In this document: piece by piece, positions 1 to 64,000 of the stretch
Numbering within the stretch: position 1 is the stretch's first letter
Layout: every line of letters begins with the position of its first letter
NCBI GenBank assembly: GCA_025454875.1
Contig: JALONP010000001.1
Coordinates: 1-64,000, forward strand
Direction of reading: 5' to 3'
Source: Bacteroidia bacterium
Lineage (GTDB): Bacteria > Bacteroidota > Bacteroidia > UKL13-3
DNA length: 64,000 bases
Translations under genes and position numbers: made by a program
Notes under the pieces: model-generated
What the model was told of the DNA's origin: nothing
The model's input: the letters and a program-made list of their open reading frames with translations, nothing else
The model's database searches: none

Positions 1-312
1 GGCTAATAAAAACTCAACAACACCTTTGCGAGCATCCAGTACTTTTTCGCTGGTAAAGTTTTTCACTTCCATGCCATCCATTACGGTGGTGCGGCAGCTT
101 GCTACAAGTTTAGGCATTGGGCGAGGATCTTTTTCGCTGCCTTTGCTTACTTCAACCAAGCAAGTGCGGCAATAGCCACCGCTGGTTTTAAGCGAACTGT
201 AATAACACATGGCAGGAGGGGCCACATCCTTGCCAATTGCGCGGGCAGCATTAAGAATGGTTGTTCCATCTGCTACCTCAACTGTAATTCCATCTATGGT
301 TACTTTTGCCAT
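1..312 (-). CDS. nuoG: NADH-quinone oxidoreductase subunit G, N-terminal part (cut by window edge)
   Basis: The first 104 residues are visible, starting MAKVTIDGITVEVADG. They form the plant-type 2Fe-2S ferredoxin domain that opens NuoG: a Cys in MCYYSS, then GGYCRTC and a later Cys in VASCRTT, the spacing expected for the N1b cluster. In complex I this subunit extends the Fe-S chain from NuoE/F toward NuoB. It is the last visible gene of the nuo operon, 271 bp downstream of nuoF; that long gap is unusual for this operon and carries repeats. The remaining domains lie outside the window. Confidence 0.93.
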   Translation of the reverse strand, partial: MAKVTIDGITVEVADGTTILNAARAIGKDVAPPAMCYYSSLKTSGGYCRTCLVEVSKGSEKDPRPMPKLVASCRTTVMDGMEVKNFTSEKVLDARKGVVEFLLA

Positions 313-583
313 ATTTTTTATTTATCGTTTTCGCAAAAAGCGAATTTCTTTATTTTGTTTCTAGCCGCAGATTACGCAGATTTAGTTACGTAGTCGTTGG
401 TTTTATTGCCACTGATTAACACAGAATTTATTGTGTTGTTATGTGGTATAATTTTTTCTTTTTTAGCCGCTCCCGATAGCTATCTGGATACGCAAATTTT
501 ATTTTTTAATCAGCGCAATTAGCGGCTTTTTCTTTATTATTTCCTCTGATTTAACATTTTTCTGTGCTCATCCGTGGCGGTAA
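313..583. repeat. Repeat-filled nuoG-nuoF spacer with inverted AGCCGC-type copies
   Basis: No gene is seen. A 23-nt unit beginning TAGCCGCAGATTACGCAG lies at 362-384, and a related inverted copy (reverse complement AGCCGCTAATTGCGCTG...) at 507-527. A second inverted pair is GCCACTGATTAACACAGA (404-421) against the reverse complement of about 563-580 (15 of 18 match). The spacer could therefore fold into a long imperfect stem in the nuo transcript. Related units lie at 1991-2013, 2447-2467 and 3039-3061. Confidence 0.7.
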
Positions 584-1945
584 TTATAAGCTACTATATG
601 CCGCTGCCGGATCCATATTGTTGGTATGGAAATAGTATTTTACGTCTTTTATTTTTTCTCCATGTTTAACATACTCTTCAAACTCAGCTCTAAAATGGCG
701 AATGGCACTAGCCACAGGCCAAGCAGCTGCATCGCCTAATGGGCAAATGGTATTGCCTTCAATTTTACGTTGCAACTCCCAAAGTAAATCAATGTCTTCG
801 AGTGAGCCATGTCCATCTACAATTTTGTGTAATATTTTTTCCATCCATCCTGTTCCCTCGCGGCATGGGCTGCACTGTCCGCAGCTTTCGTGGTGGTAAA
901 AACGGGTGAAGTTCCATAGATTTTTAGGAATGCTTACTGTTTCATCCATCACAATGAAACCACCGGATCCCAACATGGTACCAGTTGCAAATCCACCATC
1001 TGCTAAGCTCTCGTAGGTCATTAAACGAGGCTCACCTGCCGCTGTTTTTAAGATTAAGTCGGTTGGTAAAATAGGAACTGAAGAACCTCCGGCAACAACT
1101 GCTTTTAGTTTTTTGTCATTTAAGATACCGCCACAATATTCATCGCTGTAGATAAACTCTTCAACTGGAACACCCAATTCAATTTCATAAATACCCGGTT
1201 TTTTGATATGCCCTGAAGCTGAAATTAACTTTGTTCCGGTTGATTTACCAATACCAATTGCAGCGTAAGCATCGCCACCTTGGTTCACAATCGGAACCAC
1301 TGCGGCAATGGTTTCAACATTATTCACCACTGTTGGGCAACCATACAAACCTGCAATGGCTGGAAATGGCGGTTTAATGCGAGGGTTGCCACGTTTACCT
1401 TCGAGTGATTCTAACAAAGCAGTTTCTTCACCGCAGATGTAAGCTCCACCACCAGGTTGAACATACAAATCTAAGTCGTAACCAGAACCTTGTATGTTTT
1501 TACCTAACCAACCTGCAGCATATGCTTCAGCAATTGCTTTTTCTAAAATAGCAATAACGTAGTAATATTCACCACGTACATAAATATATGAAGTATTCGC
1601 ACCCAACGCATAACTCGAAGTAATCATTCCTTCAATAAGTAAATGCGGCAAGCGCGACATCAAGTAGCGATCTTTAAATGTTCCGGGTTCACTTTCATCT
1701 GCATTGCAAACCAAATAACGAGGAACACCTTCAGGTTTGGCCAAAAAACTCCATTTCATTCCAGTAGGAAAACCAGCACCACCACGACCACGAAGTCCAG
1801 ATTTTTTTACTTCTTCAACCACTTCTTCGGGTTTCATGGTTTTTACGGCTTTTTCAACCGAAGCATAACCACCCATTTTGCGGTATACTTCATAACCTTG
1901 AATTCCTGGTACGTTAATATGTTCTGTTAAAAGTTTTCTTCCCAT
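584..1945 (-). CDS. nuoF: NADH-quinone oxidoreductase subunit F (NADH-binding)
   Basis: This 453-residue protein has normal family length. It carries the FMN/NADH-binding glycine-rich segment GRGGAGFPTG (residues 53-62), the NADESEPGTFKDR segment, and the C-terminal 4Fe-4S (N3) ligands in SCGQCSPCREGTGW with the distal Cys in NTICPLGD. It oxidises NADH and passes electrons via FMN to the Fe-S chain of complex I on the cytoplasmic side. It starts at an ATG and follows, on the minus strand, a GxxExxY gene that separates it from nuoE. Confidence 0.97.
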   Translation of the reverse strand: MGRKLLTEHINVPGIQGYEVYRKMGGYASVEKAVKTMKPEEVVEEVKKSGLRGRGGAGFPTGMKWSFLAKPEGVPRYLVCNADESEPGTFKDRYLMSRLPHLLIEGMITSSYALGANTSYIYVRGEYYYVIAILEKAIAEAYAAGWLGKNIQGSGYDLDLYVQPGGGAYICGEETALLESLEGKRGNPRIKPPFPAIAGLYGCPTVVNNVETIAAVVPIVNQGGDAYAAIGIGKSTGTKLISASGHIKKPGIYEIELGVPVEEFIYSDEYCGGILNDKKLKAVVAGGSSVPILPTDLILKTAAGEPRLMTYESLADGGFATGTMLGSGGFIVMDETVSIPKNLWNFTRFYHHESCGQCSPCREGTGWMEKILHKIVDGHGSLEDIDLLWELQRKIEGNTICPLGDAAAWPVASAIRHFRAEFEEYVKHGEKIKDVKYYFHTNNMDPAAAYSSL

Positions 1946-1990
1946 TTTATTTACTTCTTTTTGCCACTGGTTACTTTACTTACGCGGTTT

Positions 1991-2013
1991 TAGCCGCTAA
2001 TTACGTTAATTTA
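1991..2013 (+). repeat. AGCCGC-type repeat unit, left flank of GxxExxY gene
   Basis: The unit TAGCCGCTAATTACGTTAAT (continuing TTA) matches the 362-384 unit at 18 of 23 positions. Its 11-bp core AGCCGCTAATT (1992-2002) is perfectly inverted at 2457-2467, so the pair brackets the GxxExxY gene and could close a stem in the nuo transcript. Confidence 0.7.
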
Positions 2014-2436
2014 TTTATTGTTTATCCCTATGCTTTTGTTCAATACTACTCGTCTGTAAGTCAAAGAATCTTCACCAAAATTTACTAAAATGCCTAATTG
2101 ATAACCACTGATAGCAAGGTAATTAATTACCTGTTTGTAATGATTTTCAATTGCACCCTCTTGAGCTTTTACCTCAAGTATTATTTTATTATCAATTGTG
2201 AAATCAGATACATAATAATGTGTTAGCAACTCATCTTTATAATGAATTTCAAATCTTTTTTCTCTTTCAAATTGAATCCCTTTTAGCTTAAACTCATGTT
2301 GAAGTGCATCTTTGTAAACAGCTTCTAAAAATCCCTTGCCTAAATATGAATGAACCTCCATACAAGCTCCTATAATTGAGTAAGCTTCTTCAGAAAAAGG
2401 ATAGTCAACACTATTTTTTAGATTTAACTGAGGCAT
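2011..2436 (-). CDS. GxxExxY family protein
   Basis: This 141-residue protein contains the family signature in GKGFLEAVYKDAL (G..E..Y, about residues 33-45), followed by a PDDEXK-like core with ISDF-type Asp and ILEVKA (DFTIDNKIILEVKA). The family was first noticed in intervening sequences and intergenic spots of Bacteroidota, Planctomycetes and others; its biochemical role is unknown, although the fold suggests a nuclease ancestry. It lies in the same orientation between nuoE and nuoF, where these two genes are normally adjacent, and is flanked by inverted repeats (1991-2013 and 2447-2467). I infer it is a later insertion. Confidence 0.85.
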   Translation of the reverse strand: MPQLNLKNSVDYPFSEEAYSIIGACMEVHSYLGKGFLEAVYKDALQHEFKLKGIQFEREKRFEIHYKDELLTHYYVSDFTIDNKIILEVKAQEGAIENHYKQVINYLAISGYQLGILVNFGEDSLTYRRVVLNKSIGINNK

Positions 2437-2446
2437 TTAATTTAAG

Positions 2447-2467
2447 TAATTGGCGAAATTAGCGGCT
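2447..2467 (-). repeat. AGCCGC-type repeat unit, right flank of GxxExxY gene (inverted)
   Basis: The reverse complement begins AGCCGCTAATTTCGCCAAT. It matches the inverted unit at 507-527 at about 18 of 21 positions, and the first 11 bases are the exact inverse of 1992-2002. It sits just upstream, in operon direction, of the GxxExxY start. Confidence 0.7.
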
Positions 2468-2478
2468 TTATATTTTTA

Positions 2479-3018
2479 TCAATAACTTTCTATTACTACA
2501 TCATCAAAGTAGGTTTTGCGTTTGTTTTCCCTTCTCAAATTGTCCAACAGTGCATCTACTTTTTCAAGCGTGAGGTTTTCATGAAATTGAGCCCCACACA
2601 TCAACATTGGTGCCGTTCCACAAGAGCCCAAACACTCGACTGTTTTCAAAGTGAACATTCCATCTGTGGTTGTTTCGCCTTCTTTAATTCCCAATCGTTT
2701 TTCAATATGTTTTACCACATCTTCGGCTCCGCGTAACCAACAACTGCTGGTTCTGCAAACCTCCAATAAGCATTTGCCCACTGGCTTTAAATTGTACATG
2801 CTGTAAAACGATGCAACTTCATATACTTCTATTGGTTGCAGGTTTAAGATACTTGCTACGTAATCCATAACCTCTGGACTTAACCAACCATCAAACTCTG
2901 CTTGTGCAATATGCAATACAGGTAGCAGTGCCGATTTTTGTTTTCCGGCAGGGTAACGGGCTATAATTTGTTGAACCGTAGCCATCGTTTCTGCATTAAA
3001 TTTTATTTCAGTAGTCAT
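2479..3018 (-). CDS. nuoE: NADH-quinone oxidoreductase subunit E
   Basis: The 179-residue thioredoxin-like 2Fe-2S protein has the N1a cluster ligands Cys88, Cys93 (CRTSSC), Cys129 and Cys133 (CLGSC). The N-terminal half is the helical region with FYSMYNLKPVGK typical of NuoE. It pairs with NuoF to form the NADH-oxidising tip of complex I. It is separated from nuoD by 112 bp that hold a repeat unit, and from nuoF by the inserted GxxExxY gene. The ATG start gives the usual family length. Confidence 0.97.
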   Translation of the reverse strand: MTTEIKFNAETMATVQQIIARYPAGKQKSALLPVLHIAQAEFDGWLSPEVMDYVASILNLQPIEVYEVASFYSMYNLKPVGKCLLEVCRTSSCWLRGAEDVVKHIEKRLGIKEGETTTDGMFTLKTVECLGSCGTAPMLMCGAQFHENLTLEKVDALLDNLRRENKRKTYFDDVVIESY

Positions 3019-3038
3019 TATCTTTTTATTTTAATTTT

Positions 3039-3061
3039 TAGCTGCAGATTTCGCAGATTTA
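3039..3061 (+). repeat. AGCCGC-type repeat unit in nuoE-nuoD spacer
   Basis: TAGCTGCAGATTTCGCAGAT (continuing TTA) differs from the 362-384 unit at only 2 of 23 positions. It is a solo unit without a visible inverted partner in the 112-bp spacer. Confidence 0.65.
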
Positions 3062-3130
3062 ATATTAAAATTCACACAACCAGTTAATCTTCAGTTATCC
3101 CTAAATTTTATCATCACATTTTCAAATCAC

Positions 3131-4369
3131 TTAGGCATCCAACTCTCCTGCAATTACATTCATGCTACTCATGGTAATAATTGCATCACTCAACATCGAA
3201 CCTTTAATCATTTCAGGGTAGGCTTGATAATAAATAAAACAAGGCCTACGGAAATGAAGGCGGTACGCTGCGCGTCCTCCATCACTTACCAAATAAAATC
3301 CAAGTTCTCCATTTCCTCCTTCAACCGCATGGTACACTTCACCTTTTGGCACTTCTGTTTCACCCATCACTATTTTAAAATGCCAAATCAATGATTCCAT
3401 GCTGGTGTACACATCTTCTTTAGGTGGCAAATAAAACTCGGGTACATCAGCAAAAAATTTACCCGGAGGCATATTGTCCAATGCTTGTTGAATGACTTTT
3501 AAGCTTTCCCACATTTCCTCTTGTCTCACCCTAAAGCGATCAAATGTATCACCGGCTGTTCCAATAGGAATATTAAATTCAAAATCTTGGTAGGAGCTAT
3601 AAGGATTCATTACACGCACATCGTAATCAACTCCTGCAGCACGTAAATTTGGACCTGTAAATCCGTAAGCCAATGCACGCTCTGCGCTTATTGCTCCCAC
3701 ACCTACAATACGATCCATAAAAATACGGTTACGTTCCAGTAGGTTGGTGAATTCGGTTAAAGCCTTAGGGAACTCTTTTAAAAAGGCCTTTAGTTTTTTA
3801 TAAACCTCATCATTAAAATCGCGCTCCAAGCCACCTATGCGGCCAATATTGGTTGTTAAGCGCGCACCACAGATTTGTTCGTAGATATCGTAAATTTTTT
3901 CACGCCATTGGAACATGTAAGTAAAACCTGTTAATGCTCCTGTATCAGCGCCAATAATGGTATTGCAAATAATATGATCAGCAATGCGCGCAAGTTCCAT
4001 AATGATAACACGCATGTATTGCGCACGTTTTGGAATTTCGGCTCCAATCAATTTTTCAACCGTCATGTGCCATCCCATATTGTTAATAGGAGAGGAGCAA
4101 TAGTTAAGCCTATCGGTTAACGGAGTTACTTGATAATACGGACGGTGTTCGGCAATTTTTTCAAAAGCGCGGTGAATGTATCCTACGGTTTGTTCAGCAT
4201 CTTTAATGATTTCACCATCCATTTTAAGGATGTTCTGAAAAATGCCGTGTGTTGCAGGGTGGGTAGGGCCAAGGTTAAGGATATTGTAATCCTCATCACT
4301 GTGTTGGTTACCCAATGTTGAGTGATGCTCGGTTGTTAATTCGTTTTTTATTTCGGTAATATTACTCAT
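3131..4369 (-). CDS. nuoD: NADH-quinone oxidoreductase subunit D
   Basis: This 412-residue 49-kDa-type subunit shows the LGPTHPATHG opening, GRIGGLERDF, and the C-terminal EVPKGEVYH/GGNGELGFYLVSDGG region lining the quinone site. It contributes to quinone binding in the peripheral arm. I place the start at the ATG at 4369 (MSNITEIK); an in-frame TTG four codons upstream (4381) is less likely. The nuoC stop lies 12 bp upstream, so translational coupling is likely. Confidence 0.96.
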   Translation of the reverse strand: MSNITEIKNELTTEHHSTLGNQHSDEDYNILNLGPTHPATHGIFQNILKMDGEIIKDAEQTVGYIHRAFEKIAEHRPYYQVTPLTDRLNYCSSPINNMGWHMTVEKLIGAEIPKRAQYMRVIIMELARIADHIICNTIIGADTGALTGFTYMFQWREKIYDIYEQICGARLTTNIGRIGGLERDFNDEVYKKLKAFLKEFPKALTEFTNLLERNRIFMDRIVGVGAISAERALAYGFTGPNLRAAGVDYDVRVMNPYSSYQDFEFNIPIGTAGDTFDRFRVRQEEMWESLKVIQQALDNMPPGKFFADVPEFYLPPKEDVYTSMESLIWHFKIVMGETEVPKGEVYHAVEGGNGELGFYLVSDGGRAAYRLHFRRPCFIYYQAYPEMIKGSMLSDAIITMSSMNVIAGELDA

Positions 4370-4381
4370 GTTGTTTTTCAA

Positions 4382-4888
4382 TTACCTTCCAAAATATTGA
4401 TCTTCTTTATCTGTGCGTGTTCCGTCTTCAAGCGGATATTCTTTGCGTAACGGGAAATAATCCATTTCATCTACGTTCAAAATTCTACGTAAGTCAGGAT
4501 GCCCTTCAAACTGAATTCCATAAAAGTCAAATGTTTCACGTTCTTGCCAGTTGGCCGCAGGAAAAATATCACTTATACTGGCAATGCTTGGTTGTTCAAG
4601 TGACATAAAACACTTGATGCGCAACCTTACATTATTTGTTAAACTATGCAGATGGTAAATCACACCCAATTCAGCACCTGTTGCTTCAGGGAAGTGAATT
4701 CCGCAGACATCGGTTAAAAACTGAAATTTTAATTCAGGGTCGTTTTTCAACCACGTAATCACCTCTTTGATTTTGTCTTTATGCAATACGATTGTTGCCA
4801 ATTCGTATGGAGTTGATTCATTGTAAATAAACTCACCGAAATGAGCACGTAGCCTGCTTAATAAATATTCGTTGGTTATTTCACTCAT
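4382..4888 (-). CDS. nuoC: NADH-quinone oxidoreductase subunit C
   Basis: The 168-residue 30-kDa-type subunit ends in the signature ERETFDFYGIQFEGHPDLRR and KEYPLEDG. It is a stand-alone NuoC, not a NuoCD fusion. The ATG at 4888 begins one base after the nuoB stop codon; an in-frame TTG at 4897 would overlap nuoB by 8 bp and is less likely. It belongs to the connecting part of complex I with NuoB and NuoD. Confidence 0.95.
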   Translation of the reverse strand: MSEITNEYLLSRLRAHFGEFIYNESTPYELATIVLHKDKIKEVITWLKNDPELKFQFLTDVCGIHFPEATGAELGVIYHLHSLTNNVRLRIKCFMSLEQPSIASISDIFPAANWQERETFDFYGIQFEGHPDLRRILNVDEMDYFPLRKEYPLEDGTRTDKEDQYFGR

Positions 4889-4889
4889 A

Positions 4890-5435
4890 TCAATCAATTC
4901 CGTAAGTAGCCAATAATGCTTTGTATTCGGCAGAGTTTCTGCGGTCGCGTGTTTCGTTCTTGGCCAATTCTTGTACCTTCATTACACCATCAATAATTTG
5001 TTCGGGGCGTGGAGGGCAACCTGGTACATACACATCAACAGGGATCACTTTATCAATACCTTGCAACACAGAGTAAGTGTCAAATATTCCGCCACTGCTC
5101 GCGCAAGCACCAATTGCAATTACCCAGCGAGGTTCGGCCATTTGCAAATACACTTGTTTGACAACGGGGCCCATTTTTTTTGCAATGGTTCCAGCAACCA
5201 ACAAAACATCAGCCTGACGTGGTGAAAAACTGATGCGCTCTGATCCAAAACGAGCCAAATCGTAGTTTGAGCCCATGGTAGCCATAAATTCAATACCGCA
5301 GCATGAGGTTGCAAAAGGGAGCGGCCATAATGAATTTGCACGAGCTAAGCCAACCGCTTTATCAAGCGAAGTGGCAAAAAATCCAGGACCTTCAACTCCT
5401 GGAGGCATTTTGATGATATCTTTTTCGGTTGACAT
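4890..5435 (-). CDS. nuoB: NADH-quinone oxidoreductase subunit B
   Basis: The 181-residue PSST-type subunit has all four ligands for the terminal cluster N2: the tandem Cys45-Cys46 in ATSCCGIEF, Cys111 in IGACASSGG and Cys140 in [20 protein letters not shown] is also present. It hands electrons to quinone at the NuoB-NuoD interface. It abuts nuoC and is 91 bp downstream of nuoA. Confidence 0.98.
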
Positions 5436-5526
5436 TTTATTTACGGTTTTAGGCTTTCTGGTTTTTGGGTTTATGGCTTAGTGATTATCTAAAACATGTA
5501 ACCTTGAATCCATTAAACCAATGAAC

Positions 5527-5889
5527 TTATTCCCACTTCAAAGCACCTTTTTTGATAATGTAAAAGAAACCTAGTAAAAGTGTGCCTGTGAATAGCAACA
5601 TTTCTATGAAACCGAAGGTGCCTAATTGTTTGAAATTAACGGCCCATGGGTACATAAAAATGACTTCTACATCAAACATTACAAATAAGATAGCAGTAAG
5701 GAAGTATTTAATTGAGAATGGGAGTCGCGCATTGCCTTGGCTGTCAATTCCACATTCGAAGTTGTCGAGTTTTTTTTCGCTTTTGCGTTTAGGGCCTATC
5801 CAATGGGTGGCCAACATGGTTGTAACAATAAAACCTGCAGCTACTAAAAATTGGATAAAGATGGCTGCGTAATCTATTGGGTTTGACAT
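5527..5889 (-). CDS. nuoA: NADH-quinone oxidoreductase subunit A
   Basis: This 120-residue membrane subunit has three predicted helices (about residues 7-29, 61-80 and 88-112) and the conserved FECGIDSQGNARLPFSIKYFL loop between the first two, with the Cys that reports on active/inactive transitions. It is the first gene of the nuo operon and is preceded by a promoter-like site at 5918-5948. Confidence 0.97.
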   Translation of the reverse strand: MSNPIDYAAIFIQFLVAAGFIVTTMLATHWIGPKRKSEKKLDNFECGIDSQGNARLPFSIKYFLTAILFVMFDVEVIFMYPWAVNFKQLGTFGFIEMLLFTGTLLLGFFYIIKKGALKWE

Positions 5890-5917
5890 ACGTTTTTTAT
5901 TTTTTTAGCGAGGTGCG

Positions 5918-5948
5918 CAAACTTACATAATTAATTCATTTTACCATA
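5918..5948 (-). promoter_or_regulatory. Bacteroidota-type promoter candidate upstream of nuoA
   Basis: Reading the minus strand, TAAGTTTG (5925-5918) is an exact TANNTTTG minus-7 element, and TATG lies 19 bp upstream (5948-5945), one base from the TTTG minus-33 consensus. The site is between the end of the 81-residue gene (5974) and nuoA (5889). It would let nuoA-G be transcribed independently of the thioredoxin pair. Confidence 0.45.
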
Positions 5949-5973
5949 TGAAATTACCAACAACAGCATGGTA

Positions 5974-6219
5974 TTATGAGCCAATGGAATTGCGCACTCT
6001 TTGTGTAAACTCACGTAATGCAACTGCGGTTTCTTTACCCTCGTTTCTTACCCTTTGTAAAATATCGATGGCTCCCAGAATATGGGTGAATTTTTCACCA
6101 TCATCTTCACCTTCAACTTCAATGGTTAACGGTAGCTCATTCTCAAGGGCTTGTTCTGCTTCGGTAAGCGTTTCTAAGTTGTAAGTTTCAACAAGTTTTT
6201 TGATTGCAGCAATTTTCAT
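5974..6219 (-). CDS. Small acidic conserved-type protein, function unknown
   Basis: This 81-residue protein starts MKIAAIKKLVETYNLETLTE and is rich in Glu/Asp (VEGEDDGEKF) with a predicted helical C-terminus. It has no signal peptide or metal motif. Small proteins of this sort sit next to thioredoxin in many Bacteroidota; I believe this belongs to the DUF6952-like group but cannot confirm it. Its start is 3 bp from the thioredoxin stop, so the two are almost certainly co-transcribed. Confidence 0.8.
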   Translation of the reverse strand: MKIAAIKKLVETYNLETLTEAEQALENELPLTIEVEGEDDGEKFTHILGAIDILQRVRNEGKETAVALREFTQRVRNSIGS

Positions 6220-6222
6220 TTG

Positions 6223-6537
6223 TTAAAGGATTTGTTGGATCAATTTTTCAACGCCATCTTCTTTGGCTGTGGTATCGGCAGCAACCAGTTTTCCATCTTT
6301 AAAAACGGCAAAATAGGGCAGGTTGCTTACCCCTGCAAGTTTGCGTGCTTCAGGGTTTTCTTCGGCATTCACATCCAAAAAGGTAACGCCAGCAAATTCA
6401 GCCTTATCGCTCATTTTTTTAAACTTTGGAGAGAATAAACGGCAGGTGCCACACCAATTGGCAAAATACTTTACCACTACTTTGTTGTGTTGTTGTAATA
6501 AGGATGCAAAGTCTTGATCTGTGCTAACAGTAACCAT
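6223..6537 (-). CDS. Thioredoxin family protein
   Basis: The 104-residue protein is a single thioredoxin domain with active site WCGTC (Cys29, Cys32) and the cis-Pro segment SNLPYF. There is no signal peptide, so it is likely a cytoplasmic disulfide reductase. I start at the ATG at 6537 (MVTVSTDQDF); a longer frame to 6600 would run into the terminator hairpin upstream. It overlaps nothing and is tightly linked to the small acidic gene at 5974-6219. Confidence 0.9.
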   Translation of the reverse strand: MVTVSTDQDFASLLQQHNKVVVKYFANWCGTCRLFSPKFKKMSDKAEFAGVTFLDVNAEENPEARKLAGVSNLPYFAVFKDGKLVAADTTAKEDGVEKLIQQIL

Positions 6538-6580
6538 GTTTATAATTTTTATTTTAACAGCCAAACTACGGTAAAAGTTT

Positions 6581-6624
6581 CCCAACAAAAAAGGCGGCAT
6601 AAATATGCCGCCTTTTTTGTTGGG
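6581..6624. terminator. Perfect 20-bp hairpin, bidirectional intrinsic terminator
   Basis: CCCAACAAAAAAGGCGGCAT (6581-6600) is followed by loop AAAT and its exact reverse complement (6605-6624). With A6/T6 inside the arms, the hairpin can be read as GC stem plus U-tract on either strand. It lies 12 bp past the stop of the minus-strand barrel-like gene (6636-7772) and 44 bp before the thioredoxin start, so it mainly terminates the former. Confidence 0.9.
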
Positions 6625-6635
6625 AAGTCAATCAG

Positions 6636-7772
6636 TTACAGTTTAAAAGGAGCAATCGATTGCAAGTTCAGACCAATACCTGCTGAAAGGACACGGTATT
6701 CGCCAAATGTGTAATCAGCATGAAACGTTAACACTGCTAGTTTTAAACGGAATCCTGCGTTGGCTCTAAATCCACTGATATCACCACTGATCGTTACAGG
6801 ATCTTTTAGTTCTTCAATTCGTGCTGGCTTACCAAACGATGGATCGAGTGGGTTTGTAGCAGCAGCAACACTGTTGGGTACTGTAACTGGATAATCGCCT
6901 AATATTTTAAGGTCGGTTGATGCATTTTGATAGCCCAATCCAACATACGGTGTGAATGGACCTAATTTTTTTGATATAATCACATTGGTTGTCCAGGCAG
7001 TAGATTTGAACTCTGCTTTTTGGTTGTTGTAATTTTTGCCTGGGTTAGGGTTGTAGATATTGGTATCTGATACTGGTTGGAGTGCGTTATTGCCTGAAAA
7101 ACGCACGTCTGAACTCATGGTGGTGTATCCAAACATAGCCGACATATCGAAAGGTAGATTTTTGAGTCCAGGAATCCATTGCTTAAAATCGTGTTTAACA
7201 GCAAATCCAAACAAGCCAATTCCTGCATCGCCTAAGCTTAATGAAGGCACAAACCGAATCGCTATATCTGTACCAAATCCAACACCTACAGCAAGTTGTG
7301 CGGTTGGAACTGCAAATAAATTTGTTCCAATTCCCTCTGGTAATTGAAATTGGGCAATTGCAGTATCCTGATTAGTAAATGGACTTTTATCCACAACCTC
7401 TATGATTGGGCCTTTGCCGCTTCCAAATACCGAAGGCGCTTCGCTTGGTTGACCAGCCTGTGGACGCACTTTTTGAAGTCCGTTTAATGAAAAGGTTTGG
7501 TCAGCAGTAGGGGCAAAAGTAAGGTTGGCCGAAACAGTGATATCAAAACCGCCAATTCCATGTGGTTTAGCTGTTTGGTACCATCCACTATTAAGGCCTG
7601 CACCAAAAGATTTCATTAGTGGACCCATATAGCCATTAAATAGTGCATTTGCATCAGATTGCCCTGCTCTTAACAGCACAGCGGCATCACCTTGCGCAAA
7701 GGCAGGTGCAGTTGCCGCAACAATGATTCCAGCTGCAACAACTTTAGAGATTGATTTGTACAATGTAGTCAT
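6636..7772 (-). CDS. Secreted/outer-membrane beta-barrel-like protein (DUF6588-like)
   Basis: This 378-residue protein has a signal peptide (MTTLYKSISKVVAAG... ending ATAPAFAQ, about residue 27). The mature part alternates hydrophobic and polar residues, with segments such as GVGFGTDIAIRFVPSLSLG and TPYVGLGYQNAS, and ends in a barrel-like YRVLSAGIGLNLQ strand. It resembles the DUF6588 group of Bacteroidota barrels, whose function is unknown. I start at the ATG at 7772, because the signal peptide begins there and a minus-7 element (7799-7806) lies 27 bp upstream. Confidence 0.82.
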   Translation of the reverse strand: MTTLYKSISKVVAAGIIVAATAPAFAQGDAAVLLRAGQSDANALFNGYMGPLMKSFGAGLNSGWYQTAKPHGIGGFDITVSANLTFAPTADQTFSLNGLQKVRPQAGQPSEAPSVFGSGKGPIIEVVDKSPFTNQDTAIAQFQLPEGIGTNLFAVPTAQLAVGVGFGTDIAIRFVPSLSLGDAGIGLFGFAVKHDFKQWIPGLKNLPFDMSAMFGYTTMSSDVRFSGNNALQPVSDTNIYNPNPGKNYNNQKAEFKSTAWTTNVIISKKLGPFTPYVGLGYQNASTDLKILGDYPVTVPNSVAAATNPLDPSFGKPARIEELKDPVTISGDISGFRANAGFRLKLAVLTFHADYTFGEYRVLSAGIGLNLQSIAPFKL

Positions 7773-7798
7773 AGGATTGTGGTTTATTTTTTTCAATT

Positions 7799-7806
7799 CA
7801 AAAGTA
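7799..7806 (-). promoter_or_regulatory. Minus-7 element candidate for the barrel gene at 6636-7772
   Basis: The minus strand reads TACTTTTG, an exact TANNTTTG match, 27 bp upstream of the ATG. No clean TTTG minus-33 partner is visible about 19 bp further upstream. Confidence 0.35.
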
Positions 7807-7906
7807 TTGGGAAGTATCCGTAAAACCAATGTGTTTTCAAAAAATACGTAAGATGTCGTAGTTCAAGTATTGTTATTTGTATTGCTTTTTACGTGTATTG
7901 CATGTG

Positions 7907-8881
7907 ATGCGCTCAACAACAATTCAATGGGTAACTGTGCTGGCAATTGGTATTGCCTTATTGTACTTGGCTTTTCGCAATATTCCAATTGAATCTTTGC
8001 AACAAACATTACAAAATGGCAATTACAAGATGCTGCTACCTGTTTACCTTGTTTCAATTTTGGGGTACTGGTTTCGCAGCAAACGCTGGCAATTGCTAAC
8101 CAATGCGATGGATGCAAATGCCACTGTATCTGTCTTATTTGGATCACTGAGCATGGGTTATGCTGTAAATATTGTTACACCAAGGTTGGGTGAAATTACA
8201 CGCTGTGCCTTGCTTTCGAAATATGGATCTATGCCAATTGAGCGATCGGTATTAAGTGTTGTAGTAGAACGAATCGTAGATGTGCTTTCGCTCTTAATAT
8301 TGCTTTTGGTTTCTGCATTTTTTGTGTCGACATCAGTTGATGATTTCATTCAGAGATATATTATCAATGCATTTGCTGAACGCTTAAAACAAATAAAGTT
8401 AAGCCCATGGTTTCCATTGCTGCTCATTACAGCGCTGACGGTGTTTGGTTTATTACTTTATTGGTTTTACAAGAGGCTTCCACAGTTGGCGAAAAGGATA
8501 CAATCTTTGAGCGGTGCGGCCAAGCAATTGATTGAGATGAAGCAAAAAACACTTTTCGCTATTTACACCGTGCTTATATGGGTTTGTTATTACTTAATGA
8601 CTTATTTGTGGTTTTCGGTATTTACTGAAACGGCAACTTTGGGTCTTTCGCATGCATTTGTGCTAATGGTTATCGGAAGTTTGGGGAGGTCGGTACCAAT
8701 ACAAGGAGGCGGAATGGGTGCGTATCACTTTTTGGTAAGCCAGTTATTATTGGTATTTGGTGTTTCAATTACAACAGGTACCGCACTTGCATTCGTGATT
8801 CACGGAGCGCAGTTGTTGTTAACTTTTGTACTTGGGTTGGTTTCGTGGTTAGGGTTGGTTAGGTTATCTTCGCGCACATGA
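7907..8881 (+). CDS. Lysylphosphatidylglycerol synthase TM-region family protein (flippase-like)
   Basis: The 324-residue polytopic protein has about eight hydrophobic segments and the conserved pieces SILGYWFRSKRW, GYAVNIVTPRLGEITRC, VVVERIVDVLSLL and PIQGGGMGAYHF that mark the UPF0104/LPG_synthase_TM family. Stand-alone members lack the soluble aminoacyl-transferase domain and are usually proposed to be lipid flippases or glycolipid transport factors. I prefer the ATG at 7907 (MRSTTIQWV) to the one at 7877, because the longer form adds an atypical N-terminus. Its TGA overlaps the next gene's ATG (ATGA), implying coupling. Confidence 0.88.
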   Translation: MRSTTIQWVTVLAIGIALLYLAFRNIPIESLQQTLQNGNYKMLLPVYLVSILGYWFRSKRWQLLTNAMDANATVSVLFGSLSMGYAVNIVTPRLGEITRCALLSKYGSMPIERSVLSVVVERIVDVLSLLILLLVSAFFVSTSVDDFIQRYIINAFAERLKQIKLSPWFPLLLITALTVFGLLLYWFYKRLPQLAKRIQSLSGAAKQLIEMKQKTLFAIYTVLIWVCYYLMTYLWFSVFTETATLGLSHAFVLMVIGSLGRSVPIQGGGMGAYHFLVSQLLLVFGVSITTGTALAFVIHGAQLLLTFVLGLVSWLGLVRLSSRT

Positions 8882-10035
8882 AAGTATCATACTTTAGTTT
8901 AATCCTATTTGTCGCAATAGGTGCTCAGGCGCAAGTGGTCAAGGTTGGCAACGACACCTTAACGGATATTGCCTGTTGGAACGCAGAGTGGTTTGGTGAT
9001 GTTATTGAGGGTCCAACCAACGAAGCCCTTCAATTTACCAATGTAAAAACGGTAATTGAACGCACCGATATGGATGCTTGGGGTTTGTGCGAAGTGTCGG
9101 ATAATACCGTATTTGCAAATTTATTGGCCCAACTTCCAGCGTATGACGGAGTAAATTCAAGTTTCTCGGCAACGCAAAAAATGGCAATGATTTGGAAGAA
9201 AAGCATGTTCGAATTGGTATCGTATCGAAATTTGGCAGATGCGTCTTCATTTGATTTTGCGGGTAGACGGCCACTTGAAGTTGCACTTAAAACCAAAGGA
9301 GCAAACCCGATAGATACTATTTATTTTTATGTGTTGCACTTAAAAGCAAACACAGGCCCTAGTCCTGATACAGCGTCTTATAACCGCAGAAAAAGAGCAA
9401 TGGATTGGCTCAAAATGTATATTGAACAAAATCGTTCACAACAAAAAATCGTGTTGTTGGGCGATTATAATGACGATTTAGACCAATCAGTAATTAGCCT
9501 TGGTGGGCAACCTTTACCAACCCCATTTGCATCATTTGTTAACGATACAACTCGTTATTTTTTCCCAAGCATGCGTTTAAGCTTGGCAGGACTAACTTCT
9601 TATCCAACATTTAACCCACCCAACATGATAGATCATATTGGCAATAACCGGTTGTTAAGTGATTCGTTTTACGTTAGGGAATCGAGCGGGGTAATGAGTC
9701 AGTTGTCTTCGCAACTAAACCAGTACTTATCCAATACATCAGATCATTACCCTGTGTATGCTCGTTATGATTTTAAAAGAAGGACGCAGCCAACGGTAGG
9801 CCTGAAAGAAGCACGAACAATTCCTGTTTCGATATTCCCTAATCCAGCCAAGCAATTGGTAACAATTGAAGCTGCTTATCCTATAATAGAAGTGCAACTA
9901 ACCAATATGCTGGGACAAACGGTGTTAACAAGCACCCAAGGTCAATTGAATATAGGTCAATTAAGGGCCGGTATCTACACGGTTACCATTCAAACCAACA
10001 CTGGAATAGCAATTGAGCGTTTGGTTATTGAGTAG
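8878..10035 (+). CDS. Secreted endonuclease/exonuclease/phosphatase-fold protein with T9SS sorting domain
   Basis: The 385-residue protein has a signal peptide (about residues 1-18, ending GAQAQ) and an EEP-fold catalytic domain. Visible motifs are IACWNAEWFGD (Asn), LCEVSD (metal-binding Glu), YVLHLKAN, LLGDYNDDLD and the terminal SDHYPVYARY with catalytic His. Residues from about 310 form a type A T9SS C-terminal sorting domain (FPNPAKQLVTIE ... LRAGIYTVTI). It is probably an exported nuclease or phosphodiesterase; the substrate is unknown. Its 3' end overlaps the convergent rhodanese gene by 11 bp. Confidence 0.9.
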   Translation: MKVSYFSLILFVAIGAQAQVVKVGNDTLTDIACWNAEWFGDVIEGPTNEALQFTNVKTVIERTDMDAWGLCEVSDNTVFANLLAQLPAYDGVNSSFSATQKMAMIWKKSMFELVSYRNLADASSFDFAGRRPLEVALKTKGANPIDTIYFYVLHLKANTGPSPDTASYNRRKRAMDWLKMYIEQNRSQQKIVLLGDYNDDLDQSVISLGGQPLPTPFASFVNDTTRYFFPSMRLSLAGLTSYPTFNPPNMIDHIGNNRLLSDSFYVRESSGVMSQLSSQLNQYLSNTSDHYPVYARYDFKRRTQPTVGLKEARTIPVSIFPNPAKQLVTIEAAYPIIEVQLTNMLGQTVLTSTQGQLNIGQLRAGIYTVTIQTNTGIAIERLVIE

Positions 10036-10468
10036 GCACACTTATTTGAAACCCCTCTTTTTTCCAACGGGTGATACCACCGTCTAAATCATAAATTTGG
10101 GTAAATCCCAAACGCTGCATGAGTTCTGCTGCTTCGGCACTTCGCCCACCAATTCCGCAGTATACCAAATAAGGTTTGGTTTTATCCATTTGTTTAAGGG
10201 TAGCTTCAAAATCATCACGAAATAAATCCAAAGTAGTTGCCCCCGTTATTATTCCTTTTTTTACTTCACCTGGAGTGCGTACATCAAGGATTACAGCATT
10301 TGGAAGTGATTTATGCAATGAATCAAATTGGGCAGGAGAAACCAATACAATTGTTGGTTGAGTCTGTAAGCTCGGTTGGTGTTGGTTGGATGGGGTTTGT
10401 GAGCAAGCGGTAATAATTAAACTTAAGCTCAAACTTGCCAAAACGCAACTTCGGTATATGATATTCAT
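10025..10468 (-). CDS. Rhodanese-like lipoprotein
   Basis: This 147-residue protein begins with a lipoprotein signal peptide whose lipobox is IITACS (Cys about residue 22). A single rhodanese domain follows, with VILDVRTPGEV and the active-site loop YCGIGGRSAEAA, whose first residue is the catalytic Cys. It probably handles sulfane sulfur or has a sensing role in the periplasm; the substrate cannot be read from sequence. It is convergent with the exported nuclease gene, overlapping it by 11 bp. Confidence 0.9.
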   Translation of the reverse strand: MNIIYRSCVLASLSLSLIITACSQTPSNQHQPSLQTQPTIVLVSPAQFDSLHKSLPNAVILDVRTPGEVKKGIITGATTLDLFRDDFEATLKQMDKTKPYLVYCGIGGRSAEAAELMQRLGFTQIYDLDGGITRWKKEGFQISVPTQ

Positions 10469-10514
10469 ATGAGGTAATTGGTTAAATAAAAAATTATTTA
10501 CAAATATAGAATCA

Positions 10515-13500
10515 TTACCTAATTAAGGTAAAGTTGCCATTAAGTAGGTGTTGGCCATTGTTGGCTCCAGTATATTTTATTTGGTAAATATACACATCGG
10601 CAGGCATTGGTTGGTTGCCATAAGTGCCGTTCCATCCTTGGTTTAAGAGGTTGGTGGAAAATAACAACTCTCCCCAGCGGTTGTAAACACTAAATTCTGT
10701 TTGTATTACATTTCGGTATTGAGGAAGGTAATCATCATTTACGCCATCATTGTTTGGGGTAAACGCATTGGGTGTAATCACAGTGCCGGGGCAGTTGGTG
10801 CTTATATCCACTTGTGCCGTTGCACTACATAAAAACGAGTCGGTTACCGTTATTGCATAAATTCCATAATCATTTACCAACAATTCGTTTGTGGCATCAC
10901 CAGTATTCCAAAGGTATTGAGCATATCCGGGTTTTGCTTTGATAGCAAATTCTTTTGGCTCACATACTTTAATCAATTGAGGAAGCCCGATGACAGGCAA
11001 TGCTTTTGTTTCGATCTTAATTCCATCGGTAAATTGGCAGTTATTGTTATCGTGTATCGTTAAGGTGTAATTACCAGCTTCTGCAATGCTAATTTGTCTC
11101 GAAGTTTCACCCGTACTCCATGCGTACCTACTAAAAGATTCGTTGGGCTCAATTGTAAGTTGAGAGCCTTTGCATACAAATGTGTCGTTACCTATTGTAA
11201 ATGAAGGTGTTGCAAAGGTATCGATAAACAATGTATCGCTGGCAAAACACCCATTCGTATTTGTTACTTTTACCCAATACAAAGCAGGCGCTGTTGCCAT
11301 TATGCTTTGGGTAGTATCAGCAGTATTCCAGTTAAAGGTACTGCCAGTGTTCGCAGCATCAAGCGTAATCGAATCGCCAACACAAATTTGGCTTGGCGCG
11401 TTTATAGATACTACGGGTATGGGAAGTTGGGTAATGTAGATTGAGTCGGTAAATGAACAACCAGCTTTTGAAAGTTTAAGCCAGTGCCAGCTAGGTTGTG
11501 TAATCCAAACAAAAGAATCGGTTTGGTTTTGTTCCCACCTAAACGAATCAGCTGCAATTGGAGAGGCAAGTAGGATAGGGGATTGCAAACAGGAAGCGAT
11601 GTTGGGACCAAGACTAAATTGAGGGTTTGGAATAAGATTCACCCAAACAGAATCGCTAATGGAACAAACCCCTCTGCTCAAGATCACTTTCACCATGCCG
11701 GTTGATTTGGCAGTAAATGTTGCTGCAGTAGAGCCATCATTCCAAAGGTAAGTTGCGCTTGGGATAGCAATGTTATATACCACTGAATCGCCTTCGCATA
11801 GTTGTGTATTGTTGCCAAGTTCAAGGGGTGGTTTGGGTTGGAATGCTATTGACACCGAATCGGTTTGGACGCATCCGTTTTGCGTTACGGTTACCCAATA
11901 CAAGCCACCGCTTAAGATGGTTGTTTGTTGGCTTGTTTGGCCATTGTTCCAACTGTATTGTGCTCCAGGATTTCCAGCATTTAATGTAATTGGTGGCGCT
12001 CCGCAAATGGTTGTATTTGGGCCTAAATCAACGATTGGTAAGGGTTTTATTCGTGTGATGACTGTGTCTGAATTGCGGCACAAATCTCTTTCGGCTTGCA
12101 CCCATATGGTATCCGCGGCATTTATCCAAACAACCGAATCAGAGCTTCCGTTTTTCCACCTATAATTAAATGCAGGATTAAAGTCTGGGATTCTTAATTT
12201 AATAGAGCCCCCACTGCAAATTCCAGTATCCAATCCAAGATTTACATTCGGTTTTGCAGCAACTGCAACGGTAATTGAGTCGCGGTTTCGGCATCCGTTA
12301 TTGTTTGCTTCGAGCCAATAAATACCTGCCGTTTTTGCTTGAATAAATGAACTGTTAGCACCTGTATTCCAATTGTAGTTTGTGCTTGGTAGCGAGGATT
12401 CCAACCTCACACTGTCGCCTAAACAAATAACCCGATTTGGGCCAAGGTCAATTGGGATTTTGTTTTCGACCTGAACAAAAATACTGTCTCTAAATTGGCA
12501 CCCATTTAAGTTGGTATATACCCAGTACCAACCGGGAGTAGATACTGTAATAAAATTGCCTGTGGTTGCGGTGCTCCATATAAGAGTGGTTCCTACACCT
12601 GCCCTTCCCAATCTCAAGGTATTGCCATTGCACAAAGTGGTATCGTTGCCGAGTAAGACTTTGGCAACAGGCTTGTACGTAACCAAGATAGTATCGGTTC
12701 GTTGGCAAATGCCAGATGAATAACGTACCCAATATGTTCCTGATTTGTTAATGGTAATGGAAGAAGTAGTTTCACCTGTATTCCAAAGGTAGCTTTGGGC
12801 GTTTGGATGGAACGCATCCAACTTTGTGGTTACAGTCGAGTCTCCGCATACAAACTTATCATTTCCTAGAATATTAAAAGGCATATCGCACCCAAAAACC
12901 AACGAAACATCATCAACATAATAATAACTGATACCTGAATTACCGGCACCGCTTATCACTGTCGTTGAGTTTCCTGGTGATTCAAAGTTTCCAATAATAA
13001 ATTGTGTTTCATTGCCAGAAGCAGTGAAAGTTCCAGAGTACAATTCCCATCCTGATTGATCATAAAAAAAGGTGTTGGGCAGTATTTGAGGAGTTAAATA
13101 AACAATATTAAAATCGGGTTGAGGAACAAAACTGTTGGAAGTAAAATGCACTCCAATTTTATTGGAAGCCAAATTCCAGTTGTCGCCTCTGCTAATATAC
13201 ATTTCAAAATAATAAGATTGGCCCGCAATCAACGTACTTGTTAACGTACCTCTTAAATACTCGCGGTAAGTAGGGTTGCTTGAATTGTGAACCACCATTC
13301 CTCCATAACCCAATCCACTTCTTGCTGCTTGGTTGCCAAATGCGTTGGCTGGCACTCCGGCATCAGTTATTACGCAGGAATTGTAATAGTCAGTTGTGGC
13401 GGTGTTTGCATTGTACCAACCTGTGGCTCTTGTTACTTGAGATAAGCCAGTAGGGCAGGTTGAAAATGATTCAAAATCTCCATTAATCACAAGATTTTGC

Positions 13501-13562
13501 GCTAACGATTGCTGCACAACAATCATTAGTATTCCCATAATATACTTGGGTATAGATTTCAT
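10515..13562 (-). CDS. Large Ig-like-repeat surface protein with gliding-motility-type C-terminal domain
   Basis: The 1015-residue protein has a signal peptide (residues 1-21, ending QQSLAQ) and an N-terminal lectin/CBM-like region beginning NLVINGDFES (to about residue 220). About nine repeats of 75-85 residues follow, each with the pattern LGxDTxxC, YxWNTG and a GxYWVxVxxxxC strand. The C-terminus is a type B T9SS sorting domain: ITPNAFTPNNDGVNDDY, FSVYNRWGELLF, PADVYIYQIKY. Such proteins are exported by T9SS and displayed or released; an adhesive role is inferred. Each repeat carries a Cys pair that could form a disulfide. Confidence 0.92.
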   Translation of the reverse strand: MKSIPKYIMGILMIVVQQSLAQNLVINGDFESFSTCPTGLSQVTRATGWYNANTATTDYYNSCVITDAGVPANAFGNQAARSGLGYGGMVVHNSSNPTYREYLRGTLTSTLIAGQSYYFEMYISRGDNWNLASNKIGVHFTSNSFVPQPDFNIVYLTPQILPNTFFYDQSGWELYSGTFTASGNETQFIIGNFESPGNSTTVISGAGNSGISYYYVDDVSLVFGCDMPFNILGNDKFVCGDSTVTTKLDAFHPNAQSYLWNTGETTSSITINKSGTYWVRYSSGICQRTDTILVTYKPVAKVLLGNDTTLCNGNTLRLGRAGVGTTLIWSTATTGNFITVSTPGWYWVYTNLNGCQFRDSIFVQVENKIPIDLGPNRVICLGDSVRLESSLPSTNYNWNTGANSSFIQAKTAGIYWLEANNNGCRNRDSITVAVAAKPNVNLGLDTGICSGGSIKLRIPDFNPAFNYRWKNGSSDSVVWINAADTIWVQAERDLCRNSDTVITRIKPLPIVDLGPNTTICGAPPITLNAGNPGAQYSWNNGQTSQQTTILSGGLYWVTVTQNGCVQTDSVSIAFQPKPPLELGNNTQLCEGDSVVYNIAIPSATYLWNDGSTAATFTAKSTGMVKVILSRGVCSISDSVWVNLIPNPQFSLGPNIASCLQSPILLASPIAADSFRWEQNQTDSFVWITQPSWHWLKLSKAGCSFTDSIYITQLPIPVVSINAPSQICVGDSITLDAANTGSTFNWNTADTTQSIMATAPALYWVKVTNTNGCFASDTLFIDTFATPSFTIGNDTFVCKGSQLTIEPNESFSRYAWSTGETSRQISIAEAGNYTLTIHDNNNCQFTDGIKIETKALPVIGLPQLIKVCEPKEFAIKAKPGYAQYLWNTGDATNELLVNDYGIYAITVTDSFLCSATAQVDISTNCPGTVITPNAFTPNNDGVNDDYLPQYRNVIQTEFSVYNRWGELLFSTNLLNQGWNGTYGNQPMPADVYIYQIKYTGANNGQHLLNGNFTLIR

Positions 13563-13634
13563 TTACCATACCAAGTTAGTAAAATTTATAAATTTAGCGT
13601 TATCCTTAACACAATATTGTATTTTAGCCCGGCC

Positions 13635-14417
13635 ATGCAAATCACTTTTTTAGGTACAGGTACATCACAAGGAGTTCCGCTTATTGCTTGCAGTTGCAGT
13701 GTTTGCAGTTCGGCCGATTTACGTGATAAAAGGCTGCGCACGTCTATTGCTGTGGTTTCCAATGGCGCGTATTGGGTGGTGGATTCAGGGCCAGATTTTA
13801 GGCAGCAAATGTTAACTCACCAAGTACCTCAATTAGATGGTTTATTGTTTACCCATGCGCATAAAGACCATATTGCAGGAATGGACGATATACGTGGGTT
13901 TAACTTTAAAATGAAAAAGCCAATCGATGTGTATTGCACTGAGCAAGTTGAGTTGCAAATGAGGCAAGAGTTTCATTATATATTTAGTGAGCATAAATAC
14001 CCTGGCATTCCCGATATTTCGTTGCACCGTTTACATGCCAATACCCAACTTCAGCACAACCGCCTTTCCATACAATGTATCGAAGTAATGCACTATAAAC
14101 TTCCGGTATTGGGTTTTAGGTTTAGCGAAGGTGTTGCTGCAAACGATTTGGTATACATTACTGATGCCAATTACATATCACCTCAAGAAAAGGAAAAAAT
14201 AAAAGGCTGCGGAACCTTGGTGGTAAATGCACTCAGGCGTGAGCAACACATTTCTCATTTCTCATTGCAAGAAGCAATTGAATTGGTGAACGAAATTAAG
14301 CCTAAGCAAGCCTATTTTACCCATATTAGCCATCAATTAGGTTTGCATGCGGAAGTAGAACCAAGTTTGCCGCAAGGAATGCATTTGGCTTATGACGGAT
14401 TAACATTAACGTTATGA
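13635..14417 (+). CDS. MBL-fold metallo-hydrolase (phosphodiesterase-like)
   Basis: The 260-residue protein starts MQITFLGTGTSQGVP and has a CSCSVC cysteine cluster (residues 22-27 or so) like PhnP/RNase Z-related phosphodiesterases. The metal-binding motif is THAHKDHIAGMDD (HxHxDH), and further ligands lie in YITDANYI and YFTHISHQLG. It is cytoplasmic. I choose the ATG at 13635; an upstream ATG at 13617 would add six unconserved-looking residues. Its TGA overlaps the next ATG (ATGA). Confidence 0.9.
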   Translation: MQITFLGTGTSQGVPLIACSCSVCSSADLRDKRLRTSIAVVSNGAYWVVDSGPDFRQQMLTHQVPQLDGLLFTHAHKDHIAGMDDIRGFNFKMKKPIDVYCTEQVELQMRQEFHYIFSEHKYPGIPDISLHRLHANTQLQHNRLSIQCIEVMHYKLPVLGFRFSEGVAANDLVYITDANYISPQEKEKIKGCGTLVVNALRREQHISHFSLQEAIELVNEIKPKQAYFTHISHQLGLHAEVEPSLPQGMHLAYDGLTLTL

Positions 14418-15847
14418 AAAAAGCCATTTCGGCTCACCAATCGTTACCAGTGGTAAGGGCAATGTCAACGGCATTATCCAATCATTTAAAAGGATTTACA
14501 TTTGAAGAAGCATATACTTTAAACAAAGACGAACTTGTGTTATTGTGGCGTTCGGAATCACGCTGGTGGTATATAAAAATGATAACACAAAACCAAACCT
14601 GTTATTTTTTATCGGGGGATACCCATTTGGTAAAACCTTCCAATGCGCAACCTTGCTTTGAATTGATTTGGGGTAAACAGCCAATGCAAATTTTGCAACA
14701 TGAAGGCAATCGTTCTTTCTCGATACAATTTGATGGATATGAATTTGTGTTTAAATGCTACGGAGCACTTGCCAATGTGGTGCTATACCAATCATCGGTG
14801 GCGGTTGATTTGTTCAGGAAACAAATTGCCAACGATTGGAAAATGACATTGGCGCAAGCCATTAATACCAACCAATTAGTGCCAGATGTTCTGTTGCCGA
14901 TTCCAACTTATTTTTATGTTAGCAAAGATACGGAGGGGACTTTCTTATTGACCATTGAGCAAACGCAAACAGTGCTTTTTGAAACCGAATCGGTTTGGCT
15001 TGCCTTACACGAATTTGCCAAACGCAGTTTGAGTCAGTTTCGCTTGCAAACACTTAAAAGCAAGGTGCTTCATCATTTGCAACAACAACAAAAACGAATA
15101 CAAGCCCTTATTCTTAAGACCCAAGAAGCCATTCATCAGCAACAGCAAAAGCTTTCAGATGAAGAGATTGGCCATTTATTGATGGCTAATTTACACGCAT
15201 TTACAGCTGGTATGCACCAAGTGAGTTTGTTCGATTTTAACAATAATGCTGTTGTGGTTAAATTGAAAAAAGACCTAAACCCACAGCAAAATGCAGCCTA
15301 TTACTACCGCAAAGCCAAGCTTCAAAAAAATCAAAAAGGCCAACTCGAATCCCGTTTGGTATTGGCCAAAGAACAGTTAAATAAGGTAACAGAACAACTT
15401 GCAACCGCACAACAAACGGCTTCGATAGCGATACTCGAAAAATTTTTACCATCAACCAAAACACAAGCACCACCTACACTTTTTAAATCATTTACCATAC
15501 TGGGTTTTGACGTATGGGTGGGTAAAAGTGCAGCAAACAACGATCAATTAACCCAACGGTATGCTCACAAAAATGATTTGTGGTTGCATGCCAAAGACGT
15601 TTCCGGTTCTCATGTGGTTGTGAAAAATCAATCTGGAAAATCCATTCCTCAACCGGTTTTAGAAAAGGCTGCGCAACTAGCAGCTTATTATTCTAAGTTG
15701 AAGGGAAGCGATTGGGTTCCGGTAAGTTATACGCTCAAAAAATACGTACGTAAACCCAAGGGAGCTGCGCCCGGGGCAGTTGTTGTAGATAAGGAAAAGG
15801 TGATTTTGGTAAAGCCTGAATTGCCTTACGAACCAAACCAATTTTGA
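14414..15847 (+). CDS. rqcH: NFACT family protein, RqcH-like ribosome-associated quality-control factor
   Basis: The 477-residue protein has a divergent NFACT-N domain, a long Gln-rich coiled-coil middle (about residues 205-345, VLHHLQQQQKRIQ...) and a C-terminal NFACT-R domain with HKNDLWLHAKDVSGSH and KKYVRKPKGAAPGAV. RqcH binds 60S/50S subunits with stalled nascent chains and recruits Ala-tRNA for tailing. It is slightly short for the family and the N-terminal domain is weakly conserved, as is common in Bacteroidota. It overlaps the MBL gene by 4 bp and the convergent glycosyltransferase by 22 bp. Confidence 0.88.
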   Translation: MKKAISAHQSLPVVRAMSTALSNHLKGFTFEEAYTLNKDELVLLWRSESRWWYIKMITQNQTCYFLSGDTHLVKPSNAQPCFELIWGKQPMQILQHEGNRSFSIQFDGYEFVFKCYGALANVVLYQSSVAVDLFRKQIANDWKMTLAQAINTNQLVPDVLLPIPTYFYVSKDTEGTFLLTIEQTQTVLFETESVWLALHEFAKRSLSQFRLQTLKSKVLHHLQQQQKRIQALILKTQEAIHQQQQKLSDEEIGHLLMANLHAFTAGMHQVSLFDFNNNAVVVKLKKDLNPQQNAAYYYRKAKLQKNQKGQLESRLVLAKEQLNKVTEQLATAQQTASIAILEKFLPSTKTQAPPTLFKSFTILGFDVWVGKSAANNDQLTQRYAHKNDLWLHAKDVSGSHVVVKNQSGKSIPQPVLEKAAQLAAYYSKLKGSDWVPVSYTLKKYVRKPKGAAPGAVVVDKEKVILVKPELPYEPNQF

Positions 15848-16953
15848 TAGGTTTGCAACAAAATGCGTTCTTGTGATTGCCAGTTAAAGGTTGATTCTGC
15901 TGCTTTTAGCGCATTTTGAGCAAATTGGTTTATATCTCCTTCAAAGGCGGTTTGAATGGTGTGGGCAATGGCACTCGCATCTGCTAAATCGGTAGTCAAA
16001 CCAACTGAATGTTTGGTTACCACATCATTATAAATATGAGAATTGCAGCTAATGGATGGAAGGCCAAGCGCCATGTATTCGAAGAATTTACGCTCATGAG
16101 AAACCAAAATAGATTCGGGTTGGTTTTTTAAACACAAGCCTAATGCGCATTTTTTTGATATTTCGAAACCGGCCTCTGGCTTAAGGTAACCATAAAATTG
16201 AATTTGGTTTTTTACAGCTTGGTATTCAGGTAATGGTTCAAGTATTTGTTGCACATAGTTTCCAGTATAACCAACACAATGTAACTGTACTTCAATTTGT
16301 TTTTCCTTTAGTATTGCCAGTGCTTTAATAACTGGAATGATGTTGTAGTAATAGTCGAAAATGGTTCCCATGTAAAACAAACTCCGAGTAAGTTGAGCAC
16401 GCTCGGTATGTGCATAGGGTGCCAATTGTTTTGTGTCGGCAAAATTTTGAATAATACCTATTTGTTTTGCTTTAAACCTTTGGGAAAATTGAGGTTGTGC
16501 AATAACTAAAATGGTATGCATGGTAAGAGACGACAACCACTCAAGCACACGGTAGCCTTTAGCCAACAGCCACCTCAAAGGCTTAGGTATCCAAGGTTTA
16601 TGTAAAATATCTTCATAGGTATTTTCATGAATATCATAAACAACCTGCTTGCCCCAAAGCCTGAGCAATAATCCAAAAATAATCAGTTCGGCATCGTGTA
16701 TATGGTAAATATCTGCACGCTGTTTGCAAGCAACCCAAAATGCGTTAAATGTGGTTCCAAACAAACGGTGCAATCGGGTGGGAGGTTTGGGTAAAGCAAT
16801 TACATTGACTCCATTGAATGTACCGCTTTCGCCACCCACCGCTATGTAAGTTACATGGTGCTGTTTAGCCAACGACACACATTCGCGGTGAAACACCCGC
16901 GTATCGGTTGTGGTATGAACGCTTGCAAAATGGCAAATGCTAAACCGTTTCAT
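15826..16953 (-). CDS. Glycosyltransferase family 4 (GT-B fold)
   Basis: The 375-residue protein starts MKRFSICHFASVHTTTDTRV and has the GT-B N-terminal domain (DIYHIHDAELI, VVYDIHENTYED) and a C-terminal nucleotide-sugar domain with HERKFFEYMALGLPSISCN, the EX7E-like segment. A retaining transfer to an exopolysaccharide or lipid-linked glycan is likely; donor and acceptor are unknown. It is the last of three overlapping glycosyltransferase genes (4-bp overlap with the one upstream). Confidence 0.9.
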   Translation of the reverse strand: MKRFSICHFASVHTTTDTRVFHRECVSLAKQHHVTYIAVGGESGTFNGVNVIALPKPPTRLHRLFGTTFNAFWVACKQRADIYHIHDAELIIFGLLLRLWGKQVVYDIHENTYEDILHKPWIPKPLRWLLAKGYRVLEWLSSLTMHTILVIAQPQFSQRFKAKQIGIIQNFADTKQLAPYAHTERAQLTRSLFYMGTIFDYYYNIIPVIKALAILKEKQIEVQLHCVGYTGNYVQQILEPLPEYQAVKNQIQFYGYLKPEAGFEISKKCALGLCLKNQPESILVSHERKFFEYMALGLPSISCNSHIYNDVVTKHSVGLTTDLADASAIAHTIQTAFEGDINQFAQNALKAAESTFNWQSQERILLQTYQNWFGS

Positions 16954-18083
16954 TGTTCAGCCAATTGTAGGATTTGGTTGCATAAATGTTCCCAAGTGAA
17001 CTTTTGCTTTTCAATGGCAATATTGGCCACCATTTCTTGCTCTTTTTGCTCCTGATAATAACGAACAATAGCATTTGCAACGGCAACCTTATCTACATCA
17101 ACTACATAACCAACCTTGCCATCAGGAACCAACTCCGCAAGTCCGCCAACATTGGTTACTACCATTGGTTTATTATAAAAATAGGCAATTTGAGTCACGC
17201 CACTTTGGGTGGCATCCAAATAGGTTTGTACCACCAAATCGGCAGCACAAAAGTAGGTGCTTACTTCAGTATTGGGTATAAAATCGTTGCTTAGCATTAC
17301 TTTGTCTTGTATGCCTAACTGTGCTATTTGGTCAAGGTAAGGTTGAGCATCTTCGTAAAACTCTCCCGCTACAATCAATTTGCAGCCTAAAGCTTGTACT
17401 TGTGGTTCGGCAAAAGCATCGAGCAACAAGTGCAATCCTTTGTATTTGCGTATGAAGCCAAAAAATAAAAGGTAAGACCCACCCGTGGTTAAACCAAGTT
17501 TTTGCTGGGCTTCAGGTTTAGGTAACTGCGGACCAAACATGTCGTACATTGGGTGTGCCACATACTTGGCAGGGTGGTGCTGGTTCAATTTTTTGAGATC
17601 ACCCAAAACCGCTTGCGACATGGTAATAAACCCATGGCAAGCCGAAAGAAAATAACGGGTGAGGGTATTGTCGAAAAACCGTTTCTCATGTGGAATTATA
17701 TTATCGGTTATCGCAATAATGCGCGTTTTTTTATTAGTGCCAAGCAGGCGGGCAATTGTTCCTAAGGCAGGAGCCATAAAACTTAACCAATACCTAAAAA
17801 CCACAATATCGTATTCCTCGTCAGCAAGCATTTTGCCAACCCTAATCCAATTGAATGGATTCATGGAGTTAATTTTACTTCTGATAATTAAATCAGCAGG
17901 AGCTGCATCAGTGGCATATTGGGTTTTGCCAGGAAACAAAAACTGTGGGTACTGAAGCGAAAAACTCATGATGGAACATGTATGTCCCATTTGGTTAAAT
18001 GCCTTAGCTAACCTTTCGTTGTATGTTGCGAGTCCGCCACGCAAAGGGTGTGCTGGCCCTATTATTAATATCTTTTTACTCAA
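16950..18083 (-). CDS. Glycosyltransferase family 4 (GT-B fold)
   Basis: The 377-residue protein opens with ILIIGPAHPLRGGLATYNERL, the glycine-rich acceptor loop of GT4 enzymes. The donor-binding half has LLFFGFIRKYKGLHLLLDAF and DLVVQTYLDATQSGV..FYNKPMVVTNVGGLAE. It resembles mannosyl/rhamnosyl-type GT4 proteins, but the donor sugar cannot be assigned. It overlaps the upstream GT2 gene by 8 bp and the downstream GT4 by 4 bp, so the three are one transcription unit. Confidence 0.9.
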   Translation of the reverse strand: MSKKILIIGPAHPLRGGLATYNERLAKAFNQMGHTCSIMSFSLQYPQFLFPGKTQYATDAAPADLIIRSKINSMNPFNWIRVGKMLADEEYDIVVFRYWLSFMAPALGTIARLLGTNKKTRIIAITDNIIPHEKRFFDNTLTRYFLSACHGFITMSQAVLGDLKKLNQHHPAKYVAHPMYDMFGPQLPKPEAQQKLGLTTGGSYLLFFGFIRKYKGLHLLLDAFAEPQVQALGCKLIVAGEFYEDAQPYLDQIAQLGIQDKVMLSNDFIPNTEVSTYFCAADLVVQTYLDATQSGVTQIAYFYNKPMVVTNVGGLAELVPDGKVGYVVDVDKVAVANAIVRYYQEQKEQEMVANIAIEKQKFTWEHLCNQILQLAEQ

Positions 18084-19044
18084 ATCCCAGTTTCTCTTTG
18101 ATTCCGTATTCGTTTCGTTCAGATGAGTTTCGCGAAATCATTTCGCCAATAAAACCAGCTAAAAACAACTGTACGCCAATAATAATGGTAACCAATGCAA
18201 GGTAAAAAAGAGGTTGGTCAGTTACACTGCGTTGCAGCACTCCTTGGTAAGCGTTTACTATTTTTTCGCCAACAAGGAATAAGGTGATAAACGTGCCTAT
18301 AAAAAACATTAACGTGCCAAGCACGCCAAAAAAATGCATTGGACGTTTGCCAAATTTTGAAACAAAAAAGATGGTGAGCAGGTCTAGAAAACCGTTGATA
18401 AATCTTTCTAAGCCAAACTTGGTGGTTCCGTATTTGCGTTCGCGATGCTGAACTTCTTTTTCTGTTATTTTAGTAAATCCGGCCCATTTGGCAATTACTG
18501 GAATATACCTGTGCATTTCGTTATAAACTTCGATGTTTTTAACAACCTCGCTGCGGTAAGATTTAAGCCCACAGTTAAAGTCGTGCAGGTTGTGAATGCC
18601 ACTCATGCTGCGTGTTGCCCAGTTAAACAATTTGGTAGGAATGGTTTTGCTCAGTGGGTCGTAGCGTTTCTTTTTCCAACCACTTACGATATCATAACCA
18701 TCTTTTACAATCATGCTGTACAAGGCAGGAATCTCATCAGGTGAATCTTGTAAATCGGCATCCATTGTAATGACTACATTGCCAATGGTTGCAGCAAAAC
18801 CCACGTTTAATGCAGCCGATTTGCCATAATTTCTACGGAAACGAATTCCCTTAATGAAGGCGTTTTGCTTGGCAAGTGTTTGAATTACTTCCCATGAGCG
18901 GTCGGTACTACCATCATCAACCAAAATCACTTCATACGAAAAAGCATTGGCAGCCATTACTTTTTCTATCCATGCTATTAGCTCGGGTAACGATTCGTCT
19001 TCATTAAACAATGGAATCAGTACAGAGATGTCAGTTTTACTCAT
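18076..19044 (-). CDS. Glycosyltransferase family 2, DPM1/GtrB-like membrane protein
   Basis: The 322-residue protein has a GT-A domain with SVLIPLFNEDESLPEL, VDDGSTDRSW and TMDADLQDSPDEIP (metal-binding DXD). Two C-terminal transmembrane helices follow (about residues 232-258 and 278-300), as in polyprenyl-phosphate mannosyl/glucosyltransferases of the GtrB type. It likely charges a polyprenyl phosphate for glycan assembly. It heads the three-glycosyltransferase run and is 3 bp downstream of the DUF4199 gene. Confidence 0.92.
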   Translation of the reverse strand: MSKTDISVLIPLFNEDESLPELIAWIEKVMAANAFSYEVILVDDGSTDRSWEVIQTLAKQNAFIKGIRFRRNYGKSAALNVGFAATIGNVVITMDADLQDSPDEIPALYSMIVKDGYDIVSGWKKKRYDPLSKTIPTKLFNWATRSMSGIHNLHDFNCGLKSYRSEVVKNIEVYNEMHRYIPVIAKWAGFTKITEKEVQHRERKYGTTKFGLERFINGFLDLLTIFFVSKFGKRPMHFFGVLGTLMFFIGTFITLFLVGEKIVNAYQGVLQRSVTDQPLFYLALVTIIIGVQLFLAGFIGEMISRNSSERNEYGIKEKLGFE

Positions 19045-19047
19045 TGG

Positions 19048-19596
19048 TTAGGCTTGGGTATCGTCAAAAGGTTTTTGTTTGGTACGCATAATTGCGGCAA
19101 TAATAAGTGCAGGAATGGTACTAAATACAATTGCCCACAGGTATTGGCTTCCTAAACGTTGTGCATTAAAGTTAAAGTCTTGTTGGTTCATCCCTTCAAT
19201 TGATTTTGCAATATCTTCTTCGCTGGCGCCAAATTTTTCCATTACCGAAACGGTTTTTTGAATGGTTTGTTCTTTGATAAACGTACTCAAATCCGGATCT
19301 ATTACATTGTACAGTACATAACTAAATACAGTGCTAATTAATCCTGCACCAGCCATGGTGATTAAACAAATTAAGAATGCTTCTTTAAACAAGATGCTTC
19401 CGTTATCACGCTTAAATTGGCGAACAGGCATCACTATAATGGTGATTGATACAACAAGCGAAAGTAATCCTAGCCAAAACGAAACCATCAATTCTTTGTC
19501 GATAATGTACAAAATCAAATTGATGGCAATTTGTGCAAACCCCAATATGAGTCCATATCGAAGGGCTAAATCTGAAATACGTGGTTTGTTTTCCAT
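19048..19596 (-). CDS. DUF4199 family membrane protein
   Basis: The 182-residue protein has four hydrophobic segments, two near the N-terminus, one around residue 70-90 and one at the C-terminus before MRTKQKPFDDTQA. The layout and segments such as LRYGLILGFAQIAI and LFKEAFLICLI match DUF4199, a Bacteroidota family of unknown function. Starting at the ATG at 19596 (MENKPRISDL) gives the usual N-terminus. It is frequently found directly before a GT2 gene in this phylum, as here, which suggests a link to envelope glycan assembly. Confidence 0.87.
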   Translation of the reverse strand: MENKPRISDLALRYGLILGFAQIAINLILYIIDKELMVSFWLGLLSLVVSITIIVMPVRQFKRDNGSILFKEAFLICLITMAGAGLISTVFSYVLYNVIDPDLSTFIKEQTIQKTVSVMEKFGASEEDIAKSIEGMNQQDFNFNAQRLGSQYLWAIVFSTIPALIIAAIMRTKQKPFDDTQA

Positions 19597-19662
19597 ATGC
19601 TTTTGTTTAAATAGTGCTAACAAATAAAATCAAATTTGTTGAGTATTCTATAGTGATGCACT

Positions 19663-19670
19663 TATTTTTG
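19663..19670 (+). promoter_or_regulatory. Minus-7 element candidate for the 19678-20490 gene
   Basis: TATTTTTG is an exact TANNTTTG match. Its end is only 7 bp from the ATG at 19678, so transcription would begin at or next to that ATG; the second in-frame ATG (19702) would then have a short leader. Confidence 0.3.
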
Positions 19671-19677
19671 GAACGAT

Positions 19678-20490
19678 ATGTTGAAGCAAGTTACTGACCA
19701 AATGCACCGAACAATCAGTGTTCCCGATAGCCCACAGCGTATTGTTTCGCTAGTGCCTTCACAAACAGAGTTATTGCACTGGTTGGGTTGCAGCAACGAG
19801 GTTGTTGGCCAAACGTTGTTTTGTATCCATCCTAAAAACATGCATCAATCAAAACCAAGAATTGGTGGAACCAAAACGCTCTCCTTGGCAAAAATTGAGA
19901 ACCTGCACCCCGATTTGGTCATTGGTAATAAAGAAGAAAACAGCAAAGACCAAATTGAAACACTTGCACTGCAATACCCCGTTTGGATGAGTGATATTCA
20001 AGACCTGAATGAGGCGTTGGCAATGATTGAACAAATCGGAAGCTTGGTAAATAAAGAATCGCAGGCCAAACAGCTGGTTGACCAAATTAAAACCTCATTT
20101 ACCCAACTTGTGCCAATAGCCCCAACTACGGTGCTTTACCTTATATGGCGAAAGCCTTGGATGGCAGCAGGGGCACAAACCTTTATTGGTGATATGTTAG
20201 GTAGAATGGGGCTGCAAAATGGATGCACTTCCACTCGTTATCCAGAGTTAAGCAACGATGATATTCGAACAATCAATCCACAACATATTTTTTTGTCATC
20301 AGAACCCTATCCGTTTAAGGAAAAACATATCGAAGAACTAAAGCTGTTAGTGCCAAATGCAACAATCACATTGGTAGATGGCGAACTGTTTAGCTGGTAT
20401 GGAAGCAGGCTGCAATATGCAGCAAATTATTTTCAGCAGTTAATCCATGCAATCTCGCCCCAATCATTAGATTTGCCAACTCATTCATGA
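19678..20490 (+). CDS. Helical-backbone metal receptor / periplasmic-binding-like protein without signal peptide
   Basis: The 270-residue protein belongs to the BtuF/FhuD-type fold: QRIVSLVPSQTELLHWLG, TLSLAKIENLHPDLVIG and INPQHIFLSSEPYPF. There is no signal peptide, which sets it apart from transport-linked BtuF and fits the cytoplasmic-looking group often called cobalamin-binding proteins. The ligand is not evident. An alternative start is the ATG at 19702 (MHRTISVPDS). It overlaps the following transporter by 4 bp (ATGA). Confidence 0.83.
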   Translation: MLKQVTDQMHRTISVPDSPQRIVSLVPSQTELLHWLGCSNEVVGQTLFCIHPKNMHQSKPRIGGTKTLSLAKIENLHPDLVIGNKEENSKDQIETLALQYPVWMSDIQDLNEALAMIEQIGSLVNKESQAKQLVDQIKTSFTQLVPIAPTTVLYLIWRKPWMAAGAQTFIGDMLGRMGLQNGCTSTRYPELSNDDIRTINPQHIFLSSEPYPFKEKHIEELKLLVPNATITLVDGELFSWYGSRLQYAANYFQQLIHAISPQSLDLPTHS

Positions 20491-21404
20491 AGCAAACATC
20501 CAACCTCCATGCGTGGCTCGCCTATATTGCTGTAGCCATTTTTTGGGGAACCACATTTTTAGCCATCCGTATTGGGGTTCAGTCAATGCCGCCTTTTATC
20601 ATGGCCGGAATTCGGCATTTAACCGCAGGTGTGCTTATTGCTGTTTTTTTTCTGGTAAAAGGATATCCTTTGCCAACGCGAAAGCAATTTGCCGTTCAAT
20701 TAATTACGGGGTTTTTAATGCTTGTTATTGGAAATGGTTTGGTATCGTGGGCCGAAATATACATCAGCAGCGGATTGGCCGCATTGATTTGTGCACTCAC
20801 GCCTTTATCCATCATCGGATTCAATATGTTATTAGGCACGCGTGAATCCATTAAACCTGCTGCATGGTTTGGTATTCTTTTGTGTTTGATTGCTCAAGTA
20901 CTTATTTTTAGAGACAACCTTAAGGAGTTTGCCAACCCACAATATGTACAAGGGATTGTGTTTTTACTTATTGCCATCACTTGTTGGGGAGGTGGTAGCA
21001 TCTATGTAAAACGCAACCAAACAGGAATGCATCCGTTGTTTGGGGCCAGTTTTCAAATGATGAGTGCCGGCTTGGTATTGCTGGTTTTGGGTTCTTCGTT
21101 GGGTGAGTGGAATCAGTTTAACCCAGCAGTTGAAGCTTGGTGGAGTATTGCGTATTTAGTGGTGTTTGGTTCTTTAATCGGGTACGGAAGTTTTATGTAT
21201 ATTCTCAAACATTTACCAGCAACCATCGTTTCCACTTACGCATATATTAACACCATTGTGGCCGTATTATTGGGTTGGTTTTGGTTAAATGAAAAACTGA
21301 ATGCAGGTATTGCTATTGCAGTACTTTTAACAATTTGTGGTGTATACTTGGTAAATCATAGTTTTGCAAGCAAACCTCCAAAATCTGATGAACCTAAACC
21401 GTGA
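20487..21404 (+). CDS. EamA family transporter (DMT superfamily)
   Basis: The 305-residue protein has ten predicted helices in two EamA repeats; the first begins WLAYIAVAIFWGTTFLAIR and the second FLLIAITCWGGGSIYVKRN. The substrate is unknown; relatives export amino acids or metabolites. It is coupled to the metal-receptor-like gene by a 4-bp overlap, and its 3' end overlaps the ribD start by 17 bp. Confidence 0.9.
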   Translation: MKQTSNLHAWLAYIAVAIFWGTTFLAIRIGVQSMPPFIMAGIRHLTAGVLIAVFFLVKGYPLPTRKQFAVQLITGFLMLVIGNGLVSWAEIYISSGLAALICALTPLSIIGFNMLLGTRESIKPAAWFGILLCLIAQVLIFRDNLKEFANPQYVQGIVFLLIAITCWGGGSIYVKRNQTGMHPLFGASFQMMSAGLVLLVLGSSLGEWNQFNPAVEAWWSIAYLVVFGSLIGYGSFMYILKHLPATIVSTYAYINTIVAVLLGWFWLNEKLNAGIAIAVLLTICGVYLVNHSFASKPPKSDEPKP

Positions 21405-22464
21405 TGAACAATACATGCTTAGGTGTATTGAACTGGCTCAACTTGGGCAAGGCTTTGTTGCACCTAATCCCATGGTAGGGTGTGTAATTGTGCAAAATGA
21501 TACCATTATTGGGCAAGGTTGGCACAAACAATTTGGTGGAGCTCATGCCGAAATACATGCATTGCAATCAATTCAATACCCAAACACAGCAGTTGGAAGC
21601 ACGGTTTATGTAAACTTAGAGCCATGCAATCATTTTGGCAAAACACCACCATGCTCCCATGCGTTGGTTAAAGCAGGAGTGAGCAGGGTAGTGGTTGGCA
21701 TGCAAGACCCGTTTGATCAAGTTGCTGGCAAAGGAATTGCCCATTTACAATCCCACGGCATCAAAGTTGAAGTTGGTGTGCTGAGCAACGAATGTTTGTG
21801 GTTAAACAGAAGGTTTGTTACTTATCAAACACACAAACGTCCTTATATTGTATTAAAATGGGCACAAACACTAGACGGTTTTATTGCCCCAGATGCAAGT
21901 AAATTGAGCGCTACTGATTTTGAACACAAAAGACATATTACAGGATTAGTGGTTCAGTTAACCGTGCACAAATGGCGTGGCATTGAAGATGCCATTTTAG
22001 TTGGCAACCGAACCATTCTTACAGATAATCCTAAACTGAATACCCGAGCGTATCCCGGAAAAAATCCAATTCGCATTACTTTTGATAGCCATCACCGAAT
22101 AACACCTCAACACCATATTGCTGATGGCAGCGTGCGAACCCTTGTGTTCACAAACACCTTGCCTCAAGAGCCGCTTGCCAATATTGAATATTGCTGTTTG
22201 CCAACCAATCCAATAGAATGGAAAGAAGTGTGCAAGGTTTTAGCCGAAAAGGAAATCCAATCAGTAATTGTAGAAGGTGGTACAACCACATTAAACCAAA
22301 TAATTGCAAGTGGAATCTGGGACGAAGCTCAAGTCTTTACCTCACCCACTGAACTTACAGAAGGCATTGAAGCTCCAGTATTTAAAGGCGCTAAGCGCTT
22401 ATTTCAAAAAAAAATTGATTCAGTAGACTTAACCATTTATGGCAATCCTTTATTTACTGCTTAG
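21388..22464 (+). CDS. ribD: Bifunctional diaminohydroxyphosphoribosylaminopyrimidine deaminase / 5-amino-6-(5-phosphoribosylamino)uracil reductase
   Basis: The 358-residue protein has an N-terminal zinc deaminase domain (GAHAEIHAL and LEPCNHFGKTPPC, giving the His and two Cys ligands) and a C-terminal reductase domain (KWAQTLDGFIAP, DAILVGNRTILTDNP, VEGGTTTLNQ). It performs the second and third steps of riboflavin synthesis. The ATG at 21388 is chosen; a TTG at 21364 would extend into the preceding transporter. The rest of the riboflavin genes are not nearby, and the 3' end overlaps the next gene by 26 bp. Confidence 0.95.
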   Translation: MNLNRDEQYMLRCIELAQLGQGFVAPNPMVGCVIVQNDTIIGQGWHKQFGGAHAEIHALQSIQYPNTAVGSTVYVNLEPCNHFGKTPPCSHALVKAGVSRVVVGMQDPFDQVAGKGIAHLQSHGIKVEVGVLSNECLWLNRRFVTYQTHKRPYIVLKWAQTLDGFIAPDASKLSATDFEHKRHITGLVVQLTVHKWRGIEDAILVGNRTILTDNPKLNTRAYPGKNPIRITFDSHHRITPQHHIADGSVRTLVFTNTLPQEPLANIEYCCLPTNPIEWKEVCKVLAEKEIQSVIVEGGTTTLNQIIASGIWDEAQVFTSPTELTEGIEAPVFKGAKRLFQKKIDSVDLTIYGNPLFTA

Positions 22465-23293
22465 TATTGGACTTTCGGTTTTAACCGTTTTGTGTTTTAA
22501 ATGGTTCGAGCGTTTTCAGGTGCCTACTTTTCAGGCTATTGTGGTTAATTACTTGGTATGCGTACTAGTAGGTAATTTGCTTTCAGAACAGCCAGTTATT
22601 GCAACTGCATTTTGGGAGCAAGAGTGGTTTGTGTTCACCGCTTTTTTAGGAGTATTGTTTATCACCATCTTTTATGCAATTGGTCGCACTGCCCAACAAC
22701 TGGGCGTTTCGGTAAGCATGGTGGCAGCAAAACTTTCGGTTGTAGTTCCGGTTCTGGCGGCAATCCTCTTGCATGGAGAGTCGTTCACCACGGTAAAAGC
22801 AATTGGCATTTGTTTGTCACTCATTGCAGTTTGGTTTATGCAGCAGCCTCCGCAAGGCGAATCAACGGTTTCAATAAAGTTATGGTTTTTGCCAGTAGTT
22901 GTTTTTGTAGGAAGTGGATTGATTGATACCTTGCTTAACTATTTGCAACAGCGCTACATTCCACCTGCAACAGCAAGTGATATTGTGACTACTGTGTTTT
23001 TGGTAGCTTGTTTAATTGGCATTGGTACATTATTGGTTATGCGCAAACCCATACAATGGCGCGCAATTGGATGGGGATTGTTGTTGGGAGTACCCAATTA
23101 TTTCTGCATGTTTTTTTTGGTTAAAACACTCGCTCATTTTGATGCCACTTTGGTATTTCCCATAAACAATATTGCTATTGTGATTGGCGCTTCAATTGCA
23201 TCGTTTTTTTTATTTAAAGAGCGCATTACCAAACGCAATATGCTTGGGTTACTTACTGCTATACTTTCTATTCTTTTATTAGCTGTTGCCTAA
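22439..23293 (+). CDS. EamA/DMT-type transporter
   Basis: The 284-residue protein has ten hydrophobic segments, with the second half starting FLPVVVFVGSGLIDTLLNYLQQRY. The paired-repeat layout is DMT-like, though it is more distant from the EamA protein encoded at 20487. Its start lies inside ribD (26-bp overlap) and its TAA shares an A with the next ATG, so ribD, this gene and the IMPACT gene form one unit. A riboflavin-related substrate is possible but unsupported. Confidence 0.87.
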   Translation: MAILYLLLSIGLSVLTVLCFKWFERFQVPTFQAIVVNYLVCVLVGNLLSEQPVIATAFWEQEWFVFTAFLGVLFITIFYAIGRTAQQLGVSVSMVAAKLSVVVPVLAAILLHGESFTTVKAIGICLSLIAVWFMQQPPQGESTVSIKLWFLPVVVFVGSGLIDTLLNYLQQRYIPPATASDIVTTVFLVACLIGIGTLLVMRKPIQWRAIGWGLLLGVPNYFCMFFLVKTLAHFDATLVFPINNIAIVIGASIASFFLFKERITKRNMLGLLTAILSILLLAVA

Positions 23294-23904
23294 TGTTTAC
23301 AGATACTTACCTAGTACCAGCCAAACATACAATTGCCGAGTTTAAAGACCGAGGCAGTACCTTTATTGGGATGGTTTTTAATGTTAGTAATCAACAAGAA
23401 GCCAAACAACTATTGCAGCAAACTACCAAACAACATCCATCAGCAAACCATTGCTGTTACGGATTAATTTTAGGATTTGATGGTGTATTTAAACAATCGA
23501 GCGATGACGGAGAGCCAGCCAACAGTGCAGGAAAACCAATTTTAAGGGCAATGGTATCAGCACAAATTACCCAATCGCTTGTTATTGTGGTAAGGTATTT
23601 TGGTGGCACCTTGCTAGGAGTTCCGGGATTAATACAAGCGTATCATACGGCAGCACAAAAAGCAATAGAACAAGCGGGTTTGGTACAAAACTATATTGCT
23701 GAAGTATACCAACTAAAAACCGATTACGTGCATGAGCCTGAAGTGTTCCGACTCTTTAAAATGCACAAGGCAAAGGTGGTAAATGTATTGTATGAAGAGG
23801 GTTTATGCTTTACATTTGAAATCAGAAAGTCACTGGCAAGTCAGTTTTTTAGTGATATCAAAGAAAAACCATATTTGCAAACAACCTTTATTACCGAACG
23901 ATAA
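23293..23904 (+). CDS. IMPACT/YigZ family protein
   Basis: The 203-residue protein has the N-terminal IMPACT domain, with HCCYGLILGFDG, SSDDGEPANSAGKPIL and VVRYFGGTLLGVPGLIQAY. A C-terminal ferredoxin-like domain follows. The family occurs in nearly all organisms and is linked to translation regulation, but the bacterial function is not settled. It overlaps the transporter stop by 1 bp (TAATG). Confidence 0.93.
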   Translation: MFTDTYLVPAKHTIAEFKDRGSTFIGMVFNVSNQQEAKQLLQQTTKQHPSANHCCYGLILGFDGVFKQSSDDGEPANSAGKPILRAMVSAQITQSLVIVVRYFGGTLLGVPGLIQAYHTAAQKAIEQAGLVQNYIAEVYQLKTDYVHEPEVFRLFKMHKAKVVNVLYEEGLCFTFEIRKSLASQFFSDIKEKPYLQTTFITER

Positions 23905-23914
23905 TCTAAACAAT

Positions 23915-25723
23915 ATGAAATGCGCATTGAATTTGCTCTCTGTATTAGCTGTATCAGCCATTATGCCACTGAATGCAATAGGCCAAAACGCCAGTAATCA
24001 AAAGGGTGTTGCCGATATTCGCATTGCGGTGAACCAACAACTTGAGTCGCGCGCACTTGTTGATTTTAGTCCAAAACAAATCCCGTTATCTGAAACAGCT
24101 CCAGCCGAAGCGATTGCTAAACACTATACCCAAACCCATCGGTATCTACAATTGCCAGATGTGGGGATGCAACTTGTTCACCAAACACAATCACGTATAG
24201 GCTACCATTACTTGTACCAACAAACCTATAAAGGAATACCGATTTGGGGTGCTACCTTAAAAGTGAATACCAACGCAAATCAAGTTACCTTATCTGTATT
24301 TGATAAATTGGTTGAAACATCTGGTTGGCCTTCAGCGGCAGCGATTGGCACAAGTAAAAAAGCATTTTGGATAGCAAATAATGGTTCGGCTACTATTGCT
24401 TTTGAACAACTAAGTCCTGAAGGGTATGTTCTGAGTGACGCAGATGGAAACCTCATCTACGAGCGTCCCGCTGCGTTTAATCTATTTACTCCCGATACGC
24501 CTGCAACTGCGCTGGTTTTTTTACCCGATCCGTTAACACCACAAGGAGTTATTTACGGGCAAAATGGAACCTATCAGCATTACAACGATAGCGACTATGC
24601 CTTAATCAATGACGCACGCGAGGAGGTTACCATACCTGTTACATTTGCCAATGGTTTATTTACCCTGCAGAACCAATATGCCAGGGTTGTTGATTTGAGG
24701 TCGCCATTTGTAGCGCCCGCCACATCGAATACACCAACATTTAATTACCTTAGGTCACAGTCAGGTTTTAAAGATGCAATGGCTTTGTACCATATTACCC
24801 ATACCCAATTGTATTTTCAGTCGTTGGGGTTTAACCAACTCAAACAATACACCATTAAAGTTGATGCACATTCAGGATCTGATGATAACTCCTCATTCAA
24901 CTTTGGCGATACATCGCTCAATTTTGGAACAGGAGGAGTGCCCGATGCTGAAGATGGAGATGTGATTTCACATGAGTATACGCATGCACTTTCTTTTTTC
25001 ATCAACCCATCGCCCAATATGTCGTCTGAACGTAGGGCTATTGAAGAAGCAATGTGTGATGTAATTGCCGCTATTCAATCAAAAAAATACACAGAATACA
25101 ACTGGCGTAAATTGTTTAACTGGGATGGTCCCAATCCAAGAGCAGCAGGAGTGAGTGGTTTTTGGGGCGGACGCGATGGACAAACAAGTAGAACCTATGC
25201 AAACATAACCGGAAACCCTTACCGCGATTGCGAGATATGGACAAGCACTTTGTTGGATATTACAAACGAAATTGGATTAGACTCTACGGCAATGCTAATG
25301 CTCGAAACCATTTCATCTATGACAGAAAGCACCACTATGCCTGAAGCAGCAACACTGTTCATGCAAGCTGATAGCATTTTGTTGGGTTCTTATTTTAGCT
25401 GGAAAATGGGCCGTGTATTTAATGAACGCGGATTGGGAAATTTCCCAACATCAATACAGTCGGTTTCACAATTGGCAGCAGCCGTATCACTTAACAATAC
25501 CTTTGCCTTTGCAAATGGAACAGGCTCGGCAGTTTTGGATTTAACAGCAGTTCAAGGAGCAAGTGTTGCCGTTTACAATGTGCAAGGACAAATCATTTAC
25601 CAATACCCTCAAGCACCCCAGCAATTGGAATTTAATCCACAGTTGTTTGCAGCCGGAATGTATGTCGTAAGGGTTACATCAGCACTTGGCAGTGTCCAAC
25701 TCAAATTGTTGCGTGCAAATTAA
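23915..25723 (+). CDS. Secreted thermolysin-like (gluzincin) metallopeptidase with T9SS sorting domain
   Basis: The 602-residue protein has a signal peptide (MKCALNLLSVLAV... ending NAIGQ, residue 24), an FTP-type propeptide (about residues 60-190) and a gluzincin catalytic domain. The zinc motif HEYTH starts at residue 353 (VISHEYTHALSF), with the third-ligand Glu in IEEAMCDVIAAI. The C-terminal 75 residues resemble a T9SS type A sorting domain (VAVYNVQGQIIYQY ... AAGMYVVRVTSALG). It most likely digests extracellular protein. The ATG at 23915 is chosen because the signal peptide starts there. Confidence 0.9.
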   Translation: MKCALNLLSVLAVSAIMPLNAIGQNASNQKGVADIRIAVNQQLESRALVDFSPKQIPLSETAPAEAIAKHYTQTHRYLQLPDVGMQLVHQTQSRIGYHYLYQQTYKGIPIWGATLKVNTNANQVTLSVFDKLVETSGWPSAAAIGTSKKAFWIANNGSATIAFEQLSPEGYVLSDADGNLIYERPAAFNLFTPDTPATALVFLPDPLTPQGVIYGQNGTYQHYNDSDYALINDAREEVTIPVTFANGLFTLQNQYARVVDLRSPFVAPATSNTPTFNYLRSQSGFKDAMALYHITHTQLYFQSLGFNQLKQYTIKVDAHSGSDDNSSFNFGDTSLNFGTGGVPDAEDGDVISHEYTHALSFFINPSPNMSSERRAIEEAMCDVIAAIQSKKYTEYNWRKLFNWDGPNPRAAGVSGFWGGRDGQTSRTYANITGNPYRDCEIWTSTLLDITNEIGLDSTAMLMLETISSMTESTTMPEAATLFMQADSILLGSYFSWKMGRVFNERGLGNFPTSIQSVSQLAAAVSLNNTFAFANGTGSAVLDLTAVQGASVAVYNVQGQIIYQYPQAPQQLEFNPQLFAAGMYVVRVTSALGSVQLKLLRAN

Positions 25724-25729
25724 GGGTGC

Positions 25730-27016
25730 TTAATCTTTGCGAAACAGCCATTTGGCAATTTCTTTATAGCTTGGTTTTTTGCCATAAAGTAAAATGCCAA
25801 TTCGGTAAATGCGACCTGCAAGCCATACTGTTCCTATAAAGCCTACCACCATACACACCATTGAAAGCAATAATTGGCCAGCGGGCACTCCAAACGGTAA
25901 ACGTACCATCATTACCACTGGTGAGGTGAAAGGAATGCAAGATAACCATACAGATAAGCTGCTATGAGGGTTCGATACCACTACACTTTGTGCCAACACA
26001 ATGGCAAAAACAAGTGGCAAGGTAACTGGTAGCATAAATTGTTGGGTGTCGGTTTCGTTATCTACAGCAGATCCGATTGCGGCAAATAAAGCACCATAAA
26101 ACAGGTACCCGCTAATAAAGTAAAAGGCAAATACAAACGCAAAATATCCAAAGTTAAATCCAGCCAAAGCGCTTGTAATATTGCTCATCTCAGATGAAGC
26201 TGCTGCCCCTGTACCCTCGGCCATTGAGCCAGCATACCAAGCACCAACACCACCACCCAATACCGATAGTAAAACCACCCAAATTAAAAACTGTGTAAGT
26301 CCAACCAAGGCCAAGCCAATTATTTTTCCAGCCATCAATTCAAAGGGTTTAACAGATGAAATAATCACCTCTACAATACGGTTTGTTTTTTCCTCAATTA
26401 CACCACGCATTACTTGAACACCATATAAAAAGATAAAAAAGTAAATGAACAATGCTCCAATAAAACCTATCACCGTATTGGCCTCAGCACTACTGTTTTC
26501 AACGCCCGTTTCGGTGGCTTTCGAAGTTGCAATATTGACTTCTGTCGATTGAATTTCGTCAATCAGTTTTTTGTCAATGCCCATCCGTTCTAGTTTAGCA
26601 TGGCTAAGCACCTGTTCCAATTGTGTTTCAATTTCGCTCACCGTGCTTAAACTGGGTTGGTCAATAGCAATTAATCGAGCACCATTTAGGTTTGCATTGC
26701 TATCAGGTATTGATAAAATGGCATAATAACCGCCATTTTCCAAAAACTTTTTTTGAGAAATTGCATCAGGAAGCAAATCCCCAAAAACAAATTGAAGCGA
26801 AGGTTTACTCTCGAGTCGGTTCTGCACAACAGCATTTGGGTCGTACACGTATACCGTTTTGTCCGATTCCCCTATATCGCGGTTAATGGTAAAGTAAATA
26901 ATGATTCCATAAAACAAAACCATTAACAAAGGAGCAACGAGGGTCATTATTAAAAATGATTTTTTTCGCACCCGCGTCATGTACTCACGCTGAACAACTA
27001 ACCAAATTTTATGCAT
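25730..27016 (-). CDS. ABC-2 type permease, NatB/YhaP-like
   Basis: The 428-residue protein has one N-terminal helix (about residues 20-45), a large periplasmic loop containing YDPNAVVQNRLESK, and five to six C-terminal helices. The loop-helix segment RGVIEEKTNRIVEVIISSVKPFELMAGKIIGL is the hallmark of this permease family. It would need a separate ATPase; none is adjacent, but a NatA-like ATPase is encoded at 62873-63778. The start is the ATG at 27016 (MHKIWLVVQREYM). It is convergent with the peptidase gene, with only 6 bp between. Confidence 0.9.
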   Translation of the reverse strand: MHKIWLVVQREYMTRVRKKSFLIMTLVAPLLMVLFYGIIIYFTINRDIGESDKTVYVYDPNAVVQNRLESKPSLQFVFGDLLPDAISQKKFLENGGYYAILSIPDSNANLNGARLIAIDQPSLSTVSEIETQLEQVLSHAKLERMGIDKKLIDEIQSTEVNIATSKATETGVENSSAEANTVIGFIGALFIYFFIFLYGVQVMRGVIEEKTNRIVEVIISSVKPFELMAGKIIGLALVGLTQFLIWVVLLSVLGGGVGAWYAGSMAEGTGAAASSEMSNITSALAGFNFGYFAFVFAFYFISGYLFYGALFAAIGSAVDNETDTQQFMLPVTLPLVFAIVLAQSVVVSNPHSSLSVWLSCIPFTSPVVMMVRLPFGVPAGQLLLSMVCMVVGFIGTVWLAGRIYRIGILLYGKKPSYKEIAKWLFRKD

Positions 27017-27114
27017 ATACAATCTTTTGCCGCAATATACTTCCATTTAAAAATAAATACACATATGGCAAGAGGCAGTTTTAGTAAAGTGAATTTAGTG
27101 TATTATACTGTTTT

Positions 27115-27194
27115 GGGCTTCAGCGATGTTCGTTTCACTCACTCGCTGCGCGTGTTTCGCGGTACACGGTACCTTGCTGCACCCGCTAAGCCAA
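27115..27194 (+). repeat. 80-bp multi-hairpin intergenic repeat, copy 1
   Basis: It starts GGGCTTCAGCGATG and ends CGCTAAGCCAA. It matches 33032-33111 at 76 of 80 positions. Internal inverted repeats are GGTAC-ACG-GTACC (27161-27173), CGCG-TGTTT-CGCG, and outer arms GGCTT(C)AGCG (27116-27125) with CGCTAAGCC (27184-27192). The surrounding gap (27017-27370) holds no gene. Confidence 0.85.
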
Positions 27195-27370
27195 AATTAA
27201 AATGATGAATTACTAATTGGGGAGTTTGAGTATTGAATGAAGGCATTAGTTTTAGTGTTAAGTTTTGAGTGTTAAGGTTTAAGTGTGAATGTTTAATGCC
27301 TACTGCCCAAAGCCCAATAAAATGTATATTGCAAAACGAACTCAATCAGGTATTCTCATACTACTCAAGA

Positions 27371-28123
27371 ATGAAACACCCCAGCTCATTTGCGTTGCTT
27401 TTAGGTATACACATCCTTTTTTGTTCTTTGTTTAATTCTGCGTTTGGGCAACAAACCACATTACTCAAACAAAAAGCAATTAACCATTCTATCGGGTTAA
27501 CTTATTCGAGGCATACCGACTTATTGAGAGTGCCAACATTTGGAAGTGGGTTTGTAAAACCAAACCACTACTACACGTACAATGCCTTTAAGTTGTTTTA
27601 CGAGTTGCGATACAAAAATCTGGTTTCATTAGAGTTGGGACTTATGTACTTAGCCAAAGATGGAAATTACACCTACTTTTATGAAGAAGATGGATTCGAA
27701 AATACCATCAATATGCAGGTGGCACGGGCTGTTCCTCCGGCCTTTGCACATTTAAAATACCATTTGAAACGGCCTTTTAAAAACGTGTTCTTAGGCGTTG
27801 GTATTGCCAATAATCCGAATTTCTACAATTCTAAAACCTATGTAAAGTCCAACAACAACACACCAGCTTATTTGTTACAATGGAATCGACCTTATTTGTC
27901 AATCGAAAGTTTAATGTTGCCATTAATGGTTGGCAAGGAGTTTCGTTTTAAAAAAGTAACATTCGATATCAGGCTTACTTATTTGAGGCATTTGCAATAC
28001 AGAAATGAAGATTTAACAAGTGGCATTTTTAATCAAATAAGTTATCAAAATGGCAATACCATGTTGAACCAAGTTCGTTTCGTGTATGATGCATTGCAAT
28101 TGGGCGTTTCTGTTGTTTATTAG
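27371..28123 (+). CDS. Secreted outer-membrane-beta-barrel-like protein, function unknown
   Basis: The 250-residue protein has a signal peptide (MKHPSSFALLLGIHI... ending SAFGQ, about residue 25) and then many short amphipathic strands with aromatic ends (LFYELRYKNLVSLELGLMYL, NVFLGVGIANNP, VTFDIRLTYLRH), finishing ALQLGVSVVY. This is the pattern of a small outer-membrane barrel. No specific family is recognised. I start at the ATG at 27371, where the signal peptide begins; an upstream frame lacks coding character. Confidence 0.75.
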   Translation: MKHPSSFALLLGIHILFCSLFNSAFGQQTTLLKQKAINHSIGLTYSRHTDLLRVPTFGSGFVKPNHYYTYNAFKLFYELRYKNLVSLELGLMYLAKDGNYTYFYEEDGFENTINMQVARAVPPAFAHLKYHLKRPFKNVFLGVGIANNPNFYNSKTYVKSNNNTPAYLLQWNRPYLSIESLMLPLMVGKEFRFKKVTFDIRLTYLRHLQYRNEDLTSGIFNQISYQNGNTMLNQVRFVYDALQLGVSVVY

Positions 28124-28194
28124 ATTTTATTCAAAATTATTCGTTTTAAATAAAGGTTTAAGTGTGAATATCTAATATCTACTGCCCAACCAAC

Positions 28195-28240
28195 ACTTCT
28201 CGATACGAGCTTGCAGCTCTACTCGAAGTGACGGCTGCAT
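28195..28240 (+). repeat. REP-like palindromic element
   Basis: CACTTCTCGATAC is followed by GAGCT-TGC-AGCTC and then TACTCGAAGTG, giving an inner perfect 5-bp stem and imperfect outer arms. This form (TTCTCGA...TCGAAGTGACG) resembles REP-like elements common in Bacteroidota. It lies in the 276-bp gene-free gap 28124-28399, where nothing else is recognised. Confidence 0.6.
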
Positions 28241-28399
28241 TTGCATAATCAAATCATCTCATTATCTAATTACCTAATGCCAAAAGCCCAATACCCAACC
28301 ACAAATCTTTAATGAAATTTTTAAGAAGCAGGAGTATTATCTTTTTACCACAAATACGAAACGCTTATTTAATACTTTGGTCAATACCAATTCTCGAAT

Positions 28400-29107
28400 A
28401 TGAGTATGAATAAAAAATACATATTGCTTTTATTGATATTGATTCTTAGGTACACCGCAACCCTCGCCCAATTGTTCAACCGGCCCGATTCTGTTTCGGT
28501 TTGGTCCGCGTTTTCAATTGGAACTGGTTTCTACTCAGGAACTACCTTTCTTGTTCCAACTAAACCTGTGACTTACCAAAACATAGGTGGTTACCACAAC
28601 GGTGCCCTCATTCGTTTGCAGGCAAACATCACCCAAAGTTGGCATGTTTCTACCGAACTTCGTTACACAGCCGCAAGCACCAGCCTCGCTTTCAACGACC
28701 AGTTTTTGCCGTATTATTTTCTAATTGAACGATCTGGTTTTGAACAAATCGGCTCAATCGAAAAATTATTCTTTAACCAATACTCTAAGCCAATTGTGAA
28801 AATCATTGCTGGTGCTGGTTATGGATTACACCAATACACTACCTATGCCGATGCCGAGTTAAAAGCTGCACTAACCAGTCTCACTCAAAAGGTGGTTGAC
28901 AACAAACAATTCACCAATATTTTGCTACATGCTGGCATTCACAAAACGTTTCAACTATCACCCTCATTTAACCTAACTTTATTTACCGAAGCAGCCACCA
29001 TGCTGCACAAACGCACCCTTGCCGATTTATCGCAGGTTGGTTTCTGGCGCCCCGCAACCTTTAGGGAATCGAGTGTAAAATTGGGAGTATTTTTAGTGTA
29101 TCAATAA
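28400..29107 (+). CDS. Secreted beta-barrel-like protein, function unknown
   Basis: The 235-residue protein has a very hydrophobic signal peptide (KKYILLLLILILRYTATLAQ) and a mature part of alternating strands (FSIGTGFYSGTTFL, ATSTSLAF-like segments, IVKIIAGAGYGLHQY) ending in SSVKLGVFLVYQ, where the terminal aromatic fits an outer-membrane barrel. ATGs at 28400 and 28406 are both possible. It has a similar design to the gene at 27371-28123 but no obvious sequence identity. Confidence 0.72.
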   Translation: MSMNKKYILLLLILILRYTATLAQLFNRPDSVSVWSAFSIGTGFYSGTTFLVPTKPVTYQNIGGYHNGALIRLQANITQSWHVSTELRYTAASTSLAFNDQFLPYYFLIERSGFEQIGSIEKLFFNQYSKPIVKIIAGAGYGLHQYTTYADAELKAALTSLTQKVVDNKQFTNILLHAGIHKTFQLSPSFNLTLFTEAATMLHKRTLADLSQVGFWRPATFRESSVKLGVFLVYQ

Positions 29108-29162
29108 TTTTAACTACCTGCCTATTGGTATTAACTAAACTACAAACCAATTATATTGCAAC

Positions 29163-29618
29163 ATGCTCCGAATGGTATGCATTTGTTTAGGATTGTTTTT
29201 AGGAACAGCAGGGTATGCTCAGCAAGCTGATAGTACCAGCCGCAGGCCTGTAAGCAAACAAGAGCTCAAAACACTTGCTGCTTATGTCGATTCGCTGTTG
29301 TTACACTTACAACAATTGTATGCTCAGGAGGTGGCTGCCAACAGTCCGGGCAAGTATCAACCTGAACGTATTGCTACGGTGCGCTCTTATTTGTTGGTGT
29401 TTCAAACTTTAGAGTCCTCATCAGCAATTGTAGCTTACAAAACGAGCGATGTAAAAACCATTTTTGGAAAACCCGATTCCATTTTAGTGCTTCAGAACCA
29501 ACCTCGAAAAGAAGAATGGATATACGCTTCGCTGCAAAAAAAATACGTTCGGTTATCTAACCTCAAGTATCATTTTGTGTTCCAAAATGGCGCTTTGGTT
29601 TCAGTTAGGCGTGAGTAA
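29163..29618 (+). CDS. Small secreted protein, function unknown
   Basis: The 151-residue protein has a signal peptide (MLRMVCICLGLFLGTAGYAQ). The mature part is helical at first (SKQELKTLAAYVDSLLLHLQQLYAQ), then carries SDVKTIFGKPDSILVLQNQPRKEEWIY and LKYHFVFQNGALVSV. The latter resembles the small SmpA/OmlA-like fold, in which a GxPDS turn precedes a tryptophan strand; this is a weak analogy. It ends 10 bp from the convergent WG-repeat gene. Confidence 0.7.
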   Translation: MLRMVCICLGLFLGTAGYAQQADSTSRRPVSKQELKTLAAYVDSLLLHLQQLYAQEVAANSPGKYQPERIATVRSYLLVFQTLESSSAIVAYKTSDVKTIFGKPDSILVLQNQPRKEEWIYASLQKKYVRLSNLKYHFVFQNGALVSVRRE

Positions 29619-29628
29619 GTTTTGGCAT

Positions 29629-30741
29629 TTACTTTTGAATAATTGGCAACAACCTACCTTGTGTGTTGATGTATAAATTCAAGTCTTTGTATACAATATC
29701 AGCCACTCCATTGTGAAAAGAACCGGCCGCATCAAACTCAGCAGGAATAACCAGTTTGCCTTGGGCATCAATAAAACCCCAATAGCGCTTTACCAATACG
29801 GCACAAAGCTGTTCGCTAAATATTCCGGTATTGTCAAATACATTCCGAATCACCCATTGCCCTTGCTTATTAATAAAACCCCATTTCCCATCTTTATACG
29901 CTGCAGCCTTTCCTTCGGCAAAAGGTTTTACAGCGTCAAATTGTGGTTCTATAACCCAGTCGCCAGCAGTATTAATAAACCCAACCTTGCCTTTTAAACT
30001 CACGCCAGCGAGCCCTTCGGTAAAGGTCATGCCCATTTCAAATTTGGGTTGCACCACCCATTGTCCTTGCGTATTGATGTACCCAAACTTTCCATCTTGA
30101 TCTGCAAGTGCCAACGACTCTGAAAATACACCCACCGCAAAAAATGTAGGTTTACTTATCCATTGGCCTTGTGTATTAAGCAACCCTATTTTGGCTCCAA
30201 CACGTACTTTAACAATACCATCGCGAGCATCTTCGGCATCATCAAAATCAAATCCGGTAATGTATTTGCCTTCGGTATTCATCAACGCAAATTTGTAACC
30301 CAGCGTGGCAATATCACGTCCAAATTTGGTCTGGTGCTCATCCATTTTTTTAGATACAACTGCAATTCCATTAGCGAATGGCCTAGCTTCATAAATAGCA
30401 GCATCTAAGGCAATGCGCGCCTTTCCAGTTGAATCGATATATGATTTTTGGCCATTAAAATGAGTAGCTGATGCCAACCCACTCGAAAACCGACTGATGT
30501 ATTGGTAAATACCTGTATCAACGATTCGTTTTTGCTCAAAGTTAATCACACAAGGTAAATTGCGTAAAGCCACTACTGCCTTGTCTTCATAAAAATCATC
30601 CGCGTAATCATATACTGCCTGTATCCGAATGGTACCTTCGGCATCCATATATCCCCATTTGCCTTTTAACTCAAAAGGAAACAACTGCGCTTGGGCTATT
30701 AACGAAAAGCAAGTGCATAAAACCAATATCCATTTTTGCAT
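29629..30741 (-). CDS. WG-repeat-containing secreted protein
   Basis: The 370-residue protein has a signal peptide (MQKWILVLCTCFSLIAQAQ) followed by about eight WG repeats with units like KWGFINKQGQWVI, KVGFINTAGDWVI and YWGFIDAQGKLVI spaced at about 42-44 residues. The repeats probably form a beta-propeller-like or solenoid surface; the family function is unknown. The start is the ATG at 30741. Open frames on the opposite strand are shadows of the repeats. Confidence 0.9.
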   Translation of the reverse strand: MQKWILVLCTCFSLIAQAQLFPFELKGKWGYMDAEGTIRIQAVYDYADDFYEDKAVVALRNLPCVINFEQKRIVDTGIYQYISRFSSGLASATHFNGQKSYIDSTGKARIALDAAIYEARPFANGIAVVSKKMDEHQTKFGRDIATLGYKFALMNTEGKYITGFDFDDAEDARDGIVKVRVGAKIGLLNTQGQWISKPTFFAVGVFSESLALADQDGKFGYINTQGQWVVQPKFEMGMTFTEGLAGVSLKGKVGFINTAGDWVIEPQFDAVKPFAEGKAAAYKDGKWGFINKQGQWVIRNVFDNTGIFSEQLCAVLVKRYWGFIDAQGKLVIPAEFDAAGSFHNGVADIVYKDLNLYINTQGRLLPIIQK

Positions 30742-30867
30742 GGTCCAATTATACAATTAATACCCAAATGTGTTGCGGCTAAAAGTGCACATATTGTGGT
30801 AAAGTGTACACAGCTACGCGGGTTACTGTTGAATATTTGCCAATTGTAAATGGTATACTTGCATTGC

Positions 30868-32967
30868 ATGTCATCGTTTTTACAAACGCCAATCGTATAT
30901 TTAAAAGGAGTGGGAACCAACAGGGCCGAACTCTTGCAAAAAGAGTTAGGTATCTTTACACTCAGCGATTTGCTCTTTCATTTTCCATACAGGCATATCG
31001 ATCGGTCTAAAATTTACAGCATCAACCAAATAGAGCCTGAAATGCCCTATATCCAACTTAAGGGCAAGATTATGCACTTTAGAACTGTGGGGCAAAAACG
31101 CGCTCAACGGCTGGTAGCCGAATTGTACGATGGTACTGGTCGTATCGAATTGGTTTGGTTTCAGGGAGCCAAATGGGTGCAGGAGGCTGTTAAAGAAGGC
31201 AAAGAATATGTTGTATTTGGTAAACCCAATCTGTTTAATGGAAGCTACAATATTGCGCATCCAACGGTAGATGAACCCGATGAAGAAGGAGGCAAAAAAT
31301 ACCTGCGCATGATGCCTTTTTATACGGTGACAGAACGCATGCGCAACCGTGCTTTGGATAGCAAGGTGTTAATGAAGTTAACCAATGCCTTGCTGGCTGA
31401 CGAGCGGTTTAATGTACCCGAAAACTTGCCCGATTGGTTGGTGCAATCTTATAAAATCACGTCCCGCAAAGAGGCTTTAATGCAAATTCATTTTCCTGAA
31501 AACAATGCCAAGTTGCAACAGGCAACCTATCGGTTAAAGTTTGAAGAGTTGTTTTTTATACAATTGCGGTTGCTTGCCTACAAACAAAAACAAAAGGCTA
31601 TTTACAATGGTATCCAATTTTCGCAAGTAGGCCACTATTTCAACACGTTTTACAATTCTTATTTGCCATTTGAGTTAACCAATGCACAAAAACGTGTGGT
31701 TAAAGAAATACGTGCAGATGTGAAGTCGGGCAAGCAAATGAACCGTTTGTTGCAAGGTGATGTGGGAAGTGGCAAAACCGTTGTTGCACTCATGAGCATG
31801 CTCATGGCAATTGATAATGGCTACCAAGCAAGCTTAATGGCGCCTACCGAAATCTTAGCCCAACAACATTTTGAAACCATCAAGCAACTGCTTCAACAAA
31901 TGGATGTAGAGGTAAAGTTGCTTACCGGAAGCACTCCAACCAAAGAGCGTAAAGTGATTTTAGAAGGTATTGCCAATGGCAGTATTCACCTGCTTATTGG
32001 TACACACGCGTTAATAGAAGAAACGGTCGTGTTTCAAAACCTAGGCTTGGCCATTGTTGATGAACAACACCGGTTTGGTGTGGCACAACGCGCAAAAATG
32101 TGGGGTAAAAATAAATTTCCACCACACCAGTTGGTAATGACAGCTACACCCATTCCACGCACCTTGGCAATGACCTTGTATGGCGATTTGGATACATCGG
32201 TAATTGATGAATTGCCTGCCAACCGCAAACCCATACAAACGGTGCACCGCACGGAGTCGAATAGACTTCGTGTTTACGGATTTATGCGTGAGCAAATAGC
32301 CAAAGGCAGGCAAGTGTATGTGGTGTATCCATTAATTGCTGAAAGTGAAAAAATGGATTATGCTAATTTGCAGCACGGCTTTGAAGAAATTGCCAATATG
32401 TTTCCTATGCCACAATACCAAGTAAGCATGGTTCATGGCAAAATGAAACCTGCAGATAAGGAAGCCGAAATGCAACGGTTTGTAAAAGGACAAAGCCAAA
32501 TTATGGTTGCCACCACAGTTATTGAAGTAGGTGTAAATGTACCCAATGCGAGTGTAATGGTGATTGAAAGTGCGGAGCGTTTTGGATTGTCGCAGTTGCA
32601 CCAATTGCGCGGCAGGGTAGGGCGTGGAGCCGAACAATCGTATTGCATTTTAATGACCAAGCAAAAGTTGAGTGGTGATGCTGCATTGCGAGTTCGTACG
32701 TTATGCAATACAAATAACGGATTTGAAATTTCGGAAGTAGATTTAAAATTGAGGGGGCCCGGGGCAATGGATGGAACAGCCCAAAGCGGGGTATTGGATT
32801 TACGCATAGCTGACCTTGCCAATGATCAACTCATCTTACAACAAGCTAGGCAAGCGGCCCAACAACTGTTAGAAAAAGATCCAACCTTGGCTTTGCACGA
32901 GCACAAACCTGTGGCCGAATTTTTTGCCGAATATACCCGTTTAAGCAAGTGGGGCCGTATTGCGTAA
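30868..32967 (+). CDS. recG: ATP-dependent DNA helicase RecG
   Basis: The 699-residue protein has the N-terminal wedge/OB domain (YIQLKGKIMHFRTVG), Walker A in LLQGDVGSGKTVVA, Walker B variant DEQHRFGVAQR, motif III TATPIPRTLAMT, and motif VI LHQLRGRVGRG. It remodels stalled replication forks and branched recombination intermediates. The ATG at 30868 (MSSFLQTPI) is preferred over the one at 30850. Length is typical. It is flanked by accessory genes but is itself core. Confidence 0.96.
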   Translation: MSSFLQTPIVYLKGVGTNRAELLQKELGIFTLSDLLFHFPYRHIDRSKIYSINQIEPEMPYIQLKGKIMHFRTVGQKRAQRLVAELYDGTGRIELVWFQGAKWVQEAVKEGKEYVVFGKPNLFNGSYNIAHPTVDEPDEEGGKKYLRMMPFYTVTERMRNRALDSKVLMKLTNALLADERFNVPENLPDWLVQSYKITSRKEALMQIHFPENNAKLQQATYRLKFEELFFIQLRLLAYKQKQKAIYNGIQFSQVGHYFNTFYNSYLPFELTNAQKRVVKEIRADVKSGKQMNRLLQGDVGSGKTVVALMSMLMAIDNGYQASLMAPTEILAQQHFETIKQLLQQMDVEVKLLTGSTPTKERKVILEGIANGSIHLLIGTHALIEETVVFQNLGLAIVDEQHRFGVAQRAKMWGKNKFPPHQLVMTATPIPRTLAMTLYGDLDTSVIDELPANRKPIQTVHRTESNRLRVYGFMREQIAKGRQVYVVYPLIAESEKMDYANLQHGFEEIANMFPMPQYQVSMVHGKMKPADKEAEMQRFVKGQSQIMVATTVIEVGVNVPNASVMVIESAERFGLSQLHQLRGRVGRGAEQSYCILMTKQKLSGDAALRVRTLCNTNNGFEISEVDLKLRGPGAMDGTAQSGVLDLRIADLANDQLILQQARQAAQQLLEKDPTLALHEHKPVAEFFAEYTRLSKWGRIA

Positions 32968-33338
32968 CTCATTAAAAAATAGATACACAAGATAACCCAC
33001 TTCTACACCTTCTGTTTTAGTTAAAAGGAAGGGGCTTCAGCGAGGTTCGTTTCACTCACTCGCTGCGCGTGTTCCGCGTTACACGGTAACTTGCTGCACC
33101 CGCTAAGCCAAGATAAGAATAAGAAATTGAGGATTGCGAAGACGAATGTTTGAAGCGAATCATAGGTTAATTATGATGGCTTATAAATATGTAAGTTCAA
33201 ACTTTAGGTTTCGACATACGTTTGCAAGCCCCATAAACAATAGTTAAGCGAAGTTACCATCCACTTAGCTTCATATACTCTACAGTAATTAACTAAAAGA
33301 CGCAGCCACCTCGCACTCAAATTCAGCATATTCATCTG
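32968..33338. other. Gene-free gap holding the second 80-bp repeat
   Basis: Apart from the repeat at 33032-33111 I see no coding frame, tRNA or clear promoter. A repeat unit sits 65 bp past the recG stop. Confidence 0.6.
33032..33111 (+). repeat. 80-bp multi-hairpin intergenic repeat, copy 2
   Basis: It matches 27115-27194 with four substitutions. Two of these are paired: the inner stem GGTAC...GTACC of copy 1 is GTTAC...GTAAC here (33078-33090), which keeps the base pair. The other two fall in loops or a stem edge. Orientation is the same in both copies. Confidence 0.85.
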
Positions 33339-33959
33339 TTAGCGTTTCATTAACTTAAAGCCAATTTCCCTGCCTTGTCCCTGAAACATGGCAAGGTTAA
33401 TCCAAAACCAAGCAAATTGTTCCATGAGTTCAAACTTGTCGTTACCACCAATACTGTAGCATTCAGCAAATCCAGCATCTTTAGCTAATAGTATGGCTGC
33501 TTGTTTTCCTTTTTCGCTATCACCTGCTACAAATAAATCCAGAGCAATATTCCCATAATCAGGGTTTTGCATATTATTAAAGCCAGTTGTATTGAAGCAT
33601 TTTACCACATCTTTTGTATGTGTATTATCTAAGATTGCATCAGTAGTATGCTTATATCCTTCAGGTCCTCTGCCCATCACAATATTCATAGCATCAATGA
33701 TGATTTTACCCGATGTGTCGCCTAAACTTTTTACTACTTCAACAGTGGCGGTAGCGGGAGTTGAAATCAAAATTACCTCACATTGTTTTACTGCACTAGT
33801 AAAAGAAGTAAAGCGGTCTTCTCCAATTTCAGTAGCTAATTTTAAATTTTTCTCACTAAGCGGAAACCTTGCTCCAACTAAGACTGTATGACCTGATTTT
33901 ATCCATTTTTTTGCTAATGCTCCGCCTACGTTACCAGAGCCAATAATTGCTATTTTCAT
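33339..33959 (-). CDS. NAD(P)-binding oxidoreductase, F420-dependent NADP reductase-like
   Basis: The 206-residue protein opens with a Rossmann motif, IAIIGSGNVGGALAKKW, and continues LVGARFPLSE, ILISTPATATVEVV, IIDAMNIVMGRGPEG and KCFNTTGFNNMQNP, the layout of NADP oxidoreductases that resemble F420-dependent reductases (PF03807). Bacteroidota do not use F420, so the substrate is unknown. The ATG at 33959 (MKIAIIGSG) is clear; the frame upstream is a basic, non-coding extension. It is a lone gene between gaps. Confidence 0.85.
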   Translation of the reverse strand: MKIAIIGSGNVGGALAKKWIKSGHTVLVGARFPLSEKNLKLATEIGEDRFTSFTSAVKQCEVILISTPATATVEVVKSLGDTSGKIIIDAMNIVMGRGPEGYKHTTDAILDNTHTKDVVKCFNTTGFNNMQNPDYGNIALDLFVAGDSEKGKQAAILLAKDAGFAECYSIGGNDKFELMEQFAWFWINLAMFQGQGREIGFKLMKR

Positions 33960-34577
33960 ATGTTGTAAAATTAAAACAAAAATCCATTCTCTGTCTCTCT
34001 CTTTTTTGTTAAGTCGCCTTCTCCAAGCATTTCTCTTATATCTATTTCTATTGCGTATCACATAGCTGTAAGTGGAACATCAGTATTTCTGTTTTCAAAT
34101 GGGTTTATGTTTACTTCGCCAAATATTACGACAATAGCTTATGTAAATGATATTATAACCTACATAAATATGGTCAAATAGTACTTATTTATTGAGGATA
34201 GTTCCTATGAATAATAATAAGTAATAACATGGACCCAAAATCAGCAATTTTTTGCCAGCATTAAAACATGTGTTTAATAACATATAATCTGATCCGAACA
34301 TTCATATTGAATGGAAACATGCAGTAGAAAATTGTGTTCACCTATTGATTGTGAGTAAATAGATTATTGTACAATTTAAGGCTGGCTAATAAAAGAGTAT
34401 ACGGTTAAATCATATCCCGCTGCGGCAAAACATTGCCGCAGCGGGGATTCATTTGGTGGCGTCTTTTTTCTATCTTGGCTATCTGATTGGTTATTTGTTT
34501 TAATAGTACGCCAAGTACTCTTAGCAAATAATTTTATTCTTATGTTAGTTTAGAACGTACAATTTAATATCTAAAAA
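33960..34577. other. 618-bp gene-free gap
   Basis: No frame with coding character is seen. It contains the GC-rich palindrome at 34416-34445 and a small inverted repeat AGTAC-GCCAA-GTACT at about 34505-34520. The rest is AT-rich with no recognisable RNA gene. Confidence 0.5.
34416..34445. repeat. GC-rich perfect palindrome, copy 1
   Basis: CCCGCTGCGGCAA, loop AACA, TTGCCGCAGCGGG gives 13-bp arms. The identical 30-bp sequence lies at 37374-37403, and the sequence to its left (ACGGTTnAnTCAnAT) is also shared. There is no T-run, so a simple terminator is less likely than a repeat element. Confidence 0.85.
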
Positions 34578-35000
34578 ATGAATGGATTTAAAATAACAAC
34601 ATCCTATAATCAAGAAATACGATTCGAATGTTATACGGATACTGCACCTATTACATCAATGGCTTTTTTGAGTATACTTCCGTTTACAAGAACGTTTAAC
34701 CATGCAAGGGTTTCTGGACAAGAAATCTGGATAGACGATGTTCCACAACTTGATATTATTCAAGAAAACGCATCAATATTTACTGAAATGGGAGAAGTAG
34801 TATTCGGTCCAACAAAGCCTGTTAGAGCTAAAACGGCAAACTGTTTTGGAATATATTATGGCGAGGGTAAAGGACTTGACGCGTGTAATATTTTTGCTAG
34901 GGTAGTAGAAAGTGACAAACAAAAACTAATTGACCTTGGTAATCATATTTGGAAAAATGGATCACAAGCACTAACCATTTCTGCTACAATTTTACCATAA
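34578..35000 (+). CDS. DUF3830 family, cyclophilin-like-fold protein
   Basis: The 140-residue cytoplasmic protein has the segments APITSMAFLSILPFTRTFNHARVSGQEIWIDD, GEVVFGP and NCFGIYYGEGKG. They match the pattern of DUF3830, whose solved members adopt a small cyclophilin-like barrel. The function is unknown. It stands alone with a 577-bp non-coding stretch upstream, within the block framed by the two GC-rich palindromes. Confidence 0.7.
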   Translation: MNGFKITTSYNQEIRFECYTDTAPITSMAFLSILPFTRTFNHARVSGQEIWIDDVPQLDIIQENASIFTEMGEVVFGPTKPVRAKTANCFGIYYGEGKGLDACNIFARVVESDKQKLIDLGNHIWKNGSQALTISATILP

Positions 35001-35088
35001 GGTAGCAGGTTTACAAAAATTAAGAATTGATGCCTTGTTATTTTTGGATACATCACCTAAATTCGATTGACAAAATAACACTCACGTT

Positions 35089-35579
35089 ATGAAAACCCAA
35101 AACCCGTATGCGCCAGCTCTAGGAGCTCGCCTTACACACACACACACACCAAATTCTTCACCCTTAGCGTTTGCTTACTAATGGCCTTGTTTTGGCTGGG
35201 TAGTGCACAAAAAGCCAATGCCCAAATTACGGTTGTTAACTACAGTGATTGTAAATTTACCTTAACCATTTCGTGCCCTGGAGGAGGCTCTGCTACAAGT
35301 AACAATTATGCTGATGGTTGGGCAGGAGCTTGGGCTGGCCCAGCAGGTGTTAAAGTGTTTAATGTTGCCTGTTGTGCCAATCCTACTATTACGTTAACAT
35401 TTGATCCATCATATGGAAGTGGTGCAAAAGGATTTGCGAATCAGCAGGCGTCTTCAGTAAATGGTAAAACTTATGGATGTTATGGTACAGGTTGTAATCC
35501 GGTTAATGGTGTTTTTGTAATTAATTGGAATGCGGTTTCGTGTACACTTACTTTAAGCAAGCCTGCTAATTGTAATTGA
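35089..35579 (+). pseudogene. Cysteine-rich small secreted protein whose signal peptide is split by a 53-bp insert (off-frame or phase-variable)
   Basis: The frame from 35181 (MALFWLGSAQKANAQ) encodes 132 residues: a partial signal peptide and a mature domain with eight Cys (SDCKF, ISCPG, VACCAN, YGCYG, TGCNP, VSCTL, ANC). Upstream, ATGAAAACC (35089-35097) and AAATTCTTC (35151 on) would join as a classic leader, MKTKFFTLSVCLLMALFW, were 35098-35150 absent. That 53-bp segment contains AGCTC-TAG-GAGCT and (AC)8 (35134-35149), and it puts the ATG out of frame with a stop at 35179. Losing one AC unit, or gaining two, restores the frame. The family is not recognised. Confidence 0.65.
35098..35150 (+). 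repeat. 53-bp insert with hairpin and (AC)8 microsatellite inside a signal-peptide coding region
   Basis: It begins CAAAACCCGTATGCGCC, contains AGCTC-TAG-GAGCT (35115-35127) and ends in (AC)8 plus C. It interrupts the leader between codon 3 (ACC) and codon 4 (AAA); the ACC at its right end repeats codon 3. The length is not a multiple of three. Confidence 0.7.
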
Positions 35580-35602
35580 CTCTAGGCTCAAATAAATATT
35601 GT

Positions 35603-37357
35603 ATGAAAACCAAAGTAATTAGCATATTGCTTACGGCAGTTTTTGCATATGCGAATGTCAGAGGGCAAGATTTTCAATTTGCTAAACGTGTGTCAGGTAA
35701 TCAACCTGCGGTTTTCCCTTTAGGAAACAATTATGTATTAGTTAACATCTTCAATGATTCATGTCAATTTGATACTATGCCCGTTGCTTACAAGGGAATA
35801 GGTGAGTTTAGCATAAATTCCCAAGTTACTGTTTTTACAAAACAAGGTGCAATATTGTCCCACTTTACTTTAAATGGGGTAACTTCTTTTCCTGATGGTT
35901 TGGCAATAGGGCAGCAAGTTTTGAACGATAGCGAATGGGTTATGGGTACAAGTATGAATGTGCCTATTTACAGTAATGGCTTGTTGCAAGTAGACTCTGT
36001 AACAAACTCGAATGAACTAATTGCCTTTTCAAAAAGATTGGTCGCAGTTTCTGTTAGTGGCAGTGTAAGATTATTAATAGATTTGCCTGTTAATTCAACT
36101 GGCGCTATTTCAACTGTACCTATCACACAGTCAAACAAAAACAATCGCCCTTTTTCGTATTGCGTAGATACTAGCACACAACGTTTGTACGCCTTGTTTA
36201 ACTGTGCTTATCCAATAGATAGCCAATTAATCAATCCTCAAAATTTTGAAAAAGACAAGGCAATTGTACTCCAAATCAATTTAGCCACAAAAGCAATCAC
36301 AAACAGTTGGAAATTACCAGTTGAGTTTGATAGAATGACTGTTGTTGGAGGTAAATTAATCCTAGCTGGTAGAAGTCTCCAATTAAACCATGAATTTACA
36401 ATACAGAATCAAACCTATACCCGTGATAGTTTAAATGATGAACTCACAAGCGATTTGGTTTGGGGAGCATTTAACCCAAGCACAAGTTCATGGGATTGGC
36501 ATCACCACTATAAGTTAAAAATGAAAGACAAGTCAAATAGTGGATATTTTACATTAGCCAATACATCAAATAGGCTAGCCATTGTATGCTGGTATAATGA
36601 TACCATAACAGTAAATGGTACACTATATGGAGAGGCAATTCCCTTTTTGATTAAGCCTCATTTTGCCATGATAAGTACCAATGTTAACGGAGGAGAAGTA
36701 TGGGTGAATACGTTTGACGCAATTACAAACTTGACAGATTTTTATAGCAAAGGCAGTGATTTTTGTTTAAATTTTTATGTGTATGATCAAGTTGCGTATA
36801 TGAATGACCAACTATTGCCTAAAACAAGAATTGGTGAAAACTATATTAAAGTGGCTGGTCAAACAGGGGCTTTAAAGGGAAGTTTTAATTATGCATTTAT
36901 CCCGAATTGGGAACGTAAAATCGATGGGATAGATATAACAGAAGATAGCATTCAATTTGCCATTGTATCTTTATTTGGTTTACCCAATGATACACTTGTA
37001 TTGCTTGATAAGCCATATTATTTAAAAGATCCACTTGCTTTATGGAGCGAATACGTATTGGTTGCCTTTAAGGCTACTTCACAATCGTTTCCAACCCAAA
37101 TGCACGAGCGGGCATTTATAGAACACAGACCCGTAAAAGCATATCCCAACCCGGTAACCAACCAATTGTATTTGCACGGTTTTGCCGATGAGCAAGAGTC
37201 GATTATCACAGTGGTAAATGTACAGGGCAGAGTGGTATTGGAACGCACGCAACCTTTTGGCCAAGCCATTAATACAAGCACTTGGGAAAAGGGTTTGTAT
37301 TTGGTAATGGTACAAACTGGCCCCAATAGGCAAGTGTGTAGGGTAATGAAAGAATAA
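35603..37357 (+). CDS. T9SS-exported protein of unknown function
   Basis: The 584-residue protein has a signal peptide (MKTKVISILLTAVFAYANVRGQ). The long mature region of repeating beta-strand segments (VVGGKLILAGRSL, NTSNRLAIVCWYNDTITVNGT, KIDGIDITEDSIQFAIVSLF) has no recognised catalytic motif. The C-terminal 80 residues are a clear type A sorting domain (KAYPNPVTNQLYLHGF ... VVNVQGRVVLERTQPF ... WEKGLYLVMVQ). It follows the cysteine-rich gene by 23 bp, so the two may be co-transcribed, and ends 16 bp before the second GC-rich palindrome. Confidence 0.87.
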   Translation: MKTKVISILLTAVFAYANVRGQDFQFAKRVSGNQPAVFPLGNNYVLVNIFNDSCQFDTMPVAYKGIGEFSINSQVTVFTKQGAILSHFTLNGVTSFPDGLAIGQQVLNDSEWVMGTSMNVPIYSNGLLQVDSVTNSNELIAFSKRLVAVSVSGSVRLLIDLPVNSTGAISTVPITQSNKNNRPFSYCVDTSTQRLYALFNCAYPIDSQLINPQNFEKDKAIVLQINLATKAITNSWKLPVEFDRMTVVGGKLILAGRSLQLNHEFTIQNQTYTRDSLNDELTSDLVWGAFNPSTSSWDWHHHYKLKMKDKSNSGYFTLANTSNRLAIVCWYNDTITVNGTLYGEAIPFLIKPHFAMISTNVNGGEVWVNTFDAITNLTDFYSKGSDFCLNFYVYDQVAYMNDQLLPKTRIGENYIKVAGQTGALKGSFNYAFIPNWERKIDGIDITEDSIQFAIVSLFGLPNDTLVLLDKPYYLKDPLALWSEYVLVAFKATSQSFPTQMHERAFIEHRPVKAYPNPVTNQLYLHGFADEQESIITVVNVQGRVVLERTQPFGQAINTSTWEKGLYLVMVQTGPNRQVCRVMKE

Positions 37358-37373
37358 ACGGTTTAGTCACATC

Positions 37374-37403
37374 CCCGCTGCGGCAAAACATTGCCGCAGC
37401 GGG
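37374..37403. repeat. GC-rich perfect palindrome, copy 2
   Basis: It is identical over 30 bp to 34416-34445 and lies 16 bp after the stop of the T9SS gene. The two copies enclose the DUF3830, cysteine-rich and T9SS genes. Confidence 0.85.
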
Positions 37404-37411
37404 ATAACGCA

Positions 37412-37448
37412 AAAGCACGCTTTGCTTCGCTGAAGCTACGCGAAAGCA
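37412..37448. repeat. Nested hairpin element
   Basis: GCTTT-G-CTTC-GCT-GAAG-CTACGCG-AAAGC forms a nested stem just downstream of the palindrome copy. Its reverse complement contains CTTCAGCGAAG, similar to the start of the 80-bp repeat, but no longer match is visible. Confidence 0.4.
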
Positions 37449-37500
37449 AGCCCCAAATGGACTTTTATTTGGCCAGTAAAAAAATGTATGTTTGCCACGC

Positions 37501-37803
37501 ATGCAGCTTATTGAATTTACCGAAAACGCTTTATTGGCTATTGCCAAATACCGACAAACCTTGCAAATACCTAACGATGCCTGCTTGAGGGTTGGTATCA
37601 GGCAAAAAAATGAGACCAACAAACGCTTGCTTATTGGGTTTGATACCAAAACCGATAAAGACAAACAAGCCACGGTTCAAGGCATCGAAGTATTGTACCA
37701 TCCTGGCGAAGTTTTCTTTTTTGCTGGAATGGTGATTGATTATATTGAAGAAGCCGACCGCAAAGGATTTGCGTTTGTTGAAAAAAAAGCAGTTGGAGTT
37801 TGA
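37501..37803 (+). CDS. IscA/HesB-fold protein lacking cysteine ligands
   Basis: The 100-residue protein follows the IscA fold: FTENALLAIAKYR, CLRVGIR, LLIGFDTKTDKDKQATVQGIEVLYHPGEVFFFAGMVIDYIEEADRKGFAFV. In IscA the fold carries one Cys in the CSGF loop and a C-terminal CGCG; here the loop reads RQKNETNKR and the protein ends before CGCG. Only Cys28 or so remains, at a different position. It therefore probably cannot bind Fe-S as IscA does. The ATG at 37501 is chosen. It is 49 bp upstream of a permease gene. Confidence 0.72.
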   Translation: MQLIEFTENALLAIAKYRQTLQIPNDACLRVGIRQKNETNKRLLIGFDTKTDKDKQATVQGIEVLYHPGEVFFFAGMVIDYIEEADRKGFAFVEKKAVGV

Positions 37804-37834
37804 TGAACGGTAGCGCAAGCCAACCGAATCTGTT

Positions 37835-37842
37835 TACCTTCG
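37835..37842 (+). promoter_or_regulatory. Minus-7-like element upstream of the permease gene
   Basis: TACCTTCG matches the TANNTTCG variant that also occurs before the M36 peptidase gene, 10 bp before the ATG at 37853. No TTTG is placed at the usual distance. Confidence 0.25.
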
Positions 37843-37852
37843 TTATACCAAT

Positions 37853-39085
37853 ATGACTTTTGCCGAAAACTTGCAAATTGCCTTGGGCTCAATTGCTGCC
37901 AATAAAATGCGCGCTGTTATTACTGCGCTCATTATTTCCATTGGCATTATGGCATTGGTAGGCATTTTAACAGCTATTGATGGCATTAAATCATCCATCA
38001 ACTCAAGTTTTTCAAACGTAGGAGCCAATACATTTAATATTAAAAACCGGTCGAGTTCAATCCAATTTGGCACCAAAGGCAAAGCGCCTAAAAAGTACCA
38101 AAATATTACGCGCCAGGATGCGTATCGGTTTAAAGAAGAATACCAGTACCCATCTACTACATCGGTGTCGGTGAATGCATCGTTTGCTAGTACGGTTAAG
38201 TTTGGTGCCATTAAAACAGAGCCCAATGTGATGGTAATGGGTGGCGATGAAAACTATTTAAAAGTAGCAGGTTACGATTTAAAATCGGGGCGTAATTTTG
38301 GTTCTAATGAAATACAAGGTGCTTCGAATGTTGCCATTATTGGAAAGGAAATAGCCGATAAGTTGTTTAAGAAAAAGCAACCTTTAGGCGAAAGCATTTA
38401 TGTGGGTTCGGCTAAATACAGGGTAGTAGGCGTGCTGAGTGAAAAGGGTTCTGCTATGGGATTTGGTGGCGACCGCATTGTGGTGGTGCCAATTGAAAAT
38501 GCACGGCAAGTGTTTGCTCGACCCAATATGAGTTATGTGATTACTGTTGCTGTAACCGATGTGCCTGAGTTGGAAGCGGCCGTTGCCGAAGCAGAAGCGG
38601 TATTTAGAAGGGTGCGTAAGCTGCCAGCAAGTAGTGCCAATAATTTTGAAATAATGAAAGCAGATAATATTGCCAAAGAAATTATCGGCATGTTATCATA
38701 TGCTACCATTGCGGCAACCGTGATTGGCTTTATTACGTTATTAGGTGCTGCAGTTGGGTTAATGAATATCATGTTGGTTTCTGTAACAGAGCGCACACGC
38801 GAAATTGGTATTCGCAAATCCATTGGAGCAACGGCATCGGTTATAAGAAGACAGTTTTTGCTCGAAGCAATTGCCATTTGCCAAATTGGTGGCATTGGGG
38901 GTGTAATCTTGGGTATTGCCATTGGCAATGCAGTTTCGTTATTGCTTAATGGTGGCTTCATTATTCCATGGCTTTGGATGATAGCCGGTTTGGTGCTTTG
39001 CCTTTGCGTGGGGTTGGCTTCGGGTTTGTATCCTGCTATTAAAGCATCACGCCTGGATCCGATAGAGGCATTGCGCTACGAATAA
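37853..39085 (+). CDS. MacB/FtsX-type ABC transporter permease
   Basis: The 410-residue protein has an N-terminal helix (about residues 18-40, VITALIISIGIMALVGILTA), a MacB-like periplasmic domain (YQNITRQDAYRFKEEYQ, VMVMGGDENYLKVAGYDLKSGRNF, IGKEIADKLF) and three C-terminal FtsX helices (about 282-400). The linking segment SVTERTREIGIRKSIGAT is the family hallmark. No ATPase or membrane-fusion gene is adjacent, so its partner lies elsewhere. Confidence 0.93.
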   Translation: MTFAENLQIALGSIAANKMRAVITALIISIGIMALVGILTAIDGIKSSINSSFSNVGANTFNIKNRSSSIQFGTKGKAPKKYQNITRQDAYRFKEEYQYPSTTSVSVNASFASTVKFGAIKTEPNVMVMGGDENYLKVAGYDLKSGRNFGSNEIQGASNVAIIGKEIADKLFKKKQPLGESIYVGSAKYRVVGVLSEKGSAMGFGGDRIVVVPIENARQVFARPNMSYVITVAVTDVPELEAAVAEAEAVFRRVRKLPASSANNFEIMKADNIAKEIIGMLSYATIAATVIGFITLLGAAVGLMNIMLVSVTERTREIGIRKSIGATASVIRRQFLLEAIAICQIGGIGGVILGIAIGNAVSLLLNGGFIIPWLWMIAGLVLCLCVGLASGLYPAIKASRLDPIEALRYE

Positions 39086-39101
39086 ATTAATACCGCCACT
39101 C

Positions 39102-39134
39102 TTTGCAAAAGCCACACAACTTGTATTAGTTTTG
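39102..39134 (+). promoter_or_regulatory. Bacteroidota-type promoter candidate for pyrC
   Basis: TTTG (39102-39105), 21-bp spacer, TAGTTTTG (39127-39134) matches TTTG/TANNTTTG. The pyrC ATG is 22 bp downstream of the minus-7 element. Confidence 0.5.
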
Positions 39135-39156
39135 GCCAAATATTATTAAACATACA

Positions 39157-40494
39157 ATGGCAACGGTAGTTATTCGGAATGCACAGGTTGTAAATGAAGG
39201 GAAGGTTTTTTACGCAGACTTATTCATCAAAAACGGATTTATTGAAAAAATAGATACCAATGGTATTTCAATGCCAGCCGATACGGTGATTGATGCTACA
39301 GGTTTGCATTTAATGCCAGGTGTAATTGACGACCAAGTGCATTTTAGGGAGCCCGGGCTTACACACAAAGGCGAAATAAACACCGAAGCAAAAGCTGCTG
39401 TAGCAGGTGGAATGACCTCGTATATGGAAATGCCCAATACGTCACCAAGTGCAGTAACCATTGAGTTACTTGAGCAAAAATACGCCAGGGCTGCTCAGTG
39501 CTCGTTAGCCAATTACTCTTTTTACATGGGTACAACCAACAACAATTTACAAGAGTTGTTAAAGGTAAACGAACGCACCATGTGTGGGGTTAAAATATTT
39601 ATGGGGTCGAGTACAGGAGATATGCTGGTAGATGACCCGAAGGCGCTGGAGGCTATATTTAGAGAGGTAAAAACAATTATTACCACCCATTGTGAAGACG
39701 ACCCAATGGTGAAACAAACGCAAGCAGCATACAAACAAACCTATGGCGAAAATATGGATGCCTCTTACCACCATTTAATTCGGAGTCGTGAGGCTTGTTA
39801 TAAATCTTCTTCCTACGCGGTATCGTTGGCTAAGCAATTTGGCTCGCGTTTGCATATCCTTCATATAAGCACAGCCGAAGAGTTGGCCTTATTTACCAAC
39901 GATATTCCGCTTTCACAAAAACGTATCACTGCTGAAGCTTGCATACACCATTTGTGGTTCACCAACGAAGATTACCCAACAAAAGGAAACTATATTAAAT
40001 GGAACCCCGCAGTAAAGTTGGCAAGCGATAGGCAAGCCATTTTTGATGCGGTGCTTGATGGGCGCATAGATGTTGTAGCAACAGACCACGCTCCACATAC
40101 CATTGCCGAGAAGGAACAACCTTATTTAAGCGCACCATCGGGTGGCCCTTTGGTTCAGCATTCACTTAATGCCATGTTGGAGTTTTACCACCAAGGTAAA
40201 ATATCGTTGCCACAAATAGCGCAGAAAATGAGCCACAATGTGGCCGAAATGTTTGAAATAGACAGGCGCGGTTTTATCCGTGAAGGATACTACGCTGATC
40301 TGGTATTGGTTGATTTGAACAAAGCATTTACCGTTACACCCGAATCGTTGCTTTACAAATGCAAATGGAGTCCATTTACTGGAACCACGTTCCATTCGGT
40401 TATTACGCATACCTTGGTAAATGGCCATGTAGCCTACCAAAATGGGGTATTCAACGAGAGCCAGTTAGGCATGCGCATGCTATTTAACCGATAA
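39157..40494 (+). CDS. pyrC: Dihydroorotase
   Basis: The 445-residue amidohydrolase has DDQVHFREPGLTHKGE (metal-binding HxR variant of the DxHxHxR motif), MPNTSPS, VKIFMGSSTGDM (the carboxylated Lys), HILHIS, and VATDHAPHTIAEK. It closes carbamoyl-aspartate to dihydroorotate in pyrimidine synthesis. The first metal motif reads DQVHFRE, with Val between Gln and His, so only one of the two usual His residues is present; this form is common in bacteroidotal class I enzymes. It is monocistronic, with its own promoter-like site. Confidence 0.93.
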   Translation: MATVVIRNAQVVNEGKVFYADLFIKNGFIEKIDTNGISMPADTVIDATGLHLMPGVIDDQVHFREPGLTHKGEINTEAKAAVAGGMTSYMEMPNTSPSAVTIELLEQKYARAAQCSLANYSFYMGTTNNNLQELLKVNERTMCGVKIFMGSSTGDMLVDDPKALEAIFREVKTIITTHCEDDPMVKQTQAAYKQTYGENMDASYHHLIRSREACYKSSSYAVSLAKQFGSRLHILHISTAEELALFTNDIPLSQKRITAEACIHHLWFTNEDYPTKGNYIKWNPAVKLASDRQAIFDAVLDGRIDVVATDHAPHTIAEKEQPYLSAPSGGPLVQHSLNAMLEFYHQGKISLPQIAQKMSHNVAEMFEIDRRGFIREGYYADLVLVDLNKAFTVTPESLLYKCKWSPFTGTTFHSVITHTLVNGHVAYQNGVFNESQLGMRMLFNR

Positions 40495-40597
40495 TCCACA
40501 GAGGGGTCTTCTGTCAAACTTTTGCGATTAGTTTACGTTAAGGTATTGTAAACACTATCATTGGAAGCGTTATCCCCATTGGCTGGGTTTCGGGATG

Positions 40598-40627
40598 TTT
40601 GTAAATTCAAAATAACCCTTACCTTCG
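40598..40627 (+). promoter_or_regulatory. Bacteroidota-type promoter candidate for the M36 peptidase
   Basis: TTTG (40598-40601), 18-bp spacer, TACCTTCG (40620-40627), 21 bp before the ATG at 40649. The minus-7 differs from TANNTTTG at one position. Confidence 0.45.
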
Positions 40628-40648
40628 ATAGATTAACGACATAAACGT

Positions 40649-43246
40649 ATGAAAAAAACAGGTTTACTTTTTTTATTCCTTGCCAACTTAACAATGGCAT
40701 TTAGCCAAATTACGGATGCAGAATTAAAAGCTCAATTGCTGATTCGAGATCCCAAATTAACCACAGCTGATTTAGAAGGATTAAAAGTAATCAGTTCTTA
40801 TACCTCAAAACACAATGGTGTGCGCCATGTGTATTTTATGCAGTATGTAAATGGTATCCCAGTGTTTAATTCAGTTTCGGCTTTGCACTTTTCAAAACAA
40901 GGCAAAGTGGTTGCACACTCAAACCAATTTGTAGCCGAGGCTAAAACAATCACAAATGCGGCACAACCAACTATTGGCTCTGCAGCAGCATTGGCGGCAG
41001 TTGGAAGCGAAGCACAAATGAATGTGATGCCAGCAATGCAAAAGGCAGATTTACCGCTTACTGCAGGCAATATGATGAAGATAATGGAACAATCCGTTTC
41101 GACCGAGCCTATTGTAATGCAATTGGCATATGAGCGTGAAGCATCAGCACTAACACTTGTTTACATGGTTGAAATTTACAACCCAACCACCCATGATTGG
41201 TGGAACATGCGTATCAATGCTTTAAATGGGAAACTGGTTTCAAAAAACAATTACACAGTGCATTGCAACGTGGCACACGGAATGTTTGGTCGCGAAAATG
41301 AAAGCACAGAGGCACAAATTGTAGCTGCACAAGAAAGTACCTCCGCATTTGGAAAATCGAGTGGAACAGGAACATACCATGTATATCCATTTCCTGCCGA
41401 GAGCCCTAACCACGGACCACGTGTAATGGTTAGCAACGCTGCAGATGACCTTGCATCGCCATATGGCTGGCATGATACAAATGCGGTTGTGGGACCTGAT
41501 TTTTTTACCACCAAAGGCAATAACGTATATGCTGATGAAGATACCTTAGCTAATAATGGCAATGGTTACAGCCCTGATGGAGGAGACAGTTTAGTCTTTG
41601 ATTTTCCGATGGATTCTACATGGATGAATCCGCAATCGTATTTAGATGCTTCGATTACCCAATTGTTTTATGCCAATAACGTGTTGCATGATGTATTGTA
41701 CCATTATGGTTTTGATGAGGAATCGGGTAATTTTCAAAACAATAATTATGGTAAGGGCGGTGTAGGAAGCGATGAGGTGCAAGCCGAAGCCCAAGATGGA
41801 AGTGGTACCAGCAACGCCAATTTCTCAACTCCAAATGATGGAAGTAGCGGTCGTATGCAAATGTTTTTATGGCCAGTAAATGGTGCTGCCGCACAATCAA
41901 ATAATCTACGTGTGTTGGCTCCAGCATCTATTTTAGGATTGTATTTATCACCTATTTCTCAGTTTGGCCCAAGACAATTTGATACAATAGAAGCGGAAGG
42001 GGTAATTGTATCGGATGGTACATTTGCTGATTCGTTGGGCTGCCAACCGATTGTGAATGGAGCCGAACTTGCAGGTAAAATCGCAATCATTTACCGTGGT
42101 ACCTGCGGATTTACCCAAAAGGTATTGAATGCACAAAATGCAGGAGCTGTAGCTGCAATCGTCATTACCAACAATAGCCAAGCAGCTATTGCAATGACTG
42201 GTTCTAACCCTGCAATTACAATCCCATCAGTAATGATTAGCCGCGCAGATGGGGCGAGGTTACGCGCACGCATAGATGCGGGCGATACATTGCGATTGCG
42301 TTTAACAGGAGTGCCAAAAGTAAAAGCCTATGATAGCGATTTTGACAATGGAGTAATTGCGCACGAGTATGGACACGGACTCTCGAACAGGTTAACAGGC
42401 GGACCAACAGCAAGCAGTTGTTTGGCAAACGGTGAACAGGCAGGTGAGGGTTGGAGCGATTTTCTTTCGTTGGTATTTACAGCTAAACCTAGTGACAGTG
42501 CAAACTTGGGTCGAGGTATTGGAACTTTTGTATTTAACCAATCAACCAGCGGATTGGGAATACGTGAATACCGCTACACACGCAATATGACGGCTAACCC
42601 AATGACGTATGATTATATTAAAAACAACCAAGGTGTACATTATGTGGGTACCGTTTGGTGCAGCATGTTGTGGGATATGTATTGGAATTTGGTTGATAAA
42701 TATGGTTTTGATCCAGATTTGTATAATGGAAAAGGCGGAAACAATATTGCGTTACAATTGGTGGTTGACGGATTAAAATTGCAAACTTGCAGCCCTGGTT
42801 TTGTGGACGCACGTAATGCGATTTTGCAAGCGGATTCAATTAACAATGGAGGAGCAAACAGCGATTTGATTTGGCGTACATTTGCCCGCAGAGGTTTGGG
42901 CTACAGTGCCAATCAGGGTTCAAACATGTCGGTTACCGATGGAGTTCAGGCGTTTGATTTGCCACCGGCTACTGTTGGCTTAAGCGAGAATGATTTGAGC
43001 GCTTATATTCAGTTGCAGCCAAACCCTTCGCAAGGAGCAGTTCGCTTGGTTGTACCGGGTCAGTTAACAGAAGCCAATGTAGTGATTACCGATATGGCTG
43101 GCAAAGTTGTATTTCAGCAACAATTGCGTGCCGATTTAAACCACCATATGCATTTGGATTTAAGCAACGAACCTAATGGCATCTATTTTGTGAATCTGCA
43201 AAAAGGAGCCACTGTCTTCAATGCAAAAGTGGTGTTAGCGCGTTAA
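40649..43246 (+). CDS. Fungalysin-like M36 metallopeptidase with PA domain and T9SS sorting domain
   Basis: The 865-residue protein has a signal peptide (MKKTGLLFLFLANLTMAFSQ), an FTP propeptide (about residues 50-190), and an M36 catalytic domain that is interrupted by a PA domain (about residues 450-545; LAGKIAIIYRGTCGFTQKV). The zinc motif HEYGHGLSNRLTGG begins at residue 572 and the third-ligand Glu lies in GEGWSDF. The C-terminal domain (IQLQPNPSQGAVRLVV ... PNGIYFVNLQ) is a type A sorting domain. It is a second secreted gluzincin in the window, of a different family from that at 23915. Confidence 0.94.
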   Translation: MKKTGLLFLFLANLTMAFSQITDAELKAQLLIRDPKLTTADLEGLKVISSYTSKHNGVRHVYFMQYVNGIPVFNSVSALHFSKQGKVVAHSNQFVAEAKTITNAAQPTIGSAAALAAVGSEAQMNVMPAMQKADLPLTAGNMMKIMEQSVSTEPIVMQLAYEREASALTLVYMVEIYNPTTHDWWNMRINALNGKLVSKNNYTVHCNVAHGMFGRENESTEAQIVAAQESTSAFGKSSGTGTYHVYPFPAESPNHGPRVMVSNAADDLASPYGWHDTNAVVGPDFFTTKGNNVYADEDTLANNGNGYSPDGGDSLVFDFPMDSTWMNPQSYLDASITQLFYANNVLHDVLYHYGFDEESGNFQNNNYGKGGVGSDEVQAEAQDGSGTSNANFSTPNDGSSGRMQMFLWPVNGAAAQSNNLRVLAPASILGLYLSPISQFGPRQFDTIEAEGVIVSDGTFADSLGCQPIVNGAELAGKIAIIYRGTCGFTQKVLNAQNAGAVAAIVITNNSQAAIAMTGSNPAITIPSVMISRADGARLRARIDAGDTLRLRLTGVPKVKAYDSDFDNGVIAHEYGHGLSNRLTGGPTASSCLANGEQAGEGWSDFLSLVFTAKPSDSANLGRGIGTFVFNQSTSGLGIREYRYTRNMTANPMTYDYIKNNQGVHYVGTVWCSMLWDMYWNLVDKYGFDPDLYNGKGGNNIALQLVVDGLKLQTCSPGFVDARNAILQADSINNGGANSDLIWRTFARRGLGYSANQGSNMSVTDGVQAFDLPPATVGLSENDLSAYIQLQPNPSQGAVRLVVPGQLTEANVVITDMAGKVVFQQQLRADLNHHMHLDLSNEPNGIYFVNLQKGATVFNAKVVLAR

Positions 43247-43269
43247 GCTTATTAGAACAAGAATAATAG

Positions 43270-43299
43270 ACAGCCACGAATACACTTCGTGGCTGTTTT
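43270..43299 (+). terminator. Intrinsic terminator after the M36 peptidase gene
   Basis: ACAGCCACGAA, loop TACAC, TTCGTGGCTGT gives an 11-bp perfect stem (43270-43296), followed by TTTTGG, 24 bp after the stop codon. Confidence 0.8.
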
Positions 43300-43400
43300 G
43301 GTTTAGATACCCCACAAACTGTGTATAACTTGTGTTTAATCACAAAGGCTGTGCTGCTATTTTCGCTACCAATCAAGTGAAGCTCTAATTACCTTTTTGC

Positions 43401-44522
43401 ATGAAATTTATTGTTAATAGTACTACATTATTAAAGCACCTTTCCATGATTGATGGAGTAGTGGTGTCGAAACCGATTATCCCTATTTTGAATAATTTTT
43501 TATTCGATATTAAAGATGGGGAGCTGAAAATTTCTGCTACAGATTTGGAAACCACCATGACAACAAGCATTAAGGTGGATGCAAAAGAAGACTTGGCAAT
43601 TGCCATTCCTTCAAGAACCACACTTGATTTGTTGAAAAGCCTACCCGATCAACCGTTGGCTTTTTCAGTGAATCTTGAAAAGGGTGCTGTTGAAATTAAG
43701 TACGATGCAGGTAGGTTTAAACTAACAGCACAAAAAGGAGACGAGTTTCCAAAGAATCCGGGTGTAGATGGAGGTCAAAAATTCACCATTCCTGCCAAGG
43801 TATTGCAAAAAGCCATCACCAAAACGGTGTTTGCAACAAGCAGCGATGAATTACGTTTGAACTTAACGGGCGTATTGGTTCAGCTTTCAGCAAACGATAT
43901 TACGTTCGTTGCAACAGATGCCAATAGGCTTGTTCGCTTTAACCGCAGCGATATTAAACCAGGTGTTGAGGATTCATTTATTTTGCCTAAAAAAGCACTC
44001 AACTTATTAAAGGCATCATTGCCAAATGATGATACCGAAGTTACGATCGACTTCAACAAATCGAATGCGCATTTTATGTTCGGTGATGTAACGTTGGTAT
44101 GCCGTTTGATTGATGAAAAATATCCTGATTACAAAGCAGTAATTCCACAAGATAATCCGAACAAGTTGCTAATGGACCGCAATGAGTTTGCCATGTCTGT
44201 TAAGCGTGTTTCAATTACTTCGAACAAAACAACACACCAAATACGTTTGAAACTTGCAGGGAGTGAGTTAACCATTTCTGCTGAGGATATTGATTTCGAA
44301 AACGAAGCGCAAGAAAAGCTCAAGTGCCAGTATGAGGGAGAAGATTTGGAAATAGGTTTTAACTCTAAGTATTTGGCTGAAATGATTGGTGCTGTTGATG
44401 GTACAGAGGTGCGTTTGGAAATGTCACAGCCTAACCGTGCTGGGGTATTATTGCCTGCTGTTGCCGAAGAGAATGAACATATATTAATGTTGGTGATGCC
44501 AATGATGCTCAACAGTTATTAA
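43401..44522 (+). CDS. dnaN: DNA polymerase III subunit beta (sliding clamp)
   Basis: The 373-residue protein has the three-domain clamp layout starting MKFIVNSTTLLKHLSMIDGVV and ending HILMLVMPMMLNSY, whose terminal M-P-M-hydrophobic segment lines the binding pocket. Segments TRLVRF-like (DANRLVRFNRSDI) and ISAEDIDFENEAQE are conserved. It tethers the replicative polymerase. dnaA is not adjacent, as is usual in Bacteroidota; the following genes are the topoisomerase IV pair. A GC-rich hairpin follows its stop. Confidence 0.96.
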   Translation: MKFIVNSTTLLKHLSMIDGVVVSKPIIPILNNFLFDIKDGELKISATDLETTMTTSIKVDAKEDLAIAIPSRTTLDLLKSLPDQPLAFSVNLEKGAVEIKYDAGRFKLTAQKGDEFPKNPGVDGGQKFTIPAKVLQKAITKTVFATSSDELRLNLTGVLVQLSANDITFVATDANRLVRFNRSDIKPGVEDSFILPKKALNLLKASLPNDDTEVTIDFNKSNAHFMFGDVTLVCRLIDEKYPDYKAVIPQDNPNKLLMDRNEFAMSVKRVSITSNKTTHQIRLKLAGSELTISAEDIDFENEAQEKLKCQYEGEDLEIGFNSKYLAEMIGAVDGTEVRLEMSQPNRAGVLLPAVAEENEHILMLVMPMMLNSY

Positions 44523-44538
44523 CTGTCGTAGTTAGATA

Positions 44539-44577
44539 AAGAACGCGCGCGCCGGCGTTGCCGGCGCGCGCGTTCTT
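44539..44577 (+). terminator. Very GC-rich perfect hairpin after dnaN
   Basis: AAGAACGCGCGCGCCGGC (44539-44556), loop GTT, and its exact reverse complement (44560-44577) make an 18-bp stem that is CG alternation over most of its length, then ATTTATCG. It sits 17 bp past the dnaN stop. I read it as a strong terminator, though the U-tract is imperfect; the GC-rich stem contrasts sharply with its AT-rich surroundings. Confidence 0.75.
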
Positions 44578-44796
44578 ATTTATCGAATATGGTTTAAAAG
44601 ATATAAATGTGCGTGTTACGGTTGCATAAAGATGTCTCGTTGTTTTGCTTTAGCAGATACAAATTGGATACTTGATAACCGTACTTAAAATATATCCACA
44701 AACCTGCTGCAATCTGTGGATTATGCACCAGTCAGAATGGGTAATTTGCAGGCTTGAATCAATGCATTTATTGGTTTAACAATTGATACGTGTTTT

Positions 44797-46674
44797 ATGG
44801 CAGAGAGTAAAGTAGTATACAACGAGGACAGTATACGCAGTTTAGATTGGCGCGAACATATTCGGCTTCGCCCAGGTATGTATATCGGAAAATTAGGCGA
44901 TGGTTCCGCTCCTGATGATGGTATTTATGTTTTACTCAAAGAGGTTATTGACAATAGCATCGATGAGCATGTAATGGGAAACGGCAAAACCATCGACATC
45001 CAAATTCAGGACAATAAAGTAACCGTGCGCGATTATGGAAGAGGAATCCCATTGGGGAAGGTGGTAGATGTAGTAAGCAAGATAAACACTGGTGGTAAAT
45101 ATGATAGCAAAGCCTTTCAAAAATCAGTTGGGTTAAATGGAGTGGGTACCAAAGCGGTAAATGCATTGAGTACTTACTTTAAAGTGCAGTCGTTTAGAGA
45201 TGGCAAAACCGTTATTGCTGAGTTTGATAAAGGTGAATTGATTAAAGAGCATAAACCCCAAAACACACTTGAGCCTGATGGAACTTTGGTTTCGTTTATT
45301 GCCGATGATTCTATTTTTAAGCATTACCACTATATCCCTGATTTTATTGAAAACCAACTTTGGAATTATGCTTACCTCAATTCGGGTTTAACCATTCAAT
45401 ACAACGACCGAAAGTTTTATTCAAGGGATGGATTATTGGATTTACTTAAACGCAAAACCAATGAAGAGCATATCCGCTACCCCATTATTCATTTAAAAGG
45501 AGAAGACATTGAGGTTGCAATTACACATGAGAATCAATATGGCGAGGATTACTACAGCTATGTGAACGGGCAGTACACTACTCAAGGTGGAACACACTTG
45601 TTGGCTTTTAGAGAAGCATTTGCCAAAACGGTAAGGGAGTTTTACAAACGCGAATTCGACTTAGCCGATATTCGGGCTTCCATAGTTGCGGCCATCAGTG
45701 TGCGGGTTCAAGAACCTGTTTTCGAAAGCCAAACCAAAACCAAACTTGGCTCGGTAAACATGGGTCCCGATTCGCCAACCATTAAAAACTTTGTCATTGA
45801 TTTTCTTAAAAAATCACTTGACGATTATTTGCACAAGCATCCACAAACGGCCGATGCATTGCTTAAGCGCATCATGCAAAGTGAGCGTGAACGCAAAGAA
45901 ATGGCAGGCATTAAAAAACTTGCCAATGAGCGTGCCAAAAAAGCAAGCGTGCATAACCGAAAATTACGCGATTGCAGGTTGCATTACAACGAAGACGAAA
46001 AAGAAGAACGCAGGTACGATACTACATTGTTCATTACGGAAGGCGACTCGGCAAGTGGCAGCATTACCAAAAGCCGAGATGTTCAAACCCAGGCAGTTTT
46101 TAGTTTAAGGGGTAAGCCTCTCAATTGTTATGGGTTAACCAAAAAGGTGGTTTATGAAAATGAAGAGTTTAACCTTTTACAACATGCCTTAAACATCGAA
46201 GAGGGAATAGACGGCTTGCGTTATAACAATATTGTTATAGCCACCGATGCCGATGTTGATGGTATGCATATTCGACTGTTGATGCTGACGTTTTTCTTGC
46301 AGTTTTTCCCTGACTTGGTTAAAAACGGACACCTTTATATTTTAGAAACACCTTTGTTTAGGGTTCGTAACAAACAAAAAACCATTTACTGTTACAGTGA
46401 GGAAGAAAAACAACGGGCAATGGCACAATTAGGTGTACGACCTGAGATAACACGTTTTAAAGGTCTTGGCGAGATTTCACCTGATGAGTTTGGCCTCTTT
46501 ATAGGTGAAGACATAAAGTTGCAACCGGTAATTTTAACTGCTGAAACACCTATTCCTAAGTTGTTAGAATATTATATGGGTAAAAACACCATCGACCGTC
46601 AAAACTTTATCATCGAGCATCTTAAAATTGAAAAAGATGTAATACCTGAAACGGCTGATGAAGAGTTGGTATAA
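44797..46674 (+). CDS. parE: DNA topoisomerase IV subunit B (type IIA, GyrB/ParE family)
   Basis: The 625-residue protein has the GHKL ATPase domain ([37 protein letters not shown]), the transducer and the Toprim domain ([19 protein letters not shown]). It lacks the extra 170-residue insertion of E. coli GyrB. It pairs with the following A subunit; topo IV is inferred over gyrase because both subunits are together and the A subunit has a degenerate C-terminal wheel. The ATG at 44797 follows a 274-bp gap. Confidence 0.9.
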
Positions 46675-46689
46675 ATAATAGGAGCAAAT

Positions 46690-46712
46690 AACCTTGTTTT
46701 TTATTCAAGGTT
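46690..46712 (+). terminator. Weak hairpin between parE and parC
   Basis: AACCTTG, 9-nt T-rich loop, CAAGGTT followed by TTTAAAA. The 7-bp stem is AT-rich, so it may only attenuate read-through into the A-subunit gene. Confidence 0.35.
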
Positions 46713-46735
46713 TTTAAAAAAGTGAGTGACAATCC

Positions 46736-49444
46736 ATGAGTGACGAAGTAATAAATACAACAAACAACCGCGATCATAGCATGCACAATGTAACACCCGT
46801 TACTGGACTGTATGAAAATTGGTTTTTAGATTATGCATCTTATGTTATTTTAGAGCGTGCCGTACCTGCTATTGAAGACGGTATGAAACCCGTGCAGCGC
46901 AGGATTTTGCATGCAATGAAAGACATGGATGATGGCCGATTTAACAAAGTGGCCAACGTAATTGGGCAAACCATGCAGTACCACCCACATGGTGATGCTG
47001 CCATTGGTGATGCATTAGTAGGGTTAGGCCAAAAAGATTTATTGTTTGATACCCAAGGAAACTGGGGTGACGTGCGCACAGGTGATGCTGCTGCTGCTCC
47101 TCGCTACATCGAAGCACGTTTGTCTAAGTTTGCGCTCGAAGTTGCTTTTAACAACCAAACTACCACTTGGCAAGCTTCGTATGACGGCCGTAAAAAAGAA
47201 CCAGTGACACTCCCAATGAAGTTTCCACTTTTATTGGCACAAGGTGTTGAGGGTATTGCGGTTGGGTTAGCCACCAAAATTTTACCACATAATTTTTGCG
47301 AGTTATTGCGCGCAGCAATTGATGTTGTAAAAGGAAAACAAATTGAGTTATATCCCGATTTTGCAACAGGAGGGATGATTGACGTAACCAATTACAACCG
47401 TGGTGCCAAAGGCGCTAAGGTACGGGTAAGAGCCAAAATTGAAGAGCTTGATAAAAAGACGTTGGTCATTCGCGATATCCCATTCGCTACCACTACCACA
47501 AGCTTAATTGATTCTATTATCAAGGCAAATGATAATGGCAAAATCAAAATCAAAAAGGTGATTGACAATACTGCAAAAGACGTTGAAATACAGGTATTGC
47601 TTGCCCCAGGTGTTTCACCTGATATTACCATTGATGCGTTGTACGCATTTACGGATTGTGAAATTTCGATATCGCCAAATGCATGCGTAATTGTAGGTGA
47701 TAGGCCTATGTTTTTAGGGGTAGATGAGCTACTGCGACATTCAGTGGAGCATACACGCGGATTGCTAAAAAGGGAACTTGAAATTCGAAAAGGAGAGCTT
47801 GAAGAGCAATGGCATTTTAGTTCGTTAGAAAAACTGTTTATTGAAAAGCGCATTTACCGAGATATTGAAGAATGTGAAACGTTTGAAGCGGTAATTGATA
47901 CCATTTTTGCTGGGGTAAATAAGTACAAAAAACTATTCAAACGAGAGATTACGGAAGATGACATCCTCAAACTAACCGAAATCAAAATCAAGCGTATTTC
48001 TAAATATGATTCGTTTAAGGCCGATGAGTTTATGCGCAAAATTGAAGAGGAGCTTATTCAAGTACAAAGCGATATAGACAATATCAAGCCTTACCAAATT
48101 AAGTATTACGAGGGCTTGTTAAAAAAATATGGCAAAGGCCGTGAACGCAAAACCGAAATCAAATTGTTTGATACTATTCAAGCCAACCAAGTTGCTATTG
48201 CCAATCAAAAATTGTATGTAAACAGGGCAGAAGGCTTTGTGGGTACCGGACTTAAAAAAGATGAATACATTGCTGATTGTTCCGACCTTGACGATATCAT
48301 TGTGTTTAGGCGTGATGGTAAAATGCAAATTAGCAAGGTGCAAGACAAAGCCTTTATGGGTAAAGACATTATTCATGTTGATGTGTTTCGGAAAAACGAT
48401 GAACGTAGGGTGTACAACATGATTTACATGGATGGCAAAACCAAAACAAGTTACGCCAAAAGGTTTAATGTATTGGGTATTACCCGCGATAAAGAATATG
48501 ACTTAACAACTGGATCTCCCAATAGCAAAGTGCTTTATTTTACGGCCAACCCAAATAGCGAAGCCGAGTTGGTTGAGATAACGTTAAGTCCGCTAAGCCA
48601 CGCTCGTAAACTTGTTTTTGATTTTAACTTTGCTGATTTGGCTATCAAAGGCCGCACTGTATTGGGTAACATTGTAAGTAAGTATTTGCTCAAAGGTGTT
48701 AAACTAAAAGCAAAAGGGGCCTCTACATTAGGTGGTCGAAAAATTTGGTATGATGAAATTCTTGGCCGACTCAATGTTGATGACCGCGGTAAATATTTAG
48801 GTGAGTTTGATACCCACGATCAAATTTTAGTTATTTACAAAGATGGGCAGTATGAGCTGACTTCGTTTGAATTAAGCAACCACTACGAGGCTGAACAAGT
48901 TGTTTCCATATCAAAGTTTAAGCCTAAGCGCGCCATTAGCTTGGTTTATTTAAACGAAAAAGAGAAGTGTTATTTTATCAAACGCTTTGTAATCGAAACA
49001 TTAACCCAAAACAAGAAGTTTTTGTTGGTTCCCGAGGGTGTTAAATGCAAAGTGGTATTGGCAACCGATTTGATTAGTCCGGTTGCTGAACTTGAAACCA
49101 ATACTGGAAAAACCAAGGCTACTGCCAAACTCGAAACCATTCGCTTAGAGGAAGCAATTGAAGTGAAAGGGTGGAAGGCAATTGGGAATAAATTTGCAGG
49201 TAAAGAGTTTGTATCCATTCAACTATTGCCTCCCGACCCGGCAACCGAAATGGAAGATGAGGTAATGGAAGCGGCAACAGTATTGGAAGAAACACAAATG
49301 ACCTTAATTAACGAGGAGCTTGAAGCTGCTGAGCAAGCAAAAATTAAGAAGTTACTTGATGAAGACGATGTGCTGTTAAACAAAGAAAAGCCGAAAGGAG
49401 TGAAGCCTAAAAAAGGACCAACTGATCAGCCTAAATTGTTTTAA
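46736..49444 (+). CDS. parC: DNA topoisomerase IV subunit A (type IIA)
   Basis: The 902-residue protein begins with the breakage-reunion domain: YASYVILERAVPAIEDGMKPVQRRIL, QYHPHGDAAIGDAL, and AAAPRYIEARLS, whose Tyr is the DNA-linking residue. The C-terminal half has beta-pinwheel blades that are less regular than in gyrase A and lacks a clear GyrA box (QRRGGKG). The C-terminus is Lys/Pro-rich (KEKPKGVKPKKGPTDQ). It relaxes and decatenates DNA with the adjacent B subunit. Confidence 0.9.
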   Translation: MSDEVINTTNNRDHSMHNVTPVTGLYENWFLDYASYVILERAVPAIEDGMKPVQRRILHAMKDMDDGRFNKVANVIGQTMQYHPHGDAAIGDALVGLGQKDLLFDTQGNWGDVRTGDAAAAPRYIEARLSKFALEVAFNNQTTTWQASYDGRKKEPVTLPMKFPLLLAQGVEGIAVGLATKILPHNFCELLRAAIDVVKGKQIELYPDFATGGMIDVTNYNRGAKGAKVRVRAKIEELDKKTLVIRDIPFATTTTSLIDSIIKANDNGKIKIKKVIDNTAKDVEIQVLLAPGVSPDITIDALYAFTDCEISISPNACVIVGDRPMFLGVDELLRHSVEHTRGLLKRELEIRKGELEEQWHFSSLEKLFIEKRIYRDIEECETFEAVIDTIFAGVNKYKKLFKREITEDDILKLTEIKIKRISKYDSFKADEFMRKIEEELIQVQSDIDNIKPYQIKYYEGLLKKYGKGRERKTEIKLFDTIQANQVAIANQKLYVNRAEGFVGTGLKKDEYIADCSDLDDIIVFRRDGKMQISKVQDKAFMGKDIIHVDVFRKNDERRVYNMIYMDGKTKTSYAKRFNVLGITRDKEYDLTTGSPNSKVLYFTANPNSEAELVEITLSPLSHARKLVFDFNFADLAIKGRTVLGNIVSKYLLKGVKLKAKGASTLGGRKIWYDEILGRLNVDDRGKYLGEFDTHDQILVIYKDGQYELTSFELSNHYEAEQVVSISKFKPKRAISLVYLNEKEKCYFIKRFVIETLTQNKKFLLVPEGVKCKVVLATDLISPVAELETNTGKTKATAKLETIRLEEAIEVKGWKAIGNKFAGKEFVSIQLLPPDPATEMEDEVMEAATVLEETQMTLINEELEAAEQAKIKKLLDEDDVLLNKEKPKGVKPKKGPTDQPKLF

Positions 49445-49580
49445 TACTACCTTTTAGTATGCTGATTTAACAACTTTGGTCGCTTTTTTTGCAAAATTGA
49501 TATAGGGATTTATATCCTAGCTGTATTTGTAATTATTTGAGTTTAGGAATTAGTTTTATCCCAATAAAAAATCAAACTAT

Positions 49581-50309
49581 ATGACAGCAACATTATTAAA
49601 TGATGGGGACAACTTTGAAAAGCACTATTGGACGCAGTTTATGTCAACTGATTTTCCTAGCTACGAATCATATTGGACGAAGCATATAGTACCAATGACA
49701 AACAGACCGACAAATATTCACTTTAAGAACAGCAAAAAATTAACAGCTGCTGGTTTTACCGCAGAAGACATTTGTAAAGCACAGTTGCATTATACTACTT
49801 TTAGACATTTAGTAAGAGCATTTGAAATTCGAAATGCACTCAGCGGAAAAACGCAATCAGTTTTAGATACAGATCTCCTTTCTGAAGGTCTTTTTCATAT
49901 TGTTGCAGCTCAAGATGTCGCCTTTGAATTTTTGCAGAGAATTGCTGAGCCAAACCAATTTGACCCATGGGCTTCTAACAAGAAGACTTCGACAACAAAT
50001 TCACCGGGAAGTAAACAGGCTCAAGATAAATGGAAAAATAATAATGGCCACCCATTAAAAGACATTCGAGACTATAGAAATCATCTGGCCCATGGAAGAA
50101 TGTCACCAAGTATTCAATCCCCTCCAAAAGTTTTGATCCCCAAAATAAGTTTCGAAAATGCCTATTTAGATTGGCGCTTAGTTACTGATTGGAACTCTAC
50201 AACTAATGCTAGTGATCAGGCCGACTTTGACTCATTAGACAACATTTTAACTGACGCATGGAAAAGGACAATTCAATATTTAGAAACTGAATGGAAGAAG
50301 ATTATATAA
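49581..50309 (+). CDS. Probable HEPN-domain protein
   Basis: The 242-residue protein is mostly helical. Around residue 165 it has the segment IRDYRNHLAHGRMSP, in which R-N-x-x-x-H (RNHLAH) is the catalytic motif of HEPN RNases. The N-terminal half has helices such as LLSEGLFHIVAAQDVAFEFLQ. HEPN proteins are frequent effectors in toxin-antitoxin and defence modules, but no antitoxin or partner is adjacent. It lies in gene-sparse flanks (136 bp upstream, 214 bp downstream) between core genes. I do not recognise a named family. Confidence 0.7.
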   Translation: MTATLLNDGDNFEKHYWTQFMSTDFPSYESYWTKHIVPMTNRPTNIHFKNSKKLTAAGFTAEDICKAQLHYTTFRHLVRAFEIRNALSGKTQSVLDTDLLSEGLFHIVAAQDVAFEFLQRIAEPNQFDPWASNKKTSTTNSPGSKQAQDKWKNNNGHPLKDIRDYRNHLAHGRMSPSIQSPPKVLIPKISFENAYLDWRLVTDWNSTTNASDQADFDSLDNILTDAWKRTIQYLETEWKKII

Positions 50310-50470
50310 CTGCGCCTAACAGGATTTCTGCGTCAGATGTGTTTACTATTTCACAAGGCAATTTCTACTGGATTTGAAATACATATTCCGTTTAGTATAA
50401 GCTAAAATTCCCACCCAGTCAGATAAGAATCGGACGCAAATCAGATGAACGTTTTCGATAACATGTAACC

Positions 50471-50501
50471 AAAAAAAAGACCCGCACAGGCGAGTCTTTT
50501 T
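50471..50501 (-). terminator. Intrinsic terminator after the ferredoxin gene
   Basis: On the minus strand AAAAAGACTCGC, loop CTGT, GCGGGTCTTTTTTTT forms an 8-10-bp stem (one G-U pair) followed by a U8 tract, 22 bp past the ferredoxin stop at 50524. Confidence 0.85.
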
Positions 50502-50523
50502 AAAGAGGGAATTATTTTTTGCA

Positions 50524-50868
50524 TTACAAATGCATACGTTCTTTCTTACCCATAAGCACTTCTTGCGATTCTACATGGTCAGGGTCGGGCACACAACAAT
50601 CAACTGGACATACAGCTGCGCATTGAGGTTCTTCATGAAAGCCAACACACTCTGTGCATTTACCTGTAACAATATAATACGTATCGTCTGATTTTGGAGC
50701 AAACCTTTTGGTAACATCCACAGTTTCTCCATCTACAGTAAGCGTACCAGTTAGGTTATTTCCATCGGCCCAAGCCCATTCAGCTCCACTTTCATAAATT
50801 GCATTATTCGGACATTCAGGTTCGCATGCACCGCAGTTGATGCATTCGTCAGTAATCATTATAGCCAT
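50524..50868 (-). CDS. 4Fe-4S dicluster ferredoxin
   Basis: The 114-residue ferredoxin has CINCGACEPECP for the first cluster and the longer CTECVGFHEEPQCAAVCP for the second, with an insertion of about 30 residues between them (WAWADGNNLTGTLTVDGETV). This shape, with the CX2CX8CX3C second motif, is the Allochromatium/Bacteroidota 2[4Fe-4S] type. I start at the ATG at 50868 (MAIMITDECINCG). It is divergent from the acyl-CoA reductase gene, separated by 85 bp. Confidence 0.93.
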   Translation of the reverse strand: MAIMITDECINCGACEPECPNNAIYESGAEWAWADGNNLTGTLTVDGETVDVTKRFAPKSDDTYYIVTGKCTECVGFHEEPQCAAVCPVDCCVPDPDHVESQEVLMGKKERMHL

Positions 50869-50953
50869 AGTTGTATTTTTATTTTTGAATATTAACAAAT
50901 GCAAAATAAGTTTTGTTGATTTGCATCACAAAGTATAATCATTCTAAATAAAA

Positions 50954-51976
50954 ATGACTTTTCAACAGCGTGTGGAGGCTTTAGTACAGTTGGGTAAATG
51001 GATGGAACAACAAGCCGCTGATATTCAAAATCCATTGTTTACGCGCGCATACCAACAAAATAACTGGTTTACCCCAGCGTATGCCTCACTCGCATTTAAA
51101 GGTTGGGCGGAGTTGCTAACCAATGAATCGATTAGCAAATGGATGCGTGCATACGCACTGGAGTCCAACCAAAGCAAAACCATCGCCCTTATTTTGGCTG
51201 GAAACATTCCTTTGGTGGGCTTTCATGATATTTTATCAACGATTGTAACGGGCAATATTGCCCTCATTAAATACGCTGATGATGATTCGGTACTCCTTAA
51301 AGCTGTTGTAAACCAACTGCAACAATTAAGTCCTCAAGTATCATCTCAAATAAGGATTTCAGAAAGTCGTTTGCCTTCGGGTTATGATGCAGTTATTGCA
51401 ACTGGTAGTAACAACTCAAATAGGTATTTCGAATATTATTTTAGAAACCAACCATCGTTGTTAAGAGCAAACCGCAACAGTGTTGCTATTTTAACTGGTG
51501 ACGAAACCCCTGAAGAGCTTGCTGCATTAGGAACAGATATCTTTACCTATTTTGGTTTAGGGTGCCGAAATGTATCCAAACTCTATGTTCCTAAAGGATA
51601 TGATTTTGTCAAGTTTTATGAATCGATAGAATTGTGGAATCATTTAGCAAACCACCATAAGTACATGAACAACTACACGTATCACAAAGCGATTTTGTTA
51701 ATGAATCTAACCCAACATTTAGATAACAACTTCTTACTAATCAAGGAAGATGAACGGTTAGCTTCTCCATTGGGTATGTTGTTTTATGAAAGGTACGAAT
51801 CTGTAGACCAATTGGCATCGTTACTCAAAAGCCAAGAAGACCAACTGCAATGTGTTGTTGGAACGCCATTAGCTGATATCCCTACAGTTCCATTTGGGAA
51901 GGCTCAATTCCCAGAACTTACAGATTATGCAGATGGCGCAGATACGGTTGCTTTTTTGCTAAATCAACAGCAATAA
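50954..51976 (+). CDS. Acyl-CoA reductase (LuxC-like)
   Basis: The 340-residue protein fits the LuxC/acyl-CoA reductase family: IALILAGNIPLVGFHDIL, KYADDDSVLL, VIATGSNNSNRYFEYYF and FGLGCRNVSKLYVPKG, whose Cys in the GCRN segment is the likely acyl-accepting nucleophile. It would reduce an acyl-CoA or acyl-ACP to aldehyde with NADPH. It lies alone, next to a divergently transcribed ferredoxin. No luciferase or LuxE partner is present. Confidence 0.88.
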   Translation: MTFQQRVEALVQLGKWMEQQAADIQNPLFTRAYQQNNWFTPAYASLAFKGWAELLTNESISKWMRAYALESNQSKTIALILAGNIPLVGFHDILSTIVTGNIALIKYADDDSVLLKAVVNQLQQLSPQVSSQIRISESRLPSGYDAVIATGSNNSNRYFEYYFRNQPSLLRANRNSVAILTGDETPEELAALGTDIFTYFGLGCRNVSKLYVPKGYDFVKFYESIELWNHLANHHKYMNNYTYHKAILLMNLTQHLDNNFLLIKEDERLASPLGMLFYERYESVDQLASLLKSQEDQLQCVVGTPLADIPTVPFGKAQFPELTDYADGADTVAFLLNQQQ

Positions 51977-51981
51977 TTTTT

Positions 51982-52926
51982 TTAGGCATTGCCGTAAGTA
52001 TCCAATACCAAATTGGCAATCACTTCGTGCATTGGGTTTTCAGCATCTAGTAAAGGATTTATTTCTGTAATTTCCATGCCTACTAATTTTTCACTATTGC
52101 AAAAAGTACGTAGCAAGTACGATGCTTGTTCAATAGTGAGTCCATCTGGAACAGGTGTTCCTGTGCCTTGTGAGTATTGGGTATCGAGACTATCTACATC
52201 AAAACTAATATAAATGTATTGACAGTTATGCAAATGGTTTAAGGTTTGTTCGGCCACCATTTCTATTCCCAAGTGTTTGATGTCTTCTGGTCTAAAGGCT
52301 TTAATACCTTCTTTGGTAATAATTTTTTCTTCTTCTTCTTCGGTGCTTCTTAAGGCAATAAACACCAAATCTTTTCCTTGAATTTTCGGAGTAATGCGTC
52401 TGCGCCCTAATTTTTTAAGGGTTTCCCAAAAGTTACGGGTAATTTCTTTGGGATTATTTTTAGCCATCTCACGGTGATCGTCACCCATTAAGGCGGCAAT
52501 AGGCATCCCGTGAATATTACCCGATGGAGTGGTATAAGGGCTATGCAAATCAGCATGCGCATCGATCCAAATTACACCTATCCGTGCGTTGGCATGAAAA
52601 TCTTTAATGCCCGAAATGAGTGCATTGGCACTGCTGTGGTCTCCTGATAAAATGAATGGAATTTTTTCTAATCGAAGGGTGTCTTGTATGTGTTCAACAA
52701 TTTTTTCTTGAAAGTTTTTAATGTTTTCGATGTTTTTTCCATAAGGTGTTTCTTCCTTGGGTGCAATTTGCTGAGGCACCAAACGGGTATAATTAAACAC
52801 ATCAAAAGATGTAAACGCACGCTTTTGCAATTGTTCTAATAAAGCTTGAGGGCCTAAGGCTGCGCCTTTTTTTCCAGCCCCAAAATCACTTTCTACGGTT
52901 ATTACTTTAAATCGGTCTGCACGCAT
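51982..52926 (-). CDS. Arginase-family ureohydrolase
   Basis: The 314-residue protein contains the family metal motifs: SGDHSSANA (GDHS), IDAHADLHSP (DAHAD) and YISFDVDSLD (SFDVDxxD), plus TPVPDGLT. The sequence resembles bacteroidotal arginase more than agmatinase, but formimidoylglutamase cannot be excluded. A Lys/Glu-rich stretch (STEEEEEKII) is coding, not a microsatellite of note. It starts at 52926 and is divergent, with 121 bp between, from a CtlX-like gene, suggesting shared arginine or citrulline metabolism. Confidence 0.87.
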   Translation of the reverse strand: MRADRFKVITVESDFGAGKKGAALGPQALLEQLQKRAFTSFDVFNYTRLVPQQIAPKEETPYGKNIENIKNFQEKIVEHIQDTLRLEKIPFILSGDHSSANALISGIKDFHANARIGVIWIDAHADLHSPYTTPSGNIHGMPIAALMGDDHREMAKNNPKEITRNFWETLKKLGRRRITPKIQGKDLVFIALRSTEEEEEKIITKEGIKAFRPEDIKHLGIEMVAEQTLNHLHNCQYIYISFDVDSLDTQYSQGTGTPVPDGLTIEQASYLLRTFCNSEKLVGMEITEINPLLDAENPMHEVIANLVLDTYGNA

Positions 52927-53047
52927 ATAAATGCTAAGTGGTGTGTGGCAAATCTAATTAAAATCGGGAAATAGCCTCTATCCAAAAATGCACTTGGCAT
53001 TGAACCAAAATTGTTGCTTCTTCGTAAGTGGTTTTATATAGTTACCA

Positions 53048-53959
53048 ATGAAGCAACATGCCCAAAATTTGCTTATGATTCAGCCTGTTCGATTCACATT
53101 TAACGAACAAACTGCTGATAGCAATTCCTTTCAACAAGCCCAAGCAGCAAAGTCAGAAACCCAAGAGTTGGCCTTGGTAGAGTTTACCAATTTTGTTTCG
53201 GTATTACGTGCAAATGGGGTTAGTGTATTGGTGGTAAATGATACGCCTGAGCCACACACGCCCGATTCTATTTTTCCAAACAATTGGTTGGGGATGTTGC
53301 ACGATGGAACCGTAGTGCTTTTTCCTATGCAAGCTCCAAACCGAAGGGCAGAACGCAGGCAAGATATTATTGATACACTTTCAACTGCATTTACGGTTAA
53401 CAAAGTAGTGGATTATTCGCCATATGAATTGCAAAGCAAATACCTGGAAGGTACCGGAAGCATGGTGCTCGATAGGCAAAATAAAATTTGTTATGCATGT
53501 GTTTCACCTCGAACTGATATTGACTTGGTTAATCGTTTTTGCAATGATTTTCAATACAAACCCATTTTGTTCAATGCCACTGACCGCAACGGAAATCCTA
53601 TTTACCATACCAATGTGGTAATGTGTGTTGGTTCACAGTTTATGGTTGTTTGCCTAGAGTGTGTTTCAAATGAAACTGATCGCAAACGAATTGTGAATGC
53701 AACAAAAAAAGCTATTGTGGAGATTTCGCAAGCGCAATTGGAGCATTTTGCAGGCAATATGTTGGAGGTAGTGAATGATAAGGGAGAAACCCTTTTGGTA
53801 ATGAGCCAACAGGCTTACAATAGTTTGAGGGCAACACAAGTGGCGCAGTTAAGCATGTTTGCTAAAATAGTAACTGCACCACTTGATACTATTGAATCCA
53901 ATGGAGGCGGAAGCGCACGTTGTATGATGGCTGAAATATTTTTACCAACAAGAGTGTAA
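53048..53959 (+). CDS. Citrulline utilization hydrolase CtlX-like (arginine deiminase/DDAH superfamily)
   Basis: The 303-residue protein has the amidinotransferase-fold motifs: PNNWLGML (conserved Asn/Asp binding), LEGTGSMVLDR, a catalytic His in IYHTNVVMCVG, and nucleophile Cys in GGGSARCMMAEIF. It would hydrolyse a guanidino or ureido compound such as citrulline or a methylated arginine. Its neighbour is an arginase-family enzyme on the opposite strand; it is convergent with smpB, adjoining it directly. Confidence 0.87.
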   Translation: MKQHAQNLLMIQPVRFTFNEQTADSNSFQQAQAAKSETQELALVEFTNFVSVLRANGVSVLVVNDTPEPHTPDSIFPNNWLGMLHDGTVVLFPMQAPNRRAERRQDIIDTLSTAFTVNKVVDYSPYELQSKYLEGTGSMVLDRQNKICYACVSPRTDIDLVNRFCNDFQYKPILFNATDRNGNPIYHTNVVMCVGSQFMVVCLECVSNETDRKRIVNATKKAIVEISQAQLEHFAGNMLEVVNDKGETLLVMSQQAYNSLRATQVAQLSMFAKIVTAPLDTIESNGGGSARCMMAEIFLPTRV

Positions 53960-54418
53960 TCAATCTTCGTTTCGGCTCATGCTTCTTTTTACATCACGCT
54001 CTTTAATGCTCTCCCGTTTATCATAACTTTTTTTGCCTTGGGCTATTGCAATATCAATTTTTGCATAACCTGTTTCTGAGATATACATTCTAACAGGGAC
54101 AATTGTGAGTCCCTTTTCTGTAGCTTTTGATTTGAGTTTCCGAAGTTCTGCTTTAGTGAGCAGCAGTTTGCGCACCCTTAAGGTATCGTGGTTGTAATGC
54201 GAGGCTTGTTTAAAAGTTCCAATATTCATTCCGCGCACATACAACTCTTCAGTGCCTTTGGCCCGTACGGGTTTAAAAAAGCAAAAGGCATCACTTAGAT
54301 TTACATTACCCTCACGCACCGATTTAATTTCGCTACCCAATAGTTGGATACCCGCAGTATAGGTTTGCAACAAATGGTAATCAAATGAAGCTCTTTTATT
54401 AACAATGGTTTGCGACAT
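53960..54418 (-). CDS. smpB: SsrA-binding protein
   Basis: The 152-residue protein matches SmpB: NKRASFDYHLLQTYTAGIQLLGSEIKSVR, YVRGMNIGTFKQASHYNHD, and the basic C-terminal tail GKKSYDKRESIKERDVKR. It binds tmRNA and helps rescue stalled ribosomes, functionally alongside the RqcH homologue at 14414. It follows the 54421 gene by 2 bp on the minus strand. No ssrA gene is seen in the window. Confidence 0.97.
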   Translation of the reverse strand: MSQTIVNKRASFDYHLLQTYTAGIQLLGSEIKSVREGNVNLSDAFCFFKPVRAKGTEELYVRGMNIGTFKQASHYNHDTLRVRKLLLTKAELRKLKSKATEKGLTIVPVRMYISETGYAKIDIAIAQGKKSYDKRESIKERDVKRSMSRNED

Positions 54419-54420
54419 GG

Positions 54421-54825
54421 TTACAGCAGTTCAATTCCTTGTTGGCCAATGAATGTAATATGTTGCGTGTTTTTTGCACTAATGGTGTAGGGAGCAAACA
54501 CAAACTTTTTTTCAAACAAGGTACTGCCCAAATAATACGTAACAAAATATTCATTGTTAAGGGCGAATAAATCTTCTTGAAGAGGTTCTATCCGAGCAAA
54601 ACTTTGTGCAGGAATCTCATTTACGAAATGGCGCAGAACAGAAGTTTCGACTGTATTTTCATCAGGCTCTCCATATCCTTTGCTTACTACCAATACTCCT
54701 TCAATACTCTCTTCTTTGTAATTTAACAAGTACACATTCCAAACCATTTCCTTTTCAGCACTCAGTTCATATACAGCAGCAAGTGTAATTCCTTCGGATG
54801 GTTGGTCTACAATATCTTTCAACAT
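54421..54825 (-). CDS. Conserved-type hypothetical protein
   Basis: The 134-residue protein begins MLKDIVDQPSEGITLAAVYEL and has an alternating beta pattern (WNVYLLNYKEESIEGVLVVSKGYGE, DLFALNNEYFVTYYLGSTLFEKKFVFAP). It has no signal peptide or metal motif. I do not recognise a family. The ATG at 54825 is chosen, since the frame upstream (to 54855) gives a low-quality start. It is 2 bp from smpB and probably co-transcribed with it. Confidence 0.78.
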   Translation of the reverse strand: MLKDIVDQPSEGITLAAVYELSAEKEMVWNVYLLNYKEESIEGVLVVSKGYGEPDENTVETSVLRHFVNEIPAQSFARIEPLQEDLFALNNEYFVTYYLGSTLFEKKFVFAPYTISAKNTQHITFIGQQGIELL

Positions 54826-54891
54826 GTGGCAAATATACAGATTACAAACGTGCATTAAAGCAACGTTTGCTCAAGCTGTTTTTTTAACAAG

Positions 54892-55395
54892 CTAGTGTAC
54901 GATTTTATTGGCACAGTATGAGCTTGCAAACGCCTCGGGTTTGGCTTTAAAAACAAATCCCATGCTTAGAATATAGCCCATGGCTTCACTCAATGCGGTG
55001 TTGGATTTAAACTGCGGATTGGTATTGATATCTGCATGCACTTCGAGGTCAACATCATACCTTTCAAGTACCTCGCACAATTTGTAAGCAATATCAATCG
55101 ACATAGCTACTTCATGCAACATACGCTCCTTGATGCCAAATTGTTGTTTGGTTTTTTGCGAGCTGATAAGCATATACCCACCACGTTTTTGTCTAACAAA
55201 AACAATAACAGTTGCAAATTCGGTAACTTCTCCGGTAACCTGGGAATCGGTTCCTATGCAAATTTTGAGTTTGTTGCCAACTTCTTTTTCCCGAACAATC
55301 AATTGCTCTACTTCTTGGATGATATCGTTTTCAATACGCTCACCATTAAATCTGCGCCAATCAGTAACTGGTTTAAATTCTTCGTATTTGCTCAT
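54892..55395 (-). CDS. YkuK-like RNase H-fold protein (DUF458)
   Basis: The 167-residue protein carries ICIGTDSQVTGEVTEFATVIVF, an Asp-bearing first strand like the RNase H fold, and later VDLEVHADINTNPQFKSNTALSEAMGYI. These are the key segments of DUF458/YkuK, a family with predicted nuclease fold and uncertain function. It is alone on the minus strand, 66 bp from the preceding gene. Confidence 0.87.
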   Translation of the reverse strand: MSKYEEFKPVTDWRRFNGERIENDIIQEVEQLIVREKEVGNKLKICIGTDSQVTGEVTEFATVIVFVRQKRGGYMLISSQKTKQQFGIKERMLHEVAMSIDIAYKLCEVLERYDVDLEVHADINTNPQFKSNTALSEAMGYILSMGFVFKAKPEAFASSYCANKIVH

Positions 55396-55494
55396 AACCT
55401 TATTTGAATGATACGTGAAAATACGTATTGCTTGGTAAAAAACGAATGGTCTTTTTGTTAAGTTAACAAGCTATCCACATTTGGGTTAATAATG

Positions 55495-56220
55495 CTATTC
55501 TGATAAATACATTACAGTAAACAAAAGCCCGTTATGCAGCCCATGCATAATGATGGAGCTCAGTATACCATACTTTAAACGGATATAGGATAATGTTAAT
55601 CCTGCAAATAACTGTGGCAAAACCAATAACGGACTTAATAATAAAGCTGTTGTAGAATAGAGTGTGTAATTAGTAACATGCATCATTGCAAATACAACGG
55701 CTGATAACCATACATGTATATGAAAATACTTCAGTAAAAAACGGATACATGTAAATTGGTATTGTTTAAGATAAGGCCATGTGAGTAAGATTGTAAATAG
55801 AAAAACACAAAGTAAAACGAAAAGCGCAACAGCGACTTGGGTTCTGAGAAAAAAGGCGTTAATCAATAGTACGGCTAATACAAAACAGATAAATAGGTAA
55901 AATATGTAACTGCCTTTTACAGATTTCAAGTGTAATCGAAATAGAAGTTCTTCAATCACAGGGAATAGAATAGCCCCAATAAAATAGAATAGTAACCATC
56001 CAAGTTGTTTCAAGGATTCATATATTTCAGCTGCTTTAAAGTCTGCATTAACCAATCCTATTTCATTTGGAATCATGAGGACGGAGTCTGCTATCAAGGT
56101 AAATAGCAACAACGATCCAAAATCAATTAGGGGAGATAAATTAAGTGCCTTTACCTTTTGAGGCGAGGGATAATAAGGCTTAATCAAAAACTGGAAATAG
56201 GGTTTGAAGTATTTTTTCAT
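55495..56220 (-). CDS. CPBP-family intramembrane metalloprotease-like protein
   Basis: The 241-residue polytopic protein has about seven hydrophobic segments. Motif 1, VIEELLFRLHLK (EExxxR), and motif 2, AMMHVTNY (the conserved HxxN-type His), plus a third His in MHGLHNGLL, match the CPBP/Abi family of CAAX-like proteases. It may take part in protein processing; the substrate is unknown. It lies 13 bp from the ACMSD-like gene on the same strand. Confidence 0.85.
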   Translation of the reverse strand: MKKYFKPYFQFLIKPYYPSPQKVKALNLSPLIDFGSLLLFTLIADSVLMIPNEIGLVNADFKAAEIYESLKQLGWLLFYFIGAILFPVIEELLFRLHLKSVKGSYIFYLFICFVLAVLLINAFFLRTQVAVALFVLLCVFLFTILLTWPYLKQYQFTCIRFLLKYFHIHVWLSAVVFAMMHVTNYTLYSTTALLLSPLLVLPQLFAGLTLSYIRLKYGILSSIIMHGLHNGLLFTVMYLSE

Positions 56221-56233
56221 TGGGAATTAATTG

Positions 56234-57235
56234 TTAAATCCCCAACCACTCTTTGGCGGTTTTACTCAGCATCTGTGCTTTTTGTTCAGTTGTTAAATCA
56301 GCCATTAATTCAATAAATTTACCGTGTTCCAAATCGCCCAATGGGAAAGGGAAATCACTTCCCAAGGCAATGCGTTCAGCTCCAAAAAGTTTTAAATTGT
56401 AACGCAATGCTTCATCATCATGCACCAAACTATCAATGTAAAATTTCTTGGTATATTCATATGGATCAGCTACATGATTTACATTACACAAATCAGGGCG
56501 TGCATGGTAACCATGGCTAATACGGCCAATGGTATGCGGAAAACAGCCTCCACCATGTGCAAACATCACTCTTAGCTTTGGAAACTGATCAAACACTCCT
56601 CCAAACAACATGCTGCAGATAGCACGTGAAGTTTCGGCAGGCATGCCAACTAGCCAAGGCAACCAATACTTTTTCATTTTATCTTGTCCCATCATATCCC
56701 ATGGGTGCACAAAAATGCACATGCTCTCACGTTCAGCAGCTTCATAAAATGGGAAAAACCGTTCATCATCTAAGTTTAAATCCAGAATATTAGTGGCAAT
56801 TTCAACTCCGGGTAAATTGAGTTCATGTTTACACCTCAGTAATTCTTCCACTGCAAGCGCAGTATCTTGCATGGGTAAAGTTCCAAGTCCAACAAATCGG
56901 GTAGGGTAGTCGCGTTGAATTTGTGCCAAATGATTGTTAATGTACTGACTCCAATCATGCGTGTGCTCTGCTTTTGCCCAATAATAAAACAAAACCGGAA
57001 TGGTAGATAAGGCCATCAACTGCACACCATGTCTGTCCATGTGTTGGATGATGGCTTTTGGGTCCCAGCACAATTCATCAATTGCCCTAAAAAAGGTTCC
57101 GTCAGCCTTCATCATATCGGCACGTCCAGGTTGGTAATGATCTAAGTAAATAAACTCATCTCCATAGCCATAACGCTCTTTCAGGTTCGGAATAAACTCA
57201 GGCAATATATGTGCGTGTATATCAATTTTGGTCAT
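56234..57235 (-). CDS. Amidohydrolase, 2-amino-3-carboxymuconate-6-semialdehyde decarboxylase-like (ACMSD)
   Basis: The 333-residue protein has KIDIHAHILPEFI (two metal-binding His), FVHPWDMM, MFAHGGGCFPHTIGRI and ALGSDFPFPLGD (catalytic Asp). This set fits ACMSD, which decarboxylates the product of 3-hydroxyanthranilate dioxygenase. The neighbouring haaO gene supports that role: together they would run 3-hydroxyanthranilate to 2-aminomuconate semialdehyde. I start at the ATG at 57235 (MTKIDIHAH). A four-helix-bundle gene separates the two genes. Confidence 0.88.
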   Translation of the reverse strand: MTKIDIHAHILPEFIPNLKERYGYGDEFIYLDHYQPGRADMMKADGTFFRAIDELCWDPKAIIQHMDRHGVQLMALSTIPVLFYYWAKAEHTHDWSQYINNHLAQIQRDYPTRFVGLGTLPMQDTALAVEELLRCKHELNLPGVEIATNILDLNLDDERFFPFYEAAERESMCIFVHPWDMMGQDKMKKYWLPWLVGMPAETSRAICSMLFGGVFDQFPKLRVMFAHGGGCFPHTIGRISHGYHARPDLCNVNHVADPYEYTKKFYIDSLVHDDEALRYNLKLFGAERIALGSDFPFPLGDLEHGKFIELMADLTTEQKAQMLSKTAKEWLGI

Positions 57236-57251
57236 TTGTTTGTAGTTGTTG

Positions 57252-57283
57252 GTCATTAGTTATTTGTGAATAGTCATTAGTTA
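57252..57283 (+). repeat. GTCATTAGTTA tandem unit (2 copies, period 21)
   Basis: GTCATTAGTTA lies at 57252-57262 and 57273-57283, just upstream of the ACMSD-like gene in its own direction. It forms the downstream side of the four-helix-bundle insertion. Confidence 0.65.
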
Positions 57284-57321
57284 GACGTTATTTGGAAATG
57301 AACTGATAGTTGGTAGGAACT

Positions 57322-57687
57322 TTAAGAGGCTTTAGCTTTTCCAATCGACTTGATGTAAGCCTTAAGTTTTTTGTGAACAATTTCTAATTTAGAAATGAGT
57401 GCTTCACTTTCTTTTGGTGCAATCAAATTCCTTCTTGCAGCTTTCTCTATCCAAGTTTTTGTTTCAAGTAATGACCCTCTACTGTAGTAACAAAACTGTT
57501 TATTTTCTTTATAAAAAAATCGACCATACCCTTCCGCTAAGTTAGCAGAAATAGAGTCAGATGATCGCACCAATTGTTTTCCAATTGTATCTTTATCAAA
57601 GCTATCCCACTTGTTTACTATATTCCAAATAAAGTCAGATAACTCATTAGCAAGGTTATAGGTTTCAAACTCTTCTAGTGTCATCAT
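57322..57687 (-). CDS. Four-helix bundle protein (S23/23S rRNA intervening-sequence family)
   Basis: The 121-residue all-helical protein shows LEEFETYNLANELSDFIWNIV, IGKQLVRSSDSISANLAEGYGR and FCYYSRGSLLETKTWIEKA, the hallmarks of the S23 family, first seen encoded in intervening sequences of 23S rRNA genes. The function is unknown. It is in the same direction as, and between, haaO and the ACMSD-like gene, which are functionally consecutive. Repeats flank it on both sides (57252-57283 and 57750-57777), so I infer an insertion. Confidence 0.9.
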   Translation of the reverse strand: MMTLEEFETYNLANELSDFIWNIVNKWDSFDKDTIGKQLVRSSDSISANLAEGYGRFFYKENKQFCYYSRGSLLETKTWIEKAARRNLIAPKESEALISKLEIVHKKLKAYIKSIGKAKAS

Positions 57688-57749
57688 AAATGATAGGTAC
57701 TAATTTTCTTTTATTACCACAATACCTTGAACTTACCAATTTCCTATAC

Positions 57750-57777
57750 CCACTGTCCACTGACCACTGCCCACTGC
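57750..57777 (+). repeat. CCACTG tandem repeat (4 copies, period 7)
   Basis: CCACTG occurs at 57750, 57757, 57764 and 57771, ending exactly at the base before the haaO stop codon. On the minus strand the GTGGTCAGTGG-like run can pair with CTAATGACCA from the 57252-57283 side at about 8 of 9 positions including G-U, so a stem around the S23 gene is possible. Confidence 0.7.
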
Positions 57778-58308
57778 CTAACTAAACCTTGGGTCGGTTT
57801 CCATCACAGTGCCACATTGCTTGCAAGTGCGTAGTTCAAGTGAGTTATAAAATTCTTTAAAGCGGGGTAAAAAATCTGTTTCAATATCAACCAACTCAAA
57901 TTTGTATTCGTGGAGTTTATTGTTGCATTTTTCACAATGCCATTGCAGTCCATCCATTAAACCCTTTCCTTTGCGCACGCGTTCAATCACCAATCCAAGC
58001 GATCCTTCGCTCCGTGCAGGGGAGTGTGGCGTATGGGCAGGGCACAAGAACATATCACCTGGGCCCAACGGCACATCAACAGCCTTTCCATCTTCTTGAA
58101 TGCGCACATTGATATTGCCTTCCAATTGGTAAAACAATTCTTCGGTTTCGTTATAATGGTAATCTTTACGGGCATTAGGACCCGCAACAATCATTACAAT
58201 ATAATCAGTTCCTTCAGGATATAGGTTTTTATTGCCTACGGGTGGTTTCAGTAAATGACGGTTTTCTTCAATCCACTTAGTTAAGTTAAAAGGTTTACGA
58301 ATTGGCAT
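57778..58308 (-). CDS. 3-Hydroxyanthranilate 3,4-dioxygenase
   Basis: The 176-residue cupin has the iron-binding residues in HYNETEELFYQLEGN and PAHTPHSP, and the bacterial C-terminal rubredoxin-like CX2C pairs WHCEKCNNK and RTCKQCGTV. It opens 3-hydroxyanthranilate to ACMS, which the downstream ACMSD-like enzyme would consume. Its stop abuts a CCACTG repeat, and an S23 gene lies between it and its partner. No other kynurenine-pathway gene is in the window. Confidence 0.93.
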   Translation of the reverse strand: MPIRKPFNLTKWIEENRHLLKPPVGNKNLYPEGTDYIVMIVAGPNARKDYHYNETEELFYQLEGNINVRIQEDGKAVDVPLGPGDMFLCPAHTPHSPARSEGSLGLVIERVRKGKGLMDGLQWHCEKCNNKLHEYKFELVDIETDFLPRFKEFYNSLELRTCKQCGTVMETDPRFS

Positions 58309-58475
58309 AATGAGTAAATTATTGAGGCAATTTACATCTTTATTCAGAATTTGAATGCGTCCATTATTTCAAAATCACCATCTCAATTCACATCTAGTGG
58401 TTAACAATTCATTCGAACAGTTTATAAAATACTCACATCATACTGTTTACTTCGTAAGGTAATTATTATCAAATA

Positions 58476-59786
58476 ATGTCATCATTTAAAGTAAGAGGCG
58501 GTAAGCCTTTAAAAGGCGAATTGGTTCCACAAGGAGCCAAAAACGAAGCATTGCAAATTGTATCGGCAGTTTTGCTCACAAGCCAAAAGGTTACATTGCA
58601 CAATGTGCCTGCTATACGCGATGTGCTTAAGCTAATTGAGTTAATGGGTGACTTAGGTGTTGTGGTTGAAAAAATTTCAAACGATACGTACACATTCGAA
58701 GCTAAACATGTGAACCTCGAATACTTGCGCAGCGATGATTTTAAAAAGAAGGGCGCAGCCCTTAGAGGGTCTATTATGATTATTGGGCCTTTGTTGGCGA
58801 GGTTTGGTACCGCATACATACCTGAACCTGGGGGTGATAAAATTGGCCGGAGGCCTGTGGATACTCATTTGCGAGGATTTGAAGCTCTAGGAGCAACCTT
58901 CGATCATTTGCGTGACGAACGTTTTTATAAAATCAATGCTGCCAACCTTAAAGGCACATACATGATGCTTGATGAAGCGTCTGTTACTGGAACTGCCAAT
59001 ATTGTAATGGCAGCATCCTTGGCTAAAGGAACCACCCAAATTTACAATGCCGCATCAGAACCCTATTTACAGCAACTCTGTAAAATGATTAACAGCATGG
59101 GGGGCAAAATCTCAGGAATTGGGTCGAACTTACTCACCATTGAAGGGGTGAGCGAACTAGGTGGCTGCACCCACCGCATGTTGCCGGACATGATTGAAAT
59201 TGGCTCATTTATTGGCTTGGCAGCTACAACCAAATCAGAAATCACCATTAAGAATTGTTCAATACCTGATTTGGGGATTATTCCCTCAGTGTTTCGCAGA
59301 ATGGGTATTGAATTAGAGTTTAGAGGCGATGATATTTATGTACCGGCTCAGGATTCGTATAAAATTCAATCGCTCATTGATGGATCAATACTTACCATTA
59401 AAGATGGTATTTGGCCAGCATTTACACCTGATTTAATTTCAATTGCGTTGGTTACTGCTACCCAAGCCAAAGGCAGCGTGCTTATTCACCAATGGATGTT
59501 TGAAAGCCGCTTGTTTTTTGTTGACAACCTTATTGATATGGGCGCTAAAATCATTTTATGCGATCCACACCGTGCTGTTGTAATTGGCTCTAACCGCGAA
59601 ACAAGCTTGCGAGGAATCACCATGAGTTCGCCTGATATCAGAGCCGGTGTAGCCATGCTTATTGCAGCATTAGCTGCTAACGGTACCAGCACCATTCACA
59701 ATATTGAACAGATAGACAGAGGTTACCAGCAAATTGATGAACGCCTCAAGGCAATTGGTGCCGACATCACACGCATTGATGCATAG
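58476..59786 (+). CDS. murA: UDP-N-acetylglucosamine 1-carboxyvinyltransferase, Asp-type active site
   Basis: The 436-residue protein has the EPSP-synthase-like fold with LVPQGAKNEALQIVSAVLL (conserved Lys-Asn), SVTGTANIVMAASLAKGTT and RGITMSSPDIRAGVAMLIAAL. It begins peptidoglycan precursor synthesis by transferring enolpyruvate from PEP. The catalytic-loop motif reads PGGDKIGRRPVDTHL: the Cys targeted by fosfomycin in E. coli MurA (position 115) is replaced by Asp121. Asp versions in Mycobacterium, Chlamydia and Borrelia are active and fosfomycin-insensitive. Confidence 0.96.
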   Translation: MSSFKVRGGKPLKGELVPQGAKNEALQIVSAVLLTSQKVTLHNVPAIRDVLKLIELMGDLGVVVEKISNDTYTFEAKHVNLEYLRSDDFKKKGAALRGSIMIIGPLLARFGTAYIPEPGGDKIGRRPVDTHLRGFEALGATFDHLRDERFYKINAANLKGTYMMLDEASVTGTANIVMAASLAKGTTQIYNAASEPYLQQLCKMINSMGGKISGIGSNLLTIEGVSELGGCTHRMLPDMIEIGSFIGLAATTKSEITIKNCSIPDLGIIPSVFRRMGIELEFRGDDIYVPAQDSYKIQSLIDGSILTIKDGIWPAFTPDLISIALVTATQAKGSVLIHQWMFESRLFFVDNLIDMGAKIILCDPHRAVVIGSNRETSLRGITMSSPDIRAGVAMLIAALAANGTSTIHNIEQIDRGYQQIDERLKAIGADITRIDA

Positions 59787-59822
59787 TTTGGGAAGCTTAA
59801 TCCTAAATCGCATTTTTGCAAA

Positions 59823-60332
59823 GTGATTACCATTTACTTGTTAAGCTGGCTTCAGGCGTATTGGTTTAGTAAACCTCTAACACAACAACCACTTCAAATT
59901 GGCGACAAAGCACCATCTATTGAAGTTATTGCAGCTACTGGAGATACCATCTCGCTTGCCAAACTACGAGGCAATATGGTGCTTATTGATTTTTGGGCTT
60001 CATGGAACCAACCTTCTCGCCAACACAATTTAAGTACCCTCAAATTATTTGAGCGCTACCGTGCGTTATCGCTCCGGAAAAAGATAAAATTCATCGTAAT
60101 TCAAGTTTCTTTGGATACCAAACCCGATTTGTTTGATGCCGCTGTGCGCAAAGACAATTTGTATTGGCGCAACCATATATGTGATTTTAAAGGCTGGCGT
60201 GGTGATTTGGTTTCGGCTTATAAAATCCAACGGATACCCGCTAATTTTTTAATAGATACTGCAGGTGTTTTAGTGGCAAAGGATGTTTGGGAATCGGCAC
60301 TCGACAAGGCATTGCAGCCATATATGCAATGA
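59823..60332 (+). CDS. TlpA-like thioredoxin-fold protein lacking the CXXC motif
   Basis: The 169-residue protein has an N-terminal hydrophobic anchor (about residues 2-14), an AhpC/TlpA opening (IGDKAPSIEVIAATGD), and the fold core VLIDFWASWNQPSRQHN, where a TlpA active site would read W-C-x-x-C. The two Cys are replaced by Asn and Ser; the cis-Pro segment RIPANFLID is intact, and only one Cys (HICDF) is present. A redox role is therefore unlikely; a structural or chaperone role is possible. The start is a GTG at 59823. It lies between murA and grpE. Confidence 0.75.
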   Translation: MITIYLLSWLQAYWFSKPLTQQPLQIGDKAPSIEVIAATGDTISLAKLRGNMVLIDFWASWNQPSRQHNLSTLKLFERYRALSLRKKIKFIVIQVSLDTKPDLFDAAVRKDNLYWRNHICDFKGWRGDLVSAYKIQRIPANFLIDTAGVLVAKDVWESALDKALQPYMQ

Positions 60333-60407
60333 TGTCAAATTGACACCGACTCTGCGTTGGCAATGAATTTGAATAACTTGGACTGATACGATTTAAGCAA
60401 ATAGATT

Positions 60408-60986
60408 ATGAACGATACGCCACACGAAAAACCAGAAACAACAACAGTTGAGCAGGAAATAGTAGAAGAAACAAAACCAGAAGCAACTGATGCCGTTAAT
60501 GAAAATTCGTCACCAGATACTGCCGAAAATGCCAATGCGACCGTAACAGATTGGGAAGCCCAATACGCAGTTTTGGATGATAAATACAAACGTTTATACG
60601 CAGAATTTGATAACTACAAACGCAGAACAAGTGCTGAACGAATTGAGTTATTCAAAACAGCAAATCAAGAGGTATTGCTAGCCTTATTACCCGCACTTGA
60701 CGATTTTTCGAGAGCGTTGAAGGCAATGGAAAAGGCAACCGAAGTAAACGCTGTAAAAGAAGGAATTGAATTGGTTAACCAAAAGCTGACTTCTATTTTG
60801 GTTTCCAAAGGTTTAAAGGCAATGGAATCGGTGGGGAAACCATTTGACAGCGATTTCCATGAAGCGATAACCAATATTCCTGCCCCAAGCGAAGAGCTTA
60901 AAGGCAAAGTTGTAGATGAAGTTGAGAAAGGATATTTTTTACAAGATAAAGTGATTCGTTTCGCCAAAGTGGTGGTAGGCGAATAA
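60408..60986 (+). CDS. grpE: Nucleotide exchange factor GrpE
   Basis: The 192-residue protein has an acidic N-terminal region (residues 1-45, [13 protein letters not shown]...), a long coiled-coil ([30 protein letters not shown]) and the C-terminal wing with the conserved end [18 protein letters not shown]. It releases ADP from DnaK. It is followed 16 bp later by dnaJ; dnaK is not in the window. Confidence 0.96.
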
Positions 60987-61002
60987 TAGCAGTAAACACA
61001 AA

Positions 61003-62127
61003 ATGGCAAAACGAGATTATTATGAAGTACTAGGCGTAAGCAAGAATGCTACTGCCGATGAATTGAAAAAGGCATATAGGCAGCTTGCAATTAAGTACCA
61101 TCCAGATAAAAACCCAGGCAATAAAGAGGCAGAAGATAAATTCAAAGAAGCAGCCGAAGCTTATGAAGTGTTAACTGACCCTGAGAAAAAAGCCAAATAC
61201 GATCGTTTTGGCCATGCTGGTATGGGACAAGGTGGTTATGGTGGCGGAACCCACATGAATATGGACGATATTTTTAGCCAGTTTGGAGATGTGTTTGGCG
61301 ATGGAAGTCCTTTCGAATCATTTTTTGGTGGAGGTAGAAGTGGGGGCAGAAGGCAAAACGGAGTGAGAGGCAACGATGTACGCATTAAGGTAAAAATGAA
61401 TTTGCAAGAAGTAGCTGCGGGTGCTGAGAAAAAAATCAAGTACAAACGCATGAAAGTTGCCGAAGGACTCACCTTCAAAACGTGTACAACATGCAATGGT
61501 GCTGGTCAAATTAGAAGGGTAACGCAAACTTTTTTAGGGCAAATGGCCACCACACAGGCTTGCCCTATGTGCCATGGGTCAGGTAAAATTGTAGACAAAC
61601 GCCCTGCAGGTGCTGGACCTGATGGGTTGATTCCTGTAGAAGATATCGTTACCATTAATATTCCTGCAGGCGTAGCTGATGGAATGCAGTTAAGCATGAG
61701 CGGAAAAGGAAATGCAGGTCCTGGCGGTGGGCCAAGTGGTGATTTGATTATTGCTATTGAAGAACAAGAGGATCCCATCTTAAAACGTGATGGAAACAAT
61801 ATCTTGTTTGATTTATATGTGTCATTTGCAGATGCTGCCCTCGGAACCACTGTTGAAGTGCCAACTGTAGATGGAAAAGTAAAAGTAAAAATTGATGCGG
61901 GTACCCAAGCGGGTAAAATATTACGCTTGCGAAGCAAAGGTGTGCCTGAACTAAACAGCCACCACAGAGGTGATCAGCTGGTTCATGTGAATATTTGGAC
62001 GCCCCAAAAATTAACCGCAGACGAGAAGGAGTTGCTGGAAAAACTAAGAGATGCTGACAACTTTAAGCCACATCCAAGTAAAAACGAAAAGGGCTTTTTT
62101 GAGCGGATGCGCGAATACTTTAACTAG
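61003..62127 (+). CDS. dnaJ: Molecular chaperone DnaJ with half zinc-finger
   Basis: The 374-residue protein has the J domain ([35 protein letters not shown], with the HPD motif), a Gly-rich linker with [10 protein letters not shown], a zinc region and the C-terminal substrate domain. Canonical DnaJ has four CxxCxGxG units; here only two remain, [10 protein letters not shown] and [10 protein letters not shown]. Their spacing matches units 2 and 3, which in E. coli bind one zinc and contact DnaK; units 1 and 4 are gone. It is coupled to grpE. Confidence 0.94.
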
Positions 62128-62769
62128 CTACTCGGCCTTCTTGCTTATCCATAAAGGATATTCTACCTGAATGTAGGGAACATTTACAAAGGTGATTGAG
62201 CGGCTATCAGCTGCACGCCCTGAGTACTTGTAAGCCATTCCATAATGAGCAAAGCCACCTTGTAACAAGAGGTTATTTTTAAAACGGTATCCAATATAAA
62301 AAGTTGAGTTTAGGCTCCCTCTATCGTTATCGCCTCCTAACAATACATTGATGGTTTCAGGCTTTACAGAGTATATCGGGTCTTTACCTACCGTTTTGTA
62401 TGAACGTGTTCCAAATGTCGCTCCAGCTAAATCAATGTTAAATCCAATAACACCTCCAAAACTGCATTGGTACGAAGCCCCAATCATCAGGTTCACACTG
62501 TAATTTGATATATCGTCAATAGTGGTTTTTTGTTTGTTTATTGTAAACGCTGATTGACCAAAACCCAATGTTTGCCTCACGCCACCCATTATTTGTATAT
62601 CGGTTTTAGGAATACAGTATTGGTAACCAACTGGCAGGCTCCATACGTTAAACTGGTTATAGTATCCGGCAGAACCACCTATAAATACAAGATGTTTCGG
62701 TAGTTGGGCTTGTATATTTAAAGATATCAAGCTAATTGCACAAACGAGTAAGCCAAATTGTTTTTTCAT
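62128..62769 (-). CDS. Small secreted beta-barrel-like protein, function unknown
   Basis: The 213-residue protein has a signal peptide (MKKQFGLLVCAISLISLNIQAQ). The mature part has repeated strand-turn segments (VFIGGSAGYYNQFNVW, IGFNIDLAGATFGTRSY, NSTFYIGYRFKNNLLLQGGFAHYG) and ends with YIQVEYPLWISKKAE. The design resembles a short outer-membrane barrel or its relatives. No named family is recognised. It is convergent with dnaJ. Confidence 0.75.
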   Translation of the reverse strand: MKKQFGLLVCAISLISLNIQAQLPKHLVFIGGSAGYYNQFNVWSLPVGYQYCIPKTDIQIMGGVRQTLGFGQSAFTINKQKTTIDDISNYSVNLMIGASYQCSFGGVIGFNIDLAGATFGTRSYKTVGKDPIYSVKPETINVLLGGDNDRGSLNSTFYIGYRFKNNLLLQGGFAHYGMAYKYSGRAADSRSITFVNVPYIQVEYPLWISKKAE

Positions 62770-62872
62770 AATGGTAATTGGTGTATTTTGTACACTTATT
62801 TAATTCGAATAACTAAAAAAAAACCGAATTACACAACACAATTTTTAGCCAATAATCAATTATATATGCAGC

Positions 62873-63778
62873 ATGAATGTATTAGAGGTTCGTTCAGTAT
62901 CTAAACAATACGCAAATGTGCAAGCATTAAATAAAGTAAGTTTGCAAGTAGAAGAAGGTACAATTTTTGGCTTGCTGGGCCCTAATGGTGCGGGCAAAAC
63001 CAGTTTGATTCGCATCATCACCCAAATTACAAAGGCTGATGAAGGCGAAGTGCTTTTTATGGGTAGTGGCTTAAAACCCGAACACACGCAACAAATTGGC
63101 TATTTACCCGAAGAGCGCGGGCTTTATAAAAAAATGGAAGTAGGTGAGCAACTGCTTTACTTTGCCCAACTTAAAGGTCTTTCGCGAGCAGCAGCCATGG
63201 ATAAACTCAAAAATTGGATTGAACGATTTGAGATTCAATCATGGTGGAATAAAAAAGTAGAAGAATTAAGCAAGGGAATGCAACAAAAAGTACAGTTTAT
63301 TGCCACGGTTATGCATGCGCCAAAGTTGCTTATTTTAGACGAGCCTTTTTCGGGTTTTGACCCAATTAATGCTGCAATGATTACTTCAGAGATCCTAGGT
63401 CTTAAAGCAAATGGAACAAGTATCATTTTTTCAACTCATCGGATGGAAAGTGTGGAGCAATTGTGTGATCGAATTGGACTTATTCATCAATCAAATTTGG
63501 TGCTCGAAGGCAAAGTATCAAACTTAAGAGAACAGTATAAAAAGCATATATACGAAGTAACGCATACACCAGCAGACCTGGAATCCTTAACAGATACAAC
63601 CATATTGAGCAGCCATACCAATGGTCAAAGGCAAACCACAACCATTCAGTTGGCCCAGCATATGCACACAAATCAAGTAATAAGTGAGTTGTTGCAATGT
63701 ACCACGATATTGGGTTTTGAGGAAAAACTCCCAAGCATGCAAGATATCTTTATAGATACCGTAAATAAAGCAAACTAA
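62873..63778 (+). CDS. ABC transporter ATP-binding protein, NatA/YhaQ-like
   Basis: The 301-residue ATPase has Walker A GPNGAGKTS (about residue 36-44), signature LSKGMQQKVQFIATVMHAPKL, Walker B LLILDEPFSGFDPI and the H-loop STHRMESVEQ, followed by a C-terminal domain of about 80 residues (VTHTPADLES...) like DUF4162. Such ATPases normally sit next to a NatB-type ABC-2 permease. Here no permease follows (an M20 peptidase does); the nearest family match is at 25730-27016. Pairing by function is plausible but not shown. Confidence 0.92.
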   Translation: MNVLEVRSVSKQYANVQALNKVSLQVEEGTIFGLLGPNGAGKTSLIRIITQITKADEGEVLFMGSGLKPEHTQQIGYLPEERGLYKKMEVGEQLLYFAQLKGLSRAAAMDKLKNWIERFEIQSWWNKKVEELSKGMQQKVQFIATVMHAPKLLILDEPFSGFDPINAAMITSEILGLKANGTSIIFSTHRMESVEQLCDRIGLIHQSNLVLEGKVSNLREQYKKHIYEVTHTPADLESLTDTTILSSHTNGQRQTTTIQLAQHMHTNQVISELLQCTTILGFEEKLPSMQDIFIDTVNKAN

Positions 63779-63782
63779 TCAT

Positions 63783-63812
63783 TTTGGTTATCCAATCTGA
63801 ATTCTATTTTCG
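63783..63812 (+). promoter_or_regulatory. Bacteroidota-type promoter candidate for the M20 peptidase gene
   Basis: TTTG (63783-63786), 18-bp spacer, TATTTTCG (63805-63812) matches the consensus except C for T at one position. The gene's ATG is 20 bp downstream. Confidence 0.45.
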
Positions 63813-63832
63813 CACACACTAAATATAGTAAC

Positions 63833-64000
63833 ATGAGTACCATTCAACAATTTATCGCCAGCAATAAAGACCGTTTATTAGCAGAATTATTCGACTTGTT
63901 GCGTATACCTTCAATTAGCGCTGATCCTGCTTACCAAGCTGATGTGCACCGCACTGCTGAATTTGTTAGGGATCGATTGATAGCTGCTGGTGCCGATAAG
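63833..64000 (+). CDS. M20-family peptidase, N-terminal part (cut by window edge)
   Basis: The visible 56 residues ([16 protein letters not shown]..., then [13 protein letters not shown] and [17 protein letters not shown]) match the opening of M20 dipeptidases; the RIPS(I/V)S element and EFVR helix are typical. The catalytic zinc ligands lie beyond the edge. It has its own promoter-like site at 63783-63812. Confidence 0.85.

Follow-up and report, generated by a model that had tools for sequence, protein, structure and literature searches.

What is a GxxExxY gene doing between nuoE and nuoF, and what are the inverted repeats that stand on either side of it? These questions are raised by a stretch of 64,000 nucleotides from a Bacteroidia bacterium (contig JALONP010000001.1, positions 1 to 64,000), referred to below as the window. 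A sequence-only reading of this DNA had proposed that the gene was inserted into the nuo operon, that it belongs with its repeats to a small cassette family that invades the spacers of operons, sometimes with and sometimes without a coding gene, and that the repeats may fold in mRNA. To our knowledge, GxxExxY proteins have no known function.

The gene and its repeat arms

On re-reading the sequence, the positions and orientations that had been given for the gene and the repeats were borne out, as was the statement that nuoE and nuoF are split by a co-directional GxxExxY gene, all three genes lying on the minus strand, with inverted arrays of 8–11-nt units on either side of the inserted gene (Table 1). 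The 141-aa product matched TIGR04256 (E = 6.6e-39, 132.9 bits against a cut-off of 35) and PF13366 (E = 2.8e-36, 124.8 bits against a cut-off of 22) along the full domain, which places it in the GxxExxY family. The sequence AGCCGCTAATT at 1992–2002 recurs as an exact reverse complement at 2457–2467. The repeat had been described as a 23-nt unit; the repeats are real and their positions were right, but they are not copies of one fixed 23-mer and are better described as tandem C[AG]CNNA(T/G) units, two or more of them spaced 8–11 nt. A further pair was overlooked in the earlier description, namely 408–430 with 561–580, nested around 465–500 with 508–527.

Table 1. Features of the nuoD–nuoG part of the window.
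Feature	Coordinates	Strand	Evidence
Gene-less arm, nuoF-nuoG spacer, TAGCCGCAGATTACGCAGATTTA	362..384	+	Exact pattern match; array
Outer gene-less arm, GCCACTGATTAACACAGAATTTA	408..430	+	Predicted-fold partner of 561-580
Inner gene-less arm, AGCCGC...ACGCAAATTTT, broken by palindrome-like CCCGATAGCTATC stretch	465..500	+	Sequence; predicted-fold partner of 508-527
Inner gene-less arm, AGCCGCTAATTGCGCTGATT on minus strand; AATCAGCGCAATTAGCGGCT at 508-527	508..527	-	Pattern match with 3 mismatches; array
Outer gene-less arm, CCGCCACGGATGAGCACAGA on minus strand	561..580	-	Sequence; fold
nuoF, downstream host gene	584..1945	-	TIGR01959
Arm at gene 3' end, TAGCCGCTAATTACGTTAATTTA, overlaps last codons	1991..2013	+	Inverted copy of 2440-2467; matched in orthologues
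GxxExxY gene, predicted PD-(D/E)XK nuclease, 141 aa	2011..2436	-	TIGR04256, PF13366, motifs in 58 relatives, AF2 pLDDT 90
Arm at gene 5' end, AGCCGCTAATTTCGCCAATTACTTAAAT on minus strand	2440..2467	-	Two-unit array 2449-2464; core AGCCGCTAATT 2457-2467
nuoE, upstream host gene	2479..3018	-	TIGR01958
Solo arm, nuoD-nuoE spacer, TAGCTGCAGATTTCGCAGATTTA	3039..3061	+	Pattern match with 1 mismatch

The abundance of the repeat is far above chance. With up to three mismatches, AGCCGCAGATTNCGCAGATT was matched 32 times in the 2.98-Mb genome and never in the reversed control, and arrays of at least two units numbered 37, against 6 in reversed sequence, in the 792 kb of the source genome that were scanned. 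These arrays were mostly intergenic (25/37), though 91% of the 792 kb is coding. Other repeated or symmetrical sequences were also seen. A palindrome-like CCCGATAGCTATC(T)GG lies inside a gene-less arm at 470–489, with related stretches near other arms of the source genome; two identical 30-nt hairpins, CCCGCTGCGGCAAAACATTGCCGCAGCGGG, occur at 34416–34445 and 37374–37403 of the window, and a 110-nt direct repeat occurs in copies 85% identical and 5.9 kb apart (27115–27224 and 33032–33141).

Insertion into the nuo operon

Relatives were sampled at one genome per species, and the nuoE–nuoF junction was measurable in 46 of them. It lacked the gene in 42, with a stop-to-start distance mostly of 2–9 bp and at most 122 bp, and held a GxxExxY gene with inverted arms in the other four, of which G000 and G001 belong to the same genus, and G013 and G030 to another genus of the family. 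The junction is empty in G022, a congener of G013 and G030; in a fifth genome, G020, nuoE is followed by a GxxExxY gene that reaches the contig end. Close relatives therefore do not all carry the gene at this site, let alone without repeats, and the comparison of nuo operons demonstrates that gene and arms were inserted as a unit into a formerly empty junction, as had been proposed. At the empty sites, identity between relatives is only 75–87%, a level at which no target-site duplication is definable. The arms at this junction vary across species and match within each (AGCCGCTAATT/AATTAGCGGCT in G000, CCGCAGATT/AATCTGCGG in G001).

Several further observations concern the nuo operon. In the source genome, where the operon is divided between contigs C26 and C9, arm arrays were seen in at least seven of the operon's spacers, including nuoI-J, J-K, K-L and M-N (L315), and the 9.65-kb contig C9 (G000) has 9 of the 25 intergenic arrays counted in the 792 kb. 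The nuoH–nuoI spacer holds a ClpP-like gene in both sampled species of the genus (L315:1400-1948 on contig C9 of G000; L318:6851-7384 in G001), and no such gene was found between nuoH and nuoI in G002, G013, G022 or G030. In Herpetosiphon llansteffanensis (Chloroflexota), a T-type GxxExxY cassette (arm types are defined below) lies between nuoF and nuoG (L213 1593-3787). The nuo operon as a specific target is suggested by this copy and by the clustering of gene-less pairs within that operon in the source genome, and the independent cases are too few for it to be adopted.

Arms around GxxExxY genes in general

All three GxxExxY genes of the source genome have inverted arms, each with its own arm type. 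The arrangement was then assessed at 152 GxxExxY loci from Bacteroidota and other phyla, with 325 ORFs of the same loci as controls, by comparing the 200 bp upstream with the reverse-complemented 200 bp from downstream, a score of at least 14 counting as a match. Inverted arms were detected at 64.5% of the GxxExxY loci, compared with 2.5% among the control ORFs and 5.2% when pairings were permuted, so that the repeat is paired around these genes rather than scattered at random; about a third of the loci had no arms by this test. Direct matches between the flanks were also raised (29% of GxxExxY loci), in part because whole hairpin pairs sit on either side of the gene. The arm units are phased at 8–11 bp, usually with 2–4 units per arm, and fall into a T-type (AT at the end) and a G-type (AG at the end). 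Types differ between loci, and the two ends of a locus agreed in type at 65 of 65 scorable loci; the same 4-mer core was dominant at both ends at 45 of 66 loci, against 13.1 expected.

Arm type follows the protein. On a tree of 110 proteins, built on only 128 columns and labelled T or G by regular expression, the label changed 8 times against 30.0 in shuffled data, with none of 500 shuffles as low; the corresponding values were 6 against 18.7 within Bacteroidota and 4 against 10.7 within other phyla. Across phyla, the arm type was the same in about 80% of near-protein pairs and in about one third of distant pairs. Host background does not explain the arm type, because one genome holds several types. 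A single Flavobacterium spacer, searched for in 121 genomes, illustrates the relationship: it is empty, with about 20 bp, in G410, G371, G395, G351, G404, G405, G306 and G384, whereas in 16 genomes it is occupied by a G-clade gene with G arms, and in G308 and G304 by a T-clade gene with T arms. The T-clade occupant shares 40% identity with its G-clade counterpart and 53% with the window protein; a T-clade gene was placed at this spacer in 14 further genomes by gene coordinates. Among the 16 G-clade orthologues, the two arms of one genome were more alike than arms across genomes (0/5000 permutations), and the result held in a thinned set of nine (p = 0.0002), indicating that arms change in concert. 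On the most likely reading, arms and protein are inherited together as a unit whose specificities match.

Gene-less pairs and changes of site

The fetched DNA contained 57 gene-less inverted pairs with a median loop of 59 nt. Arms of the same pair matched each other better (17.4) than arms of different pairs did (10.8; permutation maximum 13.5). The interiors were not alike, though the arms were; the pairs are not near-identical copies of one sequence. Copying of whole elements, or simple amplification, does not explain the differing interiors. GxxExxY protein occurs patchily among Bacteroidota, with about half of the genomes sampled having it, and array-rich genomes of the phylum are mostly GxxExxY-positive (38/122 vs. 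4/125, p about 1e-9). Flavobacterium genomes have up to 179 T arrays each, with almost none in the control, and when genomes of like size are compared, T arrays go together with the T-clade protein (p = 0.0002 by size-stratified permutation, the species being related and kinship uncorrected); G379, G410, G404 and G276 are exceptions, rich in T arrays and without a T-clade protein. Empty junctions, armed GxxExxY genes and common gene-less pairs together bear out the earlier idea of a cassette family that enters the spacers of operons, whether or not it brings the gene along.

Outside nuo, the nearest relative found for the window protein belongs to another Bacteroidota genome (L168; 60% identity, in the same supported clade) and sits between two genes that were identified as sufD and sufS by reading the ORFs. 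The lineage has therefore changed site, from one operon to another. Present mobility looks low, because nearly all pairs of similar copies are orthologous; similarity ends at the gene or the arms only in the comparisons L130/L148 and L148/L162. Carriage by plasmids or phages was rejected, as GxxExxY was found in 8 of 72,556 plasmid records and in no phage record. In the Flavobacterium spacer of G315:C1:403871 (L368–L395), the inverted repeat is kept and its sequence class is swapped between species, being T-type, GTTTCAAGTTTCAGG-type, or both with a G-type nested inside.

The protein

In an alignment of 58 proteins, G33, G35, E38, D78 and K90 are invariant and E88, Q102 and Y106 near-invariant, so that the motifs GxxE, D, ExK and QxxxY are kept throughout. 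We take this motif set to be that of RecB/Cas4/lambda-exonuclease enzymes. The best structural match of the AlphaFold2 model (pLDDT 90) was the Cas4 protein SSO0001 (Foldseek E = 8e-5; Z 10.4, rmsd 4.2 over 106 residues, 20% identity). With both the active-site motifs and the fold in place, we predict that the 141-aa protein is an intact PD-(D/E)XK nuclease of Cas4/RecB-like type, which would presumably be catalytically active. A search by sequence found no relative of solved structure, and PHROGs gave only weak endonuclease matches. A defence system was considered and rejected, as PADLOC returned no match. In predicted fold and in the motifs D, ExK and QxxxY, the protein resembles Cas4/RecB/lambda-exonuclease-type nucleases (SSO0001, 4ic1); in contrast to these, GxxExxY proteins are minimal (120–145 aa) with no residues seen for an Fe-S cluster, and their genes are bracketed by inverted arms instead of standing in CRISPR or repair operons.

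Discussion

Considering all the above results, we lean slightly towards the view that the locus is a widespread insertion cassette of REPIN/RAYT-like kind, composed of inverted arms and a Cas4/RecB-like nuclease, with the gene-less pairs as its relatives. In the proposed model, two inverted arms enclose a small nuclease gene and the whole would work in the manner of REPIN/RAYT: the nuclease would recognise its cognate arms, be they duplex, hairpin or single-stranded, and cut at them, leading to rare movement into intergenic spacers, and repair after cutting would keep both arms matched. The gene-less arm pairs in the same genomes would be non-autonomous or decayed relatives of the cassette, which the enzyme may mobilise in trans.

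REPIN/RAYT systems of Pseudomonas and others (PMC3116915) share with the cassette short inverted repeats in intergenic spacers, abundant gene-less pairs, an enzyme gene with these same repeats on both sides, and a repeat number that tracks gene presence. However, the REPIN/RAYT enzyme is an HUH (Y1) tyrosine transposase (PMC3116915), whereas the protein described here is a predicted PD-(D/E)XK nuclease whose sole family match is PDDEXK_3/GxxExxY; moreover, the cassette arms are tandem arrays of 8–11-nt units, highly variable but matched within each element, and the interiors of gene-less forms are not shared. Lacking the HUH transposase, and with gene-less units that do not reproduce a single sequence, the cassette falls outside REPIN/RAYT. 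A small ORF between inverted repeats in a transcribed region is also found in the 23S rRNA intervening sequences with an S23/four-helix-bundle ORF, such as that of Coxiella (PMC4990558); these differ from the cassette, which encodes another protein family (PDDEXK_3), lies between nuoE and nuoF and not in an rRNA gene, and gives no sign of selection for RNA pairing. Genes of the four-helix-bundle family TIGR02436 (L034–L039 in G000 and L248–L277 in Bacteroidota) were themselves accompanied by inverted short-period repeats of the types AGTATCAAGAT, TTAGTACTTAGTG and AGCTATTAGCTG, with inverted arms (score of at least 14) at 41.7% of loci against 1.3% in permuted data, and may constitute a parallel cassette family.

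Several other explanations were weighed. The arms might be hairpins that serve the host as terminators, as mRNA ends or as pause sites for replication; the nuclease would then be a resident factor for DNA repair that acts on such hairpins or on cruciforms, so that cutting and repair keep the arms matched and the cassette does not move itself. Such a host-adapted system would fit the long residence at orthologous sites, the matched arms that change in concert, the one Flavobacterium spacer that retains its inverted repeat despite a swapped sequence class, and a fold found in repair nucleases and in Cas4 alike; but the empty sites in close relatives, the different clades at one site and the one lineage in two operons suggest that gene and arms move together, and the patchy presence in half of the genomes also speaks against it, making this explanation rather unlikely. 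Bracketing by coincidence, in which a short gene enters a spacer that already holds ordinary intergenic repeats, could draw on the array-rich genomes without matching protein and on the ability of another repeat class, GTTTCAAGTTTCAGG, to occupy the same spacer. We regard it as very improbable, given that so few control genes are bracketed (2.5%), that arm type tracks protein clade across phyla too, and that the ends of a locus agree without exception (65/65).

The arms could also act at the RNA level, forming a hairpin in the operon mRNA that is trimmed by RNase III, as in 23S rRNA intervening sequences, the cassette hence being tolerated and its protein binding or processing RNA. The arms do close the predicted mRNA fold (z -3.0 and -3.4), as would any inverted repeat; insertions are mostly co-directional with their neighbours, and the same layout with other units recurs in TIGR02436, a family of the 23S intervening-sequence type. 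Set against this, G-U and A-C mismatches between arms in the sense strand are equally common (116 vs. 108), and selection on the transcript should favour G-U, so that the match between arms is apparently maintained in the DNA, and RNA folding, as a selected property, finds no support. An orientation bias was likewise rejected, since GxxExxY insertions showed none beyond that of control genes (Fisher p = 0.33). The near-helical phasing of the units at 8–11 bp, an argument by inference, and the symmetric mismatches point to DNA-level matching, and an RNA-level element is quite improbable.

Returning to the insertion cassette, no description of the family was found in the open-access literature, which was the scope of the search; the unit sequences were not found in open-access papers either, and GxxExxY or PF13366 is named there in three papers, in passing in at least two. 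The family is apparently undescribed so far. A broader proposal, which we offer tentatively and with some doubt, is that the cassettes represent a previously unrecognised class of mobile elements of the chromosome, occurring in about half of the Bacteroidota genomes sampled and in numerous further phyla. A minimal nuclease of Cas4/RecB-like type would recognise the phased 8–11-nt arrays and so move both itself and gene-less arm pairs, and the specificities of protein and arms would co-evolve. Four-helix-bundle proteins, with different repeat units, may make up a second class in parallel.

Linking each GxxExxY protein to its cognate inverted arms makes the function of this family directly testable, in terms of which DNA is bound and cut. 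Protein and arms that change as pairs also offer natural material from which rules of DNA recognition can be read. If the nuclease does drive the movement, a Cas4-related enzyme class would join the known mobilisers, and a large body of unexplained intergenic repeats would be accounted for.
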